In this document: positions 1 to 64,000 of the stretch, in pieces
Position numbering within the stretch: position 1 is the stretch's first letter
Layout: each line of letters begins with the position of its first letter
NCBI RefSeq assembly: GCF_027923765.1
Contig: NZ_AP026709.1
Location: 2,537,501-2,601,500, forward strand
DNA from: Pseudodesulfovibrio nedwellii
GTDB lineage: Bacteria > Desulfobacterota > Desulfovibrionia > Desulfovibrionales > Desulfovibrionaceae
DNA length: 64,000 nucleotides
Direction of reading: 5' to 3'
Notes under the pieces: model-generated
What the model saw: only the letters and a program-made list of their open reading frames with translations
What the model was told of the DNA's origin: nothing
The model's database searches: none
Translations under genes and position numbers: made by a program

Positions 1-1191
1 ATCTTTTCCTCCAAACGTCCTTCCTAAAGCCGGATAGGATATACTGAGCATCTGACGGCAAAGATACATGGCAACCTGACGGGCTTGAGCAATATGCTGG
101 TGCCGTTTGGTGCCGATAAGGTCTTTGACGTGGATGTTGAAATGTTCGGAAACCACGCTGAGAATTTTTTTTGGTGTAAGATCGTCCGTGGTTTTTTCCT
201 CGGTGTTTGCGAGGATATGTTCAAAGTCTTTTTGTGTGAGATTCTGTTTAACCAATTCCTTGAAGGCGAACAGCTTGAGCAGAATACCCTGCAAGTAGCG
301 AAAATCAGTGAATCGCTGCGCCAAGGTCAGAATTTGATCCTTGGTAAGGGTCAAACGTTTTGCACGCGCCTGACGCTGAATATAGCCCACTCTGATTTCA
401 AGATCAGGTTCTTTCAGAGTGACGATAAGTCCCCATCCAAGCCTGGATTGCAGGCTGTCATCAAGAAAGTCGTAACTGGTTACCTTTTCACGGCAAGCTA
501 ATACCATTTGCTTTTTATTGTCGTAAAAGTGGTTGAAAATATTAACGAGTTCCTGTTGGAAATGAGGATGTTCCTTAATTTTCTGAAAGTCATCAATGAA
601 CAGGAAATCATATTCGAATAGATAATTTCTGGCTTTGAACGGGTCACCTTTGAATCGTATCGAGTACAGTGAATTTAGTTCATCCATGGATCCCATGAAG
701 ACTGTGGAATAATCAGTTTTTTTACTGATTTCATTTCCTACGGATTTGAGCAGGTGTGTTTTACCCGAACCACCTGGACCGCAGATAATGAACGGATTGA
801 ACAATGATCCGGTCTGCTTGGAAACTTCTTTGGCCGAAGCGATGGGAAAGTAGTTTTTCTTGTTGATCAGAAAGGTGTCAAAGGTAAATTCCTGACCAAA
901 CGGGAAGTCGATGCGTTTAACGACATCGGCAACCTGTACACCTTTAGGCTTGTCGGATGACTCACTGTCCCTGTAACTGACGAGATAGCCGTTTCCAAAG
1001 AACAGGTTGAGCTGGGCTTCAAACTTGTCTTGAATGTCAGTTTCGAACCATTTTGCAAAAAAAGTATGAGGAAATCCCACAGTCAGTCTTTTGTTTTCCT
1101 CTGAATACTCAAATTCAAGAGGATCAAACCAACGCTTGAGATCATCATCCGAGCATGTTTGAAGGAGATGTTGACGAAGTGGCTCTTTCAC
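1..1191 (-). CDS. dnaA: Chromosomal replication initiator DnaA (3' end cut by window)
   Basis: Initiator ATPase that binds DnaA boxes and opens oriC. I read it by hand on the minus strand: an open frame of 397 codons from GTG at 1191 to the window edge, with an in-frame TAA upstream. Visible parts: N-terminal DnaA domain with WFDPL near residue 26; Walker A GPGGSGKT near residues 138-145; Walker B FLFIDD near 197; C-terminal DNA-binding signature GTKRHQHIAQARQVAMYL near 359-376, a close match to the family signature. The last ~40-50 residues lie outside the window. No strong ribosome binding site precedes the GTG, so the start is probable, not certain. The next gene downstream (often dnaN) is not visible. 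Confidence 0.95.
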   Translation of the reverse strand, partial: MKEPLRQHLLQTCSDDDLKRWFDPLEFEYSEENKRLTVGFPHTFFAKWFETDIQDKFEAQLNLFFGNGYLVSYRDSESSDKPKGVQVADVVKRIDFPFGQEFTFDTFLINKKNYFPIASAKEVSKQTGSLFNPFIICGPGGSGKTHLLKSVGNEISKKTDYSTVFMGSMDELNSLYSIRFKGDPFKARNYLFEYDFLFIDDFQKIKEHPHFQQELVNIFNHFYDNKKQMVLACREKVTSYDFLDDSLQSRLGWGLIVTLKEPDLEIRVGYIQRQARAKRLTLTKDQILTLAQRFTDFRYLQGILLKLFAFKELVKQNLTQKDFEHILANTEEKTTDDLTPKKILSVVSEHFNIHVKDLIGTKRHQHIAQARQVAMYLCRQMLSISYPALGRTFGGKD

Positions 1192-1199
1192 TGTGTGGT

Positions 1200-1500
1200 C
1201 TTTTTGTTAAGTGTCTATTTTTATACGTTGAAATTATTATTCGATGGAATTTTAAATGAGAGTCTAAAAAAAACCTCGAAATTTCTTAGGATCTATACAT
1301 TATAATATAGCTAAAGCCAAGCTTTTCAGCCCGTATTAAGGGGAAAAACAGGCTGTTTTCCCCCACTTTTCCGTCCAATGTGTCTTACTTGTTGAAAACA
1401 TGGTTTTCCCATGGTGTATCCTGTTTTATTTCCCACCAAAAAGAGTAATTTTTTATGTTGTGAAAAATACAGATCAACAACGGTGTTTTCCTTCGGGCAA
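1200..1500. other. Candidate oriC / dnaA upstream region
   Basis: AT-rich gap directly upstream of dnaA. It contains a cluster of TGTTTTCC-like octamers in both orientations: GGGGAAAAACA at 1340-1350, TGTTTTCCCCC at 1354-1364, GAAAACA at 1394-1400, GGTTTTCCC at 1402-1410, TGTTTTATTTCCC at 1422-1434 and TGTTTTCC at 1484-1491. The first two form an inverted repeat, and so do the next two. A TATAAT-like -10 for dnaA can be read on the minus strand near 1306. No perfect classical DnaA box (TTATNCACA) was found, so the origin call rests on location, AT content and motif clustering. Confidence 0.45.
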
Positions 1501-1636
1501 AATTCGATTACAAGTGGTGAACCAATAACCATGATTCTCCCTGCGACAAATGTCGTCGAGATATAAAGTTCAGGAGGGGGGGCAGGGGTGTAATTCCAAT
1601 CCACAGTGGTTCCCTGGCCACCGGAGGCAATGACAT

Positions 1637-2806
1637 ATGGCACAGTTTGAAGTGAATAAAACGGTCAAAGAGATTAACGAACGAATTCGTAAAGGCAAGG
1701 CCGTGGTGGTCAATGCCGAAGAAATGATTGCGATCGTGAAGAAGGAAGGCAAGGTCAAGGCAGCCCAGGAAGTGGATATTGTCACGACTGGAACCTTTTC
1801 TCCGATGTGTTCGTCAGGCTTGCTTTTTAATATAGGTCAGCAACCGCCGGTAATGAGAGTTTCCAAGCTTTGGCTGAATAACGTTCTTTGCTACTCAGGC
1901 ATTGCCGCTGTAGACGCGTATTTAGGGGCCACAGAGGCTTCTGAAGACGATCCCCTTAACAAGGTTCATCCTGGCCGCTTTTCGTACGGTGGAGCGCATG
2001 TCATGGAAGATTTGCTCCGTGGCAAGGCTGTGCATCTCCGAGCCGAGTCTTATGGTACCGACTGTTATCCGCGTCGTGAACTGGACAAGGATGTGACTTT
2101 GGCTGATCTGCCGAATGCGGTCATGCTCAATCCGCGTAACTGCTATCAAAATTATAATGCGGCCGTGAACCTGACCAGCCGTACAATTTATACATACATG
2201 GGGCCGCTCAAGTCGAATTGTTCCAATGTCAATTTTGCCACGGCCGGCCATTTGTCGCCATTGTTCAATGATCCGTATTACCGGACTATTGGAATGGGAA
2301 CGCGTATCTTCCTTGGTGGTGGTATCGGATATGTTATCGGAGAAGGCACCCAGCATGTGCAAAAGCCGAAACGGAATGAGCGAGGTCTGCCTGAAAATCC
2401 GTCTGGTACGCTTATGCTCAAGGGTGATTTCAAACAGATGGACGCCCGATATGTGCGTGCTCAGTCACTCATTGGCTACGGCGTGTCACTGGCAGTAGGC
2501 GTGGGTATACCCATTCCGATTCTCAACGAAGAGATGGCTTGGTTTACCGGTGTGTCTGATGCGGACATCACCATGCCGGTCAAGGATTATGGCTATGACT
2601 ATCCCAACGGCATCCCCCGTGAATTGGCACGTGTCACCTTCGAGGAGCTGCGTAGTGGAGAAATAGAGGTCAATGGCAAGGCCACCTCGACTGTTCCTAT
2701 TACAAGTTACACAATGTCTTTGGAAGTAGCTGACAAACTCAAGGATTGGATCGAAAAGGGTGAGTTCTTGCTTTCCGAAAAAGTAGACGACATCCCCAGC
2801 TTCTAA
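1637..2806 (+). CDS. DUF39 homocysteine biosynthesis protein
   Basis: 389-residue protein of the DUF39/HcyBio family, which in methanogens and Desulfovibrio is needed to make homocysteine by sulfide incorporation at the aspartate-semialdehyde level. Recognised from family segments such as TTGTFSPMCSSGLLFN (near 50), the Cys-containing motifs YGTDCYPR and NPRNCYQNYN, and the Gly-rich GTRIFLGGGIGYVIGEGTQH (near 222). The ATG at 1637 follows GGAGG within CCACCGGAGGCAA. The NIL/ferredoxin partner often encoded beside it is not here. It is transcribed away from dnaA and ends at a strong terminator. Family assignment is confident; the exact reaction is known only by analogy. Confidence 0.9.
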   Translation: MAQFEVNKTVKEINERIRKGKAVVVNAEEMIAIVKKEGKVKAAQEVDIVTTGTFSPMCSSGLLFNIGQQPPVMRVSKLWLNNVLCYSGIAAVDAYLGATEASEDDPLNKVHPGRFSYGGAHVMEDLLRGKAVHLRAESYGTDCYPRRELDKDVTLADLPNAVMLNPRNCYQNYNAAVNLTSRTIYTYMGPLKSNCSNVNFATAGHLSPLFNDPYYRTIGMGTRIFLGGGIGYVIGEGTQHVQKPKRNERGLPENPSGTLMLKGDFKQMDARYVRAQSLIGYGVSLAVGVGIPIPILNEEMAWFTGVSDADITMPVKDYGYDYPNGIPRELARVTFEELRSGEIEVNGKATSTVPITSYTMSLEVADKLKDWIEKGEFLLSEKVDDIPSF

Positions 2807-2826
2807 TTAACCAGATATACAATAAT

Positions 2827-2860
2827 AAAAGGCCTGCCGAGAAAACTCGGCAGGCCTTTT
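2827..2860 (+). terminator. Rho-independent terminator after the DUF39 gene
   Basis: Perfect 11-bp stem GGCCTGCCGAG / CTCGGCAGGCC with an AAAA loop, flanked by an A-run and a TTTT run, so it may work in both directions. The same stem core recurs at 46444 and 48332. Confidence 0.9.
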
Positions 2861-2928
2861 GTCTGCTCTCAATGAAATCTTTGTGTGACTCTAAAAAATG
2901 ATATTATAAATGGAATTTTTCGAAGCAC

Positions 2929-2963
2929 AAAAAAGTTTAGGAAAAGGAAAGGATGGGGTCTGG
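2929..2963 (+). repeat. Partial copy of dispersed hairpin repeat
   Basis: Sequence just past the ftsX stop that nearly matches 48421-48455 (shared core GTTTAGGAAAAGGA, then GGATGGGG and GTCTGG). Only the left arm is present here; the long hairpin seen at 48453-48509 is missing, so this looks like a truncated copy. Confidence 0.5.
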
Positions 2964-2971
2964 CTACATTC

Positions 2972-3847
2972 CTATCTCACTGCGACCCAACTTGAACAGA
3001 TGGACACAAGCGTAACGGCTCCGGCCAATATCATGATTTGATCTGCGGGCAAAAATTGAATTTCGAACAGAAATGGTGGAAAATTGAAAATCTCTGCAAT
3101 AAACGAATGAACCATAGCAAGCAGACCTATACCTGCCCCAGATCCAATGACCCCTTGAATAAATCCTCCAGTCAGTAATGGCCAGCGGATATACGCGGGT
3201 TTTGCACCAACCAATGATAGAATTTCGATTTCATCCATGCGGGTAAGCAGTGAAAGTTTGATGGTGTTGTGCACAACGAGCGAGACGATTAATCCAAGAA
3301 ATCCAAGCACTGGCCAGATGATGGCATGCGACATGGTCCGCCAACTCTGGGCGAGATCCGCTTGAAATGGCGTATAATTGACTTTTGCCACAGCGGGTAA
3401 GGAATTGAGTTGTGTGAGCAATTTTTCAGCCCACCCGTTGTTCTGTGCATCTGGTGGGACGGCATACGAAGCCAGGCCGGAATAAGGAAGAGGATTGTTT
3501 TCTGCCAGCCAAGAGAAATCACCGGTTTCGCCAAGAGTTGTGGCCAGCTCGGTCAAAGCGCTTTGTGGTGTGAAAGTTTTGAACAACATCAGATGTTCCA
3601 TGGACTTGATGACTTTCCAGTCTTCGAGCACGGCTTCGACTTTGGCGTCTGTTTTCCAGTAGATTTGAAATTCTACCTGGCCTCGAGATTTTAGGAGTTC
3701 GAGATTGATGTTGTGCAACCCTATGAGAATAAGGCCGGTGAGCAGTGTGACCATAGCCACGGCCACCAGAGTGAGCAACTGGGCAAAAGGATGGAGTCGA
3801 AGATCAGCAACGCCTCGTCCGGTGAGTCGGAGAAATTGGGCGATCAT
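2972..3847 (-). CDS. ftsX: Cell division permease FtsX
   Basis: Integral membrane partner of FtsE. The FtsEX complex sits at the septum and transmits ATP hydrolysis across the membrane to activate peptidoglycan amidases or their activators. 291 residues with the FtsX layout: first membrane helix near 25-45, a periplasmic domain of ~120 residues, then three helices in the C-terminal half (near 175-195, 220-245 and 268-290). The conserved cytoplasmic stretch MDEIEILSLVGA lies between helices 2 and 3, as in other FtsX proteins. Its start overlaps the ftsE stop by 4 bp, which implies translational coupling. Confidence 0.9.
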   Translation of the reverse strand: MIAQFLRLTGRGVADLRLHPFAQLLTLVAVAMVTLLTGLILIGLHNINLELLKSRGQVEFQIYWKTDAKVEAVLEDWKVIKSMEHLMLFKTFTPQSALTELATTLGETGDFSWLAENNPLPYSGLASYAVPPDAQNNGWAEKLLTQLNSLPAVAKVNYTPFQADLAQSWRTMSHAIIWPVLGFLGLIVSLVVHNTIKLSLLTRMDEIEILSLVGAKPAYIRWPLLTGGFIQGVIGSGAGIGLLAMVHSFIAEIFNFPPFLFEIQFLPADQIMILAGAVTLVSICSSWVAVR

Positions 3848-4557
3848 AAATTTACCTCGCCAAAAACACTTTCTTTCTCTTCTTCAGGAGCAGTACCGTT
3901 GACCTTTGTGATGCGTCCGTCCTCAAGGTGAAGGATCTTTGCATTGGGTACACATTTCAGAACTTCACGACTGTGCGTAGCCATGATGATCGATGTTCCA
4001 TAGGTATGGAACTGTTTAAAAATTTCCATTAGATGCATGGTAAGATCGACATCAAGATTGCCGGTTGGTTCGTCAGCCAGAATGAGTTCCGGGTTAGCGA
4101 CCATGGATCGTGCAATGGCAACACGTTGTTGTTCACCACCAGACAGTCGTTCACAGATGGAATAGCTTTTGGTTTCTAATCCCATAGCCCGTATAATAGC
4201 GCGAACTCGTCGTTCCAGATGTGTGCGTGGCATACCTCGAATTTCTAACGCCATAGCGACGTTGTCGAAGACTGTGCGGGTGGGTAAAATTTTGAAATCC
4301 TGAAAGACCACACCGACCTTGCGGCGCAGTTGCGGGATGTGTCGTTTTTTCAGATTATTCAGCTGGAATCCTGCGACGGATGCCCGGCCTCTGCACATTG
4401 GAAGAGCGCCGTACAGCAATCGTAACAAAGTGGTCTTGCCTGCCCCGGAATGGCCGGTCAGGAAAAGGAATTCACCTTTGCCCAGCGAGAACGAGATATC
4501 CTTGAGCGCCCAGTAGGCCCCGAAGTTGTATGAGAGATGTTCGACATTGACCATCAT
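3844..4557 (-). CDS. ftsE: Cell division ATP-binding protein FtsE
   Basis: ABC-type ATPase of the FtsEX divisome complex, 237 residues against the usual ~220-230. All nucleotide-binding motifs are visible: Walker [10 protein letters not shown] near 34-42, Q-loop VFQDFKIL near 84, signature [15 protein letters not shown] near 139-153, Walker [13 protein letters not shown] near 159-170 and the H-loop MATHS near 193. The sequence is typical FtsE rather than a transporter ATPase, and ftsX follows immediately. The C-terminal extension of ~20 residues is charged and variable. The pab operon lies 65 bp upstream on the same strand, so read-through is possible. Confidence 0.95.
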
Positions 4558-4622
4558 GCAGCTCTATGTACCCGTCCCTACAGTTTTTGTACAGCCTGTG
4601 CAGATCATGGCGTGTTACTTAA

Positions 4623-5390
4623 TCATGATGTCTCAAGGACAGCATGCATTACATCCTGACATGTGTCTTCGTCAGGGACAAATGCGGTTTCACCGATAGC
4701 GACCACGGGACGCATGCCAACAATGGAGTTGAGAATATATGCATGTCGGAATGAATGCAGTTCGTCCAAAGGCAAACGGACAGGAATAATATCGAGAGTT
4801 TGCGAAGCTATGGCGAGGGCGGTTGAAGGAAGTCTGTAGGGAGAGTCTACGGTAACGAATGAACCTTCCTTTTTGAGGACAAGCGCACCAGTGGTGGCTT
4901 CAAGAAGATTGTCGTCCAGATCGAACAGAGCGGCATCATCAAACCCACGCGCCTTGGCCTGTTGCATGGCCAGATGAAAAAACATGTAGCTGGTCGTTTT
5001 GTGCGCATTGAGCGTGGAGACGTGGTGATCTTTGCAGACACAGAGTCGATACGCCTTGTAAGGTTTAGGGTCATGGGCAATAGCGGTGATAACAGGCGAT
5101 GCGCCGTAGGTTTCCATGGGATAGAATATGTTGACCCGTGCAGTCTGGCCGGTCAATCCGTTACGGTTGAGAACTTGCTCGATGACTTCTTCGAAATTCG
5201 TAGTTTCATATTCTACGCCAAAGGATCGGAGTGAATAGAGAATACGGTCGAGATGCTGGTCAAGATGACAAATATTGTGTCCATTGTAGTAAATGGTTTC
5301 AAAAAAGCCTGCGCCATACCGGAAGGCCGGAGCACTTGGGTCGAGACTGACGGTTCCGAGCGTGTAGGTGTTGTTATAATAGTGGATCAT
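4623..5390 (-). CDS. pabC: Aminotransferase class IV, probable 4-amino-4-deoxychorismate lyase
   Basis: PLP enzyme expected to split aminodeoxychorismate into p-aminobenzoate and pyruvate, the last step of pABA supply for folate. 255 residues. The class IV fold is shown by FRYGAGFFETIYY near 24-36, the probable PLP lysine in NAHKTTSYMF near 132, and LLEATTGALVL near 165. The start ATG overlaps the pabB stop by 4 bp (ATGA). The fold alone would also fit a branched-chain or D-amino acid aminotransferase; the operon with pabA and pabB makes PabC the likely role. Confidence 0.85.
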   Translation of the reverse strand: MIHYYNNTYTLGTVSLDPSAPAFRYGAGFFETIYYNGHNICHLDQHLDRILYSLRSFGVEYETTNFEEVIEQVLNRNGLTGQTARVNIFYPMETYGASPVITAIAHDPKPYKAYRLCVCKDHHVSTLNAHKTTSYMFFHLAMQQAKARGFDDAALFDLDDNLLEATTGALVLKKEGSFVTVDSPYRLPSTALAIASQTLDIIPVRLPLDELHSFRHAYILNSIVGMRPVVAIGETAFVPDEDTCQDVMHAVLETS

Positions 5391-6661
5391 GATTCTCCCA
5401 GCGCAAGAAATTTTTCTGCTTTGGCCATTGTCTCCTGATACTCTCTCACGGGATCTGAGTCCACAACGATACCGCTTCCGGCATATGAGTCGAGGACGTG
5501 TGTTTTCATGTCGAATGTCGCGGTACGAATGGCAATGGACGAATCCATGTTTCGTTCGTCTTCAATTATCACGATTGATCCGCAGTATATCCCCCGGCTG
5601 TGCGGCTCCAGTCGCTCTATGATCTCCATGGAACTCTTTTTTGGGCATCCGGTAATGGAGCCACCCGGAAAGGCGTCAAGAAAGAGATCCAGACAATCCT
5701 TGTCGGTTCGGAGGGTGCCATGAACGTCGGCATACATTTGGAGCAGATTATCTACGGCAAACACTGATTTATGGTTTTTTACATGTACGGAGCCATAGTC
5801 GCAATTGGCTGAAATATCGTTGCGCACAAGATCCACGATCATGGACAGTTCCGCTGATTCCTTGGGAGAATCCGTCAATTGCCGATGTGCATCAGGCGTC
5901 AGAACATCGAAACGAAGTGTACCTTTGATGGGTTGGGATAAGACATGCCCATCCCGTACAGCCAGAAATCGTTCAGGTGAAGTTGATAATATTCGCTTCT
6001 GCCCGCTGATGAGCCATGCGTAAAACGGGGCCGGATGCTCACGGCACAGGGTCGTGAAAAGAGCGAGCGGATTGAGTTCGGGACAATGCCATGAAAGGCG
6101 GGTGGACAGATTTAATTGATAGGTATGCCCGGATCGGATGTACTCCAAGGTTCGGCGGACACCATCTTCATATCCATTTTTATCGAGAGATTTTTTCATC
6201 CTCGAAAGCGTTGGCCCGTAATCAATCTGTGTATCACTGTGTGCGGACATGTTGCCCAGCATTTCCGAAAGCGTGTCAATCAATGTTTGATGGCTGGAGG
6301 AAAACGTGAGTTTTTCGTTTTCAAAGGAAACAATAGCTTTGTACTTTTTGAGATGACCGAGCGGAAAATCATATGGCTTGGAAGAAGCGATGCCGCGCAG
6401 TTTCATGCCGTAGGTGTAACTTATGAAACCGAGGGTCGGACCAGGTGAATCAAAACAAAATCCCTTGAGCTGTTCTGGTGTGGTGGTTTCCGTGATAATT
6501 AACTCAGTGATAGGATATACGCCGACAACAGAGCGAGTCTGTGCGGGATACCCATCGGCCGATAAGATCATTTCAGCGTCAAAGTCGCGGGCCAGTAATC
6601 CTGCAAACCTGTCAAATTGTGCCTGATTAATTGAGGCCGAGAAAGTGCAGGGCAAATGCAA
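5387..6661 (-). CDS. pabB: Aminodeoxychorismate synthase component I
   Basis: Chorismate-using synthase that aminates chorismate to 4-amino-4-deoxychorismate with ammonia from PabA. 424 residues. The diagnostic PIKGT motif (near 235), whose lysine is the PabB nucleophile, separates it from anthranilate synthase TrpE, which has PIAGT. Other family motifs: IVDLVRND (near 265), GGSITGCPKK (near 325), and a C-terminal block with CGSIVI and IAIRTA. The start is TTG at 6661, inside the pabA 3' end (35-bp overlap), supported by GGAGG 8 nt upstream; no ATG occurs before residue 31. The N-terminal third diverges from E. coli PabB. Confidence 0.9.
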   Translation of the reverse strand: MHLPCTFSASINQAQFDRFAGLLARDFDAEMILSADGYPAQTRSVVGVYPITELIITETTTPEQLKGFCFDSPGPTLGFISYTYGMKLRGIASSKPYDFPLGHLKKYKAIVSFENEKLTFSSSHQTLIDTLSEMLGNMSAHSDTQIDYGPTLSRMKKSLDKNGYEDGVRRTLEYIRSGHTYQLNLSTRLSWHCPELNPLALFTTLCREHPAPFYAWLISGQKRILSTSPERFLAVRDGHVLSQPIKGTLRFDVLTPDAHRQLTDSPKESAELSMIVDLVRNDISANCDYGSVHVKNHKSVFAVDNLLQMYADVHGTLRTDKDCLDLFLDAFPGGSITGCPKKSSMEIIERLEPHSRGIYCGSIVIIEDERNMDSSIAIRTATFDMKTHVLDSYAGSGIVVDSDPVREYQETMAKAEKFLALGES

Positions 6662-7172
6662 TGTACCCGCCTCCGTCCGGTGTCATAAATGACTCGGGAT
6701 GAAATTGATAACCGAGAAGTCGCTTTTCAGCGTTACCAAGACACATGACGACATCGTCCCGGTTCACAGCCAAAATATCTAATTTGCTGCTAACCATTGT
6801 CACTTTGAGCGAATGATATCGAGCCACAACACGTTTTGTACCATCAAATTTAATGATATCGGTTTTGCCATGTACACATCCATTCAAGCGTCCAGTGGCC
6901 CCACCATGCAATTCATTGATGATCTGCATGCCAAGACAAATTCCCAGCACCGGCTTGTCGGCATTGAATATCCGTTTATATCCAGGATATTCGGCAGGCT
7001 CCCCCGGGCCCGGCGAAATAATGATGAGATCATACGCCGAATACTCGAGTGAATCCAACCGTGAATACGGCTTGATATCAACATTACATCCGGCCACCGC
7101 AGAAACCAGCAAATGCTCAAGATTCCGCGTAAAGCTATCATTGTTGTCTATTAAAAGGATATTCATACGCAC
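6627..7172 (-). CDS. pabA: Aminodeoxychorismate synthase glutaminase component
   Basis: Class I glutamine amidotransferase that releases ammonia for PabB. 181 residues. Motifs: IDNNDSFTRNLEHLL at the N terminus, the SPGPGEP oxyanion strand near 53-59, nucleophilic Cys in GICLGMQ near 77, and the His-Glu pair in FHPESFMTP near 158. The first two codons (ATG CGT) are followed by another ATG, so the start could be 2 codons later. PabA and TrpG cannot be told apart by sequence alone; pairing with a PIKGT-type PabB supports PabA, although some bacteria share one glutaminase for both pathways. Confidence 0.9.
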   Translation of the reverse strand: MRMNILLIDNNDSFTRNLEHLLVSAVAGCNVDIKPYSRLDSLEYSAYDLIIISPGPGEPAEYPGYKRIFNADKPVLGICLGMQIINELHGGATGRLNGCVHGKTDIIKFDGTKRVVARYHSLKVTMVSSKLDILAVNRDDVVMCLGNAEKRLLGYQFHPESFMTPDGGGYIAFALHFLGLN

Positions 7173-7228
7173 ATTGAACCCACACTCGTAAAGTGACCCA
7201 AAAGTTAAGGACTGGAGAGGGATGATGG

Positions 7229-8185
7229 CTAAATTTTATCCTTCACCTGGCGGAAATATTCCTGAAGGAATTGGGCGGAAGCTTCTGCTCCATTCACGTC
7301 GAGTCGTTCAAGCAGCACCACCAGATTTCCTCTGGGCGTGGTGGTAGAGGAGAAGTATAGCGCTTGCGATTCACCGTTGGGAGAAGTCAGGACAAATATC
7401 CAGATGTCACCGTCACGATGCCAGTAGGTGTTTGAAATGCCGGATTCTTCAGCCTCACGAGCGAGGATTTCCACAAATCCAGATAAGGGGAGTCTTCCGG
7501 GCACACCCAGAAACTCATCCTGATCGTTTTTAATGACGATAGGCGTGTTCAGAAAAGCATCGGACGGCCTTTCAAGCTCGGAGGGTTTTTCAAGGGCGTA
7601 GGATTTTACCTCACCTTCCGGGCTGCGCACATTGACGATTTTTCGTGCGCGAACTTTTGTTTCAGGTTCGGCTTTGGGTGCAGTCGTTTTTTCGGGTGGA
7701 GTTTCCTGCTTATCAAGGAGTTTCCCGAAAGAATCGTTGTTGCGCGATTCAAGTTCGAGGAGTTTTTCCAATGCGGATTCGACTTTGCGCAACCGCTGTT
7801 CGGCTTTGGCTTGCGCGGTAGCCAAGCCTGCCATGCCCTGCATCATTTGTCCGGCAGTGGCAAAGAATTTTTCCATGTATTCCTGCGACACTCCGGCAGG
7901 TGCGGCAGTCGGTTGGCCTGTCGCCTGAGTGCGACGAGGACGAACCACAGGGGCTTCCTTGAAGTTTTCCTTCAAGACTTTGTGTGTTTCTTCAACAGAC
8001 ATGCCTTGGCCAAAACAATCGCGGATCTTGAGACAGACATCACCAGCTTCGCTTTTGAAACGGATGGGCTTGCCTCGGGTCAATACGGGGATGAACCCTT
8101 GGAATTTGCGGCGGTAACTTTTGATGGTGGTCTCTGACACGCCGCAGAGTTTGGCGAGGTCTTTATGTGTATAGGTATCTGCCAT
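7229..8185 (-). CDS. MerR-like helix-turn-helix regulator
   Basis: 318-residue putative DNA-binding protein, 56 bp upstream of pabA on the same strand. The N terminus (KDLAKLCGVSETTIKSYRRK, residues 8-27) is a MerR-type winged-helix start, followed by VLTRGKPIRF in the wing position. A low-complexity Pro/Ala stretch near 88-100 and a predicted coiled coil near 125-150 (AEQRLRKVESALEKLLELES) follow, suggesting a dimer. The C-terminal ~110 residues hold no domain I recognise. The target is unknown. The tandem repeats upstream at 8402-8421 and 8464-8484 are candidate operator sites. Confidence 0.7.
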   Translation of the reverse strand: MADTYTHKDLAKLCGVSETTIKSYRRKFQGFIPVLTRGKPIRFKSEAGDVCLKIRDCFGQGMSVEETHKVLKENFKEAPVVRPRRTQATGQPTAAPAGVSQEYMEKFFATAGQMMQGMAGLATAQAKAEQRLRKVESALEKLLELESRNNDSFGKLLDKQETPPEKTTAPKAEPETKVRARKIVNVRSPEGEVKSYALEKPSELERPSDAFLNTPIVIKNDQDEFLGVPGRLPLSGFVEILAREAEESGISNTYWHRDGDIWIFVLTSPNGESQALYFSSTTTPRGNLVVLLERLDVNGAEASAQFLQEYFRQVKDKI

Positions 8186-8401
8186 GATATTTACTCATTC
8201 TGGGTTGTATGGGGACTGTATTTTTGGTGGTCAGACTGAGCCGCCGGGGTCGGGATCTGAGACGTGTATCCCAGATGCAGGAAACTGTGCTTTGTCTGCC
8301 CTTCAATGCGTGGGTGAGTGTGTGCGTTTTACCAAGCCTGACAATGACCTTTTGGGGTATTAAACCAAATGAAAGCCGGATCACCTGTCCTCCTTATGTC
8401 A

Positions 8402-8484
8402 AATCGTCACCAATCGTCACCCTTGAAAAACAAGAAAAAATGAACAACGAAACTTACCGATCTTTTATCTAGAATTTATCTAGA
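8402..8484. promoter_or_regulatory. Tandem and helically phased direct repeats in a 358-bp gap
   Basis: The gap between the HTH regulator and the lipoprotein gene holds two repeat pairs. AATCGTCACC occurs twice back to back at 8402-8411 and 8412-8421. TTTATCTAGA occurs twice 11 bp apart at 8464-8473 and 8475-8484. The 10-11 bp spacing places both members of a pair on one face of the helix, as for cooperative protein binding. I see no gene or terminator in the rest of the gap (8186-8543). Confidence 0.4.
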
Positions 8485-8543
8485 CGTCAAGAGTCGGATC
8501 CGTGTTTCCCTTGGTGAAAGGAGTCGAAAAATTGTGAGATCGA

Positions 8544-9086
8544 CTAATGGAGTTTGATGGTTGCCACGTTGCTTTTTTTCACGGTGACAAGTTGTCTGTC
8601 GAGGTTGTCGTCCACGGTATAAAATGAATACGTGTCCGCGCTGTCACTTCCCAAGTAAATACGGGCATCCATGAAGATCAATTCCTTGCCCTTTTTGGTT
8701 GTGACAATGAAATTATGCTGATCCTTGAAAATGAAGGCTTCGAATTTCATGAAGTCTGTGAATCTGGTGAAGCTAACCACAGTGGATGAACGGCCGTTGA
8801 GTTTGCCGGACATATACAAATAGTATTTGTCGAGCTTGATCAATTCGCTAATCACGATAGTGGAACCGTCCGCGAGTTGCAGGGTACCGACCGGACCATC
8901 TGGGATTTCATCCTTGAGGGTGTTGGTGGATTTTAGATTTTGATCGTTCGAGGATGGCACAGGGGCCGGGGTTGCGGTTTGTTCTGCAGCTTCGGCATCC
9001 GGCATGGGCGATTCGACGGAATCATCTTTGGTTCCACAGGCAGCAAGAGTTAACACGAGCATCAAGGCTATAATAATGGTCCGCAT
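8544..9086 (-). CDS. Putative lipoprotein of unknown function
   Basis: 180 residues. A short signal peptide with lipobox LAAC (Cys at residue 17) is followed by an acidic, Pro/Ala-rich linker to about residue 60, so the protein should be lipid-anchored, probably facing the periplasm. The C-terminal ~115 residues look like a small beta-rich domain (VGTLQLADGSTIVISELIKL near 65-84). I do not recognise a family. It is convergent with nothing on its left and divergent from the glycosyltransferase on its right. Confidence 0.75.
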   Translation of the reverse strand: MRTIIIALMLVLTLAACGTKDDSVESPMPDAEAAEQTATPAPVPSSNDQNLKSTNTLKDEIPDGPVGTLQLADGSTIVISELIKLDKYYLYMSGKLNGRSSTVVSFTRFTDFMKFEAFIFKDQHNFIVTTKKGKELIFMDARIYLGSDSADTYSFYTVDDNLDRQLVTVKKSNVATIKLH

Positions 9087-9269
9087 GGGTCCTCCATGGA
9101 GTTGTCATTGGAAAGGTGGTTTTAGCAGGTAACTGTAGGAGAATCCAGAGCCGGGTTGCGTGTCCATAATTTTCATTCTCTAAGTATGAACAGGCGTGTT
9201 GATTGTTTGAATCTTCAGCTGATGGTACATAGGTCCTATCTCAGTATCCATTGTACGCCGAGGAGGAAT

Positions 9270-10016
9270 GTGAATTATCATCATTTTATCATCACCCGTT
9301 TCAATGTGAACATCTATGCTATTGATTTTCCGAAAAGACTTGAAGATATTTGGCTTTCGCTACGGTTCGAGTTGTTTCAAAAATACTGTTTCCCTACCGT
9401 TCAAGCTCAGGGCAATCAAAATTTTACATGGTTGGTTCTTTTTGATGAGCAGACTCCAGATCGGTATAAAATTTTTACCAATATTTATGCCAAATACAGG
9501 AATTTCATACCGGTCTATTGCGGGGCATTCAATTCGATTATGTCGCAAACGATTCGTACCATGCAGAAAATTGCACCTGACGCCGAATGGTTTTTGACGA
9601 CGCGGTTGGACAACGATGATGCTTTGTCTACAGGATTTGTTCAATGCCTGCACGGCGTGGTTGACTCCCTGAATGAAGACGATCTCAAACCATCAGACAC
9701 ATTGTATATAAATTTCCCCAACGGGTTACAGTTCTGTGATGGGGAATTTTATGATTTCAAGGATGCGACCAACGCTTTTGTTAGCCTGCTTGAGCGTCGG
9801 GATAATCCTCATACTGTTTTTTGGGTGGATCATCCGTCGATTTATGACATGGCACCGGTTATTCAGGCTGAAACCGGACCTTTGTGGCTTCAAGTTGTGC
9901 ATGATCTGAACGTGTATAATTACGTCCGCGGTAAAAAGGTCGAGATGGCAGGGGTAGAAAGTCGTTTTCCGTGTGACTTCGAGAATGATGAGTCTACAAA
10001 GGAGAACGGCCCCTGA
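9270..10016 (+). CDS. Putative rhamnosyl/glycosyltransferase (PF11316-like)
   Basis: 248 residues from the preferred start, GTG at 9270, just after AGGAGG (9261-9266; the spacing of 3 is short). The frame is open back to an ATG at 9156, but those 38 residues look non-native. Features match the putative rhamnosyltransferase family: HFIITRFNV at the N terminus, TWLVLFDEQTP, and a DxD-like LTTRLDNDDAL that would bind the metal and sugar nucleotide. The enzyme is likely cytoplasmic and works on surface polysaccharide or a glycoconjugate. No polysaccharide cluster surrounds it. Its stop codon lies inside the terminator stem that follows. Confidence 0.75.
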   Translation: MNYHHFIITRFNVNIYAIDFPKRLEDIWLSLRFELFQKYCFPTVQAQGNQNFTWLVLFDEQTPDRYKIFTNIYAKYRNFIPVYCGAFNSIMSQTIRTMQKIAPDAEWFLTTRLDNDDALSTGFVQCLHGVVDSLNEDDLKPSDTLYINFPNGLQFCDGEFYDFKDATNAFVSLLERRDNPHTVFWVDHPSIYDMAPVIQAETGPLWLQVVHDLNVYNYVRGKKVEMAGVESRFPCDFENDESTKENGP

Positions 10017-10045
10017 TTATGAATTAGATCAGGGGCCATTTTTTT
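10008..10045 (+). terminator. Terminator shared by the glycosyltransferase and MCP
   Basis: 10-bp perfect stem GGCCCCTGAT (10008-10017) / ATCAGGGGCC (10028-10037) with a 7-T run on the plus strand. It lies between convergent genes and includes the glycosyltransferase stop codon. Confidence 0.85.
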
Positions 10046-12026
10046 AGAATTTATGGAATTCGTCTTCGGGTAAAGCTTTGTGCTCAGACACTGCATTTGC
10101 CACCTGATATTGAGGTGTAGAGTCGCATATAGAATCACTGAGTTTAAAGAAACTGATGGAGGTATCGAGTTGCAGAACCTTGTCAGACAGACTTGATGCC
10201 GCTTCGGCAACTTGTGAAGCTGCGGCAGCGTTTTGTTGGACGACACGGTCGGATTCCTGCAATGCGCCGGTAATCTGCGTCACGCCGGAATTCTGTTCGG
10301 CGGTGGCAGCGGATATTTCCTGAATGAGTTCTGCTGTGGATTGGATATCAGGGACAATCTGTTCCAGGAGTTTTCCGGCTTCTTCGGCCACGGCTACACT
10401 GCTCGATGAAAGTTCACTGATGCCGGCTGCGGCGTTACCGCTGCGTTCAGCCAGTTTGCGAACTTCGGCAGCAACCACGGCAAATCCCTTTCCGGCTTCG
10501 CCAGCCCGTGCTGCTTCAATCGCTGCGTTCAAGGCCAGCAGATTGGTTTGTCTGGCTATATCTTCGATTATGCTGATTTCTTCGGCAATTTTCTTCATGG
10601 CTTTCACGGTTCTGTTCACTGCCTGTCCGCCAATTTCAGCGTTCTTGGCTGCTTTAGCCGCCACAGTTTCTGTCTTGTGTGCAGTTTCAGATGCCTGCCG
10701 GATACTACCGGACATTTCTTCCATGCTGGCGGAGACTTGTTCAAGTCCGGCTGCCTGTTCTGTTGCTCCCTGAGATAGACCATCGCTCGCACTGGCAAGG
10801 CCGTGGCATTCAGCAGAAACATCCTCTGATACCTGTTGTACGTCTTTAAGCGTGTCGTTGAGTTTTGAACTCATCGTGCCCATGGCGCCAAGGATCGTCC
10901 CCATTTCATCATTGCGTTTTTTGCAGGTTACATGGCTGAGGTCTCCTTCGGAAATGCGGGATACGATGTTTGTGCAATCGCATATGGGATTCATGATGGA
11001 TTTTTGGAGTACCCAGAGAATGATGAGAACTGGCGCTATGACCATGGCGAGCATAATACCCATGATAATCCACATGACCGTGGAAATCATGGCTCCCTGT
11101 GTGGCGATGTCCATGGACAGGACGATGACACCGATGACTTTACCCCGATAGTCCTTGACCGGGAATGCTCCCAGAGCGTTGTTTTCGATCAGGGATATGG
11201 TGGTGTTCTTCATACCGTTTTGCAGAATGGTATCTGTTGCAATACCTTGAGTATCACCATTTTTTTGTCCGTACACAAGAACGTATTTGCCATTTCTGAT
11301 GGGATTTTTGGCCGGATCTTGTAATTTGGTGGTGATCGGCAGTAATTTGGAATCCATGTACAGAAGCGTCTTGATGTCGCCTGATGATTCCATTGTTTTA
11401 AGGATTCCTGAAAAACCTATGAGCACTTCCACGGAGCCAAGATGTTGTCCATCGGTTCCGGTGACAGGGGCCAGACCTCGAATGGTGAATCCGCCGCGTC
11501 CCGGTTCGATGCCCTGAACTGCCTTGTGATCCCTGTTTACATCAATAACCGTGTTGCGAAAGCTGGAAAGGTCATCTGAAATGTCGACCCATTTCCCATT
11601 CTTTTTTGCCTGCTTTTCGCGCCAGACACGGACAAGGCTTCGTGCGGTGGGCAGGTGAAAATGTGCTCTGAAGCTGGTGCCGACCGTGTCCTTATATCCT
11701 TTGAGAACCGGAGCGAGTGCCGTACGCAATTGTTCTCTGGCTTCCTGTGCCTTGGGGTCCATCGGGTCTTTCATATTACCCATATTGGCTACGGAGAACG
11801 CGTCGACAACGGCGGGCATCCTGCTGAAAAGGGCTGCCTGCTCCAGGGCGTTGCCAGACATTTTGACAATGGATTGCTGCATGTCCTCCACTTTTCCCTT
11901 GATGATGAGGGAAACAAAGGACTCTTTGAGGGTGTTGAATTGAGAATTGAGGCTAAAAAAACCACCTGCAATCATAACCAACGTGACTATCAGCAAAGGG
12001 GCGAATATTTTTGTCCTTATGCCCAT
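10044..12026 (-). CDS. Methyl-accepting chemotaxis protein, dCache-type sensor
   Basis: 660-residue membrane chemoreceptor. Order: TM1 near 8-28, periplasmic sensor of ~280 residues with a Cache-like repeat ([14 protein letters not shown] near 142 resembles the PF14827 class), TM2 near 312-340, HAMP near 342-395, then the cytoplasmic signalling hairpin with tip motif [13 protein letters not shown] near 500. It passes periplasmic ligand binding to CheA/CheW. The C terminus is EFHKF, resembling the tails of the other three receptors in the window. No che genes are nearby, so this is an orphan receptor. The ligand is unknown. Confidence 0.92.
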
Positions 12027-12141
12027 GAGAATCTCCTGTCGGATTTTTGTGAATTAGCCGAGAATATAGATGAGTTGAATAATATCCACTATTATAATGT
12101 GCCTGAGTCTGTCGGGGGGCACTGATGAAGGGGAAAAGATA

Positions 12142-13653
12142 TTACAGTAAGTTTTTAATTCGTTGCTGCTCTTTTGTAATGTAAGAGAACAATTTTCTGG
12201 ACATGTCGCCATAGACTCTGATTGCTTCCATATCCAGCGGAACATCGATGTACTGCATAATGATTCGGTCGTCTCCGTCGTGAATGTGGGGCATGATTCC
12301 GGCAAATGAAAACCCCATTTGTTCGCATTCTTCGACCAGCCGCGGCGAAGCGGGAACTCCTAGAGGGAGGAACGCATAAAGGGCATCCCGACGGTCCATT
12401 TTACATTGATGCAAGCCTTCCGCAATATCCTGTTTCGTGGATTCTCCGATGGTATGAACAATAACAAAAGCCACGTTGAGTTCATCGGGTAAGGGAAAGA
12501 CGCTGATTGATGATGCACCTGAAGACGGTTGAGTCTCGCCGTGTTCAATTTCTCGTGGTATTTCGAGCCATGAGTATATTTCGGCTACCATATCTGTATG
12601 TCGTGGCGATACGTATATGGTCTTTGGGGAGCGATCGAAAGCGAAGTAGTGGTTTATGACCGAGCCTTTTTTTTGCGTTGACGTAGCCAACTCCTTGGCC
12701 TGCATGCCGGAAGCGGCGATGCCCAGAAATAGACTGCACGGTCTTGAGCCCATTTCATGCATACCTTTTTGGGAAAATGTGTGCGTGGTCACCGAGCAAT
12801 CGAATACGCCTCGATCTTCTTCCGCTTCGGCAATATCGAAGAGCAGTCGGGCCATTTTTTTGGGTAGACCGGGAGACCGGTATGAAGGGTCTACAAATGC
12901 CAAGCCAAGCTCGGGAACTTTGGATGCGGGGTCATGATATTTGAATCCGGCGTGACCGATCATGGTTCCGTCTTCAGGGTCAAAGGCCGTTACGGATCGG
13001 AATTCGTTGAGGGCAACCTTTTGTTTCAGGGATTCAAGATCGTAAAGAAATTCTTCTTGAGTGAAACCGTAGCAGCGCCATGCAAGCCTGCATACTTCTG
13101 GTAGTTCTTCGGTTTTGGTTAAGCGGACTTCCGGTTCTTTGACTGTGGTTCTTTTTTCCCCACTTTTGACAGCTTTTGTGTCGAGTAATTCCGGTGGTAA
13201 CGCGCCATAGGCCAACCGTTTTTTTAGCCGTGCTTCCTTTCCTTCCCGCCCATGAATAAATAATTCTACAGAATCCATGGATTGGTGCATCAGAAGAGTA
13301 CCCAGCCCGGGTTTGTTCATGTTTTCAAGGCAATCGGGCGTGTAGCGTTCGGCTTGACCCAGATTGAATGGGATACCTTTTTCTCTGATGGAAATAATCA
13401 GGAACTCTTCTTCGACGGAAAACTCTATATGAATACGTTCGGTTTCTTTTACAGGACCGGAGAAGTGGTCAACAGCATTACAAAAAGCTTCATCAACAGC
13501 CAACTTGATACCAAAGGTATCTTTCTCATTGAAAGACAAAACCTTTGCCACCTGCGCTGCACAATCAACAGCGGATTGAGCCATTATTTTGCGAACAGGG
13601 AGCGTCAGTTGGGCCAGAAAAAAAGTGACTGTGTGTTTCGTTGAAGAACTCAA
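12142..13653 (-). CDS. Anti-sigma-type kinase (HATPase_c_2) fused to GNAT acetyltransferase
   Basis: 503 residues. Residues ~10-150 are an RsbW/SpoIIAB-like ATPase: N-box KLAVDEAFCNAVDHF near 46-60 and G-box GLGTLLMHQSMD near 118. Residues ~185-330 resemble a GNAT acetyltransferase: LGLAFVDPSYRSPGLPKKMA near 258 is the acetyl-CoA loop region. The last ~170 residues are a further domain I cannot name. Known RsbW proteins phosphorylate an anti-sigma antagonist on Ser; a SpoIIE phosphatase, the usual opposing enzyme, is encoded at 24808, but no STAS partner is visible. Partnership between the two is inference. Confidence 0.75.
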   Translation of the reverse strand: MSSSTKHTVTFFLAQLTLPVRKIMAQSAVDCAAQVAKVLSFNEKDTFGIKLAVDEAFCNAVDHFSGPVKETERIHIEFSVEEEFLIISIREKGIPFNLGQAERYTPDCLENMNKPGLGTLLMHQSMDSVELFIHGREGKEARLKKRLAYGALPPELLDTKAVKSGEKRTTVKEPEVRLTKTEELPEVCRLAWRCYGFTQEEFLYDLESLKQKVALNEFRSVTAFDPEDGTMIGHAGFKYHDPASKVPELGLAFVDPSYRSPGLPKKMARLLFDIAEAEEDRGVFDCSVTTHTFSQKGMHEMGSRPCSLFLGIAASGMQAKELATSTQKKGSVINHYFAFDRSPKTIYVSPRHTDMVAEIYSWLEIPREIEHGETQPSSGASSISVFPLPDELNVAFVIVHTIGESTKQDIAEGLHQCKMDRRDALYAFLPLGVPASPRLVEECEQMGFSFAGIMPHIHDGDDRIIMQYIDVPLDMEAIRVYGDMSRKLFSYITKEQQRIKNLL

Positions 13654-14038
13654 TTATGTCTCCGGTACTATTCGTCAGAAGTTTATTGATAAATTTTGTT
13701 GAGTTAATAGCGGATGGCGAAGGTGTTCGCAACGAACTCGGTATAATGTGGTTTTTTGTACTTTCAGCGGGGATTTTAGTTGTATGAAATGTGATTTTTA
13801 TCAATTTTTTGTGAAAAAAAAGGGCAAGCTGCGTGCGATTGGTAATTTAAGGTCCGGTTTTGATGGTTTTGAAGGAGGAATATCGTCAGTTTGGAAATAT
13901 GTCGGATGATGGTGCTCTTATGAGGGGAAAAAATTAAATTTAATCATTATATTCATATATTATAATAGCCCCTCCCCAGTCAGAAGCATATTTTTCGACT
14001 GAAAAAAGATAATAATTTTAATAAGCAGAAAGGGGATT
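13654..14038. other. AT-rich intergenic region, no supported gene
   Basis: 385 bp between divergent genes. It contains an AT-rich stretch with TATTATAAT near 13957-13967 that could be a -10 for the MCP at 14039, and a 41-codon frame from ATG 13784 without a convincing ribosome binding site. No hairpin of note. Confidence 0.4.
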
Positions 14039-15643
14039 ATGATGAAATGGTATCAGTCGATTCGGTTCAAAATAATTGGGATGCTTATGTTGGTAACGCT
14101 CTTGTCGGCAAGTTTGACCGGGGCGATTCTGTTTAGCCAATATTACAGTAGTGAGGTGACCAATTTGGAGGTTGCGCTGAAGAGAAGTGCCGAGACAACT
14201 CTGAACAAAATAGGCCTCGACGACGTGAAACCGTATATTAAGGGCGGTTCTGAAAAAAACGAATTTTTCATGAATAAATTGCATGAACTTGCTGCAATAG
14301 TGGACATTTTTGATCTTGCTTATCTCTATGTCGTCGAACGCACTTCCAATGGCCAGTATAGATTTCTCATGGATGCAGCGATGCTGACAGGCGATCCGAA
14401 ACCTCTGCAAATTTATGAAGGCGCACCTCCTGAGTTAGATAAGGTCTATACTTCCCGGAAAATGATTTATCCTGAAATTTATACTGATGAATATGGAACT
14501 TTTAAATCCATTTTGAGCCCGATCGTTGTTAACGGGGAAACCATTGCTGTCATTGGTGCTGATTTTGATGCTTCCTCATTGCAACAGATTCGATCCAAGG
14601 TTTTGTTAACATTACTTATCGCCATTATTATTTCTGGTATTATTGCGGTCTTTATATCTTTCTATTTTAGCCGAAAGATCAACACGGCGATTACTGCGGG
14701 AGTAACTATTGCCGAATCCATTGCAGAAGGGAATCTTGCTGTTGACGCGAATTATTCCGGCAAGGATGAAATAGGTCTCATGATTTTCACTCTTGTGAAA
14801 ATGGTCAAGAAGTTGAGGCAGGTTGTCGGCGAAGTTCATTCCGTAACCGGCAATGTAACATCAGGCTCGGAAGAGTTGTCTTCAACTTCCATCATTCTTT
14901 CACAGGGAGCCACAGAACAGGCCGCTTCCATTGAGGAAGTTTCGGCGAGCATGGAAGAGATGACTGCCAACATCCAGCAGAATGCGGGCAGTGCTACTGA
15001 GACACAAATTCTTGCTAACGGTGCAGCAAAACAAGCAGCGGAAAGCGGGACGGCTGTATCGAAATCAGTCACAGCCATGCGTGAAATAGCGGATAGAATA
15101 AGTATCATTGAGGAGATCGCTAGACAGACGAATCTTCTTGCACTCAATGCTGCCATTGAGGCCGCCCGAGCCGGAGAACATGGGAAGGGTTTTGCCGTGG
15201 TCGCCGCTGAGGTTCGCAAGCTGGCAGAACGTTCTGGAGTTGCTGCTGGCGAAATCAGTCAGTTGGCTGTGAGCAGTGTCGATGTAGCGGACCGTGCCGG
15301 CGAATTGTTGGGCAAGTTGGTTCCAGATATTCAGCGTACGGCTCAATTGGTGGAAGAGATTACAGCAGCCAGTAATGAGCAGAGCTCGGGGGCTTCGCAG
15401 ATAAATAATGCCATCCGGCAACTCGATGAAGTCGTGCAGCAGAATGCCGCAGCTTCAGAGGAAATGTCATCCACATCCGAGCAGTTGTCAGCGCAGGCTG
15501 TTCAGCTTCAACAGACAGTTTCTTTCTTTGACCTTGGAGAAGTCAATCATTCCAATCAGGGAATGGTGAGCAGGTCCCCTAGGGAATATAATAAGAGAGT
15601 GTCCGTGGACATGGAGACGGATGGTGGGTTTAAACGTTTCTAA
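14039..15643 (+). CDS. Methyl-accepting chemotaxis protein
   Basis: 534-residue chemoreceptor. TM1 near 11-33, periplasmic sensor of ~155 residues with a Cache-like [19 protein letters not shown] near 101-119, TM2 near 190-210, HAMP near 212-265, and a cytoplasmic signalling domain with [19 protein letters not shown] near 370. The start ATG (14039) is preceded by AAGGGG; a second ATG follows immediately. The C terminus is GFKRF after a flexible linker, like the other receptors here. It is transcribed alone and ends at a strong terminator. The ligand is unknown. Confidence 0.92.
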
Positions 15644-15654
15644 CAGCGCAAACA

Positions 15655-15685
15655 AAAAGGCCGAACTGATGTTCGGCCTTTTCTT
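15655..15685 (+). terminator. Terminator after MCP
   Basis: Perfect stem AAGGCCGAAC / GTTCGGCCTT (15657-15680) with loop TGAT and T-rich tail TTCTTATT. Confidence 0.9.
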
Positions 15686-15853
15686 ATTGAGATTTCATCA
15701 ATATAAAATACAGTATAAATAGGTCAGAAAACATATCGGTGAGTTCTGTATATTTTGCCTCCATCTATTCGTTAATGTGATATTTGTTTGCGGAATGTCA
15801 TTGGTTTGGTTAATAACCTCAGTGTTGTTGCCAACTTCAGACGGATACCTCAT

Positions 15854-17383
15854 ATGATAGCCAAAGTTTCCTGCGCTGCCCTTATGGGCATTGATGCTTT
15901 TAAGGTTCAGCTCGAAGTCGATTTTTCTCGTTCTGGCATGCCATGTTTTACCATGGTCGGTCTTGCCGAGGGGGCGGTTAAAGAGTCCAAGGAGCGGGTG
16001 TTTTCTGCGCTTAAAAATTGTGGATTCAAGGTGCCGCCAGCCCGGATTACCGTGAATCTGGCTCCGGCTGACGTCCGCAAGGCGGGCAGTGCCTATGATC
16101 TGCCGCTCGCCATTGGGATTCTGGTCGGTATGGGTGTTATCAAACCTGAAAATGCTGACGGCTGGTTTTTGGCCGGAGAATTGTCCCTGACCGGCGATCT
16201 CAAATCAGTTCCCGGTGTTTTGCCTTTGGCTTTGGCGGCGAGACAGGAATCCGGCAAGGGTATCATTGTTCCTGCATCCAACGGGCGAGAGGGTGCGGTG
16301 GTCAAGGATATCCCGGTTATCGGTGCGACCGACCTTGGGCAGGTGGTCCGTATGCTGCTGGGCGAGGAGGTGGTTGAGCCGATCGCCGTGGACATCGACA
16401 CGCTTTGGAGTGAACGGCAGGCACATCGCGTGGATTTCGGTGAAGTCAAAGGGCAGGAACACGCCAAGCGGGCTATTGAGATTGCTGCGGCTGGCGGACA
16501 TAATCTTTTGTTTATCGGGCCTCCAGGATCAGGGAAGACCATGCTTGCCAAGCGGATTCCTACGGTATTACCGCCTTTGCGTTTCGAAGAAGCGTTGGAA
16601 GTGACCAAGATATACTCTGTGGCCGGATTGCTTCAGAAAGACCGTGCACTTATGGTCACACGTCCATTCAGGACACCTCATCATACCATTTCGGATGTCG
16701 GTCTCATCGGCGGTGGGCGGTACCCTCAGCCGGGTGAGACTTCTTTGGCGCATCGAGGTGTGCTTTTTCTCGATGAAATGCCTGAGTTCAAAAAAGCCGT
16801 TCTTGAAGTTTTACGCCAACCGCTTGAAGATGGCGAAGTCTCCATTTCACGTTCGCTCATGACGTTGAAATACCCGGCAGATGTTATGCTTGTGGCGGCT
16901 ATGAACCCTTGTCCGTGCGGCTATATGTCAGACGATACCCATACGTGCACCTGTTCACCGTTGGCTGTGCAGCGATATCGGGGGAAAATCTCCGGGCCAC
17001 TTCTCGACCGTATTGATCTGCATGTGGACGTGCCTGCGGTTCCCTACGAGGATTTGAAAAAGGCACGGAGTGAAGTTGATTCTGCCACCATGCGCGCTCG
17101 CATTCTGGCTGCACGTGATATTCAGGTTCAGCGATATGAAGGGATGTATTTTTCGCTGAACGCTGAACTGGATGGCTCGGCATTGGAAGAGTTTTGCGCC
17201 TTGGGGGAATCCGAACACGGATTTCTCAAACAGGCCGTGGAATCGTTGGGTCTATCCGCCAGAGCGTATACTCGCATTTTGCGTATTAGCCGCACCATAG
17301 CGGACCTTGCCGGAGCTGAAGAAATAGGTGTCGATCATCTGGCCGAAGCAGTGAATTACAGAGGGATGGACAGAGAGGGATAA
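15854..17383 (+). CDS. comM: ComM/YifB-type AAA+ ATPase (Mg-chelatase-like)
   Basis: 509 residues from ATG 15854, where family homology begins (MIAKVSCAALMGIDAF). ComM is a hexameric helicase that promotes branch migration during natural transformation; other YifB proteins are poorly studied. Domains: N-terminal Lon-protease-like fold (residues ~1-170; GLAEGAVKESKERV near 34), AAA+ core with Walker A GPPGSGKTMLAKR near 220, Walker B VLFLDEMPEF near 300, a Cys cluster NPCPCGY...CTCSP near 352-372, and the C-terminal Mg-chelatase-like helical domain. The frame continues upstream to 15788, but that stretch lacks family similarity. The gene stands alone. Confidence 0.9.
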   Translation: MIAKVSCAALMGIDAFKVQLEVDFSRSGMPCFTMVGLAEGAVKESKERVFSALKNCGFKVPPARITVNLAPADVRKAGSAYDLPLAIGILVGMGVIKPENADGWFLAGELSLTGDLKSVPGVLPLALAARQESGKGIIVPASNGREGAVVKDIPVIGATDLGQVVRMLLGEEVVEPIAVDIDTLWSERQAHRVDFGEVKGQEHAKRAIEIAAAGGHNLLFIGPPGSGKTMLAKRIPTVLPPLRFEEALEVTKIYSVAGLLQKDRALMVTRPFRTPHHTISDVGLIGGGRYPQPGETSLAHRGVLFLDEMPEFKKAVLEVLRQPLEDGEVSISRSLMTLKYPADVMLVAAMNPCPCGYMSDDTHTCTCSPLAVQRYRGKISGPLLDRIDLHVDVPAVPYEDLKKARSEVDSATMRARILAARDIQVQRYEGMYFSLNAELDGSALEEFCALGESEHGFLKQAVESLGLSARAYTRILRISRTIADLAGAEEIGVDHLAEAVNYRGMDREG

Positions 17384-17390
17384 GGGGGGC

Positions 17391-18308
17391 TTATTCCTCG
17401 AAATCAAGTCCGGCCTTGCTGCGGCCGAGGAGAATGGCGATCATGGTTGCGATAAAAAGAACCGTGGCTGCAATGAGGCCGTAACGGATCCATTCTGTTT
17501 TTTTTGCATGAAAGACGAACCAGTGACTGGCGATGTTCCTGTACTCGGCTATGGTGATGTCTGAAAATCCTTGATCCATGAGATTCAGGAGAACCGTGTT
17601 CCCTTTGGTGACGGCTCCATGAATGGTCTTCGTAAAAAGTATTTGTTTGACTATCAGCCCGTGTCCACTTCCCTTTTTTCCTACTTCAAAACCCAGGACA
17701 GGGTGATCTCCGGCAGCAGCCTGAATAGTGTTGTCTGCAAGTGCCTTGGCTATGCCGCCGTTGGTGGGGAATTTTTTTACTGTAAGGTTGATCTTGTTTT
17801 TGCGGAAAAAATATTCCGTGTACCCATTTTCCAGAATACCAACAGTATAGGTATCATAAATTGTTGAGAGGTCGGTGTCGTATTCGATTTTGACAAGCAG
17901 AGTGGATTCAAGTTCATGAAATGACATGCTGAAATCAAGGAATTTTGCCCGTTCTTCATTGATGAACAGGCCGCCGTGGATATCGCATTCGCTGTTGGCA
18001 ACAAGGGGGATGGTTTTGGCCCATTCTTCAAATCGGAATGTGACAGGAATGCCTGTTTTGTCTGACCATTTTTTCCAAATATCAATGAGGTATCCCTTGG
18101 GCTCACCGTTGATTCCCTGAAAAGAGAGCGGGGCGGAGTTTGGCGGGTTTACTACCGTCACGCCGTGTGCGAAATACCAGGCATTGTCTCGTTTTGGAGC
18201 GGCATCCGTCGAAGACACGGCCGCGGACATCATGGCCATTAATATGACCAACATTATGACTGGGGTGTGCACGATGGCAATATGTAGTCTATTGTTCAGA
18301 GATTGCAT
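17391..18308 (-). CDS. Solute-binding protein family 3 with C-terminal membrane anchor
   Basis: 305 residues. An N-terminal signal or anchor helix (VIMLVILMAMMSAAVSSTDA near 17-36) is followed by a periplasmic SBP_bac_3 fold: NSAPLSFQGINGEPKGYLID near 57-76 and CDIHGGLFINEERAKFLDFS near 109-128. A membrane helix near 277-298 and a short tail ending GLDFEE come last. Such proteins resemble sensor-kinase input modules that lack the kinase. Possible roles are an anchored binding protein or the remnant of a larger sensor. No ABC permease genes are adjacent. Confidence 0.75.
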   Translation of the reverse strand: MQSLNNRLHIAIVHTPVIMLVILMAMMSAAVSSTDAAPKRDNAWYFAHGVTVVNPPNSAPLSFQGINGEPKGYLIDIWKKWSDKTGIPVTFRFEEWAKTIPLVANSECDIHGGLFINEERAKFLDFSMSFHELESTLLVKIEYDTDLSTIYDTYTVGILENGYTEYFFRKNKINLTVKKFPTNGGIAKALADNTIQAAAGDHPVLGFEVGKKGSGHGLIVKQILFTKTIHGAVTKGNTVLLNLMDQGFSDITIAEYRNIASHWFVFHAKKTEWIRYGLIAATVLFIATMIAILLGRSKAGLDFEE

Positions 18309-18357
18309 ATAGAGAAACGTTAGCTGATTTTAATGGCTGTTGGCAACGATACATACA

Positions 18358-18392
18358 AAAAAAGAGGGGATGCCATGAGCATCCCCTCTTTA
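18358..18392 (-). terminator. Terminator of the orp-like operon
   Basis: Stem AGAGGGGATGC / GCATCCCCTCT with loop CATGA, followed on the minus strand by a run of T residues. It lies 26 bp past the stop of the last operon gene. Confidence 0.9.
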
Positions 18393-18417
18393 TTACGTCC
18401 GAATGGAATTTTTGTGG

Positions 18418-18777
18418 TTACATTCTGCCGAGAATTTCCGCCAATTCCACACCATCTTTTTTGCCGGGATCAAGCGGCAATCCTTTAAGTACGCCGAGAC
18501 CTTCACTTTTGTCGTGAAAGTCTTCGTCGGACAGTGAGGTGACAGTGGCCGTGTTGACCATAGCGTTCACCTTGATGACTTCCAAGGCCAGCGTCAGGGA
18601 GTCAAAGTCGGACAGCCCTTCGTCAATGACGACCAGCTTTACGGCACCGTCCTTGACCGCTTCGAGAGCGGCTGCACCGGAGGGTACCACGTCGATGTTT
18701 TGTCCGCTGGAATCAGCCAAGGAGTCAATGAACTCGCCTAGAGAGTCTCCACGGGTTGTTGCAAAGACGATGGACAT
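18418..18777 (-). CDS. Receiver-like small protein of the orp-like operon
   Basis: 119 residues. The pattern of alternating strands and helices, LVVIDEGLSDFDSLTLALEV near 53-72 and the final LAEILGRM resemble a two-component receiver domain. The N-terminal acidic pair and the usual phospho-acceptor context are not clear, so it may be a pseudo-receiver. It is the last gene of the operon, 2 bp after the NifX-like gene. The role is unknown; location suggests it works with the MinD/NifX-like proteins. Confidence 0.75.
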   Translation of the reverse strand: MSIVFATTRGDSLGEFIDSLADSSGQNIDVVPSGAAALEAVKDGAVKLVVIDEGLSDFDSLTLALEVIKVNAMVNTATVTSLSDEDFHDKSEGLGVLKGLPLDPGKKDGVELAEILGRM

Positions 18778-18779
18778 GT

Positions 18780-19154
18780 TTAACGGCCGCCGCCGCAGGT
18801 CTGCTCGGCGGTGAAAACAGGCAGGCTGTCGTGCAGGAAGGCTTCAATGGCAGTCTTGACAGTCGGTGCACCACTGCCGTGGAAGACTTCAATACCAACT
18901 TGGTTGAAACCCATGAGAGGGCGCATACCCATGCCGCCAGAAATCAGGGCCTTGACATTTTGGTCGGCCAAATACTGGACAGGAGCCATGCAACCACCCT
19001 GTTCGTGGGGGCAGCTCGGTACGGTTTTTACCTCTTTGACTTCACCATCGGCGATTGCCACGAGAGTGTACATACCGCAGTGGCCAAAGTGGGCGTCAAC
19101 AGTGGCGTCCATGCCACCGGGTTCCGCAGTGGGAACAGCTACGAGAGTTTCCAT
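18780..19154 (-). CDS. NifX/NafY-family (Fe-Mo cofactor-type) protein, orange-protein-like
   Basis: 124 residues from ATG 19154, chosen because AAGGAG lies just upstream and the longer frame would run into the preceding gene. Family segments: VAVPTAEPGGMDATVDAHFGHCGMY at the N terminus (from residue 4) and ALISGGMGMRPLMGFNQVGIEV near 66-87, as in dinitrogenase iron-molybdenum cofactor-binding proteins. In Desulfovibrio the orange protein ORP (DVU2108 in D. vulgaris) is of this family and binds a Mo-Cu-S cluster, encoded with MinD ATPases. His and Cys residues, including a CGGG end, could bind metal. It is cytoplasmic. Confidence 0.85.
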   Translation of the reverse strand: METLVAVPTAEPGGMDATVDAHFGHCGMYTLVAIADGEVKEVKTVPSCPHEQGGCMAPVQYLADQNVKALISGGMGMRPLMGFNQVGIEVFHGSGAPTVKTAIEAFLHDSLPVFTAEQTCGGGR

Positions 19155-19180
19155 ATTCCTATCTCCTTCTAAGGGTTTGG

Positions 19181-20062
19181 TTATTTTTTTATGTCTTTGA
19201 GCATGGTCAGAATGTCCGACCATGCCTGCTTGAGCGTTTTTGAGAGTTCACCATCTTCATATTCCGTAATGACTTGGCGATTCAACATGGCGTCGACCAC
19301 TTTTTTGTCATGGGGGAACCGTCCGATAATGGTATATCCCTTTTCAGTGCAGTATGTTTCAATTTGCTCTGAAAGCTCTGGATTAATATCCCATTTATTG
19401 ATCAGGACAGCGACCTTGGTGCGGAATCCGTCACACAGTTCAGCTACACGTTTGAGATCGTGCAGGCCGGACAGGGTGGGTTCGGTGACTGCTACGGCAA
19501 GATCGGTTCCGGCCATGGAGCTGATGACAGGGCAGCCGATGCCGGGAGCACCGTCGCACAACACCAGTTCCAGTCCCTGTTCTTCCGCCATTTCTCTCGC
19601 CCTTTGTTTGAGCAGAGTGACGAGTCGGCCTGAGTTTTCTTCACCGGGAAAGAGCTGGGCATGGACCATCTGGCCGAATCGGGTTTGCGACACATACCAT
19701 TGTCCGCAGTGTCTTTGCGGGAAATCAATCGCTTCGGTTGGGCAAAGGGCCACACAGAGCTTGCATCCTTCACACAGCATCGGGGCGACCGTGAAAAGGC
19801 CGTCCTTCTGGGTGATGGCGTTGAATCGACAGAGTTCCGCACATTGGCCGCAACCGGCACACAATTCATTGTCAATCACCGCTTCATTGCCGGACTTGAA
19901 TGATTCTTCGGTTTCATGCTTGGGATCAAGGAGTAAATGCAAGTCAGGGGCATCCACGTCTAGATCGCACAAGATTGCTTTGTCCGCGAGATGAGAGAAA
20001 GCTCCGGTAATGGAGGTTTTCCCTGCACCACCTTTACCGCTGATTATGACGATCTCATGCAT
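19181..20062 (-). CDS. MinD-superfamily P-loop ATPase with inserted ferredoxin domain (second copy)
   Basis: 293 residues from ATG 20062, preceded by AAGGAGG and overlapping the upstream stop by 8 bp. Deviant Walker A SGKGGAGKTS near 8-17, then an insert with two 4Fe-4S motifs (CAGCGQCAELC near 67-77 and CEGCKLCVALC near 97-107), then the rest of the MinD/Mrp fold (CDGAPGIGCPVISS near 170). Paralogous to the next gene. In the D. vulgaris orp system two such ATPases associate with ORP and affect cell division; the same is inferred here. Confidence 0.9.
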   Translation of the reverse strand: MHEIVIISGKGGAGKTSITGAFSHLADKAILCDLDVDAPDLHLLLDPKHETEESFKSGNEAVIDNELCAGCGQCAELCRFNAITQKDGLFTVAPMLCEGCKLCVALCPTEAIDFPQRHCGQWYVSQTRFGQMVHAQLFPGEENSGRLVTLLKQRAREMAEEQGLELVLCDGAPGIGCPVISSMAGTDLAVAVTEPTLSGLHDLKRVAELCDGFRTKVAVLINKWDINPELSEQIETYCTEKGYTIIGRFPHDKKVVDAMLNRQVITEYEDGELSKTLKQAWSDILTMLKDIKK

Positions 20063-20924
20063 GGCGTGCCTCCTTGGCTTCAACGGCTGCTGTCCGCATG
20101 TTTTCGCGCAGGGCGGTGAAGGTTGATTCCAGCGGCTTCAGAGCCTTGGCGATAACCTCTCCTTTGGAATAGGCTTCGGCCACTTCGCGGGAATAGGGAA
20201 TTTCGGCCCATACGGGAATGTCGTTGTCCCGACAGAATTCCTGCACGGTGTTGTCGCCAATCCCAGCTCGGTTGATGACCGCGCCCATGGGTTTGCCCAT
20301 AGGTTTGAATGCTTCCCAAGCGAGTTTGAAATCATGGAATCCGAAAGGTGTGGGTTCCGTGACGAGCACTATGCAGTCAGCGTCCATGACAGCGGCGATG
20401 GCCGGGCAACTTACGCCGGGAGGGGCATCGATGAGGATGTCGCCTTTGGCGCTAAGTGCCGGAAACTCGGTACGAATTTGCCTCATAAGTGGAGGGCTCA
20501 TTGCTTCGCCTATACGGAGGCGTCCCATGATGAATGTGTTGCCGTCCGTCGTGCCCCGGCATATTTCACCGAGTTCCCGTTTTCCGGGAGTAAGTGCGCC
20601 TTCCGGGCAGACTTCAAGACAAGCTCCGCATCCGTGGCACATTTCCGGGAAGGTGAGCAGAGTGTCGGCCATGATAGTTATTGCTTTGAATTGGCAAATG
20701 TCGGCACAGGCCCGGCACTTGGTGCATTTGTCTTCGTCGGCCTCGGGCACCTCAATGTACGCCTTCTGGATGTCGTCCAGTTCAGGCTTCAGGAAGAGAT
20801 GCAAATTCGGTTCTTCGACGTCCAAATCCACCAGAGTGATGGGAGAGTCCCACAAGGCGGCCAGGGATGACGCCATTGTCGTCTTACCCGTGCCGCCTTT
20901 GCCGCTGGCTACGGCGTAGATCAC
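20055..20924 (-). CDS. MinD-superfamily P-loop ATPase with inserted ferredoxin domain (first copy)
   Basis: 289 residues. Deviant Walker A SGKGGTGKTTMA near 7-18, switch region LVDLDVEEPNLHLFL near 31, two 4Fe-4S motifs in an insert (CTKCRACADIC near 66-76 and CHGCGACLEVC near 95-105), then DAPPGVSCPAIAAV near 168 and LVTEPTPFGFHD near 190. Pairs with the adjacent paralogue, probably as a heterodimer that uses Fe-S clusters and ATP to act on a metal cofactor or on ORP. Its start overlaps the stop of the DUF134 fusion gene by 4 bp. Confidence 0.9.
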   Translation of the reverse strand: MIYAVASGKGGTGKTTMASSLAALWDSPITLVDLDVEEPNLHLFLKPELDDIQKAYIEVPEADEDKCTKCRACADICQFKAITIMADTLLTFPEMCHGCGACLEVCPEGALTPGKRELGEICRGTTDGNTFIMGRLRIGEAMSPPLMRQIRTEFPALSAKGDILIDAPPGVSCPAIAAVMDADCIVLVTEPTPFGFHDFKLAWEAFKPMGKPMGAVINRAGIGDNTVQEFCRDNDIPVWAEIPYSREVAEAYSKGEVIAKALKPLESTFTALRENMRTAAVEAKEARHA

Positions 20925-21937
20925 TTGTTGCCCCCGGACTGTGCATTGGCGTTGTCAGCCATGGGAACTTCACCGTTCTTGAATTTTTCAACAGCTTCGC
21001 CCACGGTCATGCCATCTACATCCTGACCGATTTTGATGCCGGCAGCCTGCAGGGCAGTGAAGGCCTTGGGACCGACATAGCCGGTCAGGAGCACCTGAGC
21101 ACCGGCGTTGGCAACATTTTCGGCAGCCTGGATTCCGGCACCCTGAGCCATGGCTTGGGAAGAACCGTTGTCCACGTATTCGACGTTCATGGTTTCGAGG
21201 TCAACGATGACGAATCCGCCTGCGCGGCCAAAACGGGGATCAACTTTGTCGTTCAGGGTCGGTCCATCACTGGTAACTGCAATTTTTTTCACGGTAATAT
21301 CCTTGAATTGTTGTGTTGTATTAGCTTGTTGAGGAGTATTGTCGGTTCCCATGGCTCGGCCCATGCCAGCGTTACCGCCGCCCATGCCTTGACCGCCCAT
21401 TCCGCGGCCTCCGCCGCCCATTCCACGGCCCTGACCTTGACCTTGGCCCATTCCTCGACCCTGACCGCCTACGCAGCGCCCCTGGCCAGTCTTGCGACCT
21501 TGGCCTTGACCTCCGCCCTGGCCACCCATGCATCGTCCGCCGCCTCCGGCTCCTGATCCATTTCCATTCATACCTGGCATAGCTTCTTCTCCATCAGTTG
21601 TGGACGAGTCGTCCGCTTGCATTTTGGGGCAAGATGCCCCTTTACAGGCGAGGGTGTAATGGCCGCCTTCGATGCGAATGGCGAGTCCGTTGGTCAACGC
21701 ATTAGCGACGATAGACCTGGCTGCGCAGAGGATTCGTCCGAAGGTGGCGCGGGAAACCCCCATCGCCTTGGCCCCATCCATCTGAGAGAGGCCTTCGGCG
21801 TCCGCAAGGCGAAGCGCTTCGAGGTCTTCAAAGGTGATTGTGGCGTTCTTCAGTTTCTGCATGGGAATCCCTTGCGGCTTGTAATAAGTCGCGTCGGGTT
21901 CCTGTTGCACCATCCGCCGTTTTTTTCGTCTTCCCAT
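20921..21937 (-). CDS. DUF134 DNA-binding domain fused to NifX-like domain
   Basis: 338 residues, first gene of the operon. Residues ~1-105 are the DUF134 predicted HTH family (LEALRLADAEGLSQMDGAKA near 40, then GVSRATFGRIL). A low-complexity Gly/Gln/Arg/Met linker runs from about 128 to 195, with repeated GRGMG and GQG units and some Cys. Residues ~215-330 are a NifX/NifB-like cofactor-binding domain (KIAVTSDGPTLNDKVDPRFG near 218). It may sense an Fe-S or Mo-type cofactor and repress its own operon; a palindrome 68 bp upstream supports this. The usual regulator of D. vulgaris orp is sigma-54-dependent, so this would be a different control. Confidence 0.85.
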   Translation of the reverse strand: MGRRKKRRMVQQEPDATYYKPQGIPMQKLKNATITFEDLEALRLADAEGLSQMDGAKAMGVSRATFGRILCAARSIVANALTNGLAIRIEGGHYTLACKGASCPKMQADDSSTTDGEEAMPGMNGNGSGAGGGGRCMGGQGGGQGQGRKTGQGRCVGGQGRGMGQGQGQGRGMGGGGRGMGGQGMGGGNAGMGRAMGTDNTPQQANTTQQFKDITVKKIAVTSDGPTLNDKVDPRFGRAGGFVIVDLETMNVEYVDNGSSQAMAQGAGIQAAENVANAGAQVLLTGYVGPKAFTALQAAGIKIGQDVDGMTVGEAVEKFKNGEVPMADNANAQSGGNK

Positions 21938-21973
21938 AGTCCCTCTTTCATATGAACAAATGTTGAAGTGACC

Positions 21974-22018
21974 ATACGCTCATAAAAGTCGTCGTCAAGC
22001 GAAATGAGCATATGCTCA
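21974..22018. promoter_or_regulatory. Candidate operator for the DUF134 regulator
   Basis: Perfect 14-bp palindrome TGAGCATATGCTCA at 22005-22018, with a further half-site match ATACGCTCA at 21974-21982. Both lie upstream of the DUF134-NifX gene, where an autoregulatory site would be expected. The divergent gene at 22131 could also be affected. Confidence 0.5.
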
Positions 22019-22130
22019 AAAAAATATCAGTAATGTTGTAAAATCCCTCTGAGAGTTGTGCGGTGGGTATCTATTTATTCTGTAATAGAATATGTTATGA
22101 TGGAAAAAAATAAGAATGCAGGTTCGTAAT

Positions 22131-22880
22131 ATGAAAAAATCATGTTTTTTGAGTATATTACTCTTTTTATTTTTGTTCTGTGCATCTGCGTACGGAACAG
22201 AATTAAAAGAGGTTTATTCAGCGGGCCCGGAGTGGGAGACCTTTACGCATAGGGATGGAACCGGGCTGTACCATGAGGTTCTTCGAGAGGTCTTTTCTCT
22301 ATATGGAATTTCCGTGAAGCATGAATATGTTCCCACAAATCGGGGGGACGAACTGGTTCTTGCTGGATTAGCAGATATGATGACCTGCGATGACAAGGCG
22401 ACAAGCGATCAGTTACATATGTCCCGGTATCCTTTGTACGTGGACAAGTATTATGCATTTTTCAGGAAAGAGCTTGTCGGCCCATGGCGCGGAGTAGATA
22501 CCCTGCGAGGCAAGGATGTTGCCTGCCAGTTGGGATATTATCATGAATGGGATTTCCCTGTGCCTGTGCACATTCGAGACATGTCGTCAGGCGTTAAGTG
22601 TTTGCAAATGGTTTTGCTTGAGCGGTCAGATTTTTACGTGGACGATATGCTGTTCATTGAAGACTCCATTGAAAAGTCAGGTCTTTCTTTCAACCGTCTT
22701 GACTATGATGCGCAAGAAGTAGGCGTCAGATCGTATCATCCGATTTTTAATGATACGGAACGTGGGCAGGCGGTCATGCAGTTGTTTGATGAAGGAATGT
22801 TTGCTTTACACAAGACGGGAAAACTCAAGCTCATCTATGAAAAATGGGGACATGATTACCCTGATTTCGACAGCTTTTGA
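22131..22880 (+). CDS. Periplasmic solute-binding protein, family 3-like
   Basis: 249 residues from ATG 22131; the frame also opens at 22116. Signal peptide SCFLSILLFLFLFCASAYG near 4-22, then SBP_bac_3-type sequence: GTGLYHEVLREVFSLYGI near 44, LADMMTCDD near 79, and a C-terminal helix KTGKLKLIYEKWG near 232. Stand-alone binding proteins of this group are common in Desulfovibrionaceae, often without permeases, and may act as sensors or feed distant transporters. The ligand is unknown. The stop overlaps the frame upstream of the PACE gene, and these may be co-transcribed. Confidence 0.8.
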   Translation: MKKSCFLSILLFLFLFCASAYGTELKEVYSAGPEWETFTHRDGTGLYHEVLREVFSLYGISVKHEYVPTNRGDELVLAGLADMMTCDDKATSDQLHMSRYPLYVDKYYAFFRKELVGPWRGVDTLRGKDVACQLGYYHEWDFPVPVHIRDMSSGVKCLQMVLLERSDFYVDDMLFIEDSIEKSGLSFNRLDYDAQEVGVRSYHPIFNDTERGQAVMQLFDEGMFALHKTGKLKLIYEKWGHDYPDFDSF

Positions 22881-22936
22881 TATTCGGTATTTCAAGTCAT
22901 GGACAACCGTATGATGCCGGTGTAGTGACCTGCCCC

Positions 22937-23377
22937 ATGCGTACTCAAGCAGACAGGCTTCGCCACACTATTATGTTTGAAGTCATAGGACTTCTCACTT
23001 GCACTCCACTTGCTTCTTGGATCCTTCAACGGGATCTTATTAAGGTGGGGACTATGTCCATGATCATTTCGTTGACAGCCATGGGCTGCAATTATCTGTT
23101 CAATATCGCTTTCGACCATTTGCTCATCAAATTAGGCCGTCGGGTGAATGATCGTCCACCGTGGCTCAGGGCCGTTCATGCCGTGAGTTTTGAGGCCAGC
23201 CTATTGACTATCACCGTTCCATTTGTGGCCTGGTGGTTGAATCTTTCCCTATGGGCTGCGTTTGTTACGGACATCGGCTTTGCTCTTTTCTTTTTGGTCT
23301 ATGCCTATCTATATAATTGGGCTTATGATGTTATCTTTCCCATGCCCGCAGATGACCCTCAACCCGTTATTCGGTAG
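22937..23377 (+). CDS. PACE-family efflux transporter
   Basis: 146 residues from ATG 22937. Four membrane helices arranged as two bacterial-transmembrane-pair repeats: RLRHTIMFEVIGLLTCTPLASW near 6-27 and PWLRAVHAVSFEASLLTITVPFVAWW near 74-99. This is the layout of Proteobacterial Antimicrobial Compound Efflux proteins such as AceI, which export chlorhexidine and short-chain diamines. The conserved acidic residue of helix 1 (FE at ~15) is present. The start was chosen because family similarity begins here. LysE follows 15 bp later, so two small exporters sit together. Confidence 0.85.
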   Translation: MRTQADRLRHTIMFEVIGLLTCTPLASWILQRDLIKVGTMSMIISLTAMGCNYLFNIAFDHLLIKLGRRVNDRPPWLRAVHAVSFEASLLTITVPFVAWWLNLSLWAAFVTDIGFALFFLVYAYLYNWAYDVIFPMPADDPQPVIR

Positions 23378-23392
23378 CCCGGAGATTCTTTT

Positions 23393-24025
23393 ATGTTTGG
23401 CACTCACGACCTCATACTGTTCATTCTTTCCGGGTTGTTGCTGAATATTACGCCGGGGCAGGACGTTTTCTATATAGTGAGCCGAGGGGCCTCCCTTGGC
23501 TGGAAGGGCGGTGTTTTGGCTGCGCTCGGCGTAGGGTCTGGGTGTTTTGTCCATGTCTTTGCCGCCGCACTCGGTCTGTCCGCTATTTTGGCGACATCCG
23601 CCACAGCGTTTACTGTCGTCAAGTATGTTGGTGCCGCGTATCTCGTTTGGATCGGGGTGAGTATGTGGTGCAAAGGGAGCGGAGATGCTGACGATGCTCA
23701 GAAAGGCGCTCTTTCCAAGCGAAAGGTTTTTTCCCAGGGTTTTTGGACGAATGCACTTAATCCCAAAGTTGCGTTGTTTTTTTTGGCTTTTCTGCCTCAG
23801 TTTGTATCAGCGGATGCCGAGTCCAAGCCGTTGGCCTTTCTCTTTCTGGGGATTTTGTTCACGATCAATGGAACCCTTATAAATATGATTTGGGCTTGGT
23901 CTGCAGCCAAGGCTTCGGATGTATTTGGCGGCGGTGGTAAGTATGTCCATTGGATTAAGCGGGCCGCTGGCACTTTGTTTATTGGTTTGGGCATTCGGCT
24001 CGCCATGGCGGACTCGGCGGGGTAG
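23393..24025 (+). CDS. LysE-family translocator
   Basis: 210 residues with the RhtB/LysE signature near the start: ILSGLLLNITPGQDVFYIVSRGASLG (from ~10), then AALGVGSGCFVHVFAAALGL near 42. About six membrane helices. These proteins export amino acids or derivatives, driven by the proton gradient. GGAG lies 8 nt before the ATG. The specific substrate cannot be read from sequence. Confidence 0.9.
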   Translation: MFGTHDLILFILSGLLLNITPGQDVFYIVSRGASLGWKGGVLAALGVGSGCFVHVFAAALGLSAILATSATAFTVVKYVGAAYLVWIGVSMWCKGSGDADDAQKGALSKRKVFSQGFWTNALNPKVALFFLAFLPQFVSADAESKPLAFLFLGILFTINGTLINMIWAWSAAKASDVFGGGGKYVHWIKRAAGTLFIGLGIRLAMADSAG

Positions 24026-24055
24026 TTTTTTTTGTTGAGATAAGATGTGTAAGGA

Positions 24056-24083
24056 AGGGCCGCTTTGGAAGCGGCCTTTTTTA
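24056..24083 (+). terminator. Terminator after LysE gene
   Basis: 8-bp perfect stem GGCCGCTT / AAGCGGCC (24058-24076), loop TGG, then TTTTTT. Confidence 0.9.
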
Positions 24084-24085
24084 TT

Positions 24086-24434
24086 GTGGGATGCGCCTTT
24101 GGCGAAAGTCATTGTTGGGTGCTGAAGCACCCAAGGCTTTCCATGCCCTGCCGGGCGGGCCTTCTTTTTTGGCAGCGCCCAAAAAAGGAGCAAAAAAGGT
24201 CGCTTGCGCTAGTTTTGCCGCTCGGTGATCGGCGGCAAGAAGCTGATCATCGCGCGTAGCTTTCGGAATTGCGTTCTTTCGCTGTGCTTCAGTGCAATTT
24301 CGAACGGAGACGCTGCTGTTGCGCGTTGTCAGCTTCTACGCCTTTCGATCAAGGGCTGGGTTCGGTCTTTGTCTGTGAGAAAAACAAAGAGGGCTTTTTT
24401 CGATATTTATTCGTCTTGAAGCTTGTGTAGCTGG
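24086..24434. other. Non-coding region rich in hairpins
   Basis: No supported gene. Successive inverted repeats: TTGGGTGCT / AGCACCCAA near 24114; TTTTTTGG / CCAAAAAA-type near 24155-24185; GCAAAA / TTTTGC near 24191-24220; TTCGGAATTGC / GCAATTTCGAA (10 of 11 pairing) near 24262-24304. It leads directly into the dispersed repeat at 24435. It could be mosaic repeat debris or a structured RNA. Confidence 0.45.
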
Positions 24435-24531
24435 TAGGCGAAAAGGTTTGAGTTTCCCGCAGCCGTAGCCCGGCTATGGTGAGGACGGACTCAATCTTTT
24501 CAACGACGCAGATGCGCCGCTATCGCAAGCC
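24435..24531 (-). repeat. Dispersed ~97-bp hairpin repeat, copy A
   Basis: On the minus strand this starts GGCTTGCGATAGCGGCGCAT and continues with TCTGCGTCGTTGAAA, matching copy B at 33079-33175 along its length. The inner hairpin has the same geometry in both copies but a different stem sequence. Confidence 0.8.
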
Positions 24532-24547
24532 GACTCATGAAACAGAA

Positions 24548-24577
24548 CCCCCGGTCTCGGGGGCATGAGACCGGGGG
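24548..24577. terminator. Strong GC hairpin without clear T-run
   Basis: 11-bp perfect stem CCCCCGGTCTC / GAGACCGGGGG with loop GGGGGCAT. Too few T residues follow on either strand for a confident terminator. It lies in the non-coding stretch between LysE and the PAS-SpoIIE gene. Confidence 0.45.
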
Positions 24578-24807
24578 ATCAGGAGGTGACAGAAGGTTTG
24601 GGAAGGTGTGTCTGTATCTTTCTTCAGCGATAGTTGGGGAATCGCTTGGGATTTGCCTGTGTTGATAATTAGAATCATTCCTAAAAAGACAGATGTTGTC
24701 AATACAAAAATTGAACTTATTGAAAAGAGTGGCTCACGCCTGTAAAAAAAGGCTAGATATGGGTCAAGAAGTGCCGCATGGAATCGTTGATTAATGTTGG
24801 GGGAAAT

Positions 24808-26445
24808 ATGGTTGATGATGGTGTATCCATGAAAATCCTTTTGGATGAATTGGAAGACCTCAGAGCGCGTCAAGCTGAATGTGAAGACGAGCTGGAGGAA
24901 TATAGAGCGGGCAGGAAGGGCGCGTGTGCCGAGGTAGACCAGTTACGGGAAGCTCGGGAGAAATTGGGACTTGCCAATCTGATCGTTGAAAATTCTCCGG
25001 CAGTGCTTTTTCGGCGTAAAGCGGACGATACGTATGCCTTGGTTTACGTCTCAGAGAATGTCAGTCAGTGGGGATATTCAGCCAAAGATTTTTTGAGTGG
25101 CAAGGTTACTTTCGAGGAAATAGGTCACCCGGACGACAATCAACGTCTCCATGATGAGATTTTGCGTTATCAGGACCTTGATGTCGAAGAATATGCGCAG
25201 GAATATCGTATCAAGACCGCAGAGGGAGACACCCGTTGGGTTTCCGATGAAACGTCCATCGTACGCGATGAGGACGGCAACCGGATTTTCAATCAGGGTG
25301 TGCTCATGGATATCACCCGCCGCAAGCAGGTGGAGGAAGCCTTGACCGCCAGTGAATCCAAGTTTCGGCGGACGATTGAAGGGGCTGGTGAGGGATATTT
25401 TTTTATGGGTGGAGATTTGACCATCAAGGAAGTCAATGATGCCTATTGCAGGATGATCGGCTATGAGCGTGAGGAATTAATGGGCAGACGTCCTCACGAT
25501 TTCGCTACCCTTGAATATCAGCGTTTTCTTGAAAGTAATAAAGAACACTTTCTCAAACAAGATCACCGTCGTTTCGAAGGAAGTATGGTACACAAGGACG
25601 GCCATGTGGTGCCTGTGTTGGTCAATGCCAACACTTTGCGGACAGCGGATGGTGAATTTCTTGGCCATGTGGCTTTTGTGGCTGATCTGACCGAACAGAA
25701 AAAAGCGGTGGAGTTGGCGGGAGAAGTGCAGAAGAGCCTGCTTCCCAAAAAAGCTCCTGATATTCCCGGACTTGACGTGGCCGGGACCAGTGTCGCCAGT
25801 GAGGTCGCGGGCGGTGACTACTTCGATTATTTGGAAAGTATGGATGTCGATCATCCCGGTTTGACTGTGGCTGTGGGTGACATTTCCGGCCATGGTGTAG
25901 ATGCGGCCCTGCTCATGACCACGGCGCGGGGTTTTTTGCGTATGAGGGCATCTCAGCCTGGTACTCCCGTTCAGGTGGTGACCGAGATGAACCGTCATCT
26001 CGCCGAGGATCTGGACGGTTCAGGTCGGTTCATGACGCTGTTTTATCTTACGTTGGACACGCAAGAAAAAACAGCACGATGGGTTCGCGCTGGCCATGAT
26101 CCAGCCATGATTTATTGTCCGATTCATGACGTTTTTACGGAATTGGCCGCTGATGCAGGGTTGCCCTTGGGGGTGACGCATGAATCCTTGTATAGCGAAC
26201 AGGCCAACGATCTGCTTTCCGGGCAGATAATCGCCATCGGTACTGACGGTATTTGGGAGTCCCGGAACAGGGATGGGGAGATGTTCGGCAAGGGCCGTTT
26301 CAAGGAAGCCGTGCGCATCCATGCAGAGAGGTCTGCGCAGGAAATTTTGGATAGTGTTTTTGAAGCGGTTTATGCCTTTACTGAGGGAGCTAGGGCAGAA
26401 GATGACATAACGCTCGTTATCGTCAAATACGGCAAGGAGAATTGA
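24808..26445 (+). CDS. PAS-domain protein phosphatase (SpoIIE/RsbU type)
   Basis: 545 residues from ATG 24808, chosen because GGGGGA lies 5 nt upstream; an earlier ATG at 24778 is in frame. N-terminal coiled coil (~5-50), PAS domain near 60-175 with a PAC-like ITRRKQVEEAL end, second PAS near 185-305, then a PP2C-like SpoIIE phosphatase near 320-545: SEVAGGDYFDYLE (metal-binding Asp), VAVGDISGHGVDAALLM and the late DDITLVIVKY. Members dephosphorylate STAS anti-anti-sigma factors. The kinase-like protein at 12142 is a possible opponent, but far away. The stop overlaps the next start (TGATG). Confidence 0.9.
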   Translation: MVDDGVSMKILLDELEDLRARQAECEDELEEYRAGRKGACAEVDQLREAREKLGLANLIVENSPAVLFRRKADDTYALVYVSENVSQWGYSAKDFLSGKVTFEEIGHPDDNQRLHDEILRYQDLDVEEYAQEYRIKTAEGDTRWVSDETSIVRDEDGNRIFNQGVLMDITRRKQVEEALTASESKFRRTIEGAGEGYFFMGGDLTIKEVNDAYCRMIGYEREELMGRRPHDFATLEYQRFLESNKEHFLKQDHRRFEGSMVHKDGHVVPVLVNANTLRTADGEFLGHVAFVADLTEQKKAVELAGEVQKSLLPKKAPDIPGLDVAGTSVASEVAGGDYFDYLESMDVDHPGLTVAVGDISGHGVDAALLMTTARGFLRMRASQPGTPVQVVTEMNRHLAEDLDGSGRFMTLFYLTLDTQEKTARWVRAGHDPAMIYCPIHDVFTELAADAGLPLGVTHESLYSEQANDLLSGQIIAIGTDGIWESRNRDGEMFGKGRFKEAVRIHAERSAQEILDSVFEAVYAFTEGARAEDDITLVIVKYGKEN

Positions 26446-27848
26446 TGCGTAGATCGGTCTTTGTGATAGTCCTTGTGTTCTGTTTGGGGAGTGTGGCTTT
26501 GGCTGCGCCCACAAGTTTGGAGCGCGTTTCTCGTCACTGGACGGGTGATTTGTCAGAGATGATCACGCAGGGACGACCTGTTCGAGTTCTTGTTTCGTAC
26601 AATCAAACCAATTTTTTCCTTTCAAAAGGGGTTATGCGTGGGCTGGAAGTAGACCTCATGAATGCCTACGAGCGGTATTTGTCCAGAAGCAATCCCGGGA
26701 AAAAAATACGAATTGTTTTTTTGGCCGTTCCTTTTGATCAGTTGATCCCTGCCTTGTTGGACGGTCGTGGCGATGTTGTGGCTGCCGGTCTGACCGTCAC
26801 CAAAGAGCGAAAAAAAAGTGTGGCATTCTCACTGCCTTATCGAAAGAACATTAAGGAGATTGTGGTCGGCGGTCATCGAAGTCGGGTACTGTCGAGCTTG
26901 GATGATCTGGCAGGAAAAAGAGTTCATGTTATGGCAGGCAGCAGTTACGTCGAGCACCTGCGGTCTGTGAGCAGTTCTTTGAAAGCGCGTGGACTTGCCC
27001 CCGTGGATGTAATTGAGGCAGATCCTAATTTGGTCACTGAAGATCTTTTGGAAATGGTGGCGCGAGGTCTCATTGGGTATGCGGTGGCTGAAAATCAGTT
27101 GGCCGAGGTTTGGAAGAAAAATATGCGTGGGTTGCGACTGTTTAATGATGTCGTCATCCATTCGGGCGGAGAATTGGCGTGGGCTGTTCGGCCAGGAAAT
27201 ACCGGATTCAAGGAGAGTCTGGACGATTTTTCTCGGACGGTTCGTCAAGGGACGCTCAAAGGGAATATGTTTTATAAGCGGTACTTCGTGAATGAAGATC
27301 ATGTGCTTAATTTCAGGAATCCGTTGGCTGACGGGCGATTACAGCCCATGGCGAAATTATTTCAAAAATATGCAGAACAGTATGGCTTCGACTGGTTGAA
27401 AATTGCTGCTTTGGCATTTCAGGAGTCCGGTTTTAATCAGGATTTGAAGAGCAACAGAGGCGCGGTGGGAGTCATGCAGATCAAACCCTCCACGGCCAGT
27501 GATCCCAATGTGAACATCAAGAATATTGAGAAGTTGGAAAATAACATTCACGCCGGGGTTAAATACCTTCATTTTCTGTGCGAACGCTATTTCAAGGATG
27601 TGGACCCTGAACATCGGGTGGATTTTGCGTTGGCCGCTTACAATGCCGGCCCTGCGCGGGTCCGCGGTTTGCGTACAAAGACTGCGGAGAAGGGCTTTGA
27701 TCCAAATCTCTGGTTCGGGAACGTCGAGTGGGCAGCGTATGACATCATTGGCCATGAAACCCCGGATTATGTCGCGCATGTTCAAATATATTACGCTGCG
27801 TACAAGGCCATGTCTGATGTTTTGACCAAGCGGAATAAAGCCATGTAG
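26445..27848 (+). CDS. mltF: MltF-like membrane-bound lytic transglycosylase
   Basis: 467 residues. Start ATG 26445 overlaps the upstream TGA and has AAGGAGA 5 nt before. Signal peptide ~1-20; SBP_bac_3 domain ~45-285 (GVMRGLEVDLMNAYERYL near 61, GDVVAAGLTVTKERKKSVAF near 110); SLT catalytic domain ~305-440 with the catalytic Glu in LAFQESGFN near 325, then GAVGVMQIKPSTA and AAYNAGPARVRGLR. This is the MltF architecture: it cleaves peptidoglycan glycan strands to 1,6-anhydro ends, with the solute-binding domain as regulator. Gene symbol by architecture, not by orthology test. Confidence 0.85.
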   Translation: MRRSVFVIVLVFCLGSVALAAPTSLERVSRHWTGDLSEMITQGRPVRVLVSYNQTNFFLSKGVMRGLEVDLMNAYERYLSRSNPGKKIRIVFLAVPFDQLIPALLDGRGDVVAAGLTVTKERKKSVAFSLPYRKNIKEIVVGGHRSRVLSSLDDLAGKRVHVMAGSSYVEHLRSVSSSLKARGLAPVDVIEADPNLVTEDLLEMVARGLIGYAVAENQLAEVWKKNMRGLRLFNDVVIHSGGELAWAVRPGNTGFKESLDDFSRTVRQGTLKGNMFYKRYFVNEDHVLNFRNPLADGRLQPMAKLFQKYAEQYGFDWLKIAALAFQESGFNQDLKSNRGAVGVMQIKPSTASDPNVNIKNIEKLENNIHAGVKYLHFLCERYFKDVDPEHRVDFALAAYNAGPARVRGLRTKTAEKGFDPNLWFGNVEWAAYDIIGHETPDYVAHVQIYYAAYKAMSDVLTKRNKAM

Positions 27849-27971
27849 TTGCGACGGCGTACTTTTCGTTTTCTCAGAGACTCTCATTGGCATGAAGTCG
27901 CTTCTTCGGGTATACTGGAAATAGCCCTCCCGTTTGGAGAGGTGTTTTCATCGAAACCAAGGAGTAGAGCT

Positions 27972-28391
27972 ATGAAAATCACTCGTATCCTTCTTCCTGT
28001 TGACGGTTCCCGTTTGTCGGATGCTGCTGCTGACATGGCGATTGATTTGGCGGGCGACAATGCCTCTATTGTTTTACTGCATGTCCGAAGAGCTGTGCCT
28101 GTAGGATTGGGACAACCCAATGCCAATGATTTGCTTGAGCACCTGACCAAAGGTGCGGAAGAGGTCATGACCCACTATCGAGCTATTTTGTCCAACGCGA
28201 ATGCAGACTCCCTTGAATTGATTGTTGGCGGCGATGTGGCTGAAGTCATTGCCAATGTTGCCGATGTGGAAAAGTGTGACCTCATAGTGATTGGTTCCAA
28301 GGGGAAGTCGGATCTCGAAGGATTGTTTCTCGGGTCGGTCACACACAAGGTCTTGCAGACTACCAATCGACCAGTGCTTGTCGTGAAGTAG
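27972..28391 (+). CDS. Universal stress protein A family
   Basis: 139 residues from ATG 27972 (GGAG upstream; the longer frame from 27849 lacks family similarity). The UspA fold begins KITRILLPVDGSRLSDAAAD. The ATP-binding motif G-2x-G-9x-G(S/T) is present at the end: GSKGKSDLEGLFLGSVT, so it probably binds ATP. Cytoplasmic stress-survival protein of general type. Transcribed with the MltF-like gene possibly, 123 bp apart. Confidence 0.9.
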   Translation: MKITRILLPVDGSRLSDAAADMAIDLAGDNASIVLLHVRRAVPVGLGQPNANDLLEHLTKGAEEVMTHYRAILSNANADSLELIVGGDVAEVIANVADVEKCDLIVIGSKGKSDLEGLFLGSVTHKVLQTTNRPVLVVK

Positions 28392-28471
28392 ACGAAGGGA
28401 GATTAGGAATGTCTATCGATTTGGAAATACAGGGTTTGTGCTAATCCTGATGGTTTGTTACTGTGCGCGCC

Positions 28472-29260
28472 ATGGTTCTAAAAGTTAACGGCATACTACT
28501 GTGTATTCTTTTTTTGATGGCGGGATATGTTCCGGCCTCGGCGCAAGAGACTATTGTCGCGGTTGCCGACAGGTGGATGCCTTACAATGGTCGAGCCGGG
28601 TCCAGCGAGGAAGGGTATGCGGTTGAGATACTGCGTGCGATTTTTGAACCCATGGGCCACCGCGTCGAGTACCGGGAAATGCCGTGGAAGCGAGCAATTG
28701 AAGATGTGTTGGCCGGAAAAGCCGACATCCTGATAGGCTCCCTGAAGAGTGATAATTCAAAGTATCTTTTCCCCAAGGAAACTCTTGGTAAGGATTTGAT
28801 GTGTTTTTATACCAATCGCCCCGATTGGAAGTTTATCGGTCCCGAATCCCTCGCTGGCGTCAGGATCGGGTTAGTGAAAGGGTATATTTATAGGGAATGG
28901 GTCCTTGAAAGGCTCAGGCTTTCTCCGCATCAATTTCATATCATGCATGGCGACGAACCTGTTGTTCGTCTTCTTGGGATGCTCAAGGATAACAGAATTC
29001 AGGTTATGCCCGGCAACAAGGCTGTTGTTGAATATTATGTGAAGACTCTTGGACTGGAAAAAGATGTCCATCTTGCAGGGTGTTTCACTGACACGAAAGA
29101 AAAATATCTGTACTTCGCATTGTCCCCTGCTCAGCCGGAGCGTTCGAAAGCGCTTGGAGCCTCTCTCGATAAGGGAATATCTCTTATGCGTAAGACAGGA
29201 CAACTGAATCATCTGTTGATTAAGTATGGCCTTAAGGATTGGGTACGGCTCAGAAAATAG
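28472..29260 (+). CDS. Periplasmic solute-binding protein, family 3-like
   Basis: 262 residues from ATG 28472 (a GTG at 28463 is also in frame; neither has a clear ribosome binding site). Signal peptide VNGILLCILFLMAGYVPASA near 5-24, then SBP_bac_3 segments: RWMPYNGRAGSSEEGYAVEI near 35, GKADILIGSLKSD near 83, LAGVRIGLVKGYIY near 125. No permease or ATPase is adjacent, as for the other family 3 proteins in this window. The ligand is unknown. Confidence 0.8.
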   Translation: MVLKVNGILLCILFLMAGYVPASAQETIVAVADRWMPYNGRAGSSEEGYAVEILRAIFEPMGHRVEYREMPWKRAIEDVLAGKADILIGSLKSDNSKYLFPKETLGKDLMCFYTNRPDWKFIGPESLAGVRIGLVKGYIYREWVLERLRLSPHQFHIMHGDEPVVRLLGMLKDNRIQVMPGNKAVVEYYVKTLGLEKDVHLAGCFTDTKEKYLYFALSPAQPERSKALGASLDKGISLMRKTGQLNHLLIKYGLKDWVRLRK

Positions 29261-29341
29261 TCATTTTTAAGGGGAATGCGTTCCGTGTTGGTAGTGCGTT
29301 TTTTTACGATATATTGAGGATTTTGGTACATTGAATAAACG

Positions 29342-29372
29342 ACAGGGGCATCCGACTTTCGGATGCCCCTGT
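29342..29372. terminator. Terminator between convergent genes
   Basis: 14-bp perfect stem ACAGGGGCATCCGA / TCGGATGCCCCTGT with loop CTT. It lies between the solute-binding gene and the MCP, which converge. T-runs are weak on both sides. Confidence 0.75.
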
Positions 29373-29391
29373 GCTATTGGGGGAAGGGAAG

Positions 29392-31410
29392 CTAGAATTT
29401 TTCGTAATCCTGATCATCCATATTCATGGAGAAGCCTTTGTCCTGATTTGTTGTCTGAGGCTGTGCGGAGGGAAGGGCTTGGTGCGAGGTGGTGACCACC
29501 ACTTTGGCGTTGCTCATGCCGCCGTTGCCGTTTTGGACCTTGAAGAAGGTCATTGCCTGAGCAAGATTTTCTGCCTGCGCGGCCAGTTCTTCGGATGTAG
29601 AAGCCATTTCTTCCGATGCAGAAGCATTTCCTTGAACGACCTGATCGAGTTGTCCCACTGAAGAACTAATTTCAGTGATACCTTTGTCCTGTTCAATACA
29701 GCTTGAAGCTATCTCCTGCACCAATTCCGCTGTTCTGCCAATTTCAGGGACCAGTTCTTCCAGCATTTGGCTTGCCCGGTCGGCAACGCCCATGGATGAT
29801 TCGGAAAGACCGCTGATTTCTTCTGCGGCCTGCCCACTGCGTTCGGCCAGCTTACGGACTTCTGCTGCGACCACGGCAAAGCCTTTGCCATGTTCACCGG
29901 CGCGTGCCGCTTCAATAGCCGCGTTCAATGCCAGCAGATTGGTTTGGCGGGCTATTTCTTGAATGATGGTGATGCGTTCGGCAATGGATTTGAAAGCATC
30001 CAAGGCTTCTCCAACGGCTTCGCCACTTTCTTTGGCCCTTTCGGATGCTTTGACTGCGATACCTTCGGTCTGTTGTGCACTTTCCGTATTGGAGCGGATG
30101 CCGGAACTCATTTCTTCTATGGAGGCTGAAATGGATTCAATGGAGGCTGCCTGCTCAACCACAGACTGCGAGAGTGATTGTGCCGATGCCGACAGTTGTT
30201 CACTTCCAGCAGAGACACTTTCAGTGGACTGGTTGACCTCGCCCACAACCCCATTAAGTTTGTCAGCCATTTTTGACAGCGAGTTGGCCAATTGTCCTAC
30301 TTCATCTTTTTGGTTCAGATCCACAGAGGCAGTTAGATCGCCAGTGGAAACCGTGGAGGCGAAATCCATGCCTTTTTGGAGTGGGAGAATGATGCCTCTG
30401 GCAATAATCCACGCAAGCAATATACCAATTAGTATAGAAATCGTACTGAAGATTATTACCCCGATTTTTGTGTCATTTGCGGCTTTGAGCATTTCGCTAT
30501 CAGTCATGATATTTTCGGCGATAATTTCAGTGCTTTGAGTGAGAATATTTTGCACGGCATTGAGGGCTGGCAAAGTCTTATTCGTATAAACGGCTTTTGC
30601 CTCTTCATACCCCTTTATACGATTATCGTTAAGAGTGAGAACCGAGTCGATGGCTATCAACGTTTCGTCGGCAAGTCCGGCTGTGATTTGGCGGAACCAT
30701 GACTGGGCTTCACCGCGTTCACCGGATGCCAAAAATTTGTTGATGTCGTTGGCGGAGTCATGCAGAGCTGCATGTGGTTCATATATGCCTTTGATTGCAG
30801 CCGCGAACTCAGGGTCTGCTTGCATCTTTTTTTGTGTTTCAGCCGAATAGAGCCATATACCGAGCTTGCATTTGTGAGGGTCGGTTTGAACTCCTGTTGT
30901 GGTCGCTTGAGGGTCAAGGAGTGTATTCTTTATTTGTCCAAGCCAAACAAGATGATCAAGTTTCTTGTCACGCAGGAAGGCTCCGAGTTCAATGTCCGCC
31001 GGTGCATATTTGTTACTGATTTCAATGGCGGAGGTGTGCAGCTCATTATGGTGTTTTTCAATCTTGGCCAACAGTGGCTTGATGCTTGGGACCAATTTCT
31101 CAGCCGCGATACGAGCATCACTGTAGTACCATTTACCGAAAGCGCATTGTTTGGGGTTCGTTTGTACGTTCAAGGTGTGGATGTGCGAGTCGGTTAATAG
31201 TTCGTTAACCTTTTCAGCCCATTTGAGGTGGTCGACGACTTTTTGTGTGAAGTTGCCACGCAATTGGTTGCCGGAAATGACTTCTTTCGCATTGCCGACG
31301 ATTCCTTCGATTCCAAACGTTGACCAAAACCCAAGACCAATGAGCAATAGTAGTACGGCACCAAAGCCGATTCCAAACTTGATGCAGAGTTTGCAGTCTT
31401 TCCAACCCAT
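29392..31410 (-). CDS. Methyl-accepting chemotaxis protein with tandem periplasmic CZB domains
   Basis: 672 residues. TM1 near 11-30, long periplasmic region to ~300, TM2 near 306-328, HAMP near 330-380, signalling domain with [19 protein letters not shown] near 497. The periplasmic part holds two chemoreceptor-zinc-binding repeats: H61, W64, C89, H121 and H125, then H153, W156, C181, H213 and H217, each with a C-x-[FL]-G-x-W core. CZB domains are usually cytoplasmic zinc or redox sensors, so two in tandem in the periplasm is unusual. The C terminus is DYEKF. A likely sensor of zinc or of oxidants such as hypochlorite, by analogy with known CZB proteins. Confidence 0.9.
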
Positions 31411-31556
31411 TTTATCCTCCAGAAAGGCTAAGTTTCACACCAAAAAAGTATGAATAGTTTAAGAGGGATATCGACTATTAGGCTGTTAAGAGCATAGTAG
31501 TTGTCCTTCAATTATAATTTTTAAATAATAATTATTTTTATTGATAATAATTAAAT

Positions 31557-31572
31557 AGGTATATGCTTTGCC
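31557..31572 (+). promoter_or_regulatory. Possible sigma-54 promoter for glnA
   Basis: AGGTATATGCTTTGCC has GG and GC 10 nt apart and TTGC at the -12 element, as in TGGCAC-N5-TTGC sites. The -24 half is degenerate. It lies 161 bp upstream of glnA in an AT-rich gap, where nitrogen control would fit. No NtrC sites could be defined. Confidence 0.3.
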
Positions 31573-31732
31573 GCATGAGTGGACATATTTCTATTGTCTC
31601 TGATGGTGGGCTACTGATAAGGTGCGAGCCTTGAAGAGTCGGATCATGTGCCTGAAGGTGACATTATCCATATCCATAAGAAGACGACGTATGTTTTTAT
31701 AAAGGCGTTCAACCCAAAGACTGGAGGGAAAT

Positions 31733-33076
31733 ATGAATATCCCGGTTTTCAATTGTAAAAATGCAGATGACGTGATGAAGGCGGTCAAGGATTATGACGT
31801 CAGCTTCATTCAGTACTGGTTCTTGGACATCCTCGGTACGTTGAAGAGTTTTCAGGTTACACCCAATGAGCTTGAGGCTTCCTTTGAGGAAGGCATGGGG
31901 TTTGACGGGTCTTCTATTCTCGGTTTTTGCCGTATCGATGAGTCGGATATGGTGGCCATGCCAGACCCGACCACTTTTCAAATCTGTTCATGGCGTCCTT
32001 CCGACAGACCTGTTGCCCGCATGTTCTGTGATGTCGTCAGCCCTGATGGTGCGCCGTTCGAAGCTGATTCTCGGTACGTTCTCAAGAAGGTCATGGGGCA
32101 GGCTGCCGAAAAAGGGTACACCTTCTACGTTGGACCCGAACTTGAATTTTTTCTTTTTGCTGACGATCAGGACACAGAAGTTCTGGATGCTGGTGGATAT
32201 TTTGATGCTCCACCGCTTGATCTCGGTAATAACATTCGTCGTGATATTATTTTTGCGCTTGATGCCATGGGTATTCAGGTTGAGTACTCTCACCACGAGG
32301 TAGCGCCATCTCAGCACGAGATTGACTTGCGGTATGCAGAAGGCATGAGGATGGCCGACACAGCCATGACATATCGTGTTGTGGTTAAGGAAACCGCGCG
32401 TAAGCACGGATGCTATGCGACCTTCATGCCCAAGCCGATTTTTGGTGAAAACGGCTCCGGTATGCATGTTCATCAGTCGTTGTTTAAGAATGGCCGTAAT
32501 GTATTTTATGATGCCAACGATGAGTATCATCTGTCGTCTGAAGGCAAGTCCTATATCGCAGGTATTCTCAAGCATTCCCCGGAATTCGTGGCTGTCACCA
32601 ACCAGTGGGTCAATTCTTACAAGCGTTTGGTTCCTGGGTACGAAGCACCGGTTTATATAGCCTGGGCGCGTCGTAATCGTTCGGCTCTCGTTCGTGTGCC
32701 TATGTACAAACCCGGTAAAGAGAACGCCACCCGCATGGAATTGCGTTGTCCGGACCCGGCTGCCAATCCGTATCTCTGCTTTGCCGTCCAGCTTGCCGCC
32801 GGACTCAAGGGCATGGAAGAGGGCTATGAACTGGCCGCACCGGTGGAAGAAGATATCTTCTCCATGGATGCCCGTCAGCTCAAGAAGAACAAGATCAAGT
32901 CCTTGCCCGGCTCTTTGTATGAAGCCGCCATCAACTTGCAGAAGTCCAGCTTCATGAAAGAAGTCCTCGGTGAACATCTGCACACAGCCTTGGTCGAAAA
33001 CAAACTTGCAGAATGGGACGAATACAGCACACAAGTCACCGAATACGAGCTTGATAAGTATTTGCCTGTATTGTAG
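31733..33076 (+). CDS. glnA: Glutamine synthetase type I
   Basis: ATP-dependent ligation of ammonia to glutamate, the main ammonium-assimilating step. 447 residues, the length of GSI-alpha forms. Motifs: FDGSSILGF near 62, FYVGPELEFFLF near 125 (metal-binding Glu), PIFGENGSGMHVHQSL near 237-252, the glutamate-binding NSYKRLVPGYEAPVYIAWARRN near 300, and the C-terminal RMELRCPDPAANPYL. The 50-residue shorter length and lack of an NLYDLPPEE-type motif argue against control by adenylylation of Tyr397. GGAGGG precedes the ATG. The gene is monocistronic and followed by a dispersed repeat and terminator. Confidence 0.95.
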   Translation: MNIPVFNCKNADDVMKAVKDYDVSFIQYWFLDILGTLKSFQVTPNELEASFEEGMGFDGSSILGFCRIDESDMVAMPDPTTFQICSWRPSDRPVARMFCDVVSPDGAPFEADSRYVLKKVMGQAAEKGYTFYVGPELEFFLFADDQDTEVLDAGGYFDAPPLDLGNNIRRDIIFALDAMGIQVEYSHHEVAPSQHEIDLRYAEGMRMADTAMTYRVVVKETARKHGCYATFMPKPIFGENGSGMHVHQSLFKNGRNVFYDANDEYHLSSEGKSYIAGILKHSPEFVAVTNQWVNSYKRLVPGYEAPVYIAWARRNRSALVRVPMYKPGKENATRMELRCPDPAANPYLCFAVQLAAGLKGMEEGYELAAPVEEDIFSMDARQLKKNKIKSLPGSLYEAAINLQKSSFMKEVLGEHLHTALVENKLAEWDEYSTQVTEYELDKYLPVL

Positions 33077-33078
33077 GC

Positions 33079-33175
33079 GGCTTGCGATAGCGGCGCATCT
33101 GCGTCGTTGAAAGGCTTGAGTCTGTCCTCGCCGTACGGAGGTACGGCTGTGGGAAACTTAAAGCCTTTCGTCTAG
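33079..33175 (+). repeat. Dispersed ~97-bp hairpin repeat, copy B
   Basis: Begins 2 bp after the glnA stop and matches copy A (24435-24531) in opposite orientation. Outer arms GAAAGGCTTGAGT / ACTTAAAGCCTTTC pair, and an inner hairpin GCCGTAC / GTACGGC is perfect. It belongs to the glnA 3' UTR. Confidence 0.8.
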
Positions 33176-33251
33176 AGTTCCACTACTCTCCCAAGTTTAA
33201 TCAGGGAGGTGGGCCTTTGAGAGAAAGTTGCATTTTGAAAGATTTATTAAA

Positions 33252-33289
33252 CAGGCGCATCATGTTTGAACATGGTGCGCCTGTTTTTT
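33252..33289 (+). terminator. Terminator after glnA region
   Basis: Stem CAGGCGCATCATG / CATGGTGCGCCTG with one G-T pair, loop TTTGAA, then TTTTTT. It lies 176 bp after the glnA stop. The remaining stretch to 33484 holds only a hairpin-rich sequence (AGAGAG..TTCTCT near 33345-33375) and no gene I can support. Confidence 0.9.
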
Positions 33290-33484
33290 GTGGTGCGAGA
33301 TTAAAGGGTCCTCGCCAAAGGCGCGATAAAAAGTTTTGGAGAGTCCAGAGAGTTTTTTTCAAAAGGTTCTCTGGCAGGCCCAGAACAGCGTCCCGGTCAC
33401 GCTGAAGGCGACCGCCGGTAGACTTTCATCTCGTGTGCCTTGGTGGTATATAATGGGATCGAACCTGAACAGAGGGATAGACGT

Positions 33485-34597
33485 ATGGCATCGAAAGTAT
33501 TTTTCTGGAATTTACGGGCAACGGTCAAAGCTCCTTTTGGCAAGCGTATGCGCAGCCTGCTCAAGGCGGCCAAGGGAAGCCAGTATATTAATGAAGGCGA
33601 CCTGACGGCGATCAAGCTGCACTTTGGTGAACAGGGCACGACGGGTTTTTTGCGCCCGTTGTGGATCAAGCCTATTCTGGATTTTGTCCGTGAAGCTGGC
33701 GGCAAACCCTTCCTGACTGATGCCTCCACGTTATATGTGGGCCAGCGCGGCGAGGCCGTTTCTCATGCCATGTGCGCAGCGCATCATGGGTGGGATCCGC
33801 TTATGCTGGATGCGCCAGTGATTATTGCAGACGGCCTTCGGGGTGAATATGAGGTGCCTGTACCGGTAGGTGGCAAACATATTGAAGACGCGTATATCGC
33901 AGGTGGCATTGCCGAAGCGGATTTCTTCATTTCGCTCAACCATTTCAAGGGTCATGAGATGGCTGGATACGGCGGTGCCCTCAAGAATATAGGCATGGGG
34001 TCGGCCAGTAAGATGGGCAAGATGCAACAACACTTTTCCACTGGGCCGATTATTGATCAAGAAGCATGCACTGCGTGTGAAGCCTGCATTAAAGCCTGCA
34101 AGCCGGGAGCTTTGTATATTGACGAGGAAACGGGCAAGATCGCACTCGACGCGGAAAAATGTGTGGGGTGTGGTGGATGCTTTGTTGCCTGTCGTCATGA
34201 CGGTCTCAAGGTGGACTGGAAGACAGGTGTGCAGGAATTTTTGGAACGGATGATGGAATATTCCAAGGGTGTGTTGGCGACCAAGGAAAGTCCGTGCTTG
34301 CATGTGAATTTCGTTATGGACGTAGTGCCCGACTGTGATTGTGTGGGCTTTACCGATGCCCCCATTTGCCCGGATATTGGCGTGTTGGTGAGCTTTGATC
34401 CCGTGGCTGTCGATCAGGCATCCATGGATTTGGTGAATGAAGCCCAGCCGCTCTATCCCAGCCAGCTGCCTTTTGGAGTCACACCGGGACAGAACAAGTT
34501 TTTGGCCATTCATCAGCATGTCCCGGAAGCATTTGGGCTGGACTATGCGGAAGAGATTGGCCTTGGTTCACGGGAATATGAGCTGATTAATCTTTAG
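33485..34597 (+). CDS. DUF362 domain protein with two 4Fe-4S clusters
   Basis: 370 residues from ATG 33485 (similarity begins ASKVFFWNLRA). The DUF362 fold occupies most of the protein: KLHFGEQGTTGFLRP near 40 and HEMAGYGGALKNIGMGSASK near 155. A dicluster ferredoxin lies inside: CTACEACIKAC near 194-204 and CVGCGGCFVAC near 223-233. Such proteins are common in anaerobes as probable cytoplasmic electron carriers or redox enzymes; the partner is unknown. The gene stands alone. Confidence 0.85.
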   Translation: MASKVFFWNLRATVKAPFGKRMRSLLKAAKGSQYINEGDLTAIKLHFGEQGTTGFLRPLWIKPILDFVREAGGKPFLTDASTLYVGQRGEAVSHAMCAAHHGWDPLMLDAPVIIADGLRGEYEVPVPVGGKHIEDAYIAGGIAEADFFISLNHFKGHEMAGYGGALKNIGMGSASKMGKMQQHFSTGPIIDQEACTACEACIKACKPGALYIDEETGKIALDAEKCVGCGGCFVACRHDGLKVDWKTGVQEFLERMMEYSKGVLATKESPCLHVNFVMDVVPDCDCVGFTDAPICPDIGVLVSFDPVAVDQASMDLVNEAQPLYPSQLPFGVTPGQNKFLAIHQHVPEAFGLDYAEEIGLGSREYELINL

Positions 34598-34614
34598 AGA
34601 GTACAGTGTAAGAA

Positions 34615-34649
34615 AAGGGGCGGGAGCTTGATATAAGCTCCCGCCCCTT
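34615..34649. terminator. Bidirectional terminator between DUF362 and MCP genes
   Basis: 15-bp perfect stem AAGGGGCGGGAGCTT / AAGCTCCCGCCCCTT with loop GATAT, between convergent genes. Confidence 0.9.
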
Positions 34650-34660
34650 GCTGTTTGGAG

Positions 34661-36682
34661 TTAGAAGCGTTCGAATTCTTCACTGTCGTCCATCTTGAGA
34701 TCCATGCCACTGGACGCCGATTTGGTTGGTGCGGCCGCGAGTTGTTGCTGCGGTTGCCGTTTTACAACGGTACGTTGCTGTGCCTGCCGCGATGACGTCC
34801 CAAGCCTGAAGAAGCTGATGGCTTGTTGCAGGTGTGCACTTTCGCTGGCCAGACTTTCAGAAGTGGATGCGATTTCCTCGGAAGAGGACGCGTTCTGCTG
34901 AATGATGTGGTCAAGCTGTTGGATGGCGGCGTTGATTTGTTCGACGCCGGCACTTTGTTCGTTGGAAGCCGCGGTGATTTCCTGAATGAGCTGAGCCGTT
35001 TCCTGAATGTCCGGCACTAACTGGTCGAGCTTTCCACCCGCTTCTTCGGCCACTCGGACCGTGGAGGAGGAGAGTTCGCTGATTTCGGAGGCGGCCAGAC
35101 CGCTGCGTTCCGCAAGCTTGCGTACTTCTGCGGCGACAACGGCAAACCCTTTGCCGTGTTCACCGGCACGGGCCGCTTCAATGGCCGCGTTCAGTGCCAG
35201 CAGGTTGGTTTGACGAGCGATGTCTTCGATAACCGAGATTTTTTCAGCGATATCGGTCATGGCGTGCATGGCTTGAGATACGGCTTTGCCGCTTTCTTCG
35301 GCATTCCGTGCGGCCTTTGAGGCAATTTTTTCGGTTTTGCTGGCGTTTTCTGCGTTGCCCTGAATATTGGAGGCCATTTCTTCCATGGACGAAGAAACTT
35401 CTTCCACGCTGGCTGCCTGTTCAGATGCGCCTTCTGCCATGCTCTGCGAGGAAGCTGCCAGTTCTTCGCTGCCGGACGCTACGTTTTCCGTTGCGGAACT
35501 GACATTGCCGATGACGTTTCTGAGTTGGTTTGTCATGGCCCGCAGGGCATTTGCCAATGTGCCGATTTCATCTTTTTGATCAACATCAATATCTTTGGTC
35601 AGATCGCCTTCAGACAGGCTCTTGGCCAGTGAGATTCCTTTGAGAACCGGCTTGGTGATGACGTTGGCGATAACCAGAAGCACCACGAAGAGGATAACCA
35701 CGGCAATGACGGCCATGATGATGGATGTGTAGGCAAAGGAGTCTGCCTGTTCACGGACTTTGTCCATGGGAATGACAACTGCCAAACTCCAAGGCTCACC
35801 GGTGCGTCCTATGGAGATGGGGGCGAGAGTAACGTACCAATCACCTTCGGCGTTCACGGTTTCATATGAAAAGTCTTTGCCCATTTTAGCAGCATTGGCC
35901 ACGCTGTTTGCGTGTTTTGCATCCATAAAGTCACTGACATTCTTGCCCATCTTGTCGGTATCCGGGTGAGCGACGATGGTGCCTTTGTTAGTCATGAGGA
36001 AGGCGTAGCCCGTGTCGAATGGTTTAATTTCATTAACGACTTTTTGTAAGTCGTTAAGGTAGAAATCAACGCCGACAATGCCGATGTTCTTACCGTTCTT
36101 TTTGATAGGATGCCCTGTGGAGGCAAGCCAGAATTTTTTGCCATCCACTTCCCACGGGTACGGCTCGGTAATGGTTTCAATGGACCCGGACATGGGTTTG
36201 GCAAACCACTCTTCGTTTTCAAAGTCACCGGCACCGGCAAAGCTGGGAACAATGGCTCCACCATCGCGGTGGAACCATGTGCGGTATGCGCCGTTGTATG
36301 TGCCCCTGTATTCTTCTTCACGGTCATCGAAATTATCGGGGGGGAAGGTACACCATGCACCAGCAAGTTCATCGTGTCGGTCAAGAACATCAATGACAAA
36401 GGCATCAAGGTATTCGCGATCAGGAATGGTAGAATAATTGACCCCTTGTTCATAAGCCGCAGCCATGGTTCGGGTGGCTGTCATTGCCAGATCCATGGTT
36501 TCACCCACTTCAAGGCTGTGGCCATATGCTAACCTGTGCGCGTTTTCAGAGGCTTGTTCAACGGCCATATCCTGCGCTTTGAAGGTCAGAATGACGGTGC
36601 TGGCAGTCATCACTATAAGGACGACAATGAATGTGGGCAGCAAAATTTTGAGCTTGAGGCTCCAGTCCTTGAAACGCATCAC
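34661..36682 (-). CDS. Methyl-accepting chemotaxis protein, dCache_1 type
   Basis: 673 residues. TM1 near 12-33; periplasmic double Cache domain ~35-290, with [20 protein letters not shown] near 98 and [26 protein letters not shown] near 207 (membrane-distal and proximal modules); TM2 near 303-325; HAMP near 327-378; signalling tip [19 protein letters not shown] near 497. dCache_1 receptors commonly bind amino acids or other small organic ligands; the specific one is unknown. A long linker ([20 protein letters not shown] region) precedes the terminal EFERF. Confidence 0.93.
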
Positions 36683-36843
36683 TTCTCCTTGGATTACGTG
36701 AAGGGGTTGGTCTTTCGTAATATATCGGCAGCTATCTAATAGTACTTTATGTGAAAAGATACTGTGACAACATTATATTTTGCCCCATGGTGGAGAAGAA
36801 GGGCAGGAGTCGATTTTGGCTGGGAGTAGAATGGAAAGAGGAA

Positions 36844-37512
36844 TTAAATCAGGCCGGCTGACGCCAATTCGTCCATGAGTTGTGCGACATTGGAACAGAT
36901 GAAGTTCGGGGGGGAGTCGGTGAAGGCGTCGGCGTTGGCGTTTCCACTGGTCACGGCGGCAGAAAGGGTACCTGCTCGATGGCCTGTTTCAACATCCATT
37001 GGATGATCTCCGACCATGAGAGATTTGGTCGGGTCGGCGCCGATGACTGTGAGTGCTTGGTACAGGTGGGCGGGGTCAGGTTTGAGCTTGGATGCCACCT
37101 CACGGGGAATGAAGACACGTGTGTATTGTTCGATGTCAGGGAATACCGTTTTGACTGCCGGAGAAATATTACGGGTGATCACCCCCGCGGCAACGCGTCG
37201 TTTTGCTAGGTCGGCAAGAACCGGTCTGGTAAATTCGAACAATGTACCATCTCTGGCTGCATCCAGTTCCATGGCCGTAATGACCAATCGTCCGCGTGAC
37301 AAAAATTCCATACCTTCAGCCCGGTCACGCTTCATGACCTGACTGGAGAGGTCTTCCAACCACTCGAGTGCGGGTCTGGAGTTTGGTACAGGGCGTTCGT
37401 CCATGAAGACTTCGCCAAGTGCGGCGATTTTGGTCTTCATCCAGTCAAAGTCCAGAGGGACATCGGCTAGAGTGCCGTCAAAATCAAAAATTATGGCGTC
37501 GAGTTTGCCCAT
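36844..37512 (-). CDS. HAD-superfamily phosphatase
   Basis: 222 residues. HAD motif I IIFDFDGTLADVPLDFDW near 7-24 with the nucleophilic Asp; Thr/Ser of motif II in AAGVITRN near 113; Lys of motif III in SKLKPDPAH near 142; motif IV LMVGDHPMDVETG near 163. The cap is helical, as in phosphoglycolate phosphatase/beta-phosphoglucomutase relatives. The substrate cannot be read from sequence. nfo lies 9 bp upstream on the same strand, so they are probably co-transcribed. Confidence 0.85.
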   Translation of the reverse strand: MGKLDAIIFDFDGTLADVPLDFDWMKTKIAALGEVFMDERPVPNSRPALEWLEDLSSQVMKRDRAEGMEFLSRGRLVITAMELDAARDGTLFEFTRPVLADLAKRRVAAGVITRNISPAVKTVFPDIEQYTRVFIPREVASKLKPDPAHLYQALTVIGADPTKSLMVGDHPMDVETGHRAGTLSAAVTSGNANADAFTDSPPNFICSNVAQLMDELASAGLI

Positions 37513-37521
37513 GCGTGAGAC

Positions 37522-38373
37522 CTATATCTTTTGCGCGAGTTCTCGCAAGGTCTGTAGATTGCGGATATCATCCTGCAAGTTTTTGTCTTTGGGGGTCTCA
37601 AGTGTCTTGGGGACATCGGTAAAGCGAGCGTCCTGCATGAGGTTGCGGAAGCCATCCAGTCCGATGGTCCCTTTGCCTATGTGCTCGTGTCGATCCTTGT
37701 GAGAATTGAATTCGTTCTTGGTATCGTTCATGTGGAAGAATTTGAGTCGGTCCAATCCGATGGTGCGATCAAACGCCGCAAAGGTGGCCGCGTAGACTTC
37801 AGGGGTGCGGATGTCGTATCCGGCGGCAAAGGTGTGACATGTGTCGTAACACACGCCGAGTCGTTCGGGATACTTGGATACTTGGATGATGGCGGCCAGT
37901 TCTTCAAATGTGGAACCGAGGTTGGTCCCTTGGCCTGCTGTGGTTTCAAGCAGGACCATGGCCGTTTTCGTGCCGGACTGTTCGATTGCGATATCCAGAT
38001 TGGCCGCATACCGTGCAACTCCAACTTCAACGCCGTCGCCCAGATGCGAACCGGGATGTGTCACCAGCCATGACACGGACAACGCCTCAATACGTCGGAG
38101 CTCTTCGGCGAACCCCAGTATGGAGCGGTCGACTTGTTCCGGCTTATTGGACGCGAGATTGATGAGGTATGAGTCATGAGCTGCAATAGGATGGTTCCCC
38201 CATTGCTCCCATGCCATGGAAAAAAGCTCAATGTCATACCCGGTCAGCGGCGGAATCTTCCATTGCCGCTGGTTCCGGGTAAATATCTGCAACGCGGTGC
38301 CGCCGACCATGCCAATGCGTTCGAAGGCCATGTGCAGGCCTCCGGCAATAGACATATGGGCACCGAGATACAT
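37522..38373 (-). CDS. nfo: Endonuclease IV (AP endonuclease)
   Basis: Base-excision repair enzyme that cuts 5' of abasic sites using a trinuclear zinc centre. 283 residues, the family's usual size. Motifs: YLGAHMSIAGGL at the start, AHDSYLINLAS near 64-74, VLLETTAGQGTNLGSTFEEL near 140-159 (metal-binding Glu), CYDTCHTFAAGYDI near 175, and HMNDTKNEFNSHKDRHEHIGKG near 212-233. Last-but-one gene of a short minus-strand run with the 93-residue gene upstream and HAD gene downstream. Confidence 0.93.
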   Translation of the reverse strand: MYLGAHMSIAGGLHMAFERIGMVGGTALQIFTRNQRQWKIPPLTGYDIELFSMAWEQWGNHPIAAHDSYLINLASNKPEQVDRSILGFAEELRRIEALSVSWLVTHPGSHLGDGVEVGVARYAANLDIAIEQSGTKTAMVLLETTAGQGTNLGSTFEELAAIIQVSKYPERLGVCYDTCHTFAAGYDIRTPEVYAATFAAFDRTIGLDRLKFFHMNDTKNEFNSHKDRHEHIGKGTIGLDGFRNLMQDARFTDVPKTLETPKDKNLQDDIRNLQTLRELAQKI

Positions 38374-38378
38374 GATCT

Positions 38379-38660
38379 TTAGGAAATCCAGCCGCTCAGT
38401 GCGTCAACGATCTTCTGGGCCTGGGCCTGGCTGGAAATGTTGAATTTGGATTTGGGGCGGTAGGTGCCGTCGACTTTCTGATAGCGACGGATGGTGTATT
38501 TTTCCGGGCCGTATTCGCCCTTGGCGCGGTTGAGTTCTTGATATCGGAAGACAATGGTGGTCCATGCGCCCTTGGACAGGATGACCTTGTCCAACTCTTT
38601 CACAATGAGTTGGTTGTCCTCAGAATAATTGATGGTAATTTCGTCCACGTTGGATGCCAT
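38379..38660 (-). CDS. Conserved small protein of unknown function
   Basis: 93 residues from ATG 38660, preceded by AAGGAG (the longer frame from 38741 lacks such support). Hydrophilic, no membrane helix or signal peptide. It looks like a small alpha/beta protein: DEITINYSEDNQLIVKELDK at 6-25, then GAWTTIVFRYQELNRAKGEYG. I do not recognise the family. It stops 5 bp before nfo starts, so co-expression with the repair gene is likely. Confidence 0.75.
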   Translation of the reverse strand: MASNVDEITINYSEDNQLIVKELDKVILSKGAWTTIVFRYQELNRAKGEYGPEKYTIRRYQKVDGTYRPKSKFNISSQAQAQKIVDALSGWIS

Positions 38661-38937
38661 GATGCACTCCTTAAATATATGTCGTCTACCCGATCCGGGC
38701 AGCAGGGGCTTACCCATACATATGTCGATGACAGATGGCAACCCCCGGATTTCAAGGGTTCCCGGCTCTTAAAAGTTTTTTGAGAGGTCTTTCTGGTGTG
38801 CTATTGGGCTTGGCGTGCTTTGGAATGGTTAATGATAACTGGTTTTCGTAAGTGAAATTTTGCACATCGGAAATCATGTATGAAAATTTTGTAGGAAGGG
38901 TGTTTTTGACATCATAAAGCGTTCGAAAGAGACCTCC

Positions 38938-39768
38938 CTAGAGAAACATAAGCAACGAAAGGGCCATAACGGCCATTCCTGCGATGAGTCCATAGACAGA
39001 TAAATGGTGCTCGCCGAATTCTTCGGCAGCAGGGAGGAGTTCATCAAAGGAGATGAACACCATGATTCCGGCTACTCCGGCAAACAGAACACCGAAGAGT
39101 GTGGGAGAAAAAAACGGCATCAGGACGAGGTACCCGATGAGGGCTCCAACGGGTTCGGACAGGCCGGACAGGAAAGAGTAGAGGAATGCTTTTTTGCGAT
39201 CACCAGTTGCGTAATAAAGGGGGATGGACACGGCAATTCCCTCAGGAATGTTGTGTATAGCGATAGCCACGGCAATGGCCATGCCCAGAGCCGGGTCAGT
39301 CAGGGCCGCGGTGAAGGTCGCAAGTCCTTCGGGAAAGTTGTGGATGGCAATGGCGATAGCCGCGAACATGCCGGTTCTTCTGAGCTTGTCGAAGTCATGC
39401 ATTTCGTCTTTGGGCAGATTTTCCTTGCCTTGGTCCATTTCTTCAATGGAGTGCATCTCATGTGGGTTTTCATAGCTGGGCACGAATTTGTCGATGATGG
39501 CGATAAAGGCGATGCCCCCGAAAAAAGAGAGTACCGTGACCCAGGACGCAGTGACACCACCGAGTTCGGTCGTAAGTGCGTCTTTTGCTTTGACCAGGAT
39601 CTCCACGAACGAGACGTAGATCATGACCCCTGCGGAAAATCCGAGTGCAAGAGAAAGGAATTTCGTATTGGTCCGTCGGGCAAAAAAAGCGATGGCGGAG
39701 CCGATGCCGGTGGAAAGTCCGGCGAACACTGTCAGGCCGAAGGCGAAGAGTACGGTTTGGGTATCCAT
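38938..39768 (-). CDS. zupT: ZIP-family zinc transporter ZupT
   Basis: 276 residues from ATG 39768, about eight membrane helices. The metal-coordinating helices carry the ZupT motifs HNFPEG (near 143) and HNIPEG (near 173), separated by the usual spacing. The histidine/acidic cytoplasmic loop between ([20 protein letters not shown] near 104-123) is longer than in E. coli. Imports zinc and other divalent metals, driven by the gradient. It is divergent from the solute-binding pair at 39884, which includes a ZnuA-type protein, so shared zinc regulation in the 115-bp gap is plausible; I saw no clear Zur box. Confidence 0.9.
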
Positions 39769-39883
39769 CTGGTCTGTATACCCAAAAAAAGGGCACAATG
39801 CATCCGGGAAATGAGAGTGGGCCGGTTAGTGGTAGCGGAGACTACGGCTGGTGTGGTAGTTCAAAGCCAGCGGGAGGCTGGAT

Positions 39884-40996
39884 GTGAGGAATTTGATCAG
39901 AACAGTATGCGTGTTTATTTTTTTGTTTGGGATGAGTGCGCCGTCCAACGCATCTGATAAAGTCTCAGTCGCTTTTTTGAATCCCGCGGCACAAGGGGAT
40001 GTTTTTTTTCAGCTTTTGACCGATTTTATGCAGGCTGCTGCAGACGACCTCGGGTTCGATCTGGACGTTTATTACGGTGGTCGAAATCATGTCCTTATAG
40101 ATGAGAATGTGAAGGCACTTTTTTCTCGTGACACATTGCCTCAGTATATTGTCGGCATGAATGCTCGTGGTGCAGGGGAACTTCTTTTGGCTCAAGCTGA
40201 AGCGGCTGGAATTAAGACGGTGTTTATCAATCAGAGTTTTTTGGGTGAAGAACGAAAGAGCGCGGGGAGACCGGGCGAAAAATATACGCATTGGCTTTTT
40301 GAATATCTCCCAGATGACACACATGCCGGATATCTTCTGGCAAGAATACTCATAGAAAAGGCTTCGAGGGCCGGATTAGTTGATGCCGATGGTATGATTA
40401 ATATCATTGCCGTGAGCGGACATGAAACTTCACCGGCATCTCTTCTTCGGGAAGAAGGATTACGAGAAGCGTTGGCAGAATACCCGAATGCCCGATTGCG
40501 TCAGATAATTCATGCGGGTTGGAAGCCGGACAGGGCCAAAGAGTTGAGTCAGAGGTTGTTGCGACGATATCCTGATACTTCCGTTGTCTGGGCAGCCAGT
40601 GATGCCATGGGGGCTGGCGTTGCCGAAGGCGTTCGTGAATTGGGAAAGCATCCCGGATCGAATATTTTGATTGGTGGCGTGGACTGGACGCGACATGCTC
40701 AGGAATTGCTTGGAAAGGGCGATTTTGCCGTTTCCGTTGGAGGGCATTTTATGGACGGCGCGTGGGCGTTGGTCATGATGTATGATGCCATGCACGGTAT
40801 TGCCGTCTCCCGTGCCAGCCAGTCCCATTTTTCCAGCCTGACTGCGCGTAATATTGTTGAATATAAAAAGCATTTTGGTGTCAGTGACTGGCGAAAAATA
40901 GATTTCACCAAATTTTCAAAGTATCTCAATCCAACGCTTAAGTATTATGACTTTGGACTTGAAGCAGTCCTTGATCAAATGGAGACTCTCCAATGA
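39884..40996 (+). CDS. Periplasmic binding protein, LacI/sugar-type fold
   Basis: 370 residues. Signal peptide LIRTVCVFIFLFGMSAPSNA near 4-23, then a type I periplasmic-binding fold: KVSVAFLNPAAQGDVFFQLL near 26, INIIAVSGHETSPASLLREEGL near 170 and WAASDAMGAGVAEGV near 232. GGAGG lies 4 nt before the ATG. Homologues are usually annotated as ABC substrate-binding or sensor input proteins. The next gene (ZnuA-type) overlaps by 4 bp, an odd pairing since the two folds differ and no permease or ATPase follows. Confidence 0.8.
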   Translation: MRNLIRTVCVFIFLFGMSAPSNASDKVSVAFLNPAAQGDVFFQLLTDFMQAAADDLGFDLDVYYGGRNHVLIDENVKALFSRDTLPQYIVGMNARGAGELLLAQAEAAGIKTVFINQSFLGEERKSAGRPGEKYTHWLFEYLPDDTHAGYLLARILIEKASRAGLVDADGMINIIAVSGHETSPASLLREEGLREALAEYPNARLRQIIHAGWKPDRAKELSQRLLRRYPDTSVVWAASDAMGAGVAEGVRELGKHPGSNILIGGVDWTRHAQELLGKGDFAVSVGGHFMDGAWALVMMYDAMHGIAVSRASQSHFSSLTARNIVEYKKHFGVSDWRKIDFTKFSKYLNPTLKYYDFGLEAVLDQMETLQ

Positions 40997-41877
40997 ACAG
41001 ATTGAAATTTTTTGTCCTTTTTGCAGCATTGTTGCTTTATGTAGTCCCTACGCGTGCAGAAGGCATGATAGTCACGGTGTCCATTGCACCTTTAAAGTAC
41101 TTTGTTGAATCAATCGGCGGAGATCTGGTTGAAGTCGAGGTCATGGTTTCGTCCGGCGCAAGTCCGGCCACCTATGAGCCGAAGCCCCGTCAGATGGTCG
41201 CTTTGACCCGGTCGAAACTGTATATCGCGATTGGTGTCCCTTTTGAGAGGGCGTGGTTGCCTCGTATGCATAGTGCGAACCCGGATATGACCGTGGTCAA
41301 ATCGACATCAGGGATGCATCTGTTACCTATGGCTTCGCATCATCACCATCAGGATGGGAACGAAGTGCTTCAGGTTGAACAGGGCAAACGCATTCTTGAT
41401 CCACATGTCTGGAATTCTCCGAAAATGGCCCGGGAACTGGCGGCAGTCATCCTTTCTGCCCTTGTTCGGGCCGATGCCGCAGGAAGTCCTGTTTATCGGA
41501 AAAATTATGATCAGCTGATGGCGAAAATTAATGAAGTGGACACTGAAATCAAGGGTTTACTGGCAGGCAGCAAGGGAAAACATTTTCTGACATATCACCC
41601 GTCATGGGGATATTTTGCCCATGATTATGGCTTGGTGCAGGTGCCTGTGGAGCTGGAAGGCAAACATCCCGGTCCCAGAGAATTGGCCGAGGTTATAGAG
41701 TTGGCCAAAGAAGAATCCATCAAGGCCGTTTTTGTTCAGCCGCAATTTTCTACCAAGTCAGCACAGACCATCGCCGATGCCATTGGTGGTACGGTTGTCG
41801 TTGCTGATCCCCTTGCGGAAGATTGGGCAGACAATCTGGTCAATATAGCCAGACAATTCAGTATAACTCTTCGTTAA
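40993..41877 (+). CDS. znuA: Zinc ABC transporter substrate-binding protein (ZnuA/TroA family)
   Basis: 294 residues. Signal peptide FFVLFAALLLYVVPTRAEG near 6-24. The cluster A-I family pattern follows: VSIAPLKYFVESIGGDLVEV near 31, VSSGASPATYEPKPRQMVAL near 53 (in place of the first metal His a Tyr/Glu context is seen), a His-rich loop ASHHHHQDGNE near 116-126, DPHVWNSP near 137, LTYHPSWGYFAHDYGL near 200, and VADPLAEDW near 275. Delivers zinc or manganese to a permease that is not encoded here. Symbol by family only. Confidence 0.85.
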   Translation: MNRLKFFVLFAALLLYVVPTRAEGMIVTVSIAPLKYFVESIGGDLVEVEVMVSSGASPATYEPKPRQMVALTRSKLYIAIGVPFERAWLPRMHSANPDMTVVKSTSGMHLLPMASHHHHQDGNEVLQVEQGKRILDPHVWNSPKMARELAAVILSALVRADAAGSPVYRKNYDQLMAKINEVDTEIKGLLAGSKGKHFLTYHPSWGYFAHDYGLVQVPVELEGKHPGPRELAEVIELAKEESIKAVFVQPQFSTKSAQTIADAIGGTVVVADPLAEDWADNLVNIARQFSITLR

Positions 41878-41899
41878 TATTAAATCTTATTTGAAAGGG

Positions 41900-42931
41900 T
41901 TACATGTTTTCAGCTTTGAGCTGACCACATGCCGCTTCGATATCCGAGCCCATGGAACGACGGATAAAGGCGGTCAATCCGTGATCCCACAGACGTTTTT
42001 CAAAGGCTTCAACCTTGCCTCGATCGGGTGCGTCATAGGGCATACCCTCGGTGGCGTTGTACGCGATGAGGTTGATCTTGCCCTTTCTGCGATCAACGAG
42101 ACGGGCCAGTTGGTCCGCGTGTTCCATTGAATCGTTCACATCTTTTAAGAGCAGGTACTCAAAGGTGATCCGTTCGCGTTGACGCATGGGATAGGCCCGG
42201 AGGCTGTCCATGAGGTCGTTGATATGCACTTTGGCGGCCTTGGGCATGATCTTGGCGCGCAATTCCTGCGTGGGAGCATGTAGGGAAATGGCAGGCAGAG
42301 CTATTTCAAGGTCGCCCAAAATTTTAAGTTTGTCGGGGAAGCCGACAGTGGAAACCATGGACCGGCGCCATGACAGAGACAGACCCCGTTCACACGGCAG
42401 GTCGGTCAATACCTTGATAAGAGTCTCGAGGTTGAGCAGCGGCTCACCCATGCCCATGAACACGAGGTTCTTGAGCGGGTTCATGCCCTGATCTTCCAGA
42501 TATTGGCGGCCTACCAGAATCTGTCCCATGATTTCGCCATAGGTCAGGTTGCGTTCAAAACCGAGCTTGCCGGTGTTGCAGAAAGTACACGCCATGGCAC
42601 AGCCCACCTGAGTGGACAGGCATTGGGAGTAACGGTCATTCATGGGGATGAGCACGGTCTCGATGAGCGCACCGTCACCCATGCGCAACAGCAACTTGAT
42701 GGTCCCATCCTTGCTCGTGGCGACTTTGGCGATTTCCGGCCAGGCAATGGTTGCCATGGTGGCGACTTTTTCCCGGAGCGGCTTGGACAGGTTGGTCATG
42801 GCGTCAATGTTGCGGACGCGCTTCTGCCACAGCCATTGCCAGATCTGTTCGGTGCGGAAACGAGGTTCTTTCAAATCCTCGGCAACGAACGCCTCAAGGT
42901 CATTTTTTGTCAATTCAATAAGATTTTGCAT
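41900..42931 (-). CDS. rlmN: 23S rRNA (adenine2503-C2)/tRNA methyltransferase RlmN
   Basis: Radical SAM enzyme that methylates C2 of A2503 in 23S rRNA and A37 in some tRNAs. 343 residues. The CxxxCxxC cluster motif is in GCAMACTFCNTGKLGFERN near 111-129; the Gly-rich SAM motif is MGMGEPLLN near 161; ISLHAPTQELR near 221; and the C-terminal methyl-carrying Cys is in SDIEAACGQL near 330. The gene stands alone, between a 22-bp gap to znuA and the phage-like block on its right. Confidence 0.95.
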   Translation of the reverse strand: MQNLIELTKNDLEAFVAEDLKEPRFRTEQIWQWLWQKRVRNIDAMTNLSKPLREKVATMATIAWPEIAKVATSKDGTIKLLLRMGDGALIETVLIPMNDRYSQCLSTQVGCAMACTFCNTGKLGFERNLTYGEIMGQILVGRQYLEDQGMNPLKNLVFMGMGEPLLNLETLIKVLTDLPCERGLSLSWRRSMVSTVGFPDKLKILGDLEIALPAISLHAPTQELRAKIMPKAAKVHINDLMDSLRAYPMRQRERITFEYLLLKDVNDSMEHADQLARLVDRRKGKINLIAYNATEGMPYDAPDRGKVEAFEKRLWDHGLTAFIRRSMGSDIEAACGQLKAENM

Positions 42932-43159
42932 GCGCGTCCCTTGTGTACGGCATGACCGGCTGTGTCAAGTCAGGGAGCTTATGGCCTGTGCCTTGGAACA
43001 GCGTCTGCGCCGGCATATTCAAGTCATTGTCGGTCCTAGTTGTTGGTGTTTATTTTTTGGTGTGCGTGTGTATGCATCGCTATTCAATATTGATTTCATT
43101 ATATATTCTCGTGTATGGATGGCCGGGAGCGACATTTCGCCCCCGGCTTGTTTCATGAT

Positions 43160-43996
43160 TTAGAGCCTGCTGCCGGGGACATAGTCGCCGGGGTAGAGCA
43201 TTTCAAAGCCTTCATTGACCTTTTTGACGAAGGTTGAGTCGCGTTTGGACGGATCACTGAAGCGGGGATCTTTCATCATTTCTCGCAGTCGTTCGATGGA
43301 TAGGTCTTCGCCCCATCCCTTGGTTGAGCCTCGCAGGCCTCCTTCGAGTACCAACGGTGCGATCTTGGCAAAGGCGTTGATGACGGCGGCGTGGTTGCCC
43401 GCATTGGTTTTGTCGAGAGCTGTCAGCAGGTCGTCACCACCAATTGCTTCGGCAGCGCGCATGGCATGGTCGAGAATGGAGGGCGTGTCGCCGCGATGAA
43501 TGGAACGCAGGGATTCCAGTTCTGTCTCGCGCATGGTCTGCGCCTCATTTTCAATCCCGTGATGGGCGTCCATGACTAGCGGCATGAACCATTCATACAG
43601 CCCGGATACCTGTTTCGGGGTCAAGCCCAATTCGTGGGCTTTCTGCCTGAGGCCGTTGGTCAGGTCTTCACGGATTTCAAAGCCGTCAGGCACGTCCATG
43701 TTTGGTAATTCGTAGCCGTCCGCAGCTTCGGGACGGCCCAGAGCCCCATAGAAGGCAGCCAATTCTTCAGGGCCATCGTCATCGCCGGGCATCCGCACGT
43801 ATCCTTCCGGGCTTTTGCCGATCATGCGCTGGGCATGAACCAATGCCTTCACGGCTTCGTCCTTGGTGGTGTATTTGGCGAGAACCGGATGGTCGCGCAG
43901 GAGCATTTCCGTTTCCACGCCGTTTTCGTCAGCCTGTTTGACGGTCCAGTCTTCGGGAAGGGTCATCTGCCATTTTTTATTGGTATTGGGTGTCAT
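43160..43996 (-). CDS. Putative phage capsid scaffolding/assembly protein
   Basis: 278 residues, hydrophilic, acidic in the middle and helical in the second half (LRQKAHELGLTPKQVSGLYEW near 101-121). Resembles podovirus capsid-assembly/scaffold proteins by its N-terminal repeat of acidic segments with GRPEAADGYELP near 86 (also found in phage scaffold proteins), and by its place after a portal and a Bbp19-like gene. Overlaps the upstream gene by 4 bp. A major capsid gene would be expected next, but instead rlmN follows after 228 bp. Function by context. Confidence 0.6.
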   Translation of the reverse strand: MTPNTNKKWQMTLPEDWTVKQADENGVETEMLLRDHPVLAKYTTKDEAVKALVHAQRMIGKSPEGYVRMPGDDDGPEELAAFYGALGRPEAADGYELPNMDVPDGFEIREDLTNGLRQKAHELGLTPKQVSGLYEWFMPLVMDAHHGIENEAQTMRETELESLRSIHRGDTPSILDHAMRAAEAIGGDDLLTALDKTNAGNHAAVINAFAKIAPLVLEGGLRGSTKGWGEDLSIERLREMMKDPRFSDPSKRDSTFVKKVNEGFEMLYPGDYVPGSRL

Positions 43997-44223
43997 CGGT
44001 TGATTTCCTTATTGATGAAGTTGTTTTCATTGAGCATGTGTTTCATGTGTAGGATCAGTGACCTGCGTCCTTCATTGAACTGTGTGCGCCCTGCATCCGT
44101 GGAAAATGTGGAGCGCATGAAGCTTCCGCGTTTTTCCAAATCATCCATGATTGTTGTACCGTCAGCTGATTCAAAGAGCCGTTTATAGGCTCGATGCAGC
44201 TCCAGAGGAGAGGTGTCAGGCAT
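43993..44223 (-). CDS. Bbp19-like small phage protein
   Basis: 76 residues, mostly helical (LELHRAYKRLFESADGTTIM near 7-26, then GRTQFNEGRRSLILHM). The layout (YxRLF...G..vl.DL....R...F) matches the small Bordetella-phage Bbp19-type protein found next to scaffold and portal genes. Overlaps both neighbours by 4-8 bp. Role in the virion unknown. Confidence 0.65.
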   Translation of the reverse strand: MPDTSPLELHRAYKRLFESADGTTIMDDLEKRGSFMRSTFSTDAGRTQFNEGRRSLILHMKHMLNENNFINKEINR

Positions 44224-45994
44224 GGGACGCCTCCTCGTTTGCTTCCGTTTGTTGCAGGACTATGGCCTCTTCCTGTGTCATATCTTCGGACTGAGCGGGG
44301 TCGGGAGCCATGTGTTCTGGCGGTGGTCCGACAATACCGAGCGCTCCGGCGAGCATTCCCCACAGTTCGGTGAGAACATTGGGTCGGTCCGTGTATGCTT
44401 CGGACAGGGTTTTGGCGATGGTGGCCATGCTGGCGACCGTGGCTGTGGTCTGTGCGCTTCCGGCAGCCTTGGTTTTGCCTTCGCGGGCGGCGGCTACATC
44501 CTGTTCCGGTTTCAGGTAATCGGACGGGGTGTCGAACAGCTCGGCAACGTGTCGAGCCATGCGATCGGTGTCGAAGTTGTCCATAATTCCGAAGGCGTCT
44601 GCGCCTCCCACCAACGGGCCGAGGTATTCCATGGTTTGGGATAACCCCTGTGCCTCGTATTGCTTTTGAGCGCGGGCAACAGGCGAGGTGTAGCGAACGT
44701 CCAGATCGTCGGGCGTCAGTCCTTGCGGGAAGGAAGGCAGCCCTCCACTGCGGAGCATGATGCGGAACACGCGCTTGATGAGCGGGCTGAGGAATTCAGT
44801 TTGCAATCTGCCAAGGACAGGGCCGAGGACGCGCATTTTTTCGGATTGGCGGATAACCGCTTCGGTGGCGGTGACAGCCGGGCCTTCCGGGGCGATCTGG
44901 TCGCCAAGGAAGATACGCCGGATGGACTCGCGTCGTTGGTTCATCATCTCTTCGGTGGCACCGAGATCCACATGTACCGGCAGTGCTTCGATGCGGTCTG
45001 ATGATCCTGCCCGATAATAGGACAACCCACCCGGACCGGAGCGAACCGGACCGAGGAAACCGTCGTCTGGCACCATGAGCGGCGGGTCTGACATCTTTTC
45101 GGCGGCCATGAGCGCAGTGCGGGCCATGGCGTTGAGCACACGGGTGTCGGAAAGGGCGGTCTGGCCTGGTCCACGACCATAGGTCTCGCCTGCGGCCTTG
45201 GCCCAGCGTGGAACCATGTACGGCATTTCCAAATAGCCGGTTTCTTCCACAATGTGATTGTTCTTGGTTTCCATGTACACGCTGGCATAAGGGAAGTTCA
45301 TTACCCCGAGACCTCGCGGGTCGCGGTCAGATCGAGGATAGACCGCGTGCAGTATTTCCACTTTCTCGTCGGGTTTGTCCTCGGCCTTGCGTTTGGTTTC
45401 ATCCGAGCAGTTCACGCCCCATTCCTGAATGGCCTGACGGGCGGATATTTCGTATTTGCGGTATACGGTGTCCACCTGACCCCGAACAGATTCGGCCACA
45501 TAGACTTCGCCAAGCGGTCTGGTGGAAAATCGGACAATCATTTCATTGTCGGCTTCCACATACATCACCGCAGTACCAAGCAGGGCCACATCCAGATAAA
45601 GTTCATGGACATGAGTCTGGAACCCTGAATCTTCGGCGTTGAATACGGCAACCATTCGTCCGCGGGCTTCCTGAAGGAAGGTACGTACGTCTGCATTGTC
45701 ACCAAGTTGACGGTCTTTAACCGAGATATCGAACCACGGCAGGGAAGGGTTGGTAAGCAAGCCCCCCAAGGATGAAGCCAGCAGCTCCAGCGCGTGCATG
45801 GGCGTGGAGTCGAAGATGCGTTCATCACCGGTCTGACCGCGAAACGAGTTGGAGCCGCCAATGGAGGTGAAACTGTTCTTGCGGGGCAACATGTATTCGG
45901 TCAATTCCTGCCAGGAACTCACCCATGGTTGCCGTGCTTCTTCCAGTCCGCTGAACCGGGTGAGCAGTGAGCGCGCACGTTCTGTTGCGTCCAT
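44216..45994 (-). CDS. Phage portal protein (head-tail connector)
   Basis: 592 residues from ATG 45994 (GGGAGAG upstream, 1 bp after the previous stop). The portal of T7-like podoviruses forms the dodecameric ring for DNA entry. Recognised by the N-terminal WQELTEYMLPRKNSF near 26, GDERIFDSTPMHALELLASS near 47-66, the DVALLGTAVMYVE block near 110, YEISARQAIQEWG near 155, and VTATEAVIRQSEKMRVLGPV near 388. Full length, no frameshift. No terminase or capsid gene accompanies it, so the module is incomplete. Confidence 0.85.
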   Translation of the reverse strand: MDATERARSLLTRFSGLEEARQPWVSSWQELTEYMLPRKNSFTSIGGSNSFRGQTGDERIFDSTPMHALELLASSLGGLLTNPSLPWFDISVKDRQLGDNADVRTFLQEARGRMVAVFNAEDSGFQTHVHELYLDVALLGTAVMYVEADNEMIVRFSTRPLGEVYVAESVRGQVDTVYRKYEISARQAIQEWGVNCSDETKRKAEDKPDEKVEILHAVYPRSDRDPRGLGVMNFPYASVYMETKNNHIVEETGYLEMPYMVPRWAKAAGETYGRGPGQTALSDTRVLNAMARTALMAAEKMSDPPLMVPDDGFLGPVRSGPGGLSYYRAGSSDRIEALPVHVDLGATEEMMNQRRESIRRIFLGDQIAPEGPAVTATEAVIRQSEKMRVLGPVLGRLQTEFLSPLIKRVFRIMLRSGGLPSFPQGLTPDDLDVRYTSPVARAQKQYEAQGLSQTMEYLGPLVGGADAFGIMDNFDTDRMARHVAELFDTPSDYLKPEQDVAAAREGKTKAAGSAQTTATVASMATIAKTLSEAYTDRPNVLTELWGMLAGALGIVGPPPEHMAPDPAQSEDMTQEEAIVLQQTEANEEASHA

Positions 45995-45995
45995 G

Positions 45996-46280
45996 CTACT
46001 CTCCCAACTTGTTCTTGAGGCCCGTGGGATTGTTTTCTTCTTCCTCAACCAGAGATGCCGCTCCATTGGAGAGTGTACTGGCGTTGCGTTTTTTTTCCAG
46101 ATTTCGGGCTTCATTTATCTTTTCCCTGTCCCTTCGACGGGCGTCCGCCTCCTTTTTGCGCTGTTGCTCTTCACGAGCTTTGCGTTCTTTTTCCATGTCG
46201 CCGGATGAATCCGGTTTGTGTTGGATCAACCCTCCGACTGTGCCAAGCACTGTTGAGATTATTGATGCAGATCCTCCCAT
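45996..46280 (-). CDS. Small phage-module protein, unknown
   Basis: 94 residues. A short hydrophobic N terminus (ASIISTVLGTVGGLIQ, 5-20) is followed by a strongly charged helix rich in Lys, Arg and Glu (near 28-65), likely a coiled coil. First gene of the portal-scaffold operon, 1 bp before the portal start. Its AGGAGG ribosome binding site is buried in a hairpin at 46289-46314. No family recognised; it occupies the place where phages often encode a small structural protein. Confidence 0.65.
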   Translation of the reverse strand: MGGSASIISTVLGTVGGLIQHKPDSSGDMEKERKAREEQQRKKEADARRRDREKINEARNLEKKRNASTLSNGAASLVEEEENNPTGLKNKLGE

Positions 46281-46288
46281 AATAAAAT

Positions 46289-46314
46289 CCTCCTGTAAGA
46301 TGTTTCACAGGAGG
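46289..46314 (-). promoter_or_regulatory. Hairpin covering the ribosome binding site
   Basis: Perfect 8-bp stem CCTCCTGT / ACAGGAGG with a 10-nt loop. The second arm on the minus strand contains the AGGAGG of the 94-residue gene, 8 nt before its ATG. A second perfect hairpin, CCCGGTTTT / AAAACCGGG, lies just upstream at 46320-46341. This could hold translation back. Confidence 0.6.
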
Positions 46315-46341
46315 CTAACCCCGGTTTTTCGCAAAACCGGG

Positions 46342-46413
46342 AAATGTGAATGAATGTATATTCAAATCATTCAATAGGTATAAAAAAACACCTTGACAGG
46401 GGTGGGGAATAGG
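46342..46413 (-). repeat. Duplicated promoter-like segment, copy 1
   Basis: Over 70 bp nearly identical to 48261-48332. It lies upstream of the minus-strand phage gene, copy 2 upstream of the minus-strand RHS gene. It includes the palindrome TGAATATACATTCA (46354-46367) and, on the minus strand, a possible -10 TATACC. Confidence 0.7.
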
Positions 46414-46439
46414 ACGGTTTGTTTGCCGAAAAAAAGGAC

Positions 46440-46478
46440 AAGGCCTGCCGAGATTCGATCGGCAGGCCTTGTCCTGAA
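46440..46478. terminator. Terminator downstream of the RHS module
   Basis: ACAAGGCCTGCCGA / TCGGCAGGCCTTGT, 14-bp stem with loop GATTCGA. The stem core is the same as at 2831 and 48332. Confidence 0.8.
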
Positions 46479-46534
46479 AAGTGAACGGATGGAGCTGAAA
46501 AGGGGCGTCGGGAAAGTGCCCGTATCAGTCGGAG

Positions 46535-46620
46535 GATATGGAGCGGTGTTTACATCGTAGTCGCGCCAGCCGAAACGGACGAAGCCGAGATCTCGGTTGT
46601 GCAGATCAAAATTTGTGGCT
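46535..46620 (-). pseudogene. Orphan RHS-core fragment
   Basis: Minus-strand translation gives DLHNRDLGFVRFGWRDYD, the conserved RHS core. DNA at 46544-46607 matches the RHS gene at 47386-47449 at about 55 of 60 positions. Frame is open but short, with no start. It lies downstream of the RHS gene and the small membrane protein, where orphan RHS tips are classically found. Confidence 0.8.
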
Positions 46621-46646
46621 TTGAGGAATACATATTCTTTGCACCG

Positions 46647-46949
46647 TCATATAGATAATATGGCAAGAATAAGCAGTATGCTAATTGCTTCGTTCAGAGT
46701 CAGTGCTCTAATTTGAAAGAGCGGTGATATAAATCTTTCCCAAAAAGATTGAATAATCCATACAGACACTGCAGAAGAAAAAAGAAATAAAAGAATTAGT
46801 GTTGCTGACCCCATTAAAGCATCGTGATTAAAGATTGCGTCAAGAAGCGTTGCAGGCTCTTCTTTATATTCTAGTATTGACTTAATTGATTGAAATATGA
46901 CCAATGCACAAAAGAGAATAGCATTGTATTTTGTCGTTATTTTTTTCAT
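46647..46949 (-). CDS. Small membrane protein, possible RHS immunity protein
   Basis: 100 residues with three probable membrane helices (near 8-26, 46-72 and 82-100). No family recognised. It lies 100 bp downstream of the RHS gene on the same strand and before the orphan RHS-core fragment, the usual place of an immunity gene. AT-rich compared with neighbours, as for recently gained immunity genes. Role by position only. Confidence 0.55.
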   Translation of the reverse strand: MKKITTKYNAILFCALVIFQSIKSILEYKEEPATLLDAIFNHDALMGSATLILLFLFSSAVSVWIIQSFWERFISPLFQIRALTLNEAISILLILAILSI

Positions 46950-47049
46950 TATATCTTAAGTTCTTAAAGTTATGTAGATGGTACCTGCTTTGGCAATGTT
47001 TGTTACCAAAGCAGGCAATGAGGCTCGTAGCGAGGATCAATCTCTTTTA

Positions 47050-48180
47050 TTATTTCTTGTTTTTGTTCCAATCAGAATCGGGATCACAATAGTCCCGGAC
47101 TCCATCACTGTCGGTGTCCATGGACATCGGGTCTTCATCCAGCCCTTTTCCATTCAAAAATCTGTCTAAACCTTGAAGAAACTGATTTTTTGGATTTTTA
47201 TCAGCAGCTTCCTTGCCTGTTTTTTTTATTCCGGCTTTGGTTCCTTGTCTAACCCCTTGCTTGATAATCCAATTCAAGAATAATCCATTGGAATCATTTG
47301 CATTCACCGGATCATCCAGACAATACCCATACCAATCTGAATCGCCACCCTTGTCGCCGATGGGGTCCGGGGCGGTCCATCTGCTGGTGTTTGCATCGTA
47401 GTCGCGCCAGCCGAAGCGGACGAAGCCGAGATCGCGGTCATGCAGGCCTCCGGCATAGCCGATAGGGATGCGTAGGCTTGGATTGGTGTCTTCAATGATG
47501 CCGCCAAATGGATCGTACAGAATTTCCTGTATCACATTGCCTTCCGGGTCGGCAACGACTCGAAGACTTCCGACTTGGTCATAGAAGAGGTAGGCGATTG
47601 TGCCATCATCCCGGCGCATTGCGTATGGGGTGCGGGTTTCGTCCTGATAGGCGAATTCGTACCCGTGTTGTCCGTCATGAAAGCCGGCAAGGCGGACGAA
47701 ATCGAGCCATGCGTATGCCTCGACCAACTGGCCGTTGCAATACTTGGCAATGCGTTGGCCGTTGTCGTCATGACGGTAGGTGAAGACCCGATTCTGATCT
47801 TCCACCTCCATCCTGAGCAGACGATAGTCGGGCGAATATTTGTATAGATAATACGTGCCGCCATGTGACCAGATGGACCGGAAGCCTTTTTCATCATGTG
47901 TGTACGAATCTTTTCCAGCCCGAAGCAGCCGGTTCTCCATCGTGTAGGTGTAATCTCGATAGTTAGAGCCAGCCGTGGCCGGAAGATAGTCACGCATGCG
48001 GCGACCTTCCTTGTCATAGTGGCACTGACAGATCAGCCGTCCGTCAAGATGCGCCTCTTGCAACCGCCCGTCTTTGTCATATGAATATTTCCAGACAACA
48101 GCCTTGCCGTTGACGGTTTCGGTTTTTTCCACAATGCGACCATTCTGGTCGTGCCTGAGTGTATAAGAATAGGGGATCAT
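47050..48180 (-). CDS. Short RHS-repeat protein with variable C terminus
   Basis: 376 residues from ATG 48180, chosen for GGAGG upstream. Several YD/RHS repeats (YSYDKDGRLQEAHLDGRLI near 31, YKYSPDYRLLRMEVEDQNRV near 112), then the RHS core (LHDRDLGFVRFGWRDYDANT near 252, ending DPIGDKGGDSDWYGY). The final ~75 residues differ from the core and end in a DTDSDGVRDYCDPDSD calcium-loop-like motif. RHS proteins are usually over 1,000 residues with this tail as a toxin; the short form lacks the N-terminal secretion parts, so it may be a remnant or a reserve cassette. Confidence 0.8.
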   Translation of the reverse strand: MIPYSYTLRHDQNGRIVEKTETVNGKAVVWKYSYDKDGRLQEAHLDGRLICQCHYDKEGRRMRDYLPATAGSNYRDYTYTMENRLLRAGKDSYTHDEKGFRSIWSHGGTYYLYKYSPDYRLLRMEVEDQNRVFTYRHDDNGQRIAKYCNGQLVEAYAWLDFVRLAGFHDGQHGYEFAYQDETRTPYAMRRDDGTIAYLFYDQVGSLRVVADPEGNVIQEILYDPFGGIIEDTNPSLRIPIGYAGGLHDRDLGFVRFGWRDYDANTSRWTAPDPIGDKGGDSDWYGYCLDDPVNANDSNGLFLNWIIKQGVRQGTKAGIKKTGKEAADKNPKNQFLQGLDRFLNGKGLDEDPMSMDTDSDGVRDYCDPDSDWNKNKK

Positions 48181-48260
48181 TTCATCCTCCACGGTTTCGT
48201 CCTCAAGGATTATTCCCGAGAATCCAGACAACCATACCCTTGGTTTTTCCCAACACCCCG

Positions 48261-48332
48261 AAATGTGAATGAATGTATACTCAAATCACTCAATAGGTAT
48301 AAAAAACCATCTTGACAGGGGTGGTGAATAGG
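48261..48332 (-). repeat. Duplicated promoter-like segment, copy 2
   Basis: Matches 46342-46413 with few differences (shared core AAATGTGAATGAATGTATA, then TTGACAGGGGTGG). It lies upstream of the RHS gene on the minus strand, 80 bp from its ATG. Confidence 0.7.
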
Positions 48333-48358
48333 CCTGCCGGGACTTGACCGGCAGGCCT
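48331..48358. terminator. GCCTGCCG-type terminator
   Basis: GGCCTGCCGG / CCGGCAGGCC, loop GACTTGA. Third occurrence of this stem core in the window. It abuts the duplicated promoter segment in the same order as copy 1 with 46440. Confidence 0.7.
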
Positions 48359-48419
48359 TCCCTTGAAAATCGAAACCTTCCGGGTCGGCGATTTCTCGCC
48401 CCCCCCCTCGCAAAGCGAC

Positions 48420-48520
48420 CCAAAAAGTTTAGGAAAAGGAGAGGATGGGGGTCTGGGGGAAGGGGAGGAAAGAACCCTTTCCAAAGGGTTTTTCCTCCCC
48501 TTCCCCCAGCCGTCGGAGAC
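48420..48520. repeat. Dispersed long-hairpin repeat, copy 1
   Basis: Long stem at 48453-48509: CTGGGGGAAGGGGAGGAAA pairs with the right arm TTTCCTCCCCTTCCCCCAG; the tip is ACCCTTTCCAAAGGGT. The tip sequence is nearly the same as in copy 2 at 52050-52109 while the stem differs and still pairs. The rest of the gap (48181-48575) holds only the repeats and terminators listed. Confidence 0.75.
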
Positions 48521-48523
48521 AAA

Positions 48524-48561
48524 AAAAGCCCCTGCCCGATACAAATCGGGCAGGGGCTTTT
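48524..48561. terminator. Terminator of the diguanylate cyclase gene
   Basis: AAAAGCCCCTGCCCGAT / ATCGGGCAGGGGCTTTT, 17-bp perfect stem with loop ACA-type and T-run on the minus strand, 15 bp past the stop. Confidence 0.9.
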
Positions 48562-48575
48562 GGGAGTGCGTGTTA

Positions 48576-50078
48576 CTACTGCATTGCTGACCGGTTGCGG
48601 TTGATGGGCTTCTGCCCTGAGACGACAACCATGTTTCGGCCATTATTTTTGGCTTGGTAGAGTGCCTTGTCCGCCTTGATGATAAGATCATCATCCGTGG
48701 TCAACGCACCACCTTCGACAGACGCTACGCCAATGGACGCGGTGATGGTGAAGTCCTGATTGTCAAAATGGAAATTGCAATCTGCGATAACTGAACGAAC
48801 CCGTTCCGCGAGTTTCCAGGCAGCTTCTTCTGTTGTGTGCGGCAGGAGCACCACAAATTCTTCGCCGCCGTATCGGGCCGCGAGGTCAGTGGTACGGAAC
48901 GTCGTGGTCAGGATTTCTCCAATTTTTTGAAGTACCATGTCTCCGGCCATGTGACCGTAGGTGTCGTTGACCTGCTTGAAGTGGTCGAGATCGACCATGA
49001 GCAGGGAAAGATCGTGATTGTAACGACGACGGCGTTTGATTTCATAGACAAGCCGTTCTTCAAAGGAATGACGATTGAAGACGCGTGTTAGGCCATCGTG
49101 ATCTGCGCGGCGTTTGACTTCTTTGAACGTCAAGGCGTTGCGTAGGGCTAGACCGATATGGTTGACGGCAGAGCGGAATGTTTCCACCTGATCCTTGCCA
49201 AGCCGATACCCCGGTTCACAAAGTAGCGCGAGACAGCCGAATGTTTCGTGGCCGGCAGTGAGTGGCATGGTGACGAGCTTTCCGTCTTCAGGCATCAGGG
49301 CATATTCGGGCCGCCGGGCGGAATCGGTGTGCAGGATGTTGAATCCGTTAACCGGCCCGCTGCCCATGAAATTGGCTGAGGCCATGATGTTTTCCACCCA
49401 AATGGATTCGGATTCGGGTGGCATTTTGCCGTTGAGGAAAATTTCAACGTCGGCCACTTCTGATTCCTGTTGATGATTCCAGAAGGCGGCATGCAGCATC
49501 TTGATGGGCAAAACCAGACTGAGGGTGTCCTTGGCGTTGGCGAGGATGGTGGAGGCATCCAGACTTTCGGTTGCCGAAGCGAGCACCTTGTTCAGAAACA
49601 TGAGCTGGTCTGTTTTGCGGGCCAGTAATTCTCGTTCAAGAAGAATTTCTTCCGTCATCCGGTAAATATCAGAATACATGGACGTCACTTCCTTGGCGCG
49701 GAACATGACATCTTGAATCTTGGGTCGGGTGAGGGGAGTGCGGACCACGGTGAGGAACCCTTCAGCCAGAACCTGATCCATCTCAAGAGGTTTGTCTTCA
49801 CCACTTTGGATCAGAATGCGCTGCGTGGAATCCTGATCACGGTATTCTTCTTTGCGGTATTCGGGGAAATCGCTCCAGACCGACCAGGGAATCCAAGCCG
49901 CAGAAGGCTTTTCATCTTGAGAAAGATCTTTGCCCAACGGCAGAGAATCGGTCGGGAAATTCCGAATGTGAAAGCCGGGGCCGACGCCGTCTTCGATCTG
50001 CTGTTTCAGCATCTCGTCAAGTCCGAGCCCCCACATGAGCTCTGGTCGTCTGCCTCGTTTTATGGCTTGTCTTGGCAT
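48576..50078 (-). CDS. GGDEF diguanylate cyclase with GAF domain
   Basis: 500 residues, probably cytoplasmic. N-terminal ~130 residues show receiver-like alternation without a clear phospho-Asp; GAF-like region near 165-320; GGDEF near 330-490 with the active site ARYGGEEFVVLLP and an intact I-site RTTD five residues before GGEEF, so it should make cyclic di-GMP and be product-inhibited. RADHDGLTRVFNRHSF marks the domain start near 331. No EAL domain. The signal is unknown. The gene has its own strong terminator and no operon partner. Confidence 0.9.
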   Translation of the reverse strand: MPRQAIKRGRRPELMWGLGLDEMLKQQIEDGVGPGFHIRNFPTDSLPLGKDLSQDEKPSAAWIPWSVWSDFPEYRKEEYRDQDSTQRILIQSGEDKPLEMDQVLAEGFLTVVRTPLTRPKIQDVMFRAKEVTSMYSDIYRMTEEILLERELLARKTDQLMFLNKVLASATESLDASTILANAKDTLSLVLPIKMLHAAFWNHQQESEVADVEIFLNGKMPPESESIWVENIMASANFMGSGPVNGFNILHTDSARRPEYALMPEDGKLVTMPLTAGHETFGCLALLCEPGYRLGKDQVETFRSAVNHIGLALRNALTFKEVKRRADHDGLTRVFNRHSFEERLVYEIKRRRRYNHDLSLLMVDLDHFKQVNDTYGHMAGDMVLQKIGEILTTTFRTTDLAARYGGEEFVVLLPHTTEEAAWKLAERVRSVIADCNFHFDNQDFTITASIGVASVEGGALTTDDDLIIKADKALYQAKNNGRNMVVVSGQKPINRNRSAMQ

Positions 50079-50332
50079 GTCTCCACTTCTCCTTGAACGT
50101 CAAATCATTGACGAGCGTCTCACTCGCACCAAGAGTTGAGCAAGATCGGGGCCAAATATTGATAATCGTGTGCAGTTAAAGGTGTCGACCCTTTATAATG
50201 TTATTAACATGCTTGATTCATGGATGAAAAATGGAAGCTTAATATGGAGGTACTGAGGAGTGGGCGGAAAAAAATGCCTGTGGTTTTCCGCAATTCATTG
50301 ACAAAAGGGCGGGGAACGGTTTTTACGAGAGT

Positions 50333-51958
50333 ATGGCGAAAAAACAACGCATATGGGGTACTCTTGATCCCTTTTTTGAGGCCGGACCGGTTCTGGGTCG
50401 CATGGTAGCCAATACGACGTTTTTGCGAGCGTTGTTGGATGCCGACCCTTTTGATGAATATCATTTTTTTCTTTCAGGTCGGAAGGAACGGGACGCCGTG
50501 GGGAAGGCCTTGCGGGAAATTGTTCCTGCATTGATGGAGGCGGGGCGGGTACGGCTTATGCTTCGGCACGAGCTGGCGGGTATGTTGACCCAGGCCCACT
50601 ATCATTGTTTTCATTTGTCCGATTGCATCACGAGTCAGCCGTTCATGGCTCGTATGCGCAATCGGTATAGCGAGCATATTTTTCCGGTAACCGGCCCCAT
50701 TCATTCTTTGAGTTATTGCAATTATGGGACTGCGTTCTTGCAGCATCTGTGGCCCGGTACGACTCGACGGGATAGTATTGTCTGCACTTCCAGAGCCGGG
50801 AAAAAGGTGGTGGAGCAATATTTTGATTGGTTGAGAAATGGTTTTGGTTTGACCGAGATCAGTTATCCTGCACCTTTGCTCACTCGTATTCCCCTGGCAG
50901 TTGATACTTCGATTTTGACGCCGGGACACAAAAGGGAAAATGGACCGGTCAGGCTGTTGGTTTTTGGTCGCATTTCTCACCATTCAAAAATGGACGTGGT
51001 TCCGCTTATTCGTGCTGTGCATCGGTTGGTACAGGATGGCATGGACCCTGCCGGTGTGGAGATCGTGCTGGCTGGCTGGGCGGACGAAGATGATAATGTC
51101 CGTACCACTTTGACCAATCTGGCTGCCAATGCCGGGATTGCTCTCCATATTCATTTGCGGCCTGATGAGAAGCAGAAGCTGGAGCTTTTCCGTTCTGCGG
51201 ATATATTTGTTTCCATCGCTGATAATCCCCAAGAGACATTTGGTATTACTTTGGTGGAAGCCGGAGCGTTTGGCCTGCCAGTCGTGGCTTCTGATTATGA
51301 CGGATATAAAGATATCGTGGAACACGGGAAGACAGGCTTGCTTGTCAGGACTACTGGTTCAGACAGTACCCCGGATGTGGATCTTGAAGCTCCGCTGACT
51401 TTTGACAGTGACTATCATCTGCGTCTTTCCCAGCGAACAGCGGTTGATATCCCTCTATTGGCCGACGCCCTGAAACGACTCATTGAGTCCTCGGATTTGA
51501 GACAATCCATGGGTGTGGCCGGGCGTAAGCGTGTTGAAGAAATGTTTTCATGGCCCACGGTTATTAAGCAATATGTTGAATTGTGGGATTCTTTGTGGAG
51601 CGAGCCGGTTGATGCTGACTCACTTCGGGAGAGAACACATCCGTTGGCCCCGGAATTTGGTCGTATATTCGGGCATTATACCAGTGATGTCCTGCGTGAT
51701 GAGACCATGCTCAAAACAGGGCGCACAGGTGAAGCTTTCTATCGCGGTCGGGATTTCCCTAACCTCTATGCCGGGCTTGATATGGCCATTGATATGGAGA
51801 TTGTTAAAAAACTCGCCTTTTTCGGAAGGAAGCCGGTTGACACCCACACCTTGATACGCAAGGCTTCCGAAGTCGCACCGACCATGGATGATACTCAGAT
51901 TAAAAATCATATCCTGTGGGCGCTCAAACAGGATATCTTGGAACATACAGATAAATAA
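50333..51958 (+). CDS. GT4-type glycosyltransferase
   Basis: 541 residues. The C-terminal Rossmann domain has the GT4 pattern: RLLVFGRISHHSKMDVVPLI near 206, then FRSADIFVSIADNPQETFGITLVEAGAFGLPVVASD near 286-321 with the EX7E-type acidic pair. The final ~120 residues extend past the usual GT4 end, with a helical region I cannot assign. Likely makes cell-surface glycans; acceptor unknown. ATG 50333 has GAGAG upstream, and an 8-bp hairpin GCGGAAAA / TTTTCCGC lies in the leader at 50264-50291. Confidence 0.85.
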   Translation: MAKKQRIWGTLDPFFEAGPVLGRMVANTTFLRALLDADPFDEYHFFLSGRKERDAVGKALREIVPALMEAGRVRLMLRHELAGMLTQAHYHCFHLSDCITSQPFMARMRNRYSEHIFPVTGPIHSLSYCNYGTAFLQHLWPGTTRRDSIVCTSRAGKKVVEQYFDWLRNGFGLTEISYPAPLLTRIPLAVDTSILTPGHKRENGPVRLLVFGRISHHSKMDVVPLIRAVHRLVQDGMDPAGVEIVLAGWADEDDNVRTTLTNLAANAGIALHIHLRPDEKQKLELFRSADIFVSIADNPQETFGITLVEAGAFGLPVVASDYDGYKDIVEHGKTGLLVRTTGSDSTPDVDLEAPLTFDSDYHLRLSQRTAVDIPLLADALKRLIESSDLRQSMGVAGRKRVEEMFSWPTVIKQYVELWDSLWSEPVDADSLRERTHPLAPEFGRIFGHYTSDVLRDETMLKTGRTGEAFYRGRDFPNLYAGLDMAIDMEIVKKLAFFGRKPVDTHTLIRKASEVAPTMDDTQIKNHILWALKQDILEHTDK

Positions 51959-52049
51959 CCTTTCTCCATAAGTCTTATAGTCCGGGGTCGATAGAAGGCC
52001 CCCTTCGAGCGGCTTCATACGATTTTGGAAAAGAGAAAGGATTGGTTGT

Positions 52050-52109
52050 CTGAGAGAAGAGGGAGCGGAACACCCTTTTCACAGGGTTTTCTTCCCCTTC
52101 TTCTCTCAG
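52050..52109 (+). repeat. Dispersed long-hairpin repeat, copy 2, in ferredoxin-AOR leader
   Basis: CTGAGAGAAGA (left) pairs with TCTTCTCTCAG (right), with tip ACCCTTTTCACAGGGT. The hairpin ends 19 bp before the ferredoxin ATG, next to the motif TCACCGGAGGCAA that holds its ribosome binding site. It may terminate upstream transcripts or control the operon. Confidence 0.7.
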
Positions 52110-52127
52110 TCACCGGAGGCAACTTTT

Positions 52128-52562
52128 ATGAAAGCACTCAGAGCTGTGCGGATGGAGCGATGTATCGGCTGCCATTCGTGTTCGTTGGCCTGTTCAAGAC
52201 AGGTCCACAAATTTCTTTCCTGGAATAAGTCTGGCATTCGTATTTCGTCGTCGGGCGGTCTATCCACCGGCTTCGAAGCTCGGGTTTGTCTGGCCTGTAA
52301 CCCGGCTCCATGCGCCGAAGCGTGTCCAACTGGTTCGCTTTCACAGCGCAGGGATGGTGGTGTTATTCAGAACAAGAAGTTGTGCATACGTTGTGGCGAA
52401 TGTGCCAAGGCCTGTCCTGTGGACGCTATTTTTCTTGATCATGAAGTAAATCCGTATGTATGTATCCATTGCGGTCAATGCGTGCAGTTTTGTCCGCATG
52501 ACTGCCTTGAAATGGTAGAACTGCCCAAGCAGGAACAGGAAGAAGGAGGGGGCGATGATTAG
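52128..52562 (+). CDS. Polyferredoxin partner of aldehyde oxidoreductase
   Basis: 144 residues with four cysteine clusters: CIGCHSCSLAC near 12-22, CLACNPAPCAEAC near 51-63, CIRCGECAKAC near 83-93 and CIHCGQCVQFC near 113-123, enough for four 4Fe-4S centres. Ends with an acidic tail. GGAGG precedes the ATG and the stop overlaps the AOR start by 8 bp. It is the probable electron acceptor of the AOR; HycB/DMSO-reductase-like iron-sulfur subunits share this layout. Confidence 0.9.
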   Translation: MKALRAVRMERCIGCHSCSLACSRQVHKFLSWNKSGIRISSSGGLSTGFEARVCLACNPAPCAEACPTGSLSQRRDGGVIQNKKLCIRCGECAKACPVDAIFLDHEVNPYVCIHCGQCVQFCPHDCLEMVELPKQEQEEGGGDD

Positions 52563-54309
52563 AGACTTCTTCCGTGTCATGATGGTCAATTTGACCACAG
52601 GCAAGACCAATATTATCGAGCGTCCCGGACGGAACGAATATCTGGGTGGTACCGGTCTGGCGGCAAAGCTGTTTGAAGAATTCGGTCACGTGGATCGCCA
52701 TTGGGACGACCCGGAGCAGCCCGTGATTTTCGCTATTGGGCCGCTGACGGGGTATTTCCCGCTCATGAGTAAGACCTGTTGCGCGTTTCGCTCGCCGTAT
52801 CATAATGAGTATACCGAAAGTTATGCAGGCGGAAAATCCGCGTTGTCTCTTCGGTTTGCCGACCTTGATGCATTGGTTATCACCGGCAAAGCACCGCGAC
52901 TGACTGCTTTGTGTGTCGGTTCTCGTCGCGTGGAAACTCGTGATGTAGAGTATATGCGTGGATTTGATGCCATTGCCACGGGGCGCGTGCTCAGAAAGAT
53001 ATTCCCCGGCTCAGGGCGTCGATCCATCATGCGCATCGGCCCTGCGGGTGAAAATTTGTCGGCGTACGCCTGTATTAACGTGGACACCTATCGCCATTTC
53101 GGACGCATGGGTGGTGGCACGGCTATGGGCGTGAAAAACCTGAAAGCCATCTGTATCCTTGGTGACCGAGGATTCGCATTGCCCGAAGGCAAACAGTATC
53201 CCAAGTTGTACAAACACATTTATAAACAGCTCACCACCACTGAAATGATGGCCAAATACCACGGTCTTGGTACGGCGGTGAATGTCAAACCGCTTAGTGA
53301 GTTGAAAAGTCTGCCATGGAAAAACTTGCAACAGACTTCCAGTCCGAAAGCCGAGAATATCTCTGGTGAGACCTTTGCTGACGATACGCTGCTGAGAAAT
53401 GCAGCCTGTGCTGGTTGTCCGGTCGGCTGCATCCATGTGGGTTTTGTTCGCGAACAGTTTCAGACCAACAATCAGTATCTCTACCGGCAGGTAGGGTATG
53501 ACTTCGAGCCGATTTTTGCTTGTGGGGCGATGATCGAGGTGACAGAGGCCAGTGACGTCCTGCGCATTTTGGATGTCATTGAAAAGGAAGGGCTGGACTG
53601 TATGTCCGCAGGCGTGGCTCTGGCCTGGGCCACTGAAGCTCTGGAAAAGGGTGTCATCAGCGAGAAGGAAACGGTTGTAAAGTTGAACTGGGGCGATGCT
53701 GAGACTTACATGGCCGCCGTGGAGTTGTTAGGTCGGCCACCGAATGAATTTTATCGTCTTCTCGCATCTGGGACCATGAAATGCGCCAAGGTGTATGGTG
53801 GTGAGGACTTCGCATGCGTGTTGGGTCAGGAAATGGCAGGGTACGCCACAGGCGAAGTATTCTTTGTCTCCGAGGCCTTGGGGTTCCGTCATGCCCATTT
53901 GGACTCTGGTGGCTACTCTTGGGACCAGAAACACGAAGAGCAGGATGTAACCGCCGCGCTTGATTTCCTTGTGGACGATGCTCGTGATCGTATCGTGCTC
54001 AACTGCATGGTCGGCTGTCTGTTTTCACGCGGCGTGTACAATGATGACCTTTTGGCCGAAGCTATGGAATCTGTCGGTTATGGCGAACTTCATGGAAGTG
54101 TCTCAGAAATAGGTGATCGAGTGCAACGTTTGCGCTGGCGTCTCAGACTTCAAATGGGCTACCGCCCGGACAAGGTTAAAATTCCTAAACGATATAAAGA
54201 GATTACCACCTGGAAGGGCCCTCTGGATACGGATTATCTTGAAGCTTTACGCTCCGGTTATGCCGCCAGAATCCTCGAAATGGGTGCTCCTTTGAAAGAT
54301 AAAGAGTAA
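52555..54309 (+). CDS. aor: Aldehyde:ferredoxin oxidoreductase
   Basis: 584 residues. AOR oxidises aldehydes to acids (or the reverse) with a tungsten bis-pterin cofactor and one 4Fe-4S cluster. Seen: N-terminal YLGGTGLAAKLFEEFG near 31-46, GRMGGGTAMGVKNLKAICI near 184, cluster cysteines CAGCPVGC near 283-290 and the distant Cys in NCMVGCLFSRGVY near 483. The length (~600) fits tungsten AOR, not the shorter FOR. Operon with its ferredoxin. A role in aldehyde detoxification or acid reduction is inferred; pterin genes are not in the window. Confidence 0.93.
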   Translation: MIRDFFRVMMVNLTTGKTNIIERPGRNEYLGGTGLAAKLFEEFGHVDRHWDDPEQPVIFAIGPLTGYFPLMSKTCCAFRSPYHNEYTESYAGGKSALSLRFADLDALVITGKAPRLTALCVGSRRVETRDVEYMRGFDAIATGRVLRKIFPGSGRRSIMRIGPAGENLSAYACINVDTYRHFGRMGGGTAMGVKNLKAICILGDRGFALPEGKQYPKLYKHIYKQLTTTEMMAKYHGLGTAVNVKPLSELKSLPWKNLQQTSSPKAENISGETFADDTLLRNAACAGCPVGCIHVGFVREQFQTNNQYLYRQVGYDFEPIFACGAMIEVTEASDVLRILDVIEKEGLDCMSAGVALAWATEALEKGVISEKETVVKLNWGDAETYMAAVELLGRPPNEFYRLLASGTMKCAKVYGGEDFACVLGQEMAGYATGEVFFVSEALGFRHAHLDSGGYSWDQKHEEQDVTAALDFLVDDARDRIVLNCMVGCLFSRGVYNDDLLAEAMESVGYGELHGSVSEIGDRVQRLRWRLRLQMGYRPDKVKIPKRYKEITTWKGPLDTDYLEALRSGYAARILEMGAPLKDKE

Positions 54310-54383
54310 AAAAAACGGCTCATACTGAAAAAAGAGGTTGCCAATCGGCCCTCATTTCGGTAAATCCCATTTCTCGACAGCGT

Positions 54384-54459
54384 GCTCGGGTAGCTCAGTC
54401 GGTAGAGCAGGGGACTGAAAATCCCCGTGTCGGCAGTTCAATTCTGTCCCCGAGCACCA
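54384..54459 (+). tRNA. tRNA-Phe (anticodon GAA)
   Basis: 76 nt, CCA encoded. Acceptor GCTCGGG / CCCGAGC, D-arm GCTCAGTCGGTAGAGC, anticodon arm GGGGA-CTGAAAA-TCCCC with GAA, T-arm GGCAG-TTCAATT-CTGTC. Downstream is an AT-rich terminator-like hairpin (54470-54502), then the island. tRNA 3' ends are common integration sites. Confidence 0.97.
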
Positions 54460-54469
54460 CGCGATATCA

Positions 54470-54502
54470 AAGGCTTTCATCTTAATTGGTGAAGGCCTTT
54501 TT
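54470..54502 (+). terminator. Terminator after tRNA-Phe
   Basis: Imperfect stem AAAGGCTTTCATC / GGTGAAGGCCTTTTTT with T-run. Confidence 0.7.
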
Positions 54503-54510
54503 TCTTTGTC

Positions 54511-54529
54511 CGGTAAACATACGGTAAAC
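54511..54529. other. CGGTAAAC direct repeats at island edge
   Basis: CGGTAAAC at 54511-54518 and 54522-54529, 11 bp apart, between tRNA-Phe and the first island gene. Spacing and place fit integrase arm-type binding sites. Confidence 0.4.
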
Positions 54530-54547
54530 TCTTGTCCTTTTTCCTTC

Positions 54548-55159
54548 CTATCTTCTAAACCAGTTCCACGGCAACCAGCTTTTGAGCATTTCCTTGATTG
54601 CCTTTCGTTGGTCATGCCGAATGATACCTAACGCCAGTTCGGCAACTTCGGCAAGCTCCTTCCGTCCTTCTTCCTTGAGTCTCTGCTTTTCTTCCGCAGG
54701 CATTGCTTCTCGATAAATTCTTTTCTCTTCACTGCTTTTGAATGTAGACCAGTCATTGCCAGTGTCATTACTCAGCTCCAGCCACCCTCTATCAACAATT
54801 AATCTTGTATCGTCGTATTTATCGGGTTCGTAATATCGCCCGAAGAAACGCATAATCTCTTCGGAGTCATGAGACTGTTTCCACAACTCCAGCCCGGACA
54901 GTTTCGCTAGGGTTTTATCAGGCACACCATCAAGAGTCTTGTCCGAAATCATAACAAGGTATAGCCGTAAATCCTCATTGACGCGAAATCCAATTGAAGC
55001 ACATCCGCATCGCCTATAGTTCTCATCGCTAGGGGGAGTTCTATATACGTTTAGTGACGGCATTTCTTTGATCAACTTCTTTAAATCGTCTCGACGGTGA
55101 ATACTGTCATGGATATACTTACGAGTTTCTTTCTCTTGTTCTTCTTTAGTCCGAGGCAT
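54548..55159 (-). CDS. Island protein of unknown function
   Basis: 203 residues, hydrophilic, charged at both ends. Middle part looks globular (CGCASIGFRVNEDLRLYLVM near 51-70); a C-terminal charged helix with ALGIIRHDQRKAIKEML near 177. No family recognised, no signal peptide. First gene in the island, on the same strand and 15 bp after the resolvase. Confidence 0.65.
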   Translation of the reverse strand: MPRTKEEQEKETRKYIHDSIHRRDDLKKLIKEMPSLNVYRTPPSDENYRRCGCASIGFRVNEDLRLYLVMISDKTLDGVPDKTLAKLSGLELWKQSHDSEEIMRFFGRYYEPDKYDDTRLIVDRGWLELSNDTGNDWSTFKSSEEKRIYREAMPAEEKQRLKEEGRKELAEVAELALGIIRHDQRKAIKEMLKSWLPWNWFRR

Positions 55160-55174
55160 TGTTTCACCTTTACC

Positions 55175-55855
55175 TTAAGTTGCCCGATCTAGTCGTTCTG
55201 CAAGTCTCTTCACACTGGCGGCATACCATCGCCCACCCCGTGCGGTCTTAATCCTTTTGGCGTTCATTTCTTTTGCTATTCCCGCAAAGCTTGTTGTTCC
55301 ATCTTCCAGAATCTCTTTAAGAGTGCCGCGTAGTTTTTCAGCTCTGTCGTTAGCATTTGCCTTTATCGCAGCAACTCCAAGATCATTGCCGTACTTCCTC
55401 AGGTGCTTGGCCCCATTAGGGCAACCGAGCTTCACTCCTCTGGCCTTTGCCGCCTTGAGTGCCGCCTTGGTCCTCTCACTAATCATTTTGCGCTCATGCT
55501 GAGCCATCACAGCCATTATCCCAATAGTCAGCTGGTTTGCCTCAGGCATATCCGCACAAACAAACTCCACCTCGCTCTTCTGGAGTCCAAGCAGGAAGTG
55601 TGCATCACGCGAAAGACGATCCAATTTGGCAATAACCAATGTCGCTCCAGTCAGCTTGCACCGCTCCATGGCTTTAGCAAGTTCTGGACGGTCATTTTTT
55701 TTGCTTGACTCAATCTCAACGAATTCATCCAGCAATTCCCCGTAGCCACCGTTCAGGAAGCCTCCTACAGTTTCTCGCTGGGCTTCGATGCCAAGGCCAC
55801 TTTGCGCCTGCTTCTGGGTCGATACTCTGAGGTAAGATACGAATGTATTTCTCAT
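55175..55855 (-). CDS. Serine recombinase (resolvase/invertase family)
   Basis: 226 residues from ATG 55855 (a longer frame begins at 55900). The catalytic domain starts FVSYLRVSTQKQAQSG with the nucleophilic Ser near 12; further conserved residues are in LDRLSRDAHFLLGL near 80-93 and the E-helix QHERKMISERTKAALKAAKARG near 117-138; a small HTH (SFAGIAKEMNAKRIKTARGG) is at the end. Resolves or inverts DNA at nearby sites. An inverted repeat lies just upstream at 55878-55915, possibly its res/operator. Confidence 0.9.
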   Translation of the reverse strand: MRNTFVSYLRVSTQKQAQSGLGIEAQRETVGGFLNGGYGELLDEFVEIESSKKNDRPELAKAMERCKLTGATLVIAKLDRLSRDAHFLLGLQKSEVEFVCADMPEANQLTIGIMAVMAQHERKMISERTKAALKAAKARGVKLGCPNGAKHLRKYGNDLGVAAIKANANDRAEKLRGTLKEILEDGTTSFAGIAKEMNAKRIKTARGGRWYAASVKRLAERLDRAT

Positions 55856-55877
55856 GACAGCTGTCCTACGGGTACTT

Positions 55878-55915
55878 TTATCAAATTCACTTACGTCCAT
55901 TAGGGAATTTGATAA
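55878..55915. promoter_or_regulatory. Possible res site / operator of the resolvase
   Basis: TTATCAAATTC (55878-55888) and GAATTTGATAA (55905-55915), a perfect 11-bp inverted repeat with a 16-bp spacer, directly upstream of the resolvase. Confidence 0.55.
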
Positions 55916-56655
55916 GGTATACGATTCAGGAAGTCAAGGGATTGGAATAGAGCCAATAATAGCGCAAAAATCCGCTTGTTATGAACAAAAAGTTTCGAGA
56001 TTTCTTTCTTTTTTCAATCTTTAAGAGGTTTTATAGTTGGAACTAGGGGGTATCTCTTTGTTGTCAGAATTAGCATATGCTTGGGTTATTTTTAGGGGTG
56101 TTCAAAAATTTGCCAGCCCCCTGCCTTGCTTGAATATTGTTCAATTTTGACAGGAGGGGGTCGCACGTTCGAGTAATGATTGTTTTTTCGTTTGTTTCGA
56201 GATTTCAATTCAAAATTGACAAAGCTAGGATCCAACCCAATGCAAGCTGGGCAGTCAACGAGCGGAGCGAGTCTGCACAACTTGCCCGCTGCCCGCGTAG
56301 GGCGCAAAGCGAGCAGAGCGAGCAATGCTATCTGTTGTTGAAAACTCCGAGTCGTTATGAGGAATTGTTTTTTACTTCTTAAAACAGACAAAAAAACGGT
56401 GGGTGGTCTTTTTCGTATTTCCCAAACAGAACATCCCAGTAAAGCCCCAGTATTAACCAAAGAGTTTTGAGCGGAGCGAAGAACGATATAATCAATATCA
56501 TAGACACTAAAAAGTGTATTTCTTTATGAAATGTTGCAAATTTCTTTTATTGTCCGGTAATAGCAGAAAGAAAAAAAATACTGAATACACACAAAGTATA
56601 AATTATGCTGAAAAATGAAACGTTGTGTGTATGAGATGAAATTTTTTGCGTATAT
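55916..56655. other. Long island gap with short repeats
   Basis: 740 bp without a supported gene. Contains three GAGC[GA]GAGCGA elements (56260, 56311, 56469) and three copies of ATACACACAA(AG): direct at 56585-56596 and 56658-56669, inverted at 56623-56632. AT-rich elsewhere. Iteron-like for the second set. Confidence 0.5.
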
Positions 56656-57312
56656 TTATACACACAAAGCCAAACCTTGTTTCAATAACCCTACACGTAT
56701 ATCTTCTCGGAGAGCCATCCTATTGAGTCTTGGATAACAGCTATATGTATTATTCATACCATATCGCCAGTTCCCGATGACGTACAAAGCTTGTTGTCGT
56801 CCCTTCGTATTCAATTTGATCAGAACCCCAGCGTCTGTCAGCTTCTTGAAATACTTACTGGCTGCGCTTCGTTTAAATCCTGTATTTATCTCAATTGCTT
56901 TAAAATCTGCTCGGACGACAACATCGCCATATGTTCCATCATCGTATTTTTCACTTCTGTATGGATTGCCACCAGCATCCGAAATTGAAAAGTTTCCGTC
57001 ATGATCATTCCACCGAATAACGTGTCGTCGTAAGTTGTGATAAAATCGTTCAAAGCCTTCTTTCACCCTTATTTGTTTGTCGTTGAAAGGCCATGAACCT
57101 CTTGGCGGCTTTTCTGTTTGGTATCTGGCGATTTCTTGTTTTTGTACTTTCTCATATATTTTTTTAATTTTCCGATAGTGTTGGGCATCAAGGGGGGCCG
57201 GACTCCCATCTAAATTTGTGCCCCGCACTTCATAAATACAATCTTTGACTATGCTTGTGAGTTTACGTTCAAAGGCTTCAAATGTTTCGTCGACATTATC
57301 TATACGGGACAT
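56656..57312 (-). CDS. Winged-helix protein, possible replication or regulatory protein
   Basis: 218 residues from ATG 57312 (AAGGAG upstream). Helical N terminus, then a winged-helix-like C-terminal half: AIEINTGFKRSAASKYFKKL near 152 and TDAGVLIKLNTKGRQQALYVIG, which resembles the recognition helix and wing of regulators or replication initiators. The last codons lie in an ATACACACAAAG repeat. No firm family; a plasmid-type Rep is one option. Confidence 0.6.
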   Translation of the reverse strand: MSRIDNVDETFEAFERKLTSIVKDCIYEVRGTNLDGSPAPLDAQHYRKIKKIYEKVQKQEIARYQTEKPPRGSWPFNDKQIRVKEGFERFYHNLRRHVIRWNDHDGNFSISDAGGNPYRSEKYDDGTYGDVVVRADFKAIEINTGFKRSAASKYFKKLTDAGVLIKLNTKGRQQALYVIGNWRYGMNNTYSCYPRLNRMALREDIRVGLLKQGLALCV

Positions 57313-57480
57313 GTGGCATATTCTCCTTATAATATTAGCTGATAAAATTTCGTAAAATTTGCGTATCTGATGTATTTGCAAAAGGGGAATGTGTCAACTA
57401 TCTATCTAAAATATTTGTACTTTGCGTCGATTGATGGGGAATAAGCGCAACTAATACTGTCAGGATTACCCGACTGAATT

Positions 57481-57804
57481 TTACCGTTGCTGGGATTGAC
57501 ACATGTCATGCAGCCTGATCGCCGGAAGGACTTCGGAGGTGATCCACTTTTTGAAAGTCTTGGCTTCGGGTTTGCGGGAACGGAGAATCAGACTGTAAAG
57601 GCCGGATTCGTTGATAGTTGTAAGGTGACGTATCTGACCTTCATACTGTGAAGGACAGGTTGATTTCTCATCCGAGTCCAAGCCAGACAAAGTACGGGAT
57701 GGATTCACAATCCCCAAAGCATCACACACATCCTTGGCAACAAACCACGGATCGCCGTTGTCGTCGGTCAGGGTGCGGACGGGAGGATGATAGAGAGTAG
57801 ACAT
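57481..57804 (-). CDS. Bro-N domain protein (phage antirepressor-like)
   Basis: 107 residues. Bro-N pattern: VRTLTDDNGDPWFVAKDVCDALGI near 9-32, ending SRKPEAKTFKKWITSEVLPAIRL. A KilA/ANT C-terminal domain is missing, so it is either a Bro-N-only protein or truncated. Bro proteins come from phages and mobile elements and bind DNA; here it marks the mobile origin of the region. The gap from 57805 to 58110 has no supported gene. Confidence 0.8.
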   Translation of the reverse strand: MSTLYHPPVRTLTDDNGDPWFVAKDVCDALGIVNPSRTLSGLDSDEKSTCPSQYEGQIRHLTTINESGLYSLILRSRKPEAKTFKKWITSEVLPAIRLHDMCQSQQR

Positions 57805-58110
57805 TAGGCCTTGATATCTGTCACGTCGACATGGACAAACGTACCCACTGAATCCCAATTGTCCAAGCTATGTCCAAAGGCCAAGAGAATATACTCTATT
57901 GTCTTTTGTGATTTGCGCCGTTTAAAAATATGTGTGCTGTGGTGGGCCTGCTTGCTGTAATCCTTCCCTGTGTGAGGGGGTAAGTTGCCGTTAATATGGG
58001 TGTTTCTTCAAATGACAACTTGTGCCAAGTGTGTTAATCGAATTAAATTCTCAATAAGAAAATGGATCCTGTCTGGGGGGCATTTCATTCTCTATAGCTG
58101 GTGTGTGGTG

Positions 58111-58548
58111 ATGGATAGAATTAAGTCTGATATTTTTACCCCTGAGAAACGTAGCGAGGTAATGAGCAAGATCCGTGGCAAAAATACTCGCCCGGAACTG
58201 TTTGTTAGGTCTTTGCTTCATAGAATTGGTTACCGGTTCAGGTTGCATAGGAAAGACCTGCCGGGGAAGCCCGACTTGGTACTATCAAAGTATCGCACTG
58301 TTGTATTTGTCCATGGATGCTTTTGGCACCAGCATGATGGTTGCAAATCGTCAGGCTTCCCGAAAAGCAATCAGCCTTTCTGGAAAGAAAAGCTATTAAG
58401 GAATAAAGCTAGAGATAAAAGAAATATTGCAGCACTTGAAAGTCTTGGCTGGAATGTGATCGTTGTTTGGGAATGTGAGACGAAAGTTAAGAATAAAGAA
58501 AAGTTAGTAGAAAGACTGATAGAAGAGATTGAGAATAAAAATGTCTGA
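58111..58548 (+). CDS. vsr: Very-short-patch mismatch endonuclease Vsr
   Basis: 145 residues from ATG 58111. Repairs T-G mismatches left by deamination of 5-methylcytosine. Family motifs: RSEVMSKIRGKNTRPEL near 15-31, PGKPDLVLSKYRTVVFVHGC near 51-70 (active-site Asp), and CFWHQHDGC near 70. Overlaps the methyltransferase start by 8 bp; the gene order (vsr first) is the reverse of E. coli dcm-vsr. It protects the genome from the cost of the adjacent C5 methylation. Confidence 0.93.
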   Translation: MDRIKSDIFTPEKRSEVMSKIRGKNTRPELFVRSLLHRIGYRFRLHRKDLPGKPDLVLSKYRTVVFVHGCFWHQHDGCKSSGFPKSNQPFWKEKLLRNKARDKRNIAALESLGWNVIVVWECETKVKNKEKLVERLIEEIENKNV

Positions 58549-60001
58549 ATGGGTGAATAAGAAAATTACAAAGGCTAAAAAGCGCGGTTACTACAGGACT
58601 GTTGATCTTTTTGCTGGATGTGGTGGCATGAGTCTTGGTTTTGATCGTGCTGGCTTTAAGTCTGTCGCAGCTATTGAGCTAAACGATAAGGCTAGGGACT
58701 CACATGTGTTAAATTTTTCCCAGAAAGTGTCATGTGGGTATAGGTCCTTTTCGGACATCCGAACGACCCCGCCAGAGGTCGCCGTTGAACACCTTTGTGT
58801 CGGTGGGGATTCTGCAGAAACTGCCGTGGATGTTGTCGTTGGTGGGCCGCCTTGCCAAGCTTTTTCAAGACTTGGTCGTGCTGCTCTTTGGCGGTTGGCT
58901 GGTAAAGATTATGCCCATGCTTCTGATGATCGCGCAGCTTACTATTTAGACTATTTAAGGTATATAACAGCGCTTAAGCCCTTAGCGTTTGTGATGGAAA
59001 ATGTGCGAGAAATCGGTAAATTTGTGAAAAAGAATATTGCCGAGGAAATAGCTGTTACCGCTGAAGCATTGGGCTATGAGACTCGCTATGCTCTTCTCAA
59101 TGCCGCTTGGTACGGTGTACCACAGCTTCGCGAACGGATGTTTATAGTGGGGATTAGAAAGGAATTTGGTGTCTTTCCTGAATTTCCTTCTATTGAACGA
59201 AAATATAATCTTCCTGTGGGGTATTCAACAGCTAGGGCAGGAAATGGACACGCCCAAGTCCTTTCCCCATGTGATCATTATGTGGATCACTTCAAGAAGA
59301 AATCTCGATTACAACCTGCTGTGTCCGCCTCTGAGGCTTTTTATGACCTTCCCCCGATTACATGGCATCTTGATGGAAGGAACGGTAAAGGGAATAAAAG
59401 GGATACCAGTAAGTTCTTTGATTACTTGAAAAGGGACTCTACATTTTCAAAAAAAATGAAGGAATGGCCCGGATTTCGATCGCAGGAGCAGTTTGATGGG
59501 AATGTCATACGTTATACTCCGCGTGATTATGAAACATTTAAGCGCATGCCTCATGGGGGGATGTACCCAGAAGCTCTTGAGACCGCGAATGCAATTTTTA
59601 TTGAACGCATAGCTGAAGAAGAGAAAAAATTGGGTGTTAAAATCAAGGAGAGAAGTGAAAAATGGAATGAAGTATTTAAAGCCACGGTCCCTCCGTATAA
59701 GAACAACCGGTATCCCAACAAATTTAGGAAAATGTGGCCTGACCATCCCGCTAGAACGGTTCCTGCACACATAGGGAAGGATTCATATTCCCATATACAC
59801 TTTGACAATGAACAGGCGAGATGCATTTCGGTTAGAGAAGCGGCAAGGCTTCAGTCCTTTCCCGATGCTTTTCGTATTGCAGGAAGTATGAATGCTCAGT
59901 TGACTCAAATAGGCAATGCCGTTCCTCCTCTGCTGGCTTGGGCGGTAGCCAAGGCGCTTGACGATCGGCTGGATAAAGGGTTTATGAATATTTGTCGATG
60001 A
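58541..60001 (+). CDS. DNA (cytosine-5-)-methyltransferase
   Basis: 486 residues from ATG 58541. C5 methyltransferase motifs in order: I TVDLFAGCGGMSLGFDRAGF near 20, IV with the catalytic Cys in VVGGPPCQAFSRLG (C105), VI FVMENVREIG near 157, VIII QLRERMFIVGIR near 202, IX REAARLQSFPDAF near 446 and X QIGNAVPPLLAWAVA near 468. The long stretch between VIII and IX is the target-recognition domain; the site is unknown. Longer than Dcm-type enzymes by about 60-100 residues. Sits with vsr and the McrB-like and DUF2357 genes, probably as the modification half of that system. Confidence 0.95.
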   Translation: MSEWVNKKITKAKKRGYYRTVDLFAGCGGMSLGFDRAGFKSVAAIELNDKARDSHVLNFSQKVSCGYRSFSDIRTTPPEVAVEHLCVGGDSAETAVDVVVGGPPCQAFSRLGRAALWRLAGKDYAHASDDRAAYYLDYLRYITALKPLAFVMENVREIGKFVKKNIAEEIAVTAEALGYETRYALLNAAWYGVPQLRERMFIVGIRKEFGVFPEFPSIERKYNLPVGYSTARAGNGHAQVLSPCDHYVDHFKKKSRLQPAVSASEAFYDLPPITWHLDGRNGKGNKRDTSKFFDYLKRDSTFSKKMKEWPGFRSQEQFDGNVIRYTPRDYETFKRMPHGGMYPEALETANAIFIERIAEEEKKLGVKIKERSEKWNEVFKATVPPYKNNRYPNKFRKMWPDHPARTVPAHIGKDSYSHIHFDNEQARCISVREAARLQSFPDAFRIAGSMNAQLTQIGNAVPPLLAWAVAKALDDRLDKGFMNICR

Positions 60002-60031
60002 ATTTGTATTTAAATAGCTTGAGGCGTCGAG

Positions 60032-61786
60032 ATGTCAAAGATTGTGTTTGCAGCAAGAGAATTTGCTAAATCTAATTTAGGTTGGTTTATGAAAACCCGC
60101 CAAACAATAGGTGAGGCGTCTGGTAGAGAGCGGGCAATTAATATTAATCGCGATGTTTTTGATGTTTGGTTTCCCAACAAAGGAGAGGATACTTCTCCAG
60201 AAAAGATTAGAACCCGATATTTTGATGGTAATCAACTTATTCAAGGCCTGCATGAAATTGTTGATGATAAAAGAACGATTCGCAATCAGGGCGGGGGTAA
60301 GAATTGGCGTTTAGCCGGTGACGGAATTCAAGGTGATTGGTATGATGTCAGATTAGGTGATTTAATGCTTATGGCATTTGATACAGCTTCTTCAATCCTT
60401 GCTTGGGTTGTAATACGTCAAGGCGGAGATTCATCACGTAGCATATCTGCAAAAGAAGAGAGTGTTTATCAAAGGGTTCATGCAGAGTTGGGCGATGGAA
60501 ATCGGAACATGTGGATCATTCCACCGCTAAGAGCGGCTAGGATTAGCAGTATCATTTCAGATATTTTTCCAAAATCCGGAGAGTTACTCATGCTAGACAA
60601 AGCAATGCAAACTGAATGGGAAGCAGCTTTGGATGAAATGGGATTTGTTGTGGGTAATAACGTAGACTTACGCCTTCCGTTGTCCTTAAAAGCGAAGCGG
60701 TTTGTAATCCTTTCAGGGTTATCCGGCTCAGGGAAAACCCTTCTTGCAAGATCATTTACTAAGTGGGTCACTGAATCGTCAGAGCAATATGAGATTGTTG
60801 CTGTAGGTGCCAATTGGATATCAAATGAAAATATAGTTGGGTACCCGGATGCTTTGGATAGGGAACGGTACGAAAAGACAAAGGCTTTGGAATTAATTCT
60901 CAAAGCCGACAGAGATAGAAGCAAACCATATTTTTTGATACTGGACGAAATGAATTTGTCACATGTTGAGAGGTATTTTGCCGATTTCCTTTCAGCGATT
61001 GAATCCCCCAGTGAACCCTTGAGGTTTCATTATGACGCCAATGGGCGTGCAGGAGTTCCTTCAAACATCGCCTCTTTGCCGAGCAATCTTTTTATAATTG
61101 GCACTATCAACGTAGATGAAACTACATATTTATTTTCACCAAAGGTTCTTGATAGAGCCAATATAATTGAATTTCGAGCAACAGGAGAAGCCTTGTCTGG
61201 TTTTCTGTCCTCTCCTGTAAATGCAAAATCCGGTGTTATCGAATCCAAAGGGGCAGGCTTCGGGGTTCACTTTGTAGACTCTGCAAATGACGATTCGGCA
61301 GTGACGGTTGCGGATCCTCTTGTTGCTGCTATTGTGAGAGGAGAGCTTGTTGCCCTCTTTGATTTGCTCTCCAGATACAATTCAGAATTCGGATTTAGAA
61401 CCAGCTTGGAAATATTGCGATATGTTGAATTTTTTAGGAGGACAATGGATCCGATTGTTGCCGAAGATATTGGTACTTTTTGTCGAACTGCATTGGATAC
61501 GCAGATCATGCAGAAGATTCTTACTCGGCTCCATGGTTCGAGGAAGAAATTGGCACCAATACTAAATGAGTTGGAAGTGTTTTGTGTTAAGCATCATCGG
61601 TGGGCTTCAGTCCCTTCTTCCGGACAAGACCCTCGTGAGATTTTAATTAACATTGATGAATTGTCCCCTGACGAAAATATTTCTTCTGAAGAAGGCTTAG
61701 ATCCATTTTATTCTCTCAGCGCCGAAAAGATCAAACGAATGAAGAGCAAGCTTGAAGAAGGGTTTGCTAGTTATGCGGAGGCCTAA
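60032..61786 (+). CDS. McrB-like AAA+ NTPase of a restriction cassette
   Basis: 584 residues. N-terminal ~200 residues, AIN-N followed by WYDVRLGDLMLMAFDTASSI near 110, look like a DNA-recognition or sensor domain. AAA+ core: Walker A LSGLSGSGKTLLARSF near 226-241, Walker B YFLILDEMNLSHVERYFADF near 297-316, sensor FIIGTINVDETTYLFSPKVL near 351-370 as in McrB proteins, and a C-terminal helical lid. GAGG precedes the ATG. Powers a nuclease through NTP hydrolysis, here probably the next gene. Whether GTP or ATP is used cannot be read. Confidence 0.85.
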   Translation: MSKIVFAAREFAKSNLGWFMKTRQTIGEASGRERAININRDVFDVWFPNKGEDTSPEKIRTRYFDGNQLIQGLHEIVDDKRTIRNQGGGKNWRLAGDGIQGDWYDVRLGDLMLMAFDTASSILAWVVIRQGGDSSRSISAKEESVYQRVHAELGDGNRNMWIIPPLRAARISSIISDIFPKSGELLMLDKAMQTEWEAALDEMGFVVGNNVDLRLPLSLKAKRFVILSGLSGSGKTLLARSFTKWVTESSEQYEIVAVGANWISNENIVGYPDALDRERYEKTKALELILKADRDRSKPYFLILDEMNLSHVERYFADFLSAIESPSEPLRFHYDANGRAGVPSNIASLPSNLFIIGTINVDETTYLFSPKVLDRANIIEFRATGEALSGFLSSPVNAKSGVIESKGAGFGVHFVDSANDDSAVTVADPLVAAIVRGELVALFDLLSRYNSEFGFRTSLEILRYVEFFRRTMDPIVAEDIGTFCRTALDTQIMQKILTRLHGSRKKLAPILNELEVFCVKHHRWASVPSSGQDPREILINIDELSPDENISSEEGLDPFYSLSAEKIKRMKSKLEEGFASYAEA

Positions 61787-61788
61787 AG

Positions 61789-63702
61789 GTGTTTGTAAAA
61801 TCTGAATCATTAATGGAAGCGGTGTGCTTTTATGATGATTCTGGTGTGAAACTTTGCGAAATGGAACTTGCGGTAAAAGCCGGTTCAATCCCCCCTCCCA
61901 TTGTTCGGTTATCGAAAGATGAGGCTCGGGAATTTGGGGAGGAACAAATTCAGCTTTTAGAATCAACTCGCTATCACTACATCCTGAAAAAACCACTGGT
62001 TGAGCTTGAAGAGAAAAGTGGAATTGTTGAACGGTCGCCTTTTGCGTCCTCAACACAAGATTATGGTACAATTAATACGGGAAATCTTACAGGCCTGCTT
62101 ACGCTTCGATTGTTAAAAGAAGAAAAGCCTATTGGCCTTGCTCGTCTTGAGGTGCGGTCTAAAAAGGTCGGGTACAGGGAAGACTATCAACAGATGCTGC
62201 AGGATATTGCAGATCATTCGATTGAGTTATTACTTAGACTTCCAGCTACAACAGAAACGCGATTGACTTCAGACTTATGCCTTGATGCTCAGTCGATCCA
62301 ACAAAGATTTTTTTTCCTTCGAGCACTACTCTCATCTTCTGACTTCAATGACGCTATCAATCAAGTCACTTCAAGGCCTCACGTATCTCTGCGGATTTCA
62401 CAAGAGAGGCAACCTACGAGCAAGGGAATAATGGGGCGTGAAGCAATCCGTCAGTTGAGTTATGGATCTTCGAGGGTATCGCTGCCTGCCGGTCATCCCT
62501 TATCCCACAGACACCCTGCTTTAAAATCTTTACCAAGGAATGTGGTCAGAAGCACTGCGGAGGAGACTGTTGATACTCCTGAAAATCGTTTTGTGAAATT
62601 TGTTGTTGAGGACATGAATAATTTGTTGTCTTCAATTGAAAAAACAATAAAGGCGGCACACCCTCCACTTGCTTGGGGGCAGCGTTTTATAAAACGGGAA
62701 GTTTTGCCTCTACAAAATAAACTGGAAGAGATATTAGGAGCGCAGTTTTTTCGGAAGGTAAATGGATTTAGCGGTGTTGACTTTGGTAGCCCCGTTCTAC
62801 AGAAAAAACAGGGGTATCGGGAGATATTGCAGACTTGGCTTAAGGCGAATGCGGCGGCGAAATTGGCTTGGAGGGGCGGGGAAGATCTTCATCAGGGAGG
62901 ACAGAGGGATATCCCGACACTTTATGAGTATTGGGTGTTCTTTGTGATTTGGAGTGTTTTAGAAAGGTTGTGCTGTAGGGAATTGGCAACGGCCACATTG
63001 AATCTCTTTGAATCGTCTACAGATGGTTTTGGCCTTAAGCTTCGGTCTGGTAAATTGTTTAGCACCGGTGGTTTAAAAATCCTCCATGGTGGAGCGCGGC
63101 TTAGGCTTCAGTTTTCTTACAATAGAACATTTAATGTACCTTCATTGAGCAGGGTAACGAAGAGGATTGACTACGAATCGTCATATCCTTCCTCTGGATC
63201 TTGGACTCGAAGCATGCGTCCGGATTTTACGATTTCTGTTTGGGCTGAAGAGATAACCTCTGAAGAGGCTGAGCTGAATAACAGTATTTGCCACGTCCAT
63301 TTTGATACAAAGTACAGTGTTTCTGACATCATGACAGTTTTGGGTCATCCTAATGAAGAAGTTGATGTCATAAAAAAAGAAGAGCGATTTGGCTGCTATC
63401 GTCGGGGTGACCTACTTAAGATGCATAGCTATAAGGACGCCATTCGACGAACACACGGTGCGTATATCATCTATCCGGGGAATAGTAGCAAATATTCGCA
63501 AGGGCCGAAAGGATATCATGCATGGCTTGAGTTTCATGAAGTCTTGCCGGGGCTAGGTGCGTTTCAGATTTCTCCGGGAGTTAATAGCGATCAATCGGCC
63601 AAGGTTCTGCATGGTTTTCTTTTAGATATACTTGATCAGTTTGTTTTAAAAGAGAGTAAGTTAAGTCAAACGAATTGTCTTATTGGTGAAATCAATAAGT
63701 AG
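61789..63702 (+). CDS. DUF2357 protein with PD-(D/E)XK nuclease motif (McrC-like)
   Basis: 637 residues from GTG 61789, 2 bp after the previous stop, with GGAGG upstream. N-terminal half is DUF2357-like. The C-terminal nuclease has MRPDF (Asp479), then HFDTKYSV (Asp506-x-Lys508), and the YKDAIRRTHGAYIIYPG segment near 541 typical of the family. It should be the nuclease driven by the McrB-like protein, as in McrBC and LlaJI systems. The vsr-methyltransferase-McrB-DUF2357 order suggests one cassette. Confidence 0.85.
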   Translation: MFVKSESLMEAVCFYDDSGVKLCEMELAVKAGSIPPPIVRLSKDEAREFGEEQIQLLESTRYHYILKKPLVELEEKSGIVERSPFASSTQDYGTINTGNLTGLLTLRLLKEEKPIGLARLEVRSKKVGYREDYQQMLQDIADHSIELLLRLPATTETRLTSDLCLDAQSIQQRFFFLRALLSSSDFNDAINQVTSRPHVSLRISQERQPTSKGIMGREAIRQLSYGSSRVSLPAGHPLSHRHPALKSLPRNVVRSTAEETVDTPENRFVKFVVEDMNNLLSSIEKTIKAAHPPLAWGQRFIKREVLPLQNKLEEILGAQFFRKVNGFSGVDFGSPVLQKKQGYREILQTWLKANAAAKLAWRGGEDLHQGGQRDIPTLYEYWVFFVIWSVLERLCCRELATATLNLFESSTDGFGLKLRSGKLFSTGGLKILHGGARLRLQFSYNRTFNVPSLSRVTKRIDYESSYPSSGSWTRSMRPDFTISVWAEEITSEEAELNNSICHVHFDTKYSVSDIMTVLGHPNEEVDVIKKEERFGCYRRGDLLKMHSYKDAIRRTHGAYIIYPGNSSKYSQGPKGYHAWLEFHEVLPGLGAFQISPGVNSDQSAKVLHGFLLDILDQFVLKESKLSQTNCLIGEINK

Positions 63703-63772
63703 TGCCATTTGATGTGAAGGGTGGCCTGTGCGTGGGTAGATATCTTTTGAATTTAATTGGCGCAATGGGACT

Positions 63773-64000
63773 TTAATCCTTGTCGTAACGAAGAATATTA
63801 TCCGCTTCTTTCATACCTTTTTTTATCAACTCGTCGGCTAAATGAGCATACCGCTGGGTCATGGTCACAGTCTTGTGTCCAAGGATGTGTTGGAGTGTGT
63901 AAAGATCGACTTTGCCGGTGCTGATAAGCCTTGAAGCAAAAGTATGCCTTAGGTCGTGAGGGCGAATCTTTGGGCGCAACTTGGCAGCGGCCTTTATTCG
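63773..64000 (-). CDS. Tyrosine recombinase / phage integrase (5' part outside window)
   Basis: The last 75 residues of an integrase. Catalytic motifs: HDLRHTFASRLISTG with the HxxR pair, LQHILGHK, and the nucleophilic Tyr in TMTQRYAHLADELIKKG. Frame is open to the window edge. Reads leftward, its 3' end facing the restriction cassette. It may belong to the island begun at tRNA-Phe or to a further element to the right. Confidence 0.93.
   Translation of the reverse strand, partial: RIKAAAKLRPKIRPHDLRHTFASRLISTGKVDLYTLQHILGHKTVTMTQRYAHLADELIKKGMKEADNILRYDKD

Follow-up and report, generated by a model that had tools for sequence, protein, structure and literature searches.

Cassette layout and genomic island

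The window analysed here, a stretch of 64,000 nucleotides from Pseudodesulfovibrio nedwellii (contig NZ_AP026709.1), contains an intact cassette of four genes at 58111-63702. These encode a Vsr endonuclease, a C5 cytosine DNA methyltransferase (MTase), a McrB-like AAA+ protein and a DUF2357 protein, in this order on the plus strand (Table 1). All four are full length with intact motifs and are closely spaced, vsr and the MTase gene overlapping by 8 bp (58541-58548), the MTase and AAA+ genes lying 30 bp apart and the AAA+ and DUF2357 genes 2 bp apart. Both the gene order and the overlap had been proposed in an earlier sequence-only reading and were confirmed. That reading had set the beginning of the cassette at 57804, where none of its genes starts; vsr begins at the ATG at 58111, within an ORF that opens upstream at a TTG at 57985.

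It was noted that the cassette lies in a 10.7-kb island bounded by a 133-bp perfect direct repeat, in a genome of 3.76 Mb on one contig. The G+C content of the island is 0.439 compared to 0.481 in the flanks taken. The remaining island features are given in Table 1, where positions past the window end are extrapolated.

Table 1. Features of the cassette and of the island that contains it, in window coordinates.
Feature	Position	Strand	Remarks
Left flanking repeat, 133 bp	54338-54470	+	holds the whole tRNA-Phe gene (54384-54459)
Island ORF	54548-55159	-	no family match
Serine recombinase	55175-55900	-	inside the island
Island ORF	56656-57381	-	weak SoFic-like C-terminal match only
Bro-N gene	57481-57858	-	inside the island
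vsr, very-short-patch-repair endonuclease, 145 aa	58111-58548	+	Pfam Vsr 2.7e-33; NCBIfam TIGR00632 above its cut-off
C5 cytosine DNA MTase, 486 aa	58541-60001	+	Pfam DNA_methylase 7.3e-58
McrB-like AAA+ NTPase subunit, 584 aa	60032-61786	+	reader ~1-183, AAA ~200-584
N-terminal reader domain of the McrB-like protein, residues ~1-183	60032-60580	+	predicted B3-like
McrC-like subunit, DUF2357 and PD-(D/E)xK nuclease, 637 aa	61789-63702	+	GTG start; Pfam DUF2357 3.3e-43, PDDEXK_7 2.6e-20
Tyrosine integrase, 382-aa ORF, near the right repeat	63773 to 64921 (end extrapolated)	-	Pfam Phage_integrase 8.5e-15 on the 63773-64000 part
Right repeat copy	65043-65175 (extrapolated, past window end)		

Methyltransferase, Vsr, motor and nuclease

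The MTase motifs were found to be intact (GPPCQ at 102, ENV at 153, Q-x-RER at 195), and a large variable region spans residues ~216-405. The enzyme shares 65% identity with the L157 MTase and 39-44% with the 14 other family members that were compared. A single methyltransferase had been ascribed to the cassette, and this stood: the genome search returned two C5 MTases, the second of which lies ~1.85 Mb away on the same contig and resembles the cassette enzyme only at 5.5e-5. This second MTase (381 aa; 6002-7147 of locus L238, plus strand, ~748 kb on the contig) has an integrase-like ORF downstream, as judged by eye, and is perhaps prophage cargo. A viral scan with the cassette MTase alone returned zero relatives. 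Vsr, which had been described as an addition particular to this cassette, is indeed present and is not unique to it: among the best 80 AAA relatives, 8 of the 20 C5-linked loci carry one, as do two others (L073 and L088). The vsr-MTase pairs of the same family were also found with other partners in plasmid loci, and in one relative locus (L145) the MTase is a fragment amid insertion sequences.

The AAA+ protein carries G-x4-GK[ST] at 229 and DE at 305-306, and its GTPase signature is NxD (N360-V-D362), not NxxD, as seen in a motif check and in an alignment with 11 AAA relatives. Pfam returned general AAA matches only, all below the family cut-offs, solved McrB chains matched weakly (2e-4 to 2e-3), and a viral scan with the McrB-like protein gave zero relatives. 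One DUF2357 protein was found in the genome search. The D...DxK nuclease motif visible to the earlier reader is intact in it (PD at 478, D506-x-K508) and invariant in 11 rows, comprising the cassette and 10 relatives. The nuclease had no match to RE_LlaJI (PF09563) at E ≤ 0.1, and none was found in the genome at E ≤ 1, with a Bacillus subtilis control matching.

Predicted fold of the N-terminal reader domain

The N-terminal domain of the AAA+ protein is likely a B3-like, site-specific DNA-recognition domain, judging from structure prediction. AlphaFold2 with an 11-row alignment gave a model of the domain with pLDDT 80.0 and pTM 0.79; a prediction made without relatives (pLDDT 37.6) was set aside. 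The best PDB match of the model was the C-terminal recognition domain of BfiI (E 6.9e-4, prob 1.00), with moderate TM-scores of 0.48/0.55 and an rmsd of 6.1. Structure ranks 1-6 and 8 were BfiI-C or plant B3/ARF DNA-binding domains, with E < 0.001 at rank 1 alone. No LlaJI-named entry appeared among the 50 PDB structure matches listed, and the viral structure library gave no match to the model at E ≤ 0.001. Searched by sequence, the N-terminal domain alone had no match in the PDB, and the reader family profile retrieved three unrelated sugar-cleaving enzymes only (E 0.23-0.25). The candidates MrcB_N (which we take to be DUF3578), EVE, YTH and other Pfam-listed readers were rejected, as Pfam gave no match to such a reader in the McrB-like protein at E ≤ 0.1. 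It had been suggested that this domain reads the site, and this is likely given the B3-like prediction and the company that it keeps with one MTase family. A methylcytosine reader had been named as the contrary outcome; the domain is not the MrcB_N methyl reader.

Distribution of the reader and its MTase

With the N-terminal domain alone as the query, no relative was found in plasmids, phages, viral contigs or 394 other genomes of the phylum. The reader was recognised because the neighbours of related MTases were compared. Nine plasmid relatives of the MTase (41-45% identical) were opened for gene context. In D. actinosclerus, S. meliloti, Rhodovastum and Azospirillum the reader turned up in an adjacent protein whose annotation is hypothetical or DUF3883 (matches of 1.1e-4 in D. 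actinosclerus and 7.7e-7 for the Rhodovastum HATPase). The reader profile was found in four of the nine plasmid loci and in none of the other five (L137-L139, L142, L143). Four of the nine contain MTase, AAA, DUF2357 and Vsr, the AAA protein bearing another N-terminal type (L136-L139; Azospirillum, Deinococcus gobiensis and two Rhizobium), and Azospirillum and D. gobiensis share 53% full-length identity here. Residues F19, K90, N91, W92, R93 and G96 are invariant over nine reader rows.

A search with the reader profile returned 2 of 297 genomes of the same phylum, the cassette genome included, and 4 of 398 genomes of another group. Five new reader places were found, each with a Vsr and an MTase of the same family alongside, and L157 proved to be a second complete cassette of the same type. 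All loci whose gene context was seen link the reader to a C5 MTase, which belongs to the same family in 24 of 25; the exception, L222, lacks a Vsr and its C5 MTase is a distant one. It went undetected in 5 of 17 viral loci of this MTase family, which were taken from 79 (MTase covered nearly whole, at least 41% identity, E ≤ 1e-98), and in all four genomes of other MTase-linked AAA relatives. A viral scan with one NOV_C protein gave zero relatives, and a scan with the reader and NOV_C alignment gave 7 loci, all already in the query, and no further locus. Sharing of the same reader by the best 80 AAA relatives was rejected, since the reader profile matched none of their ORFs at E ≤ 10. Inheritance of the cassette with the host lineage was also rejected, since no reader was found in either set of same-family genomes examined (16 and 10). 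Together, the MTase, the reader and in most cases Vsr resemble a specificity module that can be exchanged, and at least three other restriction engines were seen to have it. The Mantel correlation is one that linkage by itself would produce, with or without a common specificity.

As a separate observation, the reader is fused to a large protein in L156 (2806-4755, minus strand), L170 (8481-10421, plus strand) and L222 (1659-3494, plus strand), with a C5 MTase nearby. The large protein has no Pfam match in L156 and L170 and two weak ones, under the cut-offs, in L222; the fusion adjoins an ATPase that is HerA-type by Pfam in L156, and in L222 a HerA-like ORF was recognised by eye. Loci of this type are possibly an undescribed HerA-based restriction-modification (R-M) system, whose large effector may resemble NurA.

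Relatives of the AAA+ motor

The relatives of the motor comprise the best 80 loci, not all relatives, from a scan of genome contigs with an AAA alignment. A DUF2357 ORF was present in 78 of them; the other two, L102 and L130, stop a short way past the AAA gene. With MTase labels assigned by phmmer using the cassette MTase, a linked C5 MTase was found in 20 loci and a likely amino-MTase in 2 more. The label of L060 comes solely from an NPPF motif in a truncated ORF, that of L057 from its relationship to an annotated amino-MTase. The other 58 were without an MTase, and 18 of these were left out for too little upstream DNA, so that 62 of the 80 were judgeable. MrcB_N was found in 32 of the 40 MTase-less compared to 2 of the 22 MTase-linked judgeable loci (Fisher p 7e-8), and in the two exceptions (L094, L096) the MTase is on the opposite strand or ~4.6 kb off. 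Separate Pfam tallies, which used a looser MTase split and kept contig-end loci in, concurred (MrcB_N in 36/56 MTase-less versus 1/22 MTase-linked; EVE in 2 of each group). One of the 22 MTase-linked N-terminal domains weakly matches RE_AlwI (E 0.00099), which is reminiscent of recruitment from a Type II recognition part.

A quickly made tree of the AAA domains (99 rows, several long branches) groups the cassette with L157 (SH-aLRT 98), and 8 of the 11 judgeable rows in the 15-row set around the two are MTase-linked. The MTase label switches at least 16 times on this tree, over 74 judgeable rows of the 99. Because of this switching and the MrcB_N split, it seems that one engine has passed many times between Type IV and R-M use, the reader changing along; the change of reader may be what causes the turn. 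Homologues mostly without a methyltransferase had been named beforehand as evidence against an R-M reading, and here the outcome was mixed: this describes the broad family, by the counts of C5 and amino-MTases above, but not the surroundings of the cassette on the tree, and the MTase-less members mostly carry MrcB_N.

Proposed mechanism and alternatives

We consider that the cassette is probably a mobile McrBC-like R-M system, carried on a tRNA-Phe island, that cuts unmethylated DNA. The C5 MTase, from its family and motifs, would mark the host genome by methylating a cytosine in a specific site. Vsr, as its family suggests, would nick the T:G mismatches left by 5mC deamination, so that the marked site is kept. 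The B3-like domain, given its predicted fold and MTase linkage, may bind the site of the MTase when it is unmethylated. By analogy with McrBC, LlaJI and PcaRCI, the AAA ring would translocate DNA with NTP under stimulation by the DUF2357 subunit, whose PD-(D/E)xK domain would cut. A McrBC engine would thereby have been redirected from methylated to unmethylated DNA, its reader exchanged and an MTase added, and with these steps the system would work like LlaJI and PcaRCI. We infer that the MTase directly upstream of the AAA gene is cognate. NxD GTPases form a large branch in which many members are linked to DNA methyltransferases, and none had been characterised as of PMC11090510, where the MTase-linked ones are deferred to a later publication; GTP use and translocation are therefore assumed here.

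The best 80 AAA-DUF2357 relatives are mostly MTase-less, and other partners are known for this family's vsr-MTase pairs, as would be expected if the AAA-DUF2357 pair were a Type IV system cutting modified foreign DNA and a solitary Dcm/Vsr set lay upstream by chance. We regard this as unlikely, since the reader is not MrcB_N and a C5 MTase adjoins it wherever its context was seen, the same MTase family recurring in nearly all reader loci even where the reader is fused to other engines. The predicted B3-like fold is, moreover, known from site-specific restriction enzymes (PMC4267653), and a nuclease directed at 5mC would put the host at risk with a C5 MTase beside it.

Less probable still is a CoCoNuT-like or abortive role, in which the McrB-type NxD motor would target RNA or bring about dormancy, with the MTase as a regulator. 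The NxD signature is that of the branch containing CoCoNuTs (PMC11090510), but many NxD GTPases in that account are MTase-associated, the nuclease motif of the cassette is intact, and Pfam scans of nine proteins from the cassette and island returned no HEPN, helicase or Hsp70 family. We give equally little weight to the cassette being solitary or decayed cargo, an inactive system among the genes that the island carries: the MTase fragment of L145 amid insertion sequences speaks for such decay, and the full length, intact motifs and tight spacing of all four genes here speak against it.

The favoured reading, an R-M system directed at unmethylated DNA, suggests a rule in which one McrBC-like engine serves opposite purposes and the reader decides between methylated and unmethylated DNA. 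The presence of an MTase in a genome would hint at which purpose the engine serves. Where homologous readers and MTases occur on different engines, a common site would be expected, which would make specificity and cutting separable for study, and the cassette would provide an NxD-type McrB motor whose substrate can be predicted.

Comparison with known systems

E. coli McrBC and its MrcB_N-type NxD relatives have the AAA motor and DUF2357/PD-(D/E)xK partner in common with the cassette, but carry the methyl reader MrcB_N and no MTase, in contrast to its B3-like reader and MTase. Neither of the features that mark McrBC as Type IV, a methyl-reader domain and the lack of a cognate MTase, was found in the cassette. 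CoCoNuTs, in which long coiled coils are fused to the GTPase, share the NxD signature in the McrB GTPase and differ in that the McrC nuclease motifs, PD and D-x-K, are present here and not lost. In the AAA protein of the cassette the N-terminus is taken up by the reader domain. In PADLOC, the AAA protein matches PDC-M26A, a candidate defence component, at 9.5e-44, and the match of the DUF2357 protein to PDC-M26B reaches only 0.0033. CglI and NgoAVII resemble the cassette in having a C5 MTase, a B3 reader and an NTP-driven ATPase subunit (PMC4267653).

LlaJI, known from Lactococcus and Helicobacter, divides its labour between subunits (PMC1459862) and resembles the cassette in a McrB-like subunit with a unique N-terminal reader, a PD-(D/E)xK partner and C5 methylation (PMC1459862, PMC7680126). 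The Helicobacter form has a B3 reader, whereas the cassette reader is B3-like by predicted fold only, and LlaJI has two MTases for an asymmetric site compared to one here (PMC1459862, PMC7680126). The term Vsr finds no match in PMC1459862, and RE_LlaJI, the Pfam family that bears the name of LlaJI, has no match in the cassette. The earlier description of the cassette as LlaJI-like R-M is supported as a mechanism and not as close kinship, the nuclease falling outside RE_LlaJI.

LlaJI had also been presented as the known exception among McrBC-like systems; PcaRCI of Pectobacterium carotovorum likewise restricts unmethylated DNA with McrBC-like subunits (PMC8989522). A one-MTase system of this layout is thus already published. 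PcaRCI restricts unmethylated plasmids and phages, is thought to be mobile and has the site 5'-CCNGG-3' (PMC8989522). Compared by gene content alone, it shares with the cassette one C5 (Dcm-like) MTase, a GTPase-type AAA+ protein and a DUF2357 PD-(D/E)xK protein; Vsr is not mentioned in the main text of PMC8989522, whereas the cassette has vsr.
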